Origin: a virus
DNA: 30,604 nt
Virus record (IMG/VR): IMGVR_UViG_3300010354_000370
Span: 1-30,604 of that record
Direction: 5' to 3' (one strand)
Numbering within the stretch: position 1 is the first letter of the stretch; every line of letters begins with the position of its first letter. A model generated the notes under the pieces. It was given only the letters and a program-made list of their open reading frames with translations, was not told where the DNA came from and ran no database searches. Both the position numbers and the translations under genes were made by a program. Below, piece after piece: positions 1 through 30,604 of the stretch.

Positions 1-2
1 AA

Positions 3-62
3 GATAATACCGACCTTAGAGGTGAAGCCGCTTGTGCAGGTGGAGCATGTGAAATAGTATAA
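3..62 (+). CDS. C-terminal end of an upstream gene (partial)
   Basis: The window opens inside a reading frame that ends in TAA at 60-62. The visible residues are DNTDLRGEAACAGGACEIV. The frame's A/T-ending codons match the neighbouring genes, and it stops three bases before the next ATG, so it is the likely coding frame. A second open frame (1-57) reads into a GTG/CTG-rich sequence unlike local codon use and is less likely. Position just before gp25 suggests a baseplate hub, spike or PAAR-type protein, as in many T4-like phages, but the fragment is too short to show this. Confidence 0.5.
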   Translation, partial: DNTDLRGEAACAGGACEIV

Positions 63-65
63 GTC

Positions 66-293
66 ATGACAGTAAATGCATCAAAAGATTGGGTACAACA
101 ATTATATGTTAGGGAATTCGGACCTAAACTACAACCAAACGAATTCTACTATGATAACCAAGGTAGAATGGTTATGACCGAAGATTATCATATAAGAAGA
201 GGTAAGTGTTGTGGAAGTAGGTGTTTACATTGCCCTTATGAACCTCAATACGAAAGAGGAAATCAAAACCTTAAAGAATCCTTACGAAAGTAG
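66..293 (+). CDS. DUF5522-like small cysteine protein
   Basis: This 75-residue protein has a central FYYDNQGRMVMTEDYHIRRG stretch followed by CCGSRCLHCPY. That arrangement (tyrosine-rich strand, a (V/F)xTExYHxxRG segment, then CCxxxCxHCPY) matches the DUF5522 family as I remember it: small host proteins common in Bacteroidota with no established function. The four clustered cysteines and the histidine look able to bind a metal ion or Fe-S cluster; that is inference. It starts three bases after the previous stop and lies 46 nt before the gp25 start, so it is part of the late structural transcript. It has no secretion signal and no membrane segment. It may be a captured host gene or an assembly or regulatory accessory protein. 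Confidence 0.75.
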   Translation: MTVNASKDWVQQLYVREFGPKLQPNEFYYDNQGRMVMTEDYHIRRGKCCGSRCLHCPYEPQYERGNQNLKESLRK

Positions 294-327
294 GGATTTT
301 TTATTTATACAAAAATTACTAATACTA

Positions 328-337
328 TATTTATTTA
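328..337 (+). promoter_or_regulatory. TATTTATTTA motif before gp25-like gene
   Basis: The motif TATTTATTTA begins 12 nt before the ATG at 340, in an AT-rich gap. A similar TTATTTATAC lies at 301-310. It resembles the TATTTATA(A) motif found before several other genes here. It could be a late promoter or an AT-rich leader element; the base composition makes chance occurrence possible. Confidence 0.3.
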
Positions 338-339
338 AT

Positions 340-963
340 ATGGCTCAACAAGTGTCTACATATGGAATACAATTTCCATTTATTGAAAGTGTTACTGGAA
401 CTTATTTTGGTTTATCTTATCAAACAAAAGATGAAATAAGAGGTAATCTTTTACATTTACTATTAACACAAAAAGGTACAAGATATTATGACCCTGATTT
501 TGGTACCGATATATATAAATTTATTTTTGATCCACTTGACGGTGAAACATTTGAAAGGATTAAAGAAGAAGTGCAAGTACAAGTAGAAAAATACATACCT
601 AATTTACGAATAACAGATATTAAGGTAGAACCATACACAGAAGAAGAAACAGACAATCAAGACATTACAAGAGAATTTTTTAACCCATCTGAATTAGTTG
701 ATAAAAATATAATTAGAAAACAGATTGCCACTGATTTTGCACCAACAACTGAAAATATTGTATTACCTTTTAGTGGTGAAGTCGTATATGATTATGTAAT
801 TGATGAGTTTGATAATACAGAAGATGAAACAGACGGTGCGGTTAATGACGTATTTAGAATACCTGGTCCTAATACTATCGATTATACTGCAAAATTAACT
901 ATAATTTATGTTGATGACAGTAGTCCTTTTGGATCTAAAGAATTTGTAATAATTAATATTTAA
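340..963 (+). CDS. Baseplate wedge subunit, gp25/GPW family
   Basis: This 207-residue protein carries the GPW_gp25 fold signature: a helical NLLHLLLTQKGTRYYDPDFG segment (about residues 37-56), then a short DxYKFIFDP stretch and a helix ending in LRITDIKVEP. T4 gp25 is about 132 residues, so roughly 75 residues are additional. They form an acidic C-terminal region with a final beta-rich segment (FRIPGPNTIDYTAKLTIIYV). In T4-like baseplates gp25 sits at the wedge core, contacts the gp6/gp7 bundle and helps prime sheath assembly. The ATG at 340 is preferred because an upstream in-frame ATG at 211 would add 43 residues unlike the family and overlap the preceding gene. The next gene starts 4 nt after its stop, which supports joint transcription. 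Confidence 0.85.
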   Translation: MAQQVSTYGIQFPFIESVTGTYFGLSYQTKDEIRGNLLHLLLTQKGTRYYDPDFGTDIYKFIFDPLDGETFERIKEEVQVQVEKYIPNLRITDIKVEPYTEEETDNQDITREFFNPSELVDKNIIRKQIATDFAPTTENIVLPFSGEVVYDYVIDEFDNTEDETDGAVNDVFRIPGPNTIDYTAKLTIIYVDDSSPFGSKEFVIINI

Positions 964-967
964 TAAT

Positions 968-2806
968 ATGGCAGAAAAAAAATTATCATATACAGAAAGA
1001 GATTTTGTTGGTTTAAGACAAGAGTTAATAAATTTTACTCAAAAATATTATCCCGATTTAGTACAAAATTTTAATGATGCGTCCGTGTTTTCAGTTTTAA
1101 TGGACTTAAATGCTGCAATCGCTGATAACTTACATTTTCATATTGATAGGACGGCACAAGAAACGGTTTTACAATATGCACAACAAAAATCGTCTATTTA
1201 TAATATTGCTAGAACTTATGGGTTAAAGATACCGGGTTATAGACCTTCAGTAGCAATCGTTGATTTTTCAATAACTGTACCTCCTTTTGGTGATTCAGAA
1301 GATATAAGGTATTTAGGTATTATAAGAGCAGGATCTCAATTTTTAGGTGGGGGAACTACCTTTGAAAATTTAAATGACATTGATTTTTCAACTCAATATG
1401 ACCAACAAGGAAACGTTAATAGAACAAAGATACCAACATTTGATTCAAATAATAATATTTTAAATTACGTTATAACCAAAAGAGAAGTTGTTGTAAACGG
1501 AACAACTAAAGTTTTCAAAAAACCAGTAAGAAATACTGACGTAGTGCCTTTCTTTAATTTCTTCCTACCCGAAAAAAACATATTAGGAGTTACAGGTATA
1601 ATACAAAAAGATGGAACATCATACCAATCAGTACCAACATTTGCTGAGTTTCAATCATCGCCAGATAAATGGTACGAGGTTGACGCATTAGCTGAAGACT
1701 TAGTATTTGTTGAAGACACTACAAAACCTGTTGATAATTTTGGAGTTAAACCTGGTAAATATATAAAGACACAAAATAGATTTATAACTGAATATACAGC
1801 AGAAGGATTTTTAAAAGTACAGTTTGGTGCAGGAACAACAACACCTGAAGAACAATTAAAAGAATTTACTAGAACAGGAACAAAACTTAGGTTACAAGAT
1901 TATCAAAATAATATTGGTCTTGGTCTTACAGTAAAACCTAACACTACCTTATTTGTACAATATAGAGTTGGGGGTGGTTCTGGTAGTAATATAGGTACAG
2001 GAGCAATAAATCAAGTAGGTACTATAAATTTTTCTGTTAATGGACCTAATGACCAAACAAATAGAAATGTAATTCAATCTTTAAGGTTAAATAATGTAAC
2101 CGCAGCAATTGGAGGATCAAACCCGCCAACAACAGAAGAAGTTAGAAATATGGTATCATTTAATTTTGCGGCACAAAAAAGAGCTGTAACAATAAATGAT
2201 TATAAGTCTTTAATTGATACAATGCCAGGTAGATTTGGTGCTCCTGCTAAGGTATCTATTACTGAAAACAATAATAAAATATTAGTTCAGATATTATCTT
2301 ATGACGATTCAGGTAAGTTAACCCAAATAACCTCAAACAATCTAAAAAGTAACTTGGCAAACTATCTATCTAGATATAGAATGGTTAATGATTACATATC
2401 TATTGATAACGCAAAAGTGATTGATTTAGAATTTGAAGTATCGGTTGTTATTGAATCAGATAGAAACCAAGGACAGTTAGTAACAGAAATAATTTCAAAC
2501 ATATCTAATTATATGAATCCGGCTAATAGGGATTTAGGTCAAGGTGTTAATGTTTCAGAAATTAAAAAAACAATACAGAATTTGACGGGAGTTTTAACTA
2601 TTGCTGATTTAAAAGTTTTTAATAAAGTAGGTGGTAAATATTCTTCTTCTGAAACTTCACAAAGATATAAAGACCCGGCAACAAAAGAAATACAATTAAT
2701 TGACGATAATATATTTGCAGAACCCGACCAAATATATCAAGTTAGGTTTGATAACATAGATATTAAGGTTAGAACCAAAAATTACAAAACGGTTGATTTC
2801 TCATAA
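968..2806 (+). CDS. Baseplate wedge protein, gp6 / J-like
   Basis: This 612-residue protein is close in length to T4 gp6 (about 660). Its N-terminus reads LSYTERDFVGLRQELINFTQ, followed by DASVFSVLMDLNAAIADNLHFHIDRTAQE. This is the typical start of gp6-like wedge proteins, which pair with gp25 and clamp neighbouring wedges into a ring. A central beta region (about 230-330) is followed by a baseplate-J-like part containing AAQKRAVTINDYKSLIDTMPG (about 400-420) and a C-terminal domain with a repeated strand-helix pattern. It follows gp25 after 4 nt, the same order as in T4-like phages. Role: inner baseplate ring. A 76-nt gap follows the gene, the largest spacing so far, which suggests a new transcription or translation signal there. 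Confidence 0.85.
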   Translation: MAEKKLSYTERDFVGLRQELINFTQKYYPDLVQNFNDASVFSVLMDLNAAIADNLHFHIDRTAQETVLQYAQQKSSIYNIARTYGLKIPGYRPSVAIVDFSITVPPFGDSEDIRYLGIIRAGSQFLGGGTTFENLNDIDFSTQYDQQGNVNRTKIPTFDSNNNILNYVITKREVVVNGTTKVFKKPVRNTDVVPFFNFFLPEKNILGVTGIIQKDGTSYQSVPTFAEFQSSPDKWYEVDALAEDLVFVEDTTKPVDNFGVKPGKYIKTQNRFITEYTAEGFLKVQFGAGTTTPEEQLKEFTRTGTKLRLQDYQNNIGLGLTVKPNTTLFVQYRVGGGSGSNIGTGAINQVGTINFSVNGPNDQTNRNVIQSLRLNNVTAAIGGSNPPTTEEVRNMVSFNFAAQKRAVTINDYKSLIDTMPGRFGAPAKVSITENNNKILVQILSYDDSGKLTQITSNNLKSNLANYLSRYRMVNDYISIDNAKVIDLEFEVSVVIESDRNQGQLVTEIISNISNYMNPANRDLGQGVNVSEIKKTIQNLTGVLTIADLKVFNKVGGKYSSSETSQRYKDPATKEIQLIDDNIFAEPDQIYQVRFDNIDIKVRTKNYKTVDFS

Positions 2807-2858
2807 CATTATTTATTTTTTCGTTATTCAAATTACCTTTAAAAAAAATAAAAATCAG

Positions 2859-2866
2859 TATTTATT
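2859..2866 (+). promoter_or_regulatory. TATTTATT motif in the gap before the giant structural gene
   Basis: The 76-nt gap 2807-2882 is almost pure A/T and holds two TATTTAT-type motifs, at about 2809 and at 2859-2866. The second starts 24 nt before the ATG at 2883. No ribosome-binding site with good spacing is visible. It is a candidate late promoter or leader, by similarity to the other gaps. Confidence 0.3.
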
Positions 2867-2882
2867 TTAAAAAGGTTTATTA

Positions 2883-5800
2883 ATGGGAAACAATTATAGG
2901 ATAAGAACCGACTTTGGTTCAGACAAAAACATACGCATTAACATAAATCAAAATTTTGACTTTTTAGAGATACTTTCTTTAAAATTAAAACAAGATGATG
3001 TTTACACAAGATTTTGTGCCGATTATGGTGTGGTTGCCGGTAGAGTAATAGTTAATGGTGGGTATGGGGTACCTAATGCGAATGTTTCTATATTCATACC
3101 ATTAAGTGAGCAAGATGAAAATGACGTAGTAATTTCAACACTATATCCGTACAAAAGAGTTGATCAAAAAAACGAAGATGGGTATAGGTATAATCTTTTA
3201 CCATATAGACCTGAATACGGAGGACACACACCCACAGGCACATTCCCAGATAGAGAAGATTTATTAACTAGACAAGAAGTATTAGAAGTATACGAAAAAT
3301 ATTATAAGTTTACCGCAAAAACAAATGAAAGTGGAGACTTTATGATTGTGGGTGTTCCTTTAGGGATTCAAACAATTGTGATGGATTTAGATTTATCAAA
3401 CATTGGTTGTTTTTCTTTAAGACCCGCAGATTTAATAAGGGCCGGTTTAGCAGGTTCTGGTCAGTTTAATGGTAATCAGTTTAAATCATCTACGGATTTA
3501 GATTCTTTACCACAAATAGTAAATTTTAAAAAAGATATTGATGTTTCGTCGTTTTGGGGTGAAGAAGAACTTTGTAATATTGGTATTACAAGAGTTGATT
3601 TTGATTTGAGGGAGTTAGGAATTGAAATAAAACCACAAGCGGTTTTTATGGGTTCAATTTTGTCAACGTCAAATGAAGATTTTTTAAAAACAACGTGTAA
3701 ACCAAAAAAAGACGTTGGTAACTTATGTGATTTAGTAACTGGTGAAGGTAAGATATTAGCAATAAGACAAACTATTGGTTATGACTCTACAGGTAGACCT
3801 GTTTTAGAACAGTTTAATTTAGAAAATGGTGGAGACGTAATAGATGAAAACGGTACATGGTTAGTCGAGGTCCCAATGAATTTAGATTATGTAATAACAA
3901 ATGAATTTGGAGAACAAGTAATCTCTAATGACCCATCAATAGGTATACCAACAAAAGGTAAATATAGATTTAGAATCCAATACCAAAACGAGGCGGGTAT
4001 GGAAAATGACATTATGAGAGGAGACTATTTAGTTCCAAACATAAAAGAGTGGGGTTGGACTAGTTCTAATATAAATGGACCCGATACCTTTACTGCGGCA
4101 CAATTAGATGCTCAAAAAAAATCATATGCGTTTAGTTTAGATTGGAATGACTACGGAGATTTAACAACCACTTTAGGTCAACAAATGGTTCAAGATGCGA
4201 TTAACTGTGAAGATAAGTTTTATGAATTTACATTTAACAAAGTTTATACAATTGCAAATTTTGTTGATAGATGGAAATGGGGATTTAATAGGAGTAGACA
4301 TTTAGGTATTAAAGAAATTACGGATAGAAGATGTACCACAACTAACAATAGGTTTCCGGTAAACGATGGTGTTAGAAATTTTGATTTTATATTCTTTTTA
4401 TTTAATCTGTTTGTAACAATTCTTACACCTGTATTTGTTGCGTTAATTCCTATATTACATTTATTGGCGTTACTTTGGCCAATATTAAAATGGGTTTTAG
4501 TTTTTGTAATTCCTGGGTTACTTGGGTTTTTTGCTTTTTCGGCATTTCAAGACGCATATACATCTGCAGTTTCAATTGCTCCTGCCTTTGGTTTTATTGC
4601 ATGGTCCATAGTTAAAGGTATTATTTATTTGACTGCTGCCGGTGTTTTTATTGCTAAAGTTGCACCATTACTAGTAGCGTTTAAATTTAAAGGTATAAAC
4701 TTACCAATGATGTCATATCCTGATTGTGAGGCATGTCCTTGCGACAGTCCTGATTTAGATACTCCTGATGTAACAGGAGGTATTTTTAGTAGTGGTTCAC
4801 AAACACAAGGGTCTATTGGTCCTTATACTATTTACAATAGACCTAATAACTCAATATTAGCCGATTTAAATAGTAATGATTTTTGGTCAAGAATACCAAA
4901 CACTGCCATTTGTGCGGTTGATGGTGATGGTGAACAAATTTATCAAGACGGTTGTCCTAATTGGTTTTGTAAAATTAAACCTAACGAATATGGAGGAACA
5001 AACACACAAGAATCTAATAAAGCTGCCGCCGATTCTGTTGGTGTTAGATACGGTATTGCGGGATTTCAAACAGGAGTATTAAAAGGAGTGCCAATTACTG
5101 AAGTATTTTCAAATTCAGGTAATGATAGATATATTTTTAATAAAAACATTACTTTATCACAATCTTTAAATATGGCTAATCTTAGGGCTAGATATTTTGA
5201 CACAACAGCACCAAATAGAATAACAACAACGATTAATAATGGGATACCCTTTACCGATAGTGTTTTAGTTGTTTTGGTTGATAGTCAGATAATTAATCAA
5301 TATCAAACAGGTTCAATAGTTTCTTTTTATAATCCATCAAATATAAATGATATTAACTTAGTTAGTGGTAATACTAATAGTTTTGGTACTAATGCAATTA
5401 CAGGAAGTGTAACAACGGCAACCACAATACAATTAACATATACAAACCCATCAAACGGATCAGTTGCTGGACCAATAAATATTAACATAACAGGAGAAAC
5501 ATTAGAAAAAGAATATAAATTTAAAACAGGAATTGAATACTTCCAAGTAATAACGGGTATCACGGCAAGTAATGCAAATATTTTTGCCAATGGTAACAAC
5601 ACTATTGACCAATGTTCACCTACTTTAGATCAAACAAACCTAATAAGAAAATATATATTAAACAAATTACAAGTAGTTGGGTACGATCCGCCAGGACCTG
5701 GAGGTACTAATGTTGAGGATGAAATAATTAATCCATTAACAATAGTTGGTGAGGGGTGGAAAGACTTAGGATTAATCTTTTTAACTAGAGGTGTTGACGT

Positions 5801-7952
5801 TTATACTGACACACAAGATATTAAATATGATTTATCGTTGTTATTTGGTAGACCACAAGGAACTATTGTAGTAAGTGGTAAATATAACATGAATATTCCA
5901 CTACAACCAAATAACGATTCATCAACATATAAATGGGACTATAAAACCCCACAAACACACTCATTATCTTATTCACAATCTGGTGTTTTTTATGAACCAT
6001 ATAATTTTGTTACATCAGATTTTAGTTCTGTGACAACAACACAATTAAGATATTATTCTTCTTTAGATAAAAGTAATGTAACAACATTTAAACCTGATAA
6101 TGGACCAGGAGTTGGTTTTTTATCAACATACATTAGTCCGGCAAACGGCTCTTCACTTAATACCAATACAATAAAATTTAATCTAGTAGGGACCATACAA
6201 GACCAAGGTAGGGTTGATGGTGGGTCCCTAATTGCTTCTTCATACGCATCAACAGGAACCGCCCCTAATAATAGATTTTTTGGATCAAATCAAATTAATA
6301 ATGGGTCAATGAATGCTAGAGTTTATGCTCCGACATATTCTAACACACTAAGCCATACAATACCTACAGGAGTCAACCCAAAATTAGTTTTAAGGTCAGA
6401 TAGATTACCCACGTCAGATAGTACACAAACAAATAATAATAACTCATTTTCATTACACCAAAATGATAATTTTACTATATACGTAGTCGCTACTTCAAAT
6501 TCCACTGCAAACCCTTCAGAAGGAAACACAGCAAGTGACTCAACAAATAATTCAGGAGATTTTTCAGGAGACACCCAAAGTGCACAAGATAGTGTTTTAA
6601 GTACTTTTAGTTGTGAAGGGATGGTACCATTAAAATGTTATGGGTATGATAGTAATAATGAATTTATTGTTTTAACCCCATGTAGTGATAATGACCCTAA
6701 AGTAGTGGAAGGAGGTTGCTATAAATTTATTCAAAAACCATATTTAGTTGGCATTGGTAAAGATATTAAAAACTTCGCCGAATGGAAGTCAAGATTTAGA
6801 ATGATGTTTGGTGCGTGTAGAGGTGTCTTTTCGCACGTATTTCAAAACAATTGGGTTAACGGTACTTTATATATGTTTTCATTTAAGAAAAAAACAATAT
6901 TTAATGTTGTTGGACAACCAAAAAAATATAAATTTTGTGGAACATTAGATAATTCATTTAGACCAGGTCAAGGACCGATATACTATACCGAAGGTACTAC
7001 TAATTCTTTATTTTATAGATCTAGTCCATATGACGGAACAAATTTTATAGGACAAGAACCTAGAAAAAAAGATTTATCAGGAAATTGGCAATCAGCTGGG
7101 TTTAAAGGTATGAACGACAAAAATTTATTTTTCCCGACAACAATTATGGATATGGGATCAAGAGATGAATTTGTAAGGGAAATTTGTTTTAATCCGGCAT
7201 TAGAAGCATATTTTGTAGATGAAGTTAAATCAACTTCTTTTAATGAAACCGCAGATATATTACAATTATTTTTTGTTTCAAGATTAGTTAGTAGTAATTT
7301 TTTACAAAACTTAATAGGGGCGGGTGACGCATCAATAAATAAATTATTTTCAAGAAGTGAAGATAGAATGGATGGTGATATTGTTCAAATGTTTAGTATT
7401 AATTCTGAATTTGGAATAGAACCATTTAGTGAGGACGAATACGACCAACCAAGTGATTTATATGTTGCAGGAGGAACGGGAGCGGACCCACTTATGGGTA
7501 TCTTTTTTCAATCTAATAGAGAATTAAGGGCTCTCGCTTCACCCGGTGCTTTAGTTTTTTCACCAACCTTAGTTTCTAATTTCGGTTACCCAAACTCACA
7601 AGAAGTACCGATGTATAAATGGAAAGCGGCAACTACTACAACAATATTTGGAAATGATCAAAATGATTGGGTAACAAGTGCAAATCAAAACAATGCCGGT
7701 AACGGATTCTTTTCTGAAAATTACCAAGATTTAAGTTTTGTGCAATCACCATATTCACCGTATTTTAATAACGGACCAACAGGTGGTCAAGGTTATATAT
7801 ATCAACAAAACGGACAAGAGTCGCCTTGGCCGGCATCACAATCAGATAAATTTATTGTTGGGGCACCATACCATTTTTATTTTGGGTTAAATGTTGGTAA
7901 AAGTGCAATAAATAGATATATAACAAAATATATTTTGAATACAAATGGGTAA
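2883..7952 (+). CDS. Giant baseplate/tail structural protein with hydrophobic core
   Basis: A 1689-residue protein that I cannot assign to a named family. By position after gp25-gp6 it could replace T4 gp7, but no clear gp7 sequence is recognisable. The N-terminus (MGNNYRIRTDFGSDKNIRIN) resembles the starts of the next genes. Residues about 50-165 look like a carboxypeptidase-regulatory-like beta sandwich: GRVIVNGGYGVPNANVSIFI, later TNESGDFMIVGVPLGIQTIV. Residues about 500-600 are strongly hydrophobic (FFLFNLFVTILTPVFVALIP and onward), enough for three or four membrane helices, then a Cys/Asp-rich CEACPCDSPD patch. Residues about 1205-1240 are a Ser/Thr/Asn/Asp low-complexity linker. The C-terminal third is aromatic- and Asn-rich. 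Its stop overlaps the next start by 8 nt, implying translational coupling. The structural role is well supported by context; the detailed function is unknown. Confidence 0.6.
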   Translation: MGNNYRIRTDFGSDKNIRININQNFDFLEILSLKLKQDDVYTRFCADYGVVAGRVIVNGGYGVPNANVSIFIPLSEQDENDVVISTLYPYKRVDQKNEDGYRYNLLPYRPEYGGHTPTGTFPDREDLLTRQEVLEVYEKYYKFTAKTNESGDFMIVGVPLGIQTIVMDLDLSNIGCFSLRPADLIRAGLAGSGQFNGNQFKSSTDLDSLPQIVNFKKDIDVSSFWGEEELCNIGITRVDFDLRELGIEIKPQAVFMGSILSTSNEDFLKTTCKPKKDVGNLCDLVTGEGKILAIRQTIGYDSTGRPVLEQFNLENGGDVIDENGTWLVEVPMNLDYVITNEFGEQVISNDPSIGIPTKGKYRFRIQYQNEAGMENDIMRGDYLVPNIKEWGWTSSNINGPDTFTAAQLDAQKKSYAFSLDWNDYGDLTTTLGQQMVQDAINCEDKFYEFTFNKVYTIANFVDRWKWGFNRSRHLGIKEITDRRCTTTNNRFPVNDGVRNFDFIFFLFNLFVTILTPVFVALIPILHLLALLWPILKWVLVFVIPGLLGFFAFSAFQDAYTSAVSIAPAFGFIAWSIVKGIIYLTAAGVFIAKVAPLLVAFKFKGINLPMMSYPDCEACPCDSPDLDTPDVTGGIFSSGSQTQGSIGPYTIYNRPNNSILADLNSNDFWSRIPNTAICAVDGDGEQIYQDGCPNWFCKIKPNEYGGTNTQESNKAAADSVGVRYGIAGFQTGVLKGVPITEVFSNSGNDRYIFNKNITLSQSLNMANLRARYFDTTAPNRITTTINNGIPFTDSVLVVLVDSQIINQYQTGSIVSFYNPSNINDINLVSGNTNSFGTNAITGSVTTATTIQLTYTNPSNGSVAGPININITGETLEKEYKFKTGIEYFQVITGITASNANIFANGNNTIDQCSPTLDQTNLIRKYILNKLQVVGYDPPGPGGTNVEDEIINPLTIVGEGWKDLGLIFLTRGVDVYTDTQDIKYDLSLLFGRPQGTIVVSGKYNMNIPLQPNNDSSTYKWDYKTPQTHSLSYSQSGVFYEPYNFVTSDFSSVTTTQLRYYSSLDKSNVTTFKPDNGPGVGFLSTYISPANGSSLNTNTIKFNLVGTIQDQGRVDGGSLIASSYASTGTAPNNRFFGSNQINNGSMNARVYAPTYSNTLSHTIPTGVNPKLVLRSDRLPTSDSTQTNNNNSFSLHQNDNFTIYVVATSNSTANPSEGNTASDSTNNSGDFSGDTQSAQDSVLSTFSCEGMVPLKCYGYDSNNEFIVLTPCSDNDPKVVEGGCYKFIQKPYLVGIGKDIKNFAEWKSRFRMMFGACRGVFSHVFQNNWVNGTLYMFSFKKKTIFNVVGQPKKYKFCGTLDNSFRPGQGPIYYTEGTTNSLFYRSSPYDGTNFIGQEPRKKDLSGNWQSAGFKGMNDKNLFFPTTIMDMGSRDEFVREICFNPALEAYFVDEVKSTSFNETADILQLFFVSRLVSSNFLQNLIGAGDASINKLFSRSEDRMDGDIVQMFSINSEFGIEPFSEDEYDQPSDLYVAGGTGADPLMGIFFQSNRELRALASPGALVFSPTLVSNFGYPNSQEVPMYKWKAATTTTIFGNDQNDWVTSANQNNAGNGFFSENYQDLSFVQSPYSPYFNNGPTGGQGYIYQQNGQESPWPASQSDKFIVGAPYHFYFGLNVGKSAINRYITKYILNTNG

Positions 7953-9651
7953 TGAAAACGATATAAGGATAGTTTTAGGGTCTAAAAGATTTGCTGGTAA
8001 CACAAATAAAGACGTTAGTATTCAATTACCATTAGTTGGAAATAGAAGGACTGCCGTTGAGGGAGATAGGTCTGTAATTGTTGATGCCGAAGAAAGGTTT
8101 AACTTAGAAAGACAAACAAATCAAGTCTTTAGAATTTCAGGTAAGATAACAAACGTATTTAATAATACTTTGAGTGGTAAAACAACATACACACCATATA
8201 AAGAAAATTTATACTACACAAACCCTGTAAATAACGCATTATCACTTCCAGGGTCACCTTGGGAAGGGATTCCACAATTTGATGAGTTTACATTTTTAAG
8301 AAATGCCGGAATTACAAATCACATAACATACGTACCAAAAAGTGCAAAAACATATAATTGGATGATGTATGTCACATACCCTTTTAGTAGTACCACTGCA
8401 CAAACTATGTCTTACACTAACGAAAACTTTAACGTCACTAATATCTTTAATGTAGACCAAGGAGTCCCATTTGTTATTGACAATAGAGTTGTTAACGGTA
8501 GATCTTTAGTTTTATTTTATTGTGGTGGTAATCATAATTTACAAATTGATGATTATGTTGAATTAAACATAAATATTAATAATAAAAACATTTTTCAGGT
8601 TTATGATTTAGGTGATGGATCTTATGGTAGTGAAAAAAATGTTTTTGTTATCTACGATATGAAATTTCCTGTTAATGATATTTTACCCGGAACATTTGGT
8701 AACTTTAAAAGAATAACGGATTTAAAAAATAGTGGAGAAACAAAATCAAAATATTATGTAAGGTTACATAAAATTTTAACAAACCCCGAAGAGTGTAATA
8801 TAACAAAGGCTGGGTTTGAAAATAGCATTTTTTCAACTAAAAGGAAATTAGAATATTCAGCAATAACACCAAACCAAGTACAAAGAATTTCAACAAAAGA
8901 AAACGGACAAAACTTTTCATATAATTTTGTTAAAGATATTGATATTAGTGGTTTGAAAGATAATAACGGAAAACCATTAACACAATTATTTGTTTCAGTA
9001 ATAAATAGAGGATATTATGGTTGGTTTAACCAACCACCTGTAGGACAAAATACTGCAATAGATATTGGTTGGGGTTTTAATTTTTTAAAAAACACATACG
9101 ATTCTTGGTGGGACCACACATCTATTTCAAATAAAGATAATATTCCTGTAAATTCATATTTGGCTAACGGACAAACTTTTTACTATAATGAATTTTTAAA
9201 TGTTGGAGATGTCATTAAAGGGGATTTTTGCGAATACAATTTATATGAACAAAAAGAATATGTTATATCTGAAATGTTCCACAAATACTCATATAACTAC
9301 AATATTTTTTATGATAACTCACCAATAAATGAACCAAGTGGATACTTGTATAAACCACATAATTCAATACAAATAAGGGCTTTCAGTGACTACCTTGAAT
9401 TTGGTAACACTGAAGAAGTAGATAATATACCAAATTATGCTTGGTATTCGCAATTTGAAGAGACGTTTATATGGAGAGACTTATATGAGTATGGTTTTGT
9501 TGATGGAGATAATATTGGAGTAAATTACCCTTTTACAAACGGAAGACACTACCCATTCCAAAGTATTTTCTTTTTACAATACCCAATAAATAGAAGTACA
9601 AGTGTTACTACAACACTAATAAACAGAGTAACTACTGACAACTGTGAATAA
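7945..9651 (+). CDS. Putative tail/baseplate structural protein
   Basis: A 568-residue protein rich in Asn, Tyr and Phe with predicted beta structure throughout and no membrane segment. The start (MGNENDIRIVLGSKRFAGNT, then KDVSIQLPLV) resembles the N-termini of the flanking genes, suggesting a common docking segment. It overlaps the upstream gene by 8 nt and the downstream gene by 8 nt, so four consecutive genes from 2883 to 11619 appear translationally coupled. T4 gp8 (334 residues) would be expected near here, but I see no clear gp8 signature. I call it a virion component from location, composition and length only. Confidence 0.5.
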   Translation: MGNENDIRIVLGSKRFAGNTNKDVSIQLPLVGNRRTAVEGDRSVIVDAEERFNLERQTNQVFRISGKITNVFNNTLSGKTTYTPYKENLYYTNPVNNALSLPGSPWEGIPQFDEFTFLRNAGITNHITYVPKSAKTYNWMMYVTYPFSSTTAQTMSYTNENFNVTNIFNVDQGVPFVIDNRVVNGRSLVLFYCGGNHNLQIDDYVELNININNKNIFQVYDLGDGSYGSEKNVFVIYDMKFPVNDILPGTFGNFKRITDLKNSGETKSKYYVRLHKILTNPEECNITKAGFENSIFSTKRKLEYSAITPNQVQRISTKENGQNFSYNFVKDIDISGLKDNNGKPLTQLFVSVINRGYYGWFNQPPVGQNTAIDIGWGFNFLKNTYDSWWDHTSISNKDNIPVNSYLANGQTFYYNEFLNVGDVIKGDFCEYNLYEQKEYVISEMFHKYSYNYNIFYDNSPINEPSGYLYKPHNSIQIRAFSDYLEFGNTEEVDNIPNYAWYSQFEETFIWRDLYEYGFVDGDNIGVNYPFTNGRHYPFQSIFFLQYPINRSTSVTTTLINRVTTDNCE

Positions 9652-10480
9652 TAATTATAGATTTAAACTTGGTTTAAAAGAAGAATTTATTAATATACCA
9701 ATTAAAATTGATTTTGACAATTTAGGTAGACAAGAGGCGGTCGAAGAATTTGAAAGGCAAACTATTGAAAAAGTAATTAACCCAATCAATGATTTTGAAA
9801 CAACAAGATTTGCTCACGCACCTTGGGACACAAACCAAGATAAAACAGAAATAAATTATCAGTTTAATTTTTTTGACCCAACTGGTAGCGTACTAACAGC
9901 AACACAATCATCTTGGCTTGACGATTATCAATACGCGACATTTACCGACGATGAAATTTACTTTTTTGCCAATTCATTTAAAGGTAGTTTTTTTAAACTT
10001 GATTTATATGATACAAATTCACCACAAAACCAAAGAGCGTTACTTAGTGTAATTTTACCAACACAACAAGGACTTAAAGAACCTGGCACTATAGGTACAG
10101 GGCAAACACCTGTAGAAGTAAAAAAACCAAAATTTATTTTAGATTATGTTGGTCCCGATAAAGAAGGGTTTTTTATTTATTGGTTAAAAGAACAATCCTT
10201 TTTATCTAAATCACATTTCTATATGTCATGTAAATTTTTTAATGCAAAAAAAGGAACATTTGTAAGAATGATGAATGAACCACAAAGTGTTTTTAACGGA
10301 GTAAATAAATTTAATTTTGATAAAGGGCAATACTTTTTTTATAAAGTAGTGATTGATTATAATACATATGAATATAAGGTATATAAAGAAATACCGGTAA
10401 TAAACCAACCACCATCACTTGTTAGAGTAGGTGATAACCTAACACCAATTATTTGGTATGAATATATTAATGAACAATGA
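9644..10480 (+). CDS. Putative tail structural protein with GTG start
   Basis: A 278-residue protein whose best start is a GTG at 9644, inside the last codons of the previous gene (GTGAATAA, 8-nt overlap). The N-terminus (V/M)NNNYRFKLGLKEEFINIPI matches the pattern at the start of the 2883 gene (NNYRIR...IRINI), supporting this start over any internal ATG. The body is beta-rich and aromatic, with a segment (FILDYVGPDKEGFFIYWLKE, about 161-180) that could form a lectin-like or jelly-roll sandwich; that is inference. No known family is recognised. It ends with an ATGA overlap onto the next gene. Confidence 0.5.
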   Translation: MNNNYRFKLGLKEEFINIPIKIDFDNLGRQEAVEEFERQTIEKVINPINDFETTRFAHAPWDTNQDKTEINYQFNFFDPTGSVLTATQSSWLDDYQYATFTDDEIYFFANSFKGSFFKLDLYDTNSPQNQRALLSVILPTQQGLKEPGTIGTGQTPVEVKKPKFILDYVGPDKEGFFIYWLKEQSFLSKSHFYMSCKFFNAKKGTFVRMMNEPQSVFNGVNKFNFDKGQYFFYKVVIDYNTYEYKVYKEIPVINQPPSLVRVGDNLTPIIWYEYINEQ

Positions 10481-11619
10481 TTTATTATAATTATAATATA
10501 AGAATATCACCTGGAGTATTAAGTTCTGACTTAATAACTTTTCCCTATACTAGTGACACAACAAATGGTTTAATTTCGTATAATTTTAATGTATATACAG
10601 GAATGTCACAGCTTTTGTCTGGCGGTACTTGTAATTGTAAACAGTTGACATGCGGTATATGTTCAACATGTGATCCTAAAGAATCGTCAATTACTGGACT
10701 TACAATACCAATTTGGTTAACACAAAAATATAATGATATTGGTTACTACTCAGAATTTGATGGATTTGTTTTACAAAAAGACATTGTTACTAATTTTTTA
10801 TTTTCTGCGGATACATTTAACCCGTATTTAATAAATTTTTATGACACATCAGGAGACCCAACCGTAAGTTTTTTGACTGACACTACTTTTTTTATAGATT
10901 GGGGAGATGGTTCACAAATACAACAAATAACATCAAACCCATTAACTCATCAATATTTAACTGATGATAATTTTACTATAAGCTTTTCAGGTGTAAATCC
11001 GTGGGGTGTTAGTGTTGTACAAAAACCAATATCAATACCAGCAACAGGTGCCACAGTAACAAACCCTTTGGGTACTTATATCTTTAATCAACAAGGTGGT
11101 TTATGGTCAGGAATTGTTGCATCATACAATTATATTTTTACAGGAGACTCAATAAATAATTGCCAAGCACAGGTTTCTAGCGGATACACAACAATACCTT
11201 TTTTAGTTTCAGGATTTACAAAATCAAGATTAACAGATTTAAGAAGGTGGGGACCTAATCCATACACTCCCGGATATATGATTTCTAAAAAAGGAGTCGC
11301 CTTTGGTATGGTTGATTTAATAACACCTGATTATACGTCATACACTATTAACAACATAACATATTACGATTTACCAAACGGACAAACTTTTTATACTATG
11401 AATAGTTCGGGAATAACTTGTAATGATATAAGTTTGGCTAAAATTACTAAAGATGAATATTTGTTAGATTTTGTTAATGCACCTGAAATTATTACTGATG
11501 TGTATTTAGAAAGGGGTAAATATAGTCCTTTTGAAAACTTGAATAGGTTAGGTGAAGTTGATAACATTGGGGATTTAACAAAATATGGTTATGGATTTTT
11601 CCGAATTAACAATACATAA
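10477..11619 (+). CDS. Putative tail protein with PKD-like domain
   Basis: This 380-residue protein starts in an ATGA overlap with the previous stop. Residues about 48-68 contain a dense cysteine cluster (TCNCKQLTCGICSTCDPK), possibly metal-binding or disulphide-linked. Residues about 125-180 show the PKD-like signature FFIDWGDGS followed by THQYLTDDNFTISFSGV. PKD domains are Ig-like modules seen in surface and carbohydrate-degrading proteins. The rest is beta-rich, with a C-terminal segment on residues about 330-380 (KYSPFENLNRLGEVDNIGDL) that is typical of phage structural proteins in general rather than diagnostic. Likely role: outer baseplate or fibre-connector component. A 33-nt AT-rich gap with a TATTTATAA motif follows. 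Confidence 0.5.
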   Translation: MIYYNYNIRISPGVLSSDLITFPYTSDTTNGLISYNFNVYTGMSQLLSGGTCNCKQLTCGICSTCDPKESSITGLTIPIWLTQKYNDIGYYSEFDGFVLQKDIVTNFLFSADTFNPYLINFYDTSGDPTVSFLTDTTFFIDWGDGSQIQQITSNPLTHQYLTDDNFTISFSGVNPWGVSVVQKPISIPATGATVTNPLGTYIFNQQGGLWSGIVASYNYIFTGDSINNCQAQVSSGYTTIPFLVSGFTKSRLTDLRRWGPNPYTPGYMISKKGVAFGMVDLITPDYTSYTINNITYYDLPNGQTFYTMNSSGITCNDISLAKITKDEYLLDFVNAPEIITDVYLERGKYSPFENLNRLGEVDNIGDLTKYGYGFFRINNT

Positions 11620-11634
11620 AAATTCAAAATAAAC

Positions 11635-11643
11635 TATTTATAA
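11635..11643 (+). promoter_or_regulatory. TATTTATAA motif before gene at 11653
   Basis: A TATTTATAA motif lies in the 33-nt gap between two same-strand genes, starting 18 nt before the ATG at 11653. No Shine-Dalgarno sequence is present. It matches the motif in other gaps and is a candidate late promoter or leader element. Confidence 0.35.
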
Positions 11644-11652
11644 AATAAAAAC

Positions 11653-12561
11653 ATGGCACTTGGCACATATGGAACAATAAGACCGGCAGACGTATCACCT
11701 GAAGATGTTGATATAATTTTACATTATACACCAACAAGGGATGTTACTACAAATTTTACATTAAAAAAATTAGACGCGGCTAGTATTTTAACGCCTTATT
11801 TCCATAACAACGACACTGGTGGAAATGCCGATGTTGAGATATTAGGAGGACTTTATAATTTAAAATTACCAACGGCAGAGTTTAATAAAATAGGTGTTTA
11901 TACTTTATTAGTAAGACCTGCAGAAATTAGAACAACAATAACCGATTGTGGGATTTTATCTTCATTACCAAATGTAAAAGGTATTGTAATTGATATTAAT
12001 AACGTACCTTCTCAATATAGAAATAAATTTATAAATCAAGGGTTAGTAGGTTTTAGGGTTGAGTATCTTAATAGTGATGGAACAAAAATTACTAATTTTT
12101 ATAGAATAATAACTTCTTCATTTTTTTGTGAGCCTGTTGTTACTGAACAAATTAATAGTTCACAAAAATCAATAAGATATAGGTATGTAGATGGTGGTAC
12201 TGATTTAGTTTTTTGTACTTTATCACCATCATCGGCACCAACAAACAAACCAGCAGCAACCCCCTTTATAGGACAACCAAACCAAAATATTATTATAACA
12301 AATACTTTTTTTGACCCAATATCGATTGATATCCAAATGGCTGAACATGATATTGATACGTTAGCAATTGCTTTATATGGAAATCAAACAAAAAGTATTG
12401 AAGATGGAGTATATACATTATACGATTCTAATAATAATATTTACAAACAATATAACTTATTTGAAGTCAGAGATAACTTTAACGAACTTCTTTATGAGGT
12501 TAGACAAGAAAAGGTTAATGGATTTGATTTCAGTAAAAACTTTACAAATATCGTTAGTTAA
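11653..12561 (+). CDS. Putative virion structural protein
   Basis: A 302-residue soluble protein starting MALGTYGTIRPADVSPEDVD. It opens a new block after a 33-nt gap and overlaps the next gene by one base (TAATG), so the two are probably co-translated. The first half has short strands around ILGGLYNLKLP, KIGVYTLLVRPAEIRT and VKGIVIDINNVP; the C-terminus is acidic with a helix-like EVRDNFNELLYEVRQEKV segment. I do not recognise the family. The pairing with the 983-residue tail-protein-I-like gene suggests a baseplate or wedge-attached role, which is inference from position. Confidence 0.5.
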   Translation: MALGTYGTIRPADVSPEDVDIILHYTPTRDVTTNFTLKKLDAASILTPYFHNNDTGGNADVEILGGLYNLKLPTAEFNKIGVYTLLVRPAEIRTTITDCGILSSLPNVKGIVIDINNVPSQYRNKFINQGLVGFRVEYLNSDGTKITNFYRIITSSFFCEPVVTEQINSSQKSIRYRYVDGGTDLVFCTLSPSSAPTNKPAATPFIGQPNQNIIITNTFFDPISIDIQMAEHDIDTLAIALYGNQTKSIEDGVYTLYDSNNNIYKQYNLFEVRDNFNELLYEVRQEKVNGFDFSKNFTNIVS

Positions 12562-15512
12562 TGGCTAAAAAAAAATATTTTTACCCACCCGCACCTCCAG
12601 TAGGTTCAGAAACATTTTCTGACGATCTTGTTGGTCTGCAGTTAGTTAATGGTGGTGGTTTAACAAATGCTAATTTTGAATTTACAAATAACGTAAAAGA
12701 TAAGGCAAATAGAGGTTTTGATACCGGTGTGTTTTCTAACCCTCTAAATTTAGAGTCCCTTAATGTTAAAGATATTGAAGAAACAAAAAGTTTAATACAA
12801 AAAAACTTTAAAATTTATCCGAACTTCGATTTATCACAATTAACAAGTTTTTGTACTTATGGTTCTTTACAAAAAAGAATTTCTGCTTCTGTAATCGGTA
12901 TAATTAATAAATTTCCAGGTGCTATTTTTGCTAATGAATTTATTTTTGGTTCTGTTACCGCAGAAACCGCAACAAACGCATTATACGATCCCGTTGAGGA
13001 CATAACAAATTTTGATATAGACACAACACAGTTTAGAAATCCTTTAAATATAGATTTTACAACTAATGCAGCAAGAACACTTGAAACATCCCCATTACCA
13101 CTTTCAAAGTATAGGAATTTAACCGATAATTATTACGACTACGCAATATACACAGGAGATTTTACTGAAGAGTATAAAATGGTGACCTTTATACCTACAA
13201 CACAATTAAAAGGAGAGTTTTTAAATATAACAGTTAAAGGAAATCCTTTTTCAGGACAATCCGCAACAACAAAAACAATTATAATAAAACCAAACAGAGA
13301 AACTGTTGAAAACATATTTAACACCGAGTTTGATGAGGTTGAAAAATTTCTTTTAAATAGAAATACGTTTCCTCAATATACCGCAAAATTTAAATATTCA
13401 GAAACAGGTGGAGATGGTATTGTAAAAGATTTTACAAAAAATGTTACATGGCCATTAATTGATACTTGGAATATTGATATCAGTACTGATAACTTTAAAA
13501 ACTATTTAAAAAATTTAAGTGAAATATCTAAAATATTAGACACACAAAAAACAAATTTAATTTCTAGATTTTTAACAACAAACGCCTTTAAAGAATTTGA
13601 TACTTCAGATAAAAAAATGGAAAAACTTTTACAAATTTATGGTAGAAGTTTTGATGAAGTAAAAAAGTTTGTTGATTCATTATCACACATGACTTCTGTT
13701 AATTATATTGTTGGTAATGATATTCCATCACAACTTTTAACAAATTTAGCACAAACATTAGGTATTAATTCAGATATATCACCAATAACAAACGAAGGGT
13801 TTTTAAATTCTGTATTTGACACATCAAATAAAAACATATATGGAGGTAAAAGTAAAGACGACACCCCTACTGAATTAAATTATCAATATTTTAGAAATGT
13901 TATTTTAAATTCGGCATACATGTTTAAATCTAAAGGTACTAGACAATCTTTAGAATACATAATGCGTTTTATAGGTGCTCCCGAAGCGTTAGTTGAATTT
14001 AATGAAATTATATATTTGGCCGATTCTAAAATACCAATGGATGAGTTTGAGGAAAAATACGTTAACATTTCAGGAGGTACTATTTTTAAACAGACACCAA
14101 CATTAGACCGAAATAATACTTTCTCAATTCAAGGAGTTATTTATTCAGGTTTTACATCTGAAGGTGTTATTAATATAAATGAATTAACAAGAAAAGATTA
14201 CGGATTAGATGATAAAGGATTTCCTATAAGTCCTAGAATTACTAATAATAACTTTTTTCAAAAAGGTGCAGGTTGGTTTGAAAAAAGTCCAAAACATAGA
14301 TCAATAGAAGTTATAGATGAAAACAATTCTTCTTTTGTTCCTACTAACCTATCATTAAAAACAAAATTACAACCATTTACTTTTGGTCAAGAATATATGG
14401 ATAGGTTTAGAAAATTTGATAATATGCCTGAAATGGGATTCACCCTAACCAAAATAAATGATAATAAAAAATCTTGGGCAGTAACTGAAACAGGAAAAAG
14501 AATAAGTAGAGAAAACTTTAACGGAGTTAATTATAATGTTAGTGACGACAAACTAATCATAAATTCAAAAAACATTGAATTATATGCGAATGTTGGTCAA
14601 GGTATAACATACGACATTTGGGAGTTATCTGTAAAGTATGGGTACCCAATACCTAATTCGGCTTTAACGGCACCTTACCCAACACCAGGTAATATAGATT
14701 GGACAACTATAAACCCAAAACCAAGGGAAAAAACATTTTTTGAATTCGCACAATCTTTTTATAATAATTTTATAAACGTAAGAAATAGATTAACAATACA
14801 TGACGGTAAAACAGGCGGATATCCAACTCTACAATCTGTTTTTTGGAGGTATCTACAGTCTGAAGAAACTGTAGGGATACCAACAAATAAGTTTACTTAT
14901 CAAAAATTAATAGACTACACATTAGGCCTTGGTGATTATTGGCAAAGATTATTAGAACAAGTAGTACCAGCAACAACTCTTTGGTTAACAGGACAAAAGA
15001 TAGACAACTCAATTTTTCATAGACAAAAATTTGTTTGGAGAAGACAAAGAGGGTGTGTATTTATACCTGTTGAATGTAGACCATGTACGTATAACGGACA
15101 ACCATTTGCTTATGATTGTATTGATCAAACATTAAAATGCACGTTACCAACAGGATCACCGTCTAGTATATTAGGAAATATTTTAAATAAAGTTTTAACA
15201 TCGAGTGGATACACACAATCACAATGTGATTTAAATAGTATTATATCTACTTGGTACGTTGACTGTAGGTTAGATAATGACATATTAGTACAAGAATCTT
15301 TCTATATTGGTTATGGATATAATGATTACCCTAACAGTACTCAAGTAATAAACGCAATAAATGACAAACTTCAAAATCTTTATAATTTTGGATTAAATTA
15401 CTTTTTTGCCGGTAATACTTTAACAGTTAGTAATAGTACTTGTTATGATGACTTCACAAATAAAACTTTATACTTAAATATAGGTATAAACATACAAATA
15501 AATTGTAGCTAA
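12561..15512 (+). CDS. Large baseplate protein with tail protein I-like core
   Basis: A 983-residue protein. Residues about 320-475 hold a mainly helical region with FLTTNAFKEFDTSDKKMEKL, then YFRNVILNSAYMFKSKGTRQ SLEYIMRFIGAPEAL. The RxxLLNSxxxxxxKGTRxSxEYxxRxxG pattern is what I recall from P2 tail protein I-type proteins, which connect the wedge to fibres. A second conserved-looking region (about 790-842) reads LLEQVVPATTLWLTGQKIDN, then HRQKFVWRRQRGC with Cys-rich continuation. In simple contractile tails the I protein occupies the place of T4 gp7, so this may be the functional gp7 counterpart; that is inference. Its N-terminal 300 residues and C-terminal 140 residues are extra to a P2-like I protein. 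It has one-base overlaps with both neighbours. Confidence 0.6.
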   Translation: MAKKKYFYPPAPPVGSETFSDDLVGLQLVNGGGLTNANFEFTNNVKDKANRGFDTGVFSNPLNLESLNVKDIEETKSLIQKNFKIYPNFDLSQLTSFCTYGSLQKRISASVIGIINKFPGAIFANEFIFGSVTAETATNALYDPVEDITNFDIDTTQFRNPLNIDFTTNAARTLETSPLPLSKYRNLTDNYYDYAIYTGDFTEEYKMVTFIPTTQLKGEFLNITVKGNPFSGQSATTKTIIIKPNRETVENIFNTEFDEVEKFLLNRNTFPQYTAKFKYSETGGDGIVKDFTKNVTWPLIDTWNIDISTDNFKNYLKNLSEISKILDTQKTNLISRFLTTNAFKEFDTSDKKMEKLLQIYGRSFDEVKKFVDSLSHMTSVNYIVGNDIPSQLLTNLAQTLGINSDISPITNEGFLNSVFDTSNKNIYGGKSKDDTPTELNYQYFRNVILNSAYMFKSKGTRQSLEYIMRFIGAPEALVEFNEIIYLADSKIPMDEFEEKYVNISGGTIFKQTPTLDRNNTFSIQGVIYSGFTSEGVININELTRKDYGLDDKGFPISPRITNNNFFQKGAGWFEKSPKHRSIEVIDENNSSFVPTNLSLKTKLQPFTFGQEYMDRFRKFDNMPEMGFTLTKINDNKKSWAVTETGKRISRENFNGVNYNVSDDKLIINSKNIELYANVGQGITYDIWELSVKYGYPIPNSALTAPYPTPGNIDWTTINPKPREKTFFEFAQSFYNNFINVRNRLTIHDGKTGGYPTLQSVFWRYLQSEETVGIPTNKFTYQKLIDYTLGLGDYWQRLLEQVVPATTLWLTGQKIDNSIFHRQKFVWRRQRGCVFIPVECRPCTYNGQPFAYDCIDQTLKCTLPTGSPSSILGNILNKVLTSSGYTQSQCDLNSIISTWYVDCRLDNDILVQESFYIGYGYNDYPNSTQVINAINDKLQNLYNFGLNYFFAGNTLTVSNSTCYDDFTNKTLYLNIGINIQINCS
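14848..14881 (+). other. Hairpin inside the tail protein I-like gene
   Basis: An inverted repeat pairs 14848-14859 (GGTATCTACAGT) with 14868-14881 (ACTGTAGGGATACC): 12 base pairs interrupted by a GG bulge, with an 8-nt loop. It lies in coding sequence and has no T-tract after it, so it is not a standard terminator. It may affect mRNA stability or be chance. Confidence 0.35.
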
Positions 15513-17980
15513 TGGCTTGTATTACAGGACTTACTTCGGGTGGTTATTACGAATATGTTGATTGTTGTGGTATTCTACAAACTGGTTTTGCAAACTCCGC
15601 AGAAGAAGTTTGTATTGATATTGCGTATTCAGCAACATCAAAAGGATTAATAAACTTAGATCCACTTAGTACTTGTACTCAAGAATGTGATTTAGGGCCA
15701 CTTGGTTATAGTTTTACCGTTACTGGTGTTTGTTACTCACCTTCAGGGACAACAATAATAACACCAAATTTAGGTACACCACCATATACCATAAATAATG
15801 AAATACCTGGTGGTTTAGGCTCACAAACAGGTTTAGGTCCCTTTACTTTTTCAGGATTAAGTGCTGATACATATGTTTTTAGACTTAATGATTCATCTGG
15901 AGGCATTAATGAAGATATACTTATAAATGTAATAATAAGTGATTGTTTTAGGGCTAAGATTTATGATATTTCAGGAACAACTTGTGGAGAAAATAATGGT
16001 AGTTTTTATGTAAGTGCAACAACAAATGCAAGTCCATACACAATTGCCTTATTTGAAAGTGGTAACTTAATTGACATTATTACCACACCTACACAACCAT
16101 ATCAATTTACAAATTTATCTGCTGGTACGTATTATACAACGTTTATTGATTACGGAAATGTTTCGGCAAACACAGGTACCGCAATAATAACTACAAGTAG
16201 TAGCCCTGATTTTGGGTTTTGGAAAGTTGACACATCTACTTGCGTTATCAATCAAGGTAAATTAGCGGTAACAGGGGTTACAGGTACGGGTCCTTTTTCT
16301 TATGTTTGGACAGATCCTAATGGTAATACTTTAACACAAACAGGTCAATTAGTAACAGGGCTTACACAAGGCACTTATTCTTGTACTGTTACCGATAGTT
16401 TAGGTTGTGAAACCACTAAATATGAAACAATAGGTGCTGCAGATCCTTTAGGTGTTGGTTTAGTTACGTCCGTTAATCCATCTTGTTTTATTAGTGATGG
16501 TACTTTAACCTACACACTTACAGGTGGTACGACACCTTTTTATTTTTCAGCAAATACTGGTCAAGTTGGTTATACATTTTCAAATACTTTTATTATTACA
16601 GGTTTAACTAGTGGATCTTACACCACCACAGTTAGAGACGCTAATTTTTGTGAAATAATATTAAACGGATCTTTAACAACACCAGGAGGGTTTAATGTGG
16701 TAAATACCCAAGTAACTAATTCTAACTGTTCACAAAATAACGGTCAAATAACTATTAACTTACAAGGTGGTTATAACATTTACAATTACTACATTTCAGG
16801 ACAAACAACCGGATTTGTTGATATTTTAACAGGTCCTTTTTTACAATATAACTCACCACTTTTAAGTAATGATACCTATCATGTTGTAATTTCAGCATCA
16901 AGTAGTGATTGTGTGTATACTAATACTGTTACCATAGATTCACAACAAAAGTTTTCAATAACAGCAAACACCACAGGTTCAACATGTGGTTTTAATAATG
17001 GTGTTGTTGAGGTTTTAGTTGGTAGTGGATTTACAGGTGTTTTAGATTATGTTTTAAGTGACGGGCAATCAATTATTGACACACCATATAGTTCATACAC
17101 ATTTACAAATTTATTACCTGGTAATTATACTGTAACAGTTACTGACGTTAGCGGGTGTTCGGTTAGTGAAGTTGTTTCAATACCAACAACGATTGGTTTA
17201 CAAAGTTTAGTAACAACAACAAATTGTACCGGAGGTAATGAAGGTACAGCTTCAGTTTCGATCTACGATGGAACACCACCAATAACATATCAATGGTCTA
17301 GTAATGTACCTAATTTACAATCAGGGTCCACAGTTACGGGGTTAACCGCTGGTACATACACAGTTTTGGTTACTGACAATAATGGTTGCTCAAAAAATCA
17401 TAAATTTGATATAGTTTGTAATGGTAATATTATCAACTCATATGAATTATATACTTTATGTAAAAATAATTTTAACACGACAACAGGGACTCAAAGAGGT
17501 TTTGATGAAATGTTAAATGAAGGATATTTAGATTTAACATCTGGATACACTAATTGTATATTTAATAGTGCTGAATTTATTTGCGAAGTAACAATAAATG
17601 GTAGTGCATTTACTCAAAGTTTTTACACTGCAACAACATTAAATGACGTACCACAAGACACATTATGGCAATCAACAATAGAAGGGATACTTTCAGGAAT
17701 ACCGGAAATTGGTTCATACAATATAGACTTATTAAATAACACTATTCAAATTAGTTCTGTTTGCGACGGAGACTATGACCCACTAGCGGACGCGTCATTT
17801 AGTTTAGGGTTAGAGATAATTTATGATATTGAATGCGAAGGCACACCAACACCTACACCTACCCCGACACCAACACCTACACCTACCCCGACACCAACAC
17901 CTACACCTACCCCGACACCATTACCACCACCGATTAGTTGTGGTATGTCAGGATATACATTTGAAATAAACCAACCATAA
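15512..17980 (+). CDS. SprB-repeat fibre protein with PT-rich tail
   Basis: An 822-residue protein built from about seven Ig-like units of 75-90 residues, between residues 70 and 635. Units begin with a Cys-x-x-N/D-G type motif (CGENNG, CVINQG, CFISDG, CSQNNG, CGFNNG) and end with a GLTxGTYxxxVTDxxGC motif, for example TGLTAGTYTVLVTDNNGC near 608-625. This is the SprB repeat pattern, named for the gliding-motility adhesin of Flavobacterium. After residue 635 comes a non-repeat domain, then a (TP)n linker at about 777-806 and a short CGMSGYTFEINQP end. No signal peptide is visible, consistent with a virion protein rather than a secreted adhesin. Likely role: host-surface-binding fibre or tail decoration. 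It overlaps the previous gene by one base. Confidence 0.75.
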   Translation: MACITGLTSGGYYEYVDCCGILQTGFANSAEEVCIDIAYSATSKGLINLDPLSTCTQECDLGPLGYSFTVTGVCYSPSGTTIITPNLGTPPYTINNEIPGGLGSQTGLGPFTFSGLSADTYVFRLNDSSGGINEDILINVIISDCFRAKIYDISGTTCGENNGSFYVSATTNASPYTIALFESGNLIDIITTPTQPYQFTNLSAGTYYTTFIDYGNVSANTGTAIITTSSSPDFGFWKVDTSTCVINQGKLAVTGVTGTGPFSYVWTDPNGNTLTQTGQLVTGLTQGTYSCTVTDSLGCETTKYETIGAADPLGVGLVTSVNPSCFISDGTLTYTLTGGTTPFYFSANTGQVGYTFSNTFIITGLTSGSYTTTVRDANFCEIILNGSLTTPGGFNVVNTQVTNSNCSQNNGQITINLQGGYNIYNYYISGQTTGFVDILTGPFLQYNSPLLSNDTYHVVISASSSDCVYTNTVTIDSQQKFSITANTTGSTCGFNNGVVEVLVGSGFTGVLDYVLSDGQSIIDTPYSSYTFTNLLPGNYTVTVTDVSGCSVSEVVSIPTTIGLQSLVTTTNCTGGNEGTASVSIYDGTPPITYQWSSNVPNLQSGSTVTGLTAGTYTVLVTDNNGCSKNHKFDIVCNGNIINSYELYTLCKNNFNTTTGTQRGFDEMLNEGYLDLTSGYTNCIFNSAEFICEVTINGSAFTQSFYTATTLNDVPQDTLWQSTIEGILSGIPEIGSYNIDLLNNTIQISSVCDGDYDPLADASFSLGLEIIYDIECEGTPTPTPTPTPTPTPTPTPTPTPTPTPLPPPISCGMSGYTFEINQP
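17843..17920 (+). repeat. Tandem 24-bp repeat encoding a Pro-Thr linker
   Basis: Three identical 24-bp copies (17843-17866, 17867-17890, 17891-17914) and a 6-bp partial copy encode Thr-Pro dipeptides. The tract is much richer in C than the surrounding AT-rich DNA. Near-perfect DNA identity, not just protein identity, points to recent expansion by slippage or unequal recombination. A closely related tract occurs at 22199-22264. Confidence 0.9.
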
Positions 17981-17989
17981 AAAAAATAT

Positions 17990-20233
17990 ATGCCATTTTC
18001 AGCAGTAACTTGTTTAACTTATACTGGTACAACAACACTTGGAGGAACATTAAATTTATATAGTGATGTTGATAGCTTTAATTCGCCTTTTCAATCAAGT
18101 ATAAATTTATCAGCAATTACGGGTAACGAGTGTCCTTATTATATTTCAAACGTACCTGACGGAACAACACAAATAAGAATATTTGATATAGTAACGGGGT
18201 GTTATTGTGATATTCCTATAGAATCTAATGATTTATGTGTTTCATGTGATTTAGATTTTAATGTATATAGTGCATCAACAGTTGGTAGAATTGTTGCCGG
18301 TGATTTAACAGGTTTGTGCGACCCAAGTATTACTGATTATAGAATATATTGGTACAATACTGGAGACACAACAACACCAATATTTACATCAGGATTAGGA
18401 ACTGAGTACCAACCGTATTCGTTTACACACCCTTTAACAGGTAGTAGTGCGATTTTTGCACCTGCAGGTACCTATATACCAATTATAGATAAAATAAAAT
18501 TAAGTGGTCTAACATTTTCACAGACAGGTGGGACCGGAAACATACCAGCGGAACTTGATTGTTTTACTGCAACAACTGTGACTGTTAATTATTTTACATG
18601 TGACAATGGTGATGGTAGTAGTAATGATGCTAATTATGAACATAGAGTACAATTTTCAGGGGCGGCTGCTGGTGTTACGCCACAATCATTATTTTCTGAT
18701 TTTTTATTTACGGGAACTAGCAGTTACTTTGCTTGGAAATTTTGTGGGTTTGCTGTTGAAGATAGATTAAGATTAACCTATTCAGGTTCCGCCTATTCAG
18801 AACCAATAATTATTGAAGATATTGTTATAGGGTCTAATTTATCTACAAGTAATTTTAATTTAAATAATTTACCTAAAAGTGCTGATACACTATCCTCTAA
18901 CAACTACATTAAAAAAGTTTCTTGCTTAACAGGACTAACAAGAAATATTAATGATACTCTAAGATTAGAAGTTATACCTAATAGTGCAAATACTCAAACA
19001 AATTGGGATTTTTATTTTCAATGTTTAGACACATTTGATCAAAATACATGTATTATAACAAACAACCCTTATAAGATTTCAGCATCAACAATAAACTCAA
19101 TTACTGGTAGTTGTAATACAAACAATATTAATTACTATGTAAGTGCGTGCACAAGAAATAGTGATGATTTTAGTAAATATATCGTAAATGATAATGATGG
19201 TTCAATAATGAACGGAACTAATTACAGCATCTTTAATTTATATAACCCAAGTGGTATAAGATTGTTATTTACTGGTAATATGACAATTAACTCACCTGTA
19301 TTTAGTAACACCCAAGTAAAAGATACTTCACCACAAACTTGTTCTACACCAAACACAAATACAATTGAATATAAAAAATATGTTAGTGGAGGAACTATTG
19401 GTGTAATTGATATGACTTTTAATACTATTAGTGATCTTGATCATTATTATAATGGTTATTTATCAATTATTAGTGGTAGTTCGACTCTTGTAGGTGGTTG
19501 TGCAACATCGACAGGGGCATGGAGCGGAACACCAAACGACCCGACAGATATAAGATATTATAGGTATTTTACACTTGGAATACCAAATAATACTGGTAGT
19601 ACTAATTGTGGTGATGGAACGACTACATTACTATACAATATACACCCATCTTCTGTTGTTACTACAGGAACTTCAGGTCCTAATTACACTATGAGATTAA
19701 CGATGCCAACAATAGTAAATAGTATAACAGATCCATGTATAACCGCGGGAACTGTGGGTTCATATGTTAATGTTATAAATTTATCTTCTACTGGAACCTC
19801 TAATAATTTTACAGGAACTACTTTAACTGGTAGTAAATATACAGATCCATTTTACAAATTTAGTATTGGGTGTAGTGGGGTAACATCTGTAAGTGCTGTA
19901 ACGGCTCAAGGATTTTTTGATTACCCAAAATATTTTAATGAAACTATACCGTATACTGGTTTAACACCAACCATAGTACCATCATTATCTGCCAAAACAT
20001 TTAATTTTGACACTTCAGGTTTTACCTTTTTTAATTTAAGTAATAATAGAGGTTATTATAGGGCGTTTTCATATTCTTACCTTACAGTATTAAATAACCC
20101 TTCAGATTTCAGAGATTTTGAAATATATGCAAATCAATACTCAGGTGGAACCGTAGGTAGTTTTTTATTAATTTATAGTTATACGGGAGCTACTTCTGCA
20201 TCAACAATACACGATCCGTCATATTTTATATGA
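17990..20233 (+). CDS. Putative fibre/tail surface protein
   Basis: A 747-residue Thr/Ser/Asn-rich beta protein with scattered cysteine pairs (CYCDIPIESNDLCVSC near residues 68-84). It lies between an SprB-repeat gene and a mini-Ig gene, separated by 9 nt upstream and a 4-nt ATGA overlap downstream. No membrane or coiled-coil segments are evident. Several stretches (such as FDYPKYFNETIPYTGLTPTI) look like surface-exposed beta structure. The family is not recognised. Virion surface location is inferred from composition, neighbours and same-strand packing. Evidence for the reading frame is strong because it is very long and continuous. Confidence 0.5.
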   Translation: MPFSAVTCLTYTGTTTLGGTLNLYSDVDSFNSPFQSSINLSAITGNECPYYISNVPDGTTQIRIFDIVTGCYCDIPIESNDLCVSCDLDFNVYSASTVGRIVAGDLTGLCDPSITDYRIYWYNTGDTTTPIFTSGLGTEYQPYSFTHPLTGSSAIFAPAGTYIPIIDKIKLSGLTFSQTGGTGNIPAELDCFTATTVTVNYFTCDNGDGSSNDANYEHRVQFSGAAAGVTPQSLFSDFLFTGTSSYFAWKFCGFAVEDRLRLTYSGSAYSEPIIIEDIVIGSNLSTSNFNLNNLPKSADTLSSNNYIKKVSCLTGLTRNINDTLRLEVIPNSANTQTNWDFYFQCLDTFDQNTCIITNNPYKISASTINSITGSCNTNNINYYVSACTRNSDDFSKYIVNDNDGSIMNGTNYSIFNLYNPSGIRLLFTGNMTINSPVFSNTQVKDTSPQTCSTPNTNTIEYKKYVSGGTIGVIDMTFNTISDLDHYYNGYLSIISGSSTLVGGCATSTGAWSGTPNDPTDIRYYRYFTLGIPNNTGSTNCGDGTTTLLYNIHPSSVVTTGTSGPNYTMRLTMPTIVNSITDPCITAGTVGSYVNVINLSSTGTSNNFTGTTLTGSKYTDPFYKFSIGCSGVTSVSAVTAQGFFDYPKYFNETIPYTGLTPTIVPSLSAKTFNFDTSGFTFFNLSNNRGYYRAFSYSYLTVLNNPSDFRDFEIYANQYSGGTVGSFLLIYSYTGATSASTIHDPSYFI

Positions 20234-20520
20234 GCACTCAAATTTTTACCATATCAGGAATCACAGGCGGGGCAACACCACTTACATTTTTTTTGTGTGA
20301 CCAAAACGGTAACAATTGTTCATATTTAGGTACTACCGGAGGTACGTATACCGCATCAACTTTCTATTCAACGGCGACTAGTTTTTTAGTAAAAGTTGTT
20401 GATAGTAATGGATGCTCAACTTTTAAGACAATAAATTGTACTGAAGAAACTAATTTTATAATTACTGAAGACGGATTTATCTTAACAACAGAGGGTGGAG
20501 ATGGTATTGTATTTATATAA
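20230..20520 (+). CDS. Mini-Ig protein 1 (stand-alone adhesin-like domain)
   Basis: A 96-residue protein consisting of one small Ig/SprB-like domain: ISGITGGATPLTFFLCDQNG, then NCSYLG, then SFLVKVVDSNGCSTFKTINC. It aligns by eye with the proteins at 20532 and 23275 (pattern: I..IT.G.SP..V.LC....G..C ... .VKVVD.NGC). A short tail follows, ITEDGFILTTEGGDGIVFI, where a xxEDGxxL motif recurs. The ATGA start overlaps the preceding gene. Two Cys in the CxxxxxxC segment and two in the NGC...C segment could form disulphides once outside the cell; that is inference. Probable role: small decoration or adhesin subunit on fibres. Confidence 0.6.
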   Translation: MSTQIFTISGITGGATPLTFFLCDQNGNNCSYLGTTGGTYTASTFYSTATSFLVKVVDSNGCSTFKTINCTEETNFIITEDGFILTTEGGDGIVFI

Positions 20521-20529
20521 TATTTATTA
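20521..20529 (+). promoter_or_regulatory. TATTTATTA motif before mini-Ig gene 2
   Basis: TATTTATTA fills the 11-nt gap and starts 11 nt before the ATG at 20532. A second TATTTATATAA is at 20510-20520, over the end of the previous gene. Same motif class as elsewhere; chance is possible in AT-rich DNA. Confidence 0.3.
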
Positions 20530-20531
20530 TT

Positions 20532-20972
20532 ATGATAATAGAAATAACAGGAGTTACTAGCGGTCAATCACCATATGATGTATTTTTATGTAATACAGGT
20601 GGGACATCATGTTTTTTTGTTTCAGGAAATACCAATATACCCCCATCTATTTTAATTGACTCTGAAAATTATTTTCCTGGTGAAGAGGATCTTTTACTTA
20701 GAGTTATTGATACTAATGGTTGTGTGTTTGATGAAATACAAGATTGTTCATCAGGATCTACTGGTACGTGTATTTGTAATGAATACGAAGTAAAATGGGG
20801 TCATCCGGGTATTATTAGTTTTAGTTATGACCCATGTTGTCCTAGCGGGACAACATTAACAACCACCGTTAGTTACCCAACAGGATTTTTCTTTTCATCT
20901 TCAACCAACCCAAGTATTATTTCTGGATTTGGAGGAATAATAACAGAAATAGGTGATTTGTGTCCTTGTTAA
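20532..20972 (+). CDS. Mini-Ig protein 2 with Cys-rich C-terminal extension
   Basis: A 146-residue protein. Residues 1-80 form the mini-Ig domain: ITGVTSGQSPYDVFLCNTGG, TSCFFV, then DLLLRVIDTNGCVFDEIQDC. Residues 80-146 add a second part with many cysteines (CICNEYEVKWGHPG, YDPCCPSG, DLCPC at the end). It is a paralogue of the genes at 20230 and 23275. The stop codon shares the TTAA at 20969-20972 with the stop of the reverse-strand glycosyltransferase gene, so the two converge with a 4-nt overlap. Probable virion surface protein; exact partner unknown. Confidence 0.55.
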   Translation: MIIEITGVTSGQSPYDVFLCNTGGTSCFFVSGNTNIPPSILIDSENYFPGEEDLLLRVIDTNGCVFDEIQDCSSGSTGTCICNEYEVKWGHPGIISFSYDPCCPSGTTLTTTVSYPTGFFFSSSTNPSIISGFGGIITEIGDLCPC

Positions 20973-21559
20973 GAAAGAACTATTAGTTTATTTTTCTCTA
21001 TTAAACTTTTTATGTAGTTTGACTCCCAAATGTCGTCATGCTCTTTTGGTTTTTTAAATTTCATATCAACCCAATAATGATGTTTACCACTCCTTTCTTT
21101 TGAAAAACTATCAAAACCAATAATATGTAATGAGTCGTATACATTTTCTAATAACCAAGTAATGACTAATACTCCTGAAGAAGGTAATAAATTTGATTTA
21201 TCGGGTAAATTACTTTCAGATTGTATTCTTTGTCTTAAATTATTATAATAACTTAATGGTATTCTCCATAATATTTTAGGCGTATATGATGGTTTACCGT
21301 TTTCTCCATGTGTATAAATTACTTTGTCTGGTCTAACAAAATCGTCAATAGGTAAAACACCCCTACCAAAGGTTGACCATATTGTTGTTTTTCTTCCTGT
21401 GTAATCTTCAAATCCGGATATCTTACATTGGTTAAATCTTAAAACCTCATCAAAAGAATCAATAATATGCCCTTTTTTTTCAAACATAACCGATGGACCA
21501 TTCCCAACCAAAATACAACTTTTATTTTTATCTAAATTAAAAGGATTTAGAATATTCAT
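20969..21559 (-). CDS. GT29 (sialyltransferase-family) glycosyltransferase
   Basis: A 196-residue protein with the three hallmark sialylmotif regions of family GT29. Residues 15-43 match sialylmotif L (CILVGNGPSVM, then IDSFDEVLRFN). Residues 124-150 resemble motif S (LLPSSGVLVITWLLEN, then HIIGFD). Residues 174-179 (HDDIWE) fit the HxxxxE pattern of motif VS. The DYTGRKTTIWSTFGRG segment (52-67) also fits. GT29 enzymes use CMP-activated nonulosonic or related sugars as donor; the acceptor here is unknown. It lacks a signal peptide and membrane anchor, so it is a cytoplasmic enzyme. It is the only reverse-strand gene in the window, sitting inside the fibre module between a mini-Ig gene and a Pro-Thr gene. 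It may glycosylate virion fibres or host surface precursors. Length is short for eukaryotic GT29 (about 300) but fits compact phage or bacterial versions. Confidence 0.75.
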   Translation of the reverse strand: MNILNPFNLDKNKSCILVGNGPSVMFEKKGHIIDSFDEVLRFNQCKISGFEDYTGRKTTIWSTFGRGVLPIDDFVRPDKVIYTHGENGKPSYTPKILWRIPLSYYNNLRQRIQSESNLPDKSNLLPSSGVLVITWLLENVYDSLHIIGFDSFSKERSGKHHYWVDMKFKKPKEHDDIWESNYIKSLIEKNKLIVLS

Positions 21560-21640
21560 TTTTAGTTTTTTGAAAAATAATAATTAAAATATTTAATAAA
21601 ATAAACTTTCAATTATTTATATAATAAAGTAAAATTTTAA
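21560..21640. promoter_or_regulatory. Divergent 81-nt AT-rich intergenic region
   Basis: This gap separates the reverse-strand glycosyltransferase start (ATG at 21557-21559) from the forward start at 21641. It must carry signals for both directions. A TATTTATA at 21614-21621 precedes the forward gene by 27 nt. No equivalent motif is visible for the reverse gene; its upstream strand is only A/T-rich. No terminator hairpin is seen. Confidence 0.5.
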
Positions 21641-23257
21641 ATGGCGGACATAATATTAAGTAGTTGTTGTTATAATCAAATAGTATATAGTGCATCAAGT
21701 TGGTTACATAGTGTTGCTTATTTAAGTTCATACGAAATTACTGGAGACACCAATATAATTGATGGGTGTTATACTATTGTTACGGGAGTTACTGCTTTAG
21801 GTTCGTTTAGTTTTGATGGTACCGCAACATCTATTATTGACTGTAACGATCCACCTTGTAGTGGGTACTGTTGTACTGAAGATGTTTGTGTTGATATACC
21901 AATAGATTCGTTTAGTGGTTACAATGGTACTTACTCATTGGTAGGTAGTTATAATGCTAAACCATATTGGACAGGAGGTACTAATGTTGGTTATATTTTT
22001 TACGACACAAATAGATGGTGTATAGGTGATGGATTAGGAGGAACTGTTTTCTTTTTTGGGTCTTCCCCAACAGATAGTGTTTGTCCGGACTTTAGTTCAA
22101 GTTTTTACTATGAAGGAACGTGTCTACCAACACCAACCCCAACACCTGACCCGTGCAGTGTTTTAGATTTTGATGTTTTATTAGAATGTGAAATTCCGAT
22201 ACCAACACCCACCCCTACTCCGACACCAACACCTACCCCTACTCCGACACCAACACCAACACCGGACGTATGTAGTGCGTTTACGGTTAATATTAGTAGT
22301 ACTGAGGTAATCCCAACACCTACTCCGACACCTACTCCGACACCTACCCCGACACCAACACCAATTATAGTACCATCTGCAAATACGGTGACATTTGTTA
22401 TTGATAGTGGTAACTTTATTTGTTCAAGTGTTAAAGAACTTGTTGATTGCGAAACTTCAGAAAAATACTACATTTTAGATCCAATCACATATAGTGGTTC
22501 AGGAGTAACAACAGGAACAACTTTCTTAGCAATTCTTAATGATTTTAATTCTGATCAAATTCAATGTGTTACATACACTCAAAATCTATTAAACACGTCA
22601 CCTAATAGAATTATAAAAGATATATTAACCGTTTATAGTGGTGGATGTGAGGAATGTGTTGTGCCTTTGGTTGACCCATGTTCTGCATTTACCGTATCAA
22701 TATCAGCAACCGAAGTTATGCCAACACCAATTACATACCCATCAGGAACAAGTTTTGTATTTACGTCTTGTACAAGTAATTCAATGATTGTTCAAACAGC
22801 GTACCCACCAACAAATATTGTTGATTTTTGTGTATTACAAACACCTTCAGGTCAATGTTACACTTATATTGGTAATTTTGTAAATTACGTACCACCTTCA
22901 GGATTTGTTGTTACAAATCAAGATGTGTTTACCGCAACCACAACCGCAACAACATACACAACTTGTTTAGAGTGTTTAACACCACAACCAATAAGTTTAG
23001 GTTACACGTTATGGAGAGGTAAGGCAGAATATTCATTAGCATGTCCTGTTTGTGAATTAACAAATTATGGGGTTCCTTACAGTTGGTACACCTCTTCTGC
23101 AACCACAACAATAGAAACTGGTGTGTATGTTTATGAAGATTCTTCATTAACAATACCACTTTATGTTGACTATATTGAATACAATACTAAAATATATTCT
23201 GTAGACCAAAATGGAAAATTGACAGAATACTGTAATGTTAACGGTAATTGTACATAA
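21641..23257 (+). CDS. Pro-Thr-repeat, Cys-rich fibre protein
   Basis: A 538-residue protein. The N-terminal 160 residues are Cys- and Tyr-rich ([24 protein letters not shown]). Three Pro-Thr linkers follow at about 161-170, 185-208 and 224-243. The segment [12 protein letters not shown] (from 170), [15 protein letters not shown] (from 209) and [15 protein letters not shown] (from 345) is an internal repeat of about 15-20 residues, each linked to PTP; the last is followed by PTPI rather than a long tract. Residues 250-345 and 365-538 are beta-rich with paired cysteines (CLECL, CPVCE). No signal peptide. The organisation suggests bead-like domains on extended linkers, as in fibre tips. Start is supported by the 81-nt divergent gap. 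Confidence 0.55.
22130..22264 (+). repeat. Pro-Thr DNA repeat tract (imperfect 24-bp units)
   Basis: Two neighbouring 24-bp units (22199-22222, with two differences, and 22223-22246) and shorter flanking copies encode Thr-Pro dipeptides. The unit is very close to that at 17843-17920 in another gene. The two tracts could recombine and would delete or duplicate about 4.3 kb, including the glycosyltransferase. Confidence 0.8.
22316..22363 (+). repeat. 12-bp tandem repeat encoding a Pro-Thr linker
   Basis: Four 12-bp units (22316-22327, 22328-22339, 22340-22351, 22352-22363): the first two are identical (ACACCTACTCCG), the third differs by one base and the fourth is diverged. It encodes the third Thr-Pro linker of the gene and is a related but separate expansion from the 24-bp tract upstream. 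Confidence 0.8.
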
Positions 23258-23262
23258 AAAGA

Positions 23263-23271
23263 TATTTATAA
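23263..23271 (+). promoter_or_regulatory. TATTTATAA motif before mini-Ig gene 3
   Basis: TATTTATAA lies in the 17-nt gap after the Pro-Thr gene and begins 12 nt before the ATG at 23275. It is the same motif and spacing as at 25731. It is a candidate promoter (giving an almost leaderless mRNA) or translation element. Confidence 0.35.
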
Positions 23272-23274
23272 AAT

Positions 23275-23562
23275 ATGGCAATAGAAATAACTATAAATTC
23301 AATAACTTCAGGAACTAGTCCTTATAACGTATATGTATGTGACTTTTGTTCAGGAGGGACGTGCCAACTTATTGGGTCAATAAGTGGAGCAACATACACT
23401 TTTACACTACCTAGTGTTTACGAAACATACTCGTCTTATTTTGTTAAAGTTGTAGACAACAATAATTGTGAATATTGTGAAGAGTTTTCTTCATTTTATA
23501 AACAATTTCAAAATGGAGATTACTTTGAATTTATGGATGGGAATGAGTTTAGTTTTCAATAA
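23275..23562 (+). CDS. Mini-Ig protein 3
   Basis: A 95-residue paralogue of the proteins at 20230 and 20532: INSITSGTSPYNVYVCDFCS, GGTCQLIG, then SYFVKVVDNNNCEYCEEF. The C-terminal 20 residues (FQNGDYFEFMDGNEFSFQ) form a short polar aromatic tail of the same style as the EDGFILTTEGGDG tail of mini-Ig 1, though the sequence differs. The six cysteines include extra CxxC pairs (CDFC, CEYC) not in the other two. Probable small virion surface or fibre-tip subunit. It sits at the start of a new block following a TATTTATAA motif. Confidence 0.6.
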   Translation: MAIEITINSITSGTSPYNVYVCDFCSGGTCQLIGSISGATYTFTLPSVYETYSSYFVKVVDNNNCEYCEEFSSFYKQFQNGDYFEFMDGNEFSFQ

Positions 23563-23583
23563 ATAAAATAAAAAAAATAAAAA

Positions 23584-24108
23584 ATGGCAAGATTAACAGA
23601 TCAAACATTAGCCCAATCAACGGCATTAACACGCACAACATTGATACATATTGTTTATACGGGAGACCCATCCCAAAACCCTGCGGGTTCTTCTTATAAG
23701 GCGGAATTAAATCAGATTGCAACAACAATAGGAGGATACCAATATTATAGTGCTGTTACAATAACTAGTGGCGAAACATTAACATTATTTTCTTCACCTG
23801 TAGAGATACTTCCAGCCCCCGGAGCAAACAAGTATTACGATTTTAAAGTTTATTTTGAATATACTTATAACTCTTCTCCTTATACTAGTAACACATTACT
23901 CCTTGTTGATAATACCAACAAACGAGTATCTAAAGAATTTTATATAGAGGGATCTGACAATGTAATATTAGTAAGTAATATGGACACACAGTCAAACTTA
24001 ACCACAGTTAATTCTAACTTACTATTAAGTACAACAGTTTCAGACCCAACCGGAGGTGATGGGTCATTAAAAGTAAAAATTTACTATAATATAGTTGATT
24101 TCGGATAA
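23584..24108 (+). CDS. Putative fibre-associated protein
   Basis: A 174-residue protein starting MARLTDQTLAQSTALTRTTL followed by IHIVYTGDPSQNPAGSSYKA. The combination of an early 'LIHIVxTxDxSQNPAGSSxKA' segment and a following 'LNQIATTI' is typical of N-terminal parts of phage fibre or tail-spike proteins, as I recall. The remainder is beta-rich (TLLLVDNTNKRVSKEFYIEG, NVILVSNMDT). No Cys residues are present, unlike the neighbours. It may be an adaptor or short fibre. Gap of 21 nt before it carries only poly-A/T with no TATTTATA motif. Confidence 0.5.
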   Translation: MARLTDQTLAQSTALTRTTLIHIVYTGDPSQNPAGSSYKAELNQIATTIGGYQYYSAVTITSGETLTLFSSPVEILPAPGANKYYDFKVYFEYTYNSSPYTSNTLLLVDNTNKRVSKEFYIEGSDNVILVSNMDTQSNLTTVNSNLLLSTTVSDPTGGDGSLKVKIYYNIVDFG

Positions 24109-24111
24109 TAA

Positions 24112-25713
24112 ATGGGATTATTAAGTGGAAATAGTTGTAATATTATAACAATTTTACCTTTAGGTTTAAATTGTGATAGTATTAACGCGTCCACACCTGA
24201 TGCAACAAATGGTTATGTTGCTTTATATATTACGGGTGGTACGCCACCATATAATGTAACATGGGATAATGGATCTCACGGTACATTATTAACAAATTTA
24301 AGTCCTGGAGATTATACTGCAACCGTTGTGGATTATTACGGTGATTTTACAGCAACAACAACATGTTCTGTTGGATTTGATAGTTTTTATTTGGAAGAAT
24401 TTCAAAATTGTAAAGACAACTCAATTGTTTACTACTTAGCGGATATACCATCTATTTTTACGTCAGGAAAAACATATAATTTAACAACACAACAAGGTTG
24501 TTGGAAAAGTAGTGGAACTACTCTTTATACTAATCAAACGTTTATTGATGATTTTGCGGTTATTCAAAATGGGCCTTTTGATGATTGTGTTGATTGTGAA
24601 ACACCCCCACCTCCACCAGTACCTTTACCATCTAATTTATGTATGAACATTGCTCAATATGATGCAACTATATTGGTTTCTTTACAACAAGTTAATTTTT
24701 CATCAGGAACAACAATAAACGGATACCAAAGTTGGACAAGTTCAACACCTTCTTATACTATGTACTACAATACAGGTAACACTAGATGGGAAGTTAGTGG
24801 TTGGACAAGTAGTGGTATTCCTAATTTTCCTTTTCCTGTTGACTACCCTGAAGGTACATGGATTGTTAGTGGTTCGTACTCAAAACAAATTACGGTTGTT
24901 TCTGGAACTTGCGTTTCACCACCATTAAGATTTAGAATAACAAAAGACGACCCAAGTTGTGCATCAGTAAACGATGGATCTATTACAATCAATGTTCAAA
25001 GCGGAACCCCCCCATACTCATATTCGTTAGATGGAGTTAATTATCAAAACTCGCCAAATGTATTTTTTGGTTTAGGTGCGAATAATTACTTAGTTTATGT
25101 TAAAGACTCTCTAAATAATGTTGCAACATTACCTGTCACATTAAACAATACTAGTAATGTTGGTAATTATACTTTAAATTTACAAACAATATCAGTTAAT
25201 ACGGTACCAACAATTAATACTTCTTTAACTAATAAAAGATGGGTTATGAGTGTTCCTTCACTACCTAACAATAAAACAGTTTCGTTTACAATTAATTTAA
25301 GTGCCGGAGTAACAGCAACAACCAACCCATCAACCATATCTATGTTATCTCAACTAAAAAATGACATTTCAGGTTATACAACAGGAACTGCGACCTTATC
25401 TGCACCAACAACATTAGGTTATACTACAAATTCTGTTTTTGATTCTGTATGTAAAGGTGACACATATTACACCGCATTTACAAATACTTATAGTGCAACA
25501 ATAACAGGTAATGGTACAGTTATTTTAGACGTACTACAAAAAGTTTTTACACCACCATCAACCACTACTAGATGTCCAGCATTTGGAAAAATTAGAGATA
25601 GTATAACAATAACAAACGTTTCGATAAACCCACAACAATGTTCTACGGTAACTAATAATACAACACCTAATACAATTGAAACAACAAGAACTGGTTTTGT
25701 TTTAGAGAGTTAA
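24112..25713 (+). CDS. Fibre protein with two SprB-like repeats
   Basis: A 533-residue protein. Residues about 20-82 are an SprB-type unit: TNGYVALYITGGTPPYNVTW, LTNLSPGDYTATVVDYYG. A proline linker (ETPPPPPVPLP, about 162-173) follows a Cys-containing domain. A second unit (about 280-345) reads CASVNDGSITINV, SGTPPYSYSLDG, ANNYLVYVKDSLNN. The C-terminal 190 residues are a Thr/Asn-rich beta domain. It starts 4 nt after the previous stop. It is homologous in domain type, not in order, to the gene at 15512, so these modules seem to be reshuffled between fibre genes. Probable virion adhesin. Confidence 0.65.
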   Translation: MGLLSGNSCNIITILPLGLNCDSINASTPDATNGYVALYITGGTPPYNVTWDNGSHGTLLTNLSPGDYTATVVDYYGDFTATTTCSVGFDSFYLEEFQNCKDNSIVYYLADIPSIFTSGKTYNLTTQQGCWKSSGTTLYTNQTFIDDFAVIQNGPFDDCVDCETPPPPPVPLPSNLCMNIAQYDATILVSLQQVNFSSGTTINGYQSWTSSTPSYTMYYNTGNTRWEVSGWTSSGIPNFPFPVDYPEGTWIVSGSYSKQITVVSGTCVSPPLRFRITKDDPSCASVNDGSITINVQSGTPPYSYSLDGVNYQNSPNVFFGLGANNYLVYVKDSLNNVATLPVTLNNTSNVGNYTLNLQTISVNTVPTINTSLTNKRWVMSVPSLPNNKTVSFTINLSAGVTATTNPSTISMLSQLKNDISGYTTGTATLSAPTTLGYTTNSVFDSVCKGDTYYTAFTNTYSATITGNGTVILDVLQKVFTPPSTTTRCPAFGKIRDSITITNVSINPQQCSTVTNNTTPNTIETTRTGFVLES

Positions 25714-25730
25714 AAAAAATAAAAAATACA

Positions 25731-25739
25731 TATTTATAA
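25731..25739 (+). promoter_or_regulatory. TATTTATAA motif before the large fibre gene
   Basis: TATTTATAA in the 29-nt gap begins 12 nt before the ATG at 25743, the same spacing as at 23263. No Shine-Dalgarno sequence is present. Best-spaced example of the motif class in the window. Confidence 0.4.
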
Positions 25740-25742
25740 CAT

Positions 25743-27953
25743 ATGTCATATATAATTAAAAATACATCAGCATTAATAAACACATTAATAACTGACGCGG
25801 CTAGAAAAAAGATATCACAAGGTAATTTTGATATCGCTTATTTTGAAGTTGGTGACAGTGAAGTATGTTATAATTGTATCAATGGTTTAGATCCTGTAGA
25901 TTTAAATGTATTAATGCCACAGTATAACGCTCAAAGTCTTTCACCCGTACCTGAAAAAAATAGAATGCATGTAAAATACCCACTATTTTTAGATTCAACA
26001 TCAGGTAGTACTTTTGGGGTTCCTTTTGATAATTCATACATAGACAATGTTTATAATACGGCAGCACCAAGAGGGTTCTTTAGTGGATCGACAGGTACAC
26101 CAACTAACTTTAGTGCATTTACTTCATCGGCTTTAACCATTAACCCAAACTTTTTTGTTCCTAATAGTGCTTTAACATCAGGTACAGTATTAACACTTTC
26201 CGCTACAACAATCGATCCTTCAGTTTCTGGTAATGTAACCCCCGGTATGTTCATCACTTTATACACAGGACCTTCGGTTACACCAATAACAGGAAACGGT
26301 CAAATATTTACATATTTAGTTGTTGGCATTACAGGAGATACTTCAACAGGAAGCTCAGTAACTATTGAGGTTGATAGACAGTTACCTGATTTATTTAGTT
26401 TAGGATTTAGTGGTGATAGTAGTGTTATGTTTTATCCGTCTGGCATGACTGAGTTATATGATACATTTACCCCACAACCATATTGGGCAACAGACGTATT
26501 TAATTTTGAAACTAATTGTGACGTATCCCAAAGGAACGTTCAAATATGGAACATGAATATTCCTTGGACTGAATCACCCGCAGGTGTGTTTAATAGCACA
26601 TACCAAGATTATAATTATTATTCATCTTCAGGTTATGTTGGTACAAAAGAGTATTTAGGATATAACAATAAATTAGGTCAAAGAGACACTGATTCAGTTT
26701 ATTATTATAACTCTTTTGAAGAAAAAATAACTGTACCTTCTTATGACCAAAAATCTGTTGCAATAGTTCATTATACAAATCAAGCGATTGATAATTTTTA
26801 TGGTGAAAAATTTGCAATGCAAGATTTTGACCCGGCAAATCCAGGAAACACAGGACAGGCTAGAAATTTTAAAATACATTTACCTTGGTTAATGTGGCAT
26901 AAAAACCCTAATGCAACTATAGGTGAAACATTTTATACAGACCCTTCAGGATTTACAAATCAAAATTTATTTACGGTACACTATATAAAATCGGCAAGAG
27001 GTGCTAATTTTAATACACCTGGTTTAAGATACTATCATTTATGGGACACACATGCCGATTCTAATGGGATACCAAATAGAGTAGGTAAAGTTTTTCCTGA
27101 TTTAAAAATTATTGTTTTTGATGATGATGAGATTATAAGTGCGTTAAGCTACAAGGCAAATAGAACATGGACATTACCTGCACCAAAATTAGGATTAGTA
27201 ACTCCTAATACATTTAGTGGTGTTTTAGGTGGAACCGCAGGATTATTATCAGGAGACAGTGAAACCTTATTTTTAACATATAGGTTGAATAACACCGCAT
27301 ACACAAATTCATTACACTGTAATTACTATACAAAAATTTCAGGAAACGATCAAAGTTTACTAAAAGGGGCTTCTGACATATTAGTTAGATTTGGTAGTGA
27401 GTTTCCATTTTTAAGTGATCCTACTACGTCTACCAGTGGTTTTAATGCAACGGACATAAGAATATTAGCACAAAAAGTACCGTCAGGAACAACAAGACCT
27501 GACCCTTCACAATGGAGAGAAATTGATGTTTATAACCAAATAAGCGCATCGACAGTTAATGGGTATTTAAATCAAAGTGGTTTGACAGGAAATACAATTC
27601 AAATTACTAAAACTTTATATGACAACGCACCATATTACCATTTAGAAAATTACATATCAATACCTCAGATTGGACAAACAGGATTAACTATGAACTTTGG
27701 TAGTGAATATTATTTTTATGGTAACGTTGAAACTGACATTCAAGCAACTATATATGTTATGAATTTCTTATGTAATTTAGGTCAAACACAATTTTTTGAT
27801 TCTTCTAACCCTACTTGGGATAATAGTAAGCCAATCTACGTAACAGAAGTTGCTCTTTACAATAAAGATAAAGAACTTATGGTTATTTCTAAGATACAAT
27901 CACCACAAAAAAGACAGGGGATTCAACAGTATCCGATTAAATTAGATTTTTAA
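25743..27953 (+). CDS. Large tail-fibre / baseplate-attached protein
   Basis: A 736-residue protein. The N-terminus (about 8-38) reads LINTLITDAARKKISQGNFD then IAYFEVGDSEV. This resembles the N-terminal anchor of P2 gpH-type and related fibre proteins, in which a helical region precedes a 'VGDGxG'-like strand. The C-terminus (about 696-725) reads YVTEVALYNKDKELMVISKI, which fits the 'xEVGLYDxxGxLIAV' strand pair found in the same fibre-anchor domain. If both belong to one domain, the middle of about 650 residues is an insertion; that is inference. The middle is beta-rich with HLPWLMWHKNPN and WTLPAPKLG motifs. It is located between the fibre adhesin module and the resolvase. No PT or SprB units. 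Confidence 0.5.
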   Translation: MSYIIKNTSALINTLITDAARKKISQGNFDIAYFEVGDSEVCYNCINGLDPVDLNVLMPQYNAQSLSPVPEKNRMHVKYPLFLDSTSGSTFGVPFDNSYIDNVYNTAAPRGFFSGSTGTPTNFSAFTSSALTINPNFFVPNSALTSGTVLTLSATTIDPSVSGNVTPGMFITLYTGPSVTPITGNGQIFTYLVVGITGDTSTGSSVTIEVDRQLPDLFSLGFSGDSSVMFYPSGMTELYDTFTPQPYWATDVFNFETNCDVSQRNVQIWNMNIPWTESPAGVFNSTYQDYNYYSSSGYVGTKEYLGYNNKLGQRDTDSVYYYNSFEEKITVPSYDQKSVAIVHYTNQAIDNFYGEKFAMQDFDPANPGNTGQARNFKIHLPWLMWHKNPNATIGETFYTDPSGFTNQNLFTVHYIKSARGANFNTPGLRYYHLWDTHADSNGIPNRVGKVFPDLKIIVFDDDEIISALSYKANRTWTLPAPKLGLVTPNTFSGVLGGTAGLLSGDSETLFLTYRLNNTAYTNSLHCNYYTKISGNDQSLLKGASDILVRFGSEFPFLSDPTTSTSGFNATDIRILAQKVPSGTTRPDPSQWREIDVYNQISASTVNGYLNQSGLTGNTIQITKTLYDNAPYYHLENYISIPQIGQTGLTMNFGSEYYFYGNVETDIQATIYVMNFLCNLGQTQFFDSSNPTWDNSKPIYVTEVALYNKDKELMVISKIQSPQKRQGIQQYPIKLDF

Positions 27954-27958
27954 TTTTT

Positions 27959-28561
27959 ATGGCTAAAACAGATTTTAAAAACTCACCAAAAGTGTTGGGT
28001 TTAGACATTTCAACAAAAACAATTGGTTGGAGTTTATTTGATATTAAATCACAAGAATTATTAGAGTTAACACATTTTTCACCAGTTATAAAACCAAAAG
28101 TTGATGACAAAATACAGGAATTATTATTAAAAGTTAAAGGGTTTGAAGAAAAACTTGAAGGGTACGTTAATTTAGGAATAACTAATGTAATAATAGAAGA
28201 ACCATTATTAAATTCAAATAACGTTTGGACTGTAGGAACATTATTACGTTATAACTCTATGATTACTAAGTCAATATATGATATTTTAGGTATTGTACCA
28301 TCATATATTTCAACATACAATTCAAGAAAATATGCTTGGTCTGACCTAACCCAACAAAACGATAAAGGAAAACACGTATTATTTGGTGGTTTACCTAAAG
28401 ACGTTGATAAAAAAGAATTGATATGGAAAAGGGTTTCTGAAAAAGAACCACAAATTAAATGGTTATATACAAAAAATAACACTCTTAAAAAAGAGTGTTA
28501 TGACATGGCCGATTCTTATACATGTGTTCTTGGTTATATGAAAGAACAAAAAATTTGGTAA
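27959..28561 (+). CDS. RuvC-like Holliday junction resolvase
   Basis: A 200-residue RNase H-fold nuclease. Residues 12-20 (VLGLDISTK) contain the first catalytic Asp (D16). Residues 77-82 (VIIEEP) provide the acidic E80/E81 that follows the strand. Residues 182-185 (DMAD) carry the C-terminal acidic residue(s). The DISTKTIGWSLFD segment is the typical 'D-x-S-x-x-x-x-G-W/Y' start of RuvC-like enzymes. Such enzymes resolve Holliday or branched DNA during phage replication and packaging, a role played by endonuclease VII in T4. It follows the fibre gene after 5 nt, so it may be expressed late and used at packaging. A duplicate of its last 147 nt lies at 30126-30272. Confidence 0.75.
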   Translation: MAKTDFKNSPKVLGLDISTKTIGWSLFDIKSQELLELTHFSPVIKPKVDDKIQELLLKVKGFEEKLEGYVNLGITNVIIEEPLLNSNNVWTVGTLLRYNSMITKSIYDILGIVPSYISTYNSRKYAWSDLTQQNDKGKHVLFGGLPKDVDKKELIWKRVSEKEPQIKWLYTKNNTLKKECYDMADSYTCVLGYMKEQKIW

Positions 28562-28599
28562 ATTTTATTTTTTAATAATAATTTTTTCAAATATTAATA

Positions 28600-28608
28600 T
28601 ATTTATTA
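28600..28608 (+). promoter_or_regulatory. TATTTATTA motif before gene at 28616
   Basis: TATTTATTA in the 54-nt gap 28562-28615 begins 16 nt before the ATG. The gap is A/T only apart from one C. Same motif class as at 30298, where the following gene also starts MKN-. Confidence 0.35.
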
Positions 28609-28615
28609 ATAAAAA

Positions 28616-29119
28616 ATGAAAAATATATTATCATCTTTATCAAAAGAAGAAAAACGAAGAATCTTAGAAATGCATGTAAATGCGTCAAAAAGAAATTATC
28701 TATCCGAATCGGAAATTAACCCATCTAATGTTGAAAAAGTCGGTATTTTTGATATCAAAACTAATGAAAAAGTTGGTGGAATTGATATGAGCAATATTAA
28801 ATATGAAGGTAATCCTGAAAAAAAAGTTTCGGATTATGTTTCTTTTGATTATACTTATGCTGGATCAGATAAAAATAAAGAAAAATCAAGAGGTCAATAT
28901 TTTTGTAAAGATAAAGTAATACAAATATTAAATAAAGTCGAGTATTACCAATTAACACCCAATAACTCTAAATATAATGAAGAACCAAATGCTATAGAAG
29001 TTTCGGATGTTGAGAGTAAAAGATATAAATTAAGCCCACAGGGAGATGAAAAAATGGAAAAATATTGTGTTAATGAATATGCATCCAACAATAAACAATT
29101 AGATAATGATTTATCTTAA
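28616..29119 (+). CDS. Small protein with KRILxxH-type leader
   Basis: A 167-residue lysine-rich protein of unknown function. The N-terminus MKNILSSLSKEEKRRILEMH resembles the partial gene at 30315 (FILTESEKKRILGLH): both have E-K-(R/K)-R-I-L-x-(M/L)-H. Candidate (L/I)-x-E sites occur at ILE (16-18) and LSE (29-31). The body is hydrophilic with short strands (YVSFDYTYAGSD, GQYFCKDKVIQIL) and no recognised domain or membrane segment. The gene follows the end of the resolvase, exactly as the 30315 gene follows the duplicated resolvase end. It may be an internal head protein or a late accessory protein. Confidence 0.5.
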   Translation: MKNILSSLSKEEKRRILEMHVNASKRNYLSESEINPSNVEKVGIFDIKTNEKVGGIDMSNIKYEGNPEKKVSDYVSFDYTYAGSDKNKEKSRGQYFCKDKVIQILNKVEYYQLTPNNSKYNEEPNAIEVSDVESKRYKLSPQGDEKMEKYCVNEYASNNKQLDNDLS

Positions 29120-29134
29120 AAAAAAATTAAAATT

Positions 29135-29191
29135 ATGAAAAGAATTATTAGATTAACAGAATCAGATTTAACAAGAATTGTTAGACGAGTA
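29135..29191 (+). repeat. Repeated 57-nt leader (copy 1)
   Basis: The first 19 codons match 29442-29498 with 54 of 57 bases identical (by hand count); similarity falls away beyond that. Conservation at the DNA level suggests recent duplication or gene conversion of the leader alone. Confidence 0.85.
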
Positions 29192-29422
29192 ATTAATGAA
29201 AATGCCTTAACTGAATCTGAAGAAGAGGCTTTAGTTTCTGATATACAAACTATGGACGAAGAAGATCCTGACCCAAGTTTATTAGACAGATTAGAACAGT
29301 TTGCTGCAAAATTTAAAAAATTACCTAGAAAACTAATTGGTAAAATTAAAAGGTTACAGAAAAAACAACCTAACATGATGAAAAAATTTAAAAATATTAA
29401 CACTAATTGCCCTAAATGGTAA
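29135..29422 (+). CDS. Small protein with LTESDL leader
   Basis: A 95-residue protein beginning MKRIIRLTESDLTRIVRRV, nearly identical to the next gene for 19 codons at the DNA level (3 mismatches in 57 nt). After the leader the sequence is unrelated: an acidic region (ESEEEALVSDIQTMDEEDPD) followed by a highly basic region (KFKKLPRKLIGKIKRLQKKQ). LTE (7-9), INE (20-22) and LTE (25-27) fit the (L/I)-x-E pattern cut by T4-type prohead proteases, which is suggestive only. The basic C-terminus could bind DNA. Function unknown. Confidence 0.55.
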   Translation: MKRIIRLTESDLTRIVRRVINENALTESEEEALVSDIQTMDEEDPDPSLLDRLEQFAAKFKKLPRKLIGKIKRLQKKQPNMMKKFKNINTNCPKW

Positions 29423-29441
29423 TTAATAAAAAAAATAAATC

Positions 29442-29498
29442 ATGAAAAGAATAATTAGATTAACCGAATCAGATTTAACAAGAATTGTTAGACGAGTT
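29442..29498 (+). repeat. Repeated 57-nt leader (copy 2)
   Basis: Second copy of the leader-coding repeat, matching 29135-29191. The changes are at third codon positions within the 57 nt, so the protein leader is unchanged for 19 residues. Confidence 0.85.
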
Positions 29499-30110
29499 CT
29501 TAGAGAACAAAATGAACCAATGCTTCCTAGTCAAACTTTACCTGATCAACAACAAAAAATGGTTGAATTTAATCAGAGGATGCAAGGACAAAAATTAAAT
29601 TTTTATTTAATTGGAGACTCTACTCAACCAGTAATAAGCCAATTTAAGGTTAGTTCTATCCGTTGGGGCGAAAATAAAAATGAAATCTATATTTATGGAT
29701 CAGTTTCCGAAGATACTGATAGTATTGTTGGTGCTTTACTTTTTGGAAGGTCTAAAAACGATAAATCAAAACTTACATATAGATGTCAAGAAAAAGACGT
29801 ATTTATTTTAGATAATCTAAATTTTGGAACAGGTTGGAGAAATATAATTGAAAAATTTGTAGAATCAAAAATGGAGTTTGCGAATGTTTCAAAAAAAGAC
29901 AAAAATATGTTAAAATCAAAAATGACAAGAGATTTAATTAATAAAAACCCAGCACCTTTAGTTGTACCAGGAATTAATGAAAAAACTGGAAAAACATTTC
30001 TCGATGATATTAAAAACATTTTGTGTAGTACTAACAAAATGGAAAGAACAGTACCAAAATCGACAGAATCGGCATCCACAAATAAAGGATTTGATCAAAA
30101 CATGACCTAA
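29442..30110 (+). CDS. Protein with LTESDL leader, unknown body
   Basis: A 222-residue protein whose first 19 residues match the previous gene. Candidate (L/I)-x-E sites: LTE (7-9) and LRE (20-22). The body starts with a Gln/Pro-rich linker (QNEPMLPSQTLPDQQQKMVE) and then shows strands (KLNFYLIGDSTQPVISQFKV, NEIYIYGSVSEDTDSIVGAL) and a basic helical region with MLKSKMTRDLI. No domain recognised. With an N-terminal leader joined to unrelated bodies in neighbouring genes, a shared targeting function is plausible: capsid delivery as in T4 internal proteins, or membrane/host targeting. No signal peptide in the classical sense, as there is no hydrophobic core. Confidence 0.5.
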   Translation: MKRIIRLTESDLTRIVRRVLREQNEPMLPSQTLPDQQQKMVEFNQRMQGQKLNFYLIGDSTQPVISQFKVSSIRWGENKNEIYIYGSVSEDTDSIVGALLFGRSKNDKSKLTYRCQEKDVFILDNLNFGTGWRNIIEKFVESKMEFANVSKKDKNMLKSKMTRDLINKNPAPLVVPGINEKTGKTFLDDIKNILCSTNKMERTVPKSTESASTNKGFDQNMT

Positions 30111-30116
30111 AAATAA

Positions 30117-30272
30117 GATAAAAAAAAACTAATTTGGAAAAAAGTTTCAGATAAAGAACCACAAATTACTTGGCACTACACAAAAAACAACACACTTAAA
30201 AAAGAGTGTTATGGTATGGCCGATTCTTATACTTGTGTTTTGGGTTATATGAAACAAGAAAAGATTTGGTAA
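30117..30272 (+). pseudogene. Fragment of RuvC-like resolvase (duplicated 3' end)
   Basis: An open stretch of 52 codons with no ATG in frame before the conserved part. From 30126 its protein, (K)LIWKKVSDKEPQITWHYTKN and onward to KQEKIW-stop, matches residues 153-200 of the resolvase at 27959-28561. By hand count 123 of 147 bases are identical (about 84%). The D182 equivalent is Gly here, while the D185 equivalent is kept. An in-frame TAA precedes it at 30114-30116. It lacks the first two catalytic acids, so it cannot be an active nuclease alone. It is best read as a decayed gene copy or the remnant of a segmental duplication. A non-canonical start (for example ATT at 30132) is possible but unsupported. 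Confidence 0.75.
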
Positions 30273-30297
30273 ACTCCATTTTTTTAGTTTAGGGGTG

Positions 30298-30306
30298 TAT
30301 TTATAA
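30298..30306 (+). promoter_or_regulatory. TATTTATAA motif before gene at 30315
   Basis: TATTTATAA begins 17 nt before the ATG at 30315, in the 42-nt gap after the resolvase fragment. It matches the motif class seen at 11635, 23263 and 25731. Confidence 0.35.
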
Positions 30307-30314
30307 TAAAAAAG

Positions 30315-30604
30315 ATGAAAAATAATTTTATATTAACCGAATCGGAAAAAAAAAGAATACTTGGTTTACACAACAAGTATATTAACAAACCACAAACTTG
30401 GGTAATCAAAGAATCATTTACTGGAACTGCTGGTGATGGGTATGATGGTGATGTTGCTGCTTGTAAAAAAGATTTACCATATAACGTTGCGGTAAAAACA
30501 GGTCAAGTAAGATCAAGTGCTGAATGGAAAACGTTACGTCAAGAATGGGGTTCTGATGGGTCTATGTCTCAAAATTTAAAAATGAGAGATGAAATGTGTG
30601 ATGG
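30315..30604 (+). CDS. LTESEK-leader protein (3' truncated by window end)
   Basis: An open frame running off the window end, 96 complete codons seen. It starts MKNNFILTESEKKRILGLHN, with LTE at residues 7-9, the same place as in the genes at 29135 and 29442, and the KKRILGLH segment like the gene at 28616. Later sequence (ESFTGTAGDGYDGDVAACKK, QEWGSDGSMSQNLKMRDEMC) contains Cys residues and looks like a small folded domain, but no family is recognised. It is preceded by a TATTTATAA motif. Full length unknown. Confidence 0.55.
   Translation, partial: MKNNFILTESEKKRILGLHNKYINKPQTWVIKESFTGTAGDGYDGDVAACKKDLPYNVAVKTGQVRSSAEWKTLRQEWGSDGSMSQNLKMRDEMCD

Follow-up and report, generated by a model that had tools for sequence, protein, structure and literature searches.

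The small genes that close this viral contig share with many genes of other uncultured large phages short N-terminal leaders, which are most probably cleavable capsid-targeting propeptides. The prohead protease of T4 cuts after (L/I)-x-E, and, as read from the sequences, the leaders stand on unrelated bodies, break off sharply at this motif and are conserved at the level of the protein. The sequences further indicate that the leader classes interchange, that they co-occur with a T4-type head module and protease and that a matching site lies in the capsid protein. The earlier note on this DNA had already proposed such a role, and the N-terminal leaders on unrelated proteins, the presence of an S77 protease and the leader swaps all argue in its favour.

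Four leader genes at the end of the window

The window, that is the whole viral contig of 30,604 bases analysed here, carries four small ORFs on the + strand at its right end (genes 1 to 4, starting at 28616, 29135, 29442 and 30315; Table 1). Related N-termini on otherwise unrelated adjacent genes had been noted before, and this description holds: the ORFs were confirmed and the bodies gave no BLAST match to each other, the similarity being confined to the leaders. Pfam and PHROGs searches with the four proteins returned no credible family. Genes 2 and 3, whose leaders had been called nearly identical, begin with the same 19 residues, MKRIIRLTESDLTRIVRRV, and an (I/L)xE then ends both leaders, whereas genes 1 and 4 open with a second leader type, xxEEKxRILxxH...(L/I)xE. 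The (L/I)-x-E sites are ILE18 and LSE31 in gene 1, LTE9, INE22 and LTE27 in gene 2, LTE9 and LRE22 in gene 3, and LTE9 and IKE33 in gene 4. This bears out the earlier description, by which three genes have LTE at residues 7-9 and both LTESDL genes have a further site at 20-22, and adds that the remaining two leaders also end in the motif, a terminal site being present in all four (LSE31, INE22, LRE22 and IKE33).

Table 1. Leaders, bodies and neighbouring genes in the window
Feature	Position	Strand	Leader sequence	Remark
Baseplate genes gp25 (211-963) and gp6 (968-2806)	211..2806	+		Context
RuvC-like resolvase gene	27959..28561	+		Adjoins the array, outside the leader system; same neighbour in relatives L501 and L502
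Class B leader, gene 1, residues 1-31	28616..28708	+	MKNILSSLSKEEKRRILEMHVNASKRNYLSE	Predicted cut after LSE31
Cargo gene 1 body (167-aa precursor)	28709..29119	+		Family unmatched; low-confidence beta-rich model
Class A leader, gene 2, residues 1-22	29135..29200	+	MKRIIRLTESDLTRIVRRVINE	Predicted cut after INE22
Cargo gene 2 body (95-aa precursor)	29201..29422	+		Acidic then basic; family unmatched
Class A leader, gene 3, residues 1-22	29442..29507	+	MKRIIRLTESDLTRIVRRVLRE	Predicted cut after LRE22
Cargo gene 3 body (222-aa precursor)	29508..30110	+		Family unmatched; 79% identical relative in L502
Class B leader, gene 4, residues 1-33	30315..30413	+	MKNNFILTESEKKRILGLHNKYINKPQTWVIKE	Predicted cut after IKE33
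Cargo gene 4 body	30414..30604	+		Ended by the contig end

By its baseplate genes gp25 and gp6 the window is assigned to a T4-like myophage, and its gp6 is 63.6% identical to that of a 296-kb leader phage (G001). Close relatives keep the array and swap its gene content: L502 is without gene 2 at this place, and another class A gene follows there. Both L501 and L502 retain SLSKEEKNRILEMHxSASKKHYLFE, in which L-x-E is kept and x changes from S to F. In L501 a GIY-YIG-like gene is inserted between a 736-aa structural gene and the RuvC-like gene (L501:3666-4343; one window relative). The window itself further contains a 196-aa ORF on the - strand among + strand structural genes (20969-21559), which by eye resembles sialyltransferase-type glycosyltransferases, and long (TP)n repeats inside tail-region proteins (15512-17980 and 21641-23257).

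Spread and anatomy of the leaders

Class A was searched with a degenerate DNA pattern for IIRLTE(S/T)DLxRI which included no start codon. The pattern occurs in at least 120 stretches of viral contigs as opposed to 2 in 257 Gb of bacterial and archaeal genomes, and patterns for two further classes, B and C, gave 81 and 113 stretches. Among ORFs from random viral loci the leader regexes match 3 of 2449, of which one is a real leader; among shuffled N-termini they match 3 of 11,900. Both the contrast between viral and bacterial counts and this low background show that the leader array is not due to chance. Counted over the distinct matches listed, and with N-terminal placement defined as a motif no more than 12 residues from a start, the leader is N-terminal in 118 of 120 cases in class A, 50 of 50 in class B and 98 of 98 in class C. 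Thus the leader sits at the N-termini of unrelated proteins, as the earlier note had wished to see, and is almost absent from bacterial genomes, while its placement is not without exception, since two of the 120 class A matches (L018 and L104) are internal. In L018 (4171-5835) the motif follows two PG-binding-like repeats within a 554-aa ORF, so that either two genes are fused here or the motif is used differently; in L104, a 171-aa ORF, the leader is preceded by an N-terminal segment, SKSKEQQRFFGMVDAYKKGEMKN..., possibly forming a two-part propeptide.

Both bacterial matches are in Prevotella MAGs (L172:1237-2097, and L171 near 2423). No S77 match was found in these two genomes, and in the family to which one of the MAGs belongs 2 of 201 genomes have a relaxed class A form; the two leader genes look isolated and are possibly remnants of phage genes. 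Together with distant relatives they at most suggest a Bacteroidota host for the leader phages. A tblastn search of isolated phages with the 23-aa leader gave nothing at an E value of 10, which is uninformative for so short a query; no leaders were seen in the isolates Flavobacterium phage immuto and Microcystis phage Mel-JY01, and the leader strings were not found in the literature searched.

Altogether 595 leader ORFs were collected (237 of class A, 83 of class B and 275 of class C), with bodies that fall into 276 families, 182 of them singletons. As in T4-type capsid-targeting sequences, unrelated mature parts thus follow a short N-terminal segment, mostly 22 residues long in class A, mostly 15-16 in class C and about 29 in class B, the last exceeding the usual 10-20. 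In a class A profile built from one protein per body family (156 families), most columns as far as E22 hold about 2-4 bits; the x of I-x-E has 1.3 bits, residue 23 has 0.9 bits and the residues that follow have about 0.2 bits. L7, T8, E9 and L12 are near-invariant. In 99% of the families residue 20 is I, V or L, and 89% have E at residue 22, neither being set by the search pattern, which leaves the residues after 15 free. Conservation thus stops at the Glu of (I/L/V)-x-E. By family, [LI]xE is found in the leader-end window at a frequency of 0.88 in class A (control 0.06), 0.96 in class B (control 0.07) and 0.72 in class C (control 0.14), so that all three classes, like the four window leaders, end in the motif. 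Class C is the least uniform of the three, 28% of its families being without [LI]xE in the tested window. [LI]xD is depleted at the leader end in classes A and B, and rumen-type leaders mostly keep (I/L)xE in spite of a 4-residue insertion of about one helical turn. At the invariant residues synonymous codons vary (TTA, CTT, CTA and TTG for L7, all four for T8), which indicates selection on the peptide.

The most invariant part in all three classes is a helix-start motif, hydrophobic-[T/S]-E-x-[D/E/Q]. In sequence it looks like a helix N-cap, with T/S as N-cap, an acidic residue or Gln at N3 and a hydrophobic residue at N' (and at N4 in classes A and C). AlphaFold models of the products of genes 1 and 3 are of low confidence (mean pLDDT 59.6 for one of the two and 62.8 for the other), and neither gave a significant Foldseek match; they place the leader as a separate helix, at residues 10-29 in gene 1 and 9-24 in gene 3, followed by a low-confidence junction (residues 23-33 in gene 3). 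Of the (L/I)-x-E sites which the earlier note had regarded as cut sites, the second is the main predicted one. We set LTE at 7-9 aside as the main cut, since conservation does not stop before residue 22 and the segment has the features of a helix N-cap. LTE may mainly serve as this cap, though it may also be an extra cut site.

Prohead protease, capsid-protein site and exchange of leaders

The gp21-like protease that the earlier note had suggested looking for, an S77 peptidase of the T4 prohead protease type, is encoded together with gp23 and gp20 by leader phages. It is present in 29 of 40 large leader contigs as compared to 3 of 15 random large viral contigs; among the 20 large class A contigs examined it occurs in 16, which are exactly those that bear gp23, and among the 20 contigs picked by class B or C it occurs in 13. 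A T4-type portal was not found in the 11 leader contigs negative for S77 either, and we read these contigs as fragments missing their head modules, although three of the contigs exceed 200 kb. The 30.6-kb window contains no head genes, and its S77 protease is presumed from relatives. One 269-kb contig (G240, the contig of L277) has two S77 matches more than 200 kb apart.

In G001 the head genes are ordered as in T4, namely terminase, portal, a core-like gene, a class C leader gene, a second core-like gene, gp21, a scaffold-like gene and gp23; its portal gene, gp20 (L148:2873-5965), contains an intein splicing domain. The gp23 proteins of all 16 genomes have INE/A or IYE/A (I-x-E/A) aligned with LTE65/A of T4, the end of the 65-residue propeptide. 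The gene after gp23 has similar bodies behind differing short starts, MDRLNKIIKRVIKE/A, MNIQDIVNKIILE/A, MIEDIIKKVLNE/V and MKSNV...YVNE/S. The I/L-x-E/A maturation site of T4 gp23 and gp24 is thus kept in gp23 and the downstream gene of the leader phages. Different from the leaders, however, gp23 and gp24 of T4 are shell proteins whose propeptides are not interchangeable tags.

It could be argued that the leader is a docking helix which targets proteins to the head but escapes cleavage and remains part of the mature protein. Such a helix would account for the helix-start motif being most invariant in all classes and for the separate helix in the models. We consider this unlikely, as a T4-type cleavage motif marks the precise end of conservation, depletion of Asp is seen where the Glu stands, and the aligned maturation site of gp23 has the same motif.

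The leaders are interchangeable: in 21 body families two or more leader classes occur, and the members become homologous again at the Glu or directly behind it. For example, the junction of leader and homologous cargo reads ...RVINE/NQEEVDRILDKISD in L040 (class A) and MKIIITESQYKFLIE/NQEVVDRILDKISE in L311 (class C), and in another family ...RMIKE/NEQDWIDQSQDM in L047 (class A) and ...RQYLKE/NEDEWIDMSNDM in L233 (class B). In several leader contigs a DHH-phosphoesterase cargo opens with MKIIITESQYKxLIxE, a class C leader; its homologues in the megaphages LR745206.1 and LR756502.1 (634 and 642 kb) start with MISKYNQFINE and MLRKYGQFINE. A DNA pattern for Y-x-(E/Q)-F-(I/L)-x-E has exactly two matches in the whole T4 genome, both in genes starting MKTYQEFIAE, and these fit the literature, according to which IPII and IPIII have identical propeptides (PMC9026906). 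The same T4-type pattern is N-terminal on 16 genes with different bodies in the two megaphages. These encode at least 16 genes with M..(K/R)YxQFIxE leaders and unrelated bodies (L507:5995-7986, L508:5992-8268 and L516-L537), and S77 is matched only weakly in these phages, at 20-23 bits, by ORFs of some 700 aa. A second swap concerns a cargo with the junction INE/DFKTQ, which has MKIIITESQLRKLINGVINE in L280 and MEFREWFRSAETRTINE in the 595-kb phage LR756511.1, where it lies about 6 kb from the S77 protease. Homology to the T4 capsid-targeting sequence (Y-x-x-F-I-x-E) may exist for class C, whose xQYKxLIxE can be aligned with SKYNQFINE of the megaphages and, through it, with TYQEFIAE of T4; classes A and B have in common with the T4 sequence only the hydrophobic/Glu spacing.

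Cargo and the proposed route into the head

The leader regexes match 34 times in G001, which may be complete as one gene match is split across its two ends, and 21 times in G006 (322 kb), some class C matches being loose; this corresponds to about 20-34 putative leader genes per ~300-kb phage. Up to 10 leader genes were found in one locus. Pfam matches are few among the 132 cargo families represented: PG_binding_1 (4), phage lysozyme (2) and, singly, others including Tae4, LysM, a cell-wall hydrolase, GDSL lipase, annexin and DHH. By comparison, 132 non-leader genes of matched length from the same loci match 52 Pfam families, most of them of enzymes that act in metabolism or modify DNA. Housekeeping enzymes are thus scarce in the leader set, and unmatched and cell-wall-directed proteins are frequent. 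Class A proteins of L063, L020, L056 and L107 contain annexin-like repeats (GTDExxI...VYxIKxKxDY), which are unusual in phages; among these there is one Pfam Annexin match.

Most cargo of recognisable function (PG_binding_1, lysozyme, LysM, a Tae4-like amidase and cell-wall hydrolase) is related to peptidoglycan, which suggests a role in the envelope, and we have counted this against capsid targeting, although virion-borne lysins are known in other phages. With an envelope role the leader would be an envelope- or export-targeting peptide, a cationic amphipathic helix that takes lytic enzymes and other proteins to the cell wall. We regard this as very unlikely: the leader is polar and charged and has no hydrophobic core, (L/I)-x-E is not a signal-peptidase site, the DHH phosphoesterase, an ECF-sigma-like body (by eye) and an HNH cargo look cytoplasmic, and the leader swaps with a T4-type capsid-targeting sequence. 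It is highly improbable, too, that the leader mediates interaction with some other phage structure, such as a replication compartment or the tail, and ends in (L/I)-x-E by coincidence. Leader genes do often flank baseplate genes, in the window as well as in relatives, but the more than ten-fold excess of the motif over control in classes A and B and its presence in the gene directly after gp23 are difficult to reconcile with coincidence. Finally, a mobile DNA element of promoter and start spread by recombination, with a peptide devoid of function, would explain the turnover of array content between close relatives and the clustering of leader genes in one locus, but is scarcely credible given that three different leader sequences serve homologous bodies, and is ruled out by the synonymous codon diversity at invariant residues across families.

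We therefore return to cleavable capsid-targeting propeptides, for which T4 provides the precedent. Its internal proteins carry capsid-targeting propeptides of 10-19 residues with affinity for the core, with residues 4 and 7 important for targeting, and residues 8 and 10 for processing; an Asp at residue 10, where the cut is made, blocks processing and leaves targeting unaffected, and the cargo enters the host (PMC9026906). The leaders match these sequences in position, cut motif, depletion of Asp and, mostly, hydrophobic P4 and P3, and on this ground docking and cleavage by S77 are proposed. We infer that, during T4-like head assembly, the N-terminal helix of the precursor would dock onto the prohead core and thereby bring unrelated cargo into the prohead. 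The S77 prohead protease of the gp21 type would cut after the Glu of the leader-terminal (L/I)-x-E, as in capsid-protein maturation, and so free the cargo inside the DNA-filled head, from where it may be ejected along with the DNA when the phage next infects a cell. This ejection, and any action of the cargo in the host, are the most speculative part of this scheme.

The leaders appear to be best filed under the T4 capsid-targeting sequence. Like those of IPI, IPII, IPIII and Alt they are short N-terminal segments, putative propeptides, on unrelated bodies, end in (L/I)-x-E and occur in genomes with a gp21-type protease; most have hydrophobic P4 and P3, class A also P7, and homologous cargo carries either type. 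They differ in being mostly 15-33 rather than 10-19 residues long, in their helix-start motif, in falling into three classes and in the number of regex matches, 21-34 per ~300-kb genome as opposed to a handful in T4. What seems new is that there are three classes, that these interchange and that so many proteins are tagged. In SPN3US and phiKZ, many head proteins, among them inner-body and ejection proteins, are likewise cut after Glu by a gp21-related protease and many are packaged (PMC5694885, PMC9026906). The propeptides of these phages, however, are often longer than 100 residues and share no sequence, the phiKZ cut being at S/A-x-E, whereas the leaders are short, near-identical and end in (L/I)-x-E.

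On balance, we lean towards the broader view that large T4-like phages use three classes of interchangeable capsid addresses to load some 20-35 cargoes per genome, drawn from hundreds of families, so that an arsenal of injected proteins becomes readable from sequence. Proteins injected by phages are usually found only by virion proteomics. A conserved short leader with a predictable cut instead lists candidate injected proteins of uncultured large phages, 276 families of them, most without a known domain. Since the packaged cargo of T4 includes an anti-restriction protein and an ADP-ribosyltransferase, proteins for counter-defence and takeover of the host should be frequent in such lists. The tag could thus serve to predict the phage proteins that travel in the virion and probably enter bacteria by injection, and the leaders may provide new tags for loading proteins into phage heads.
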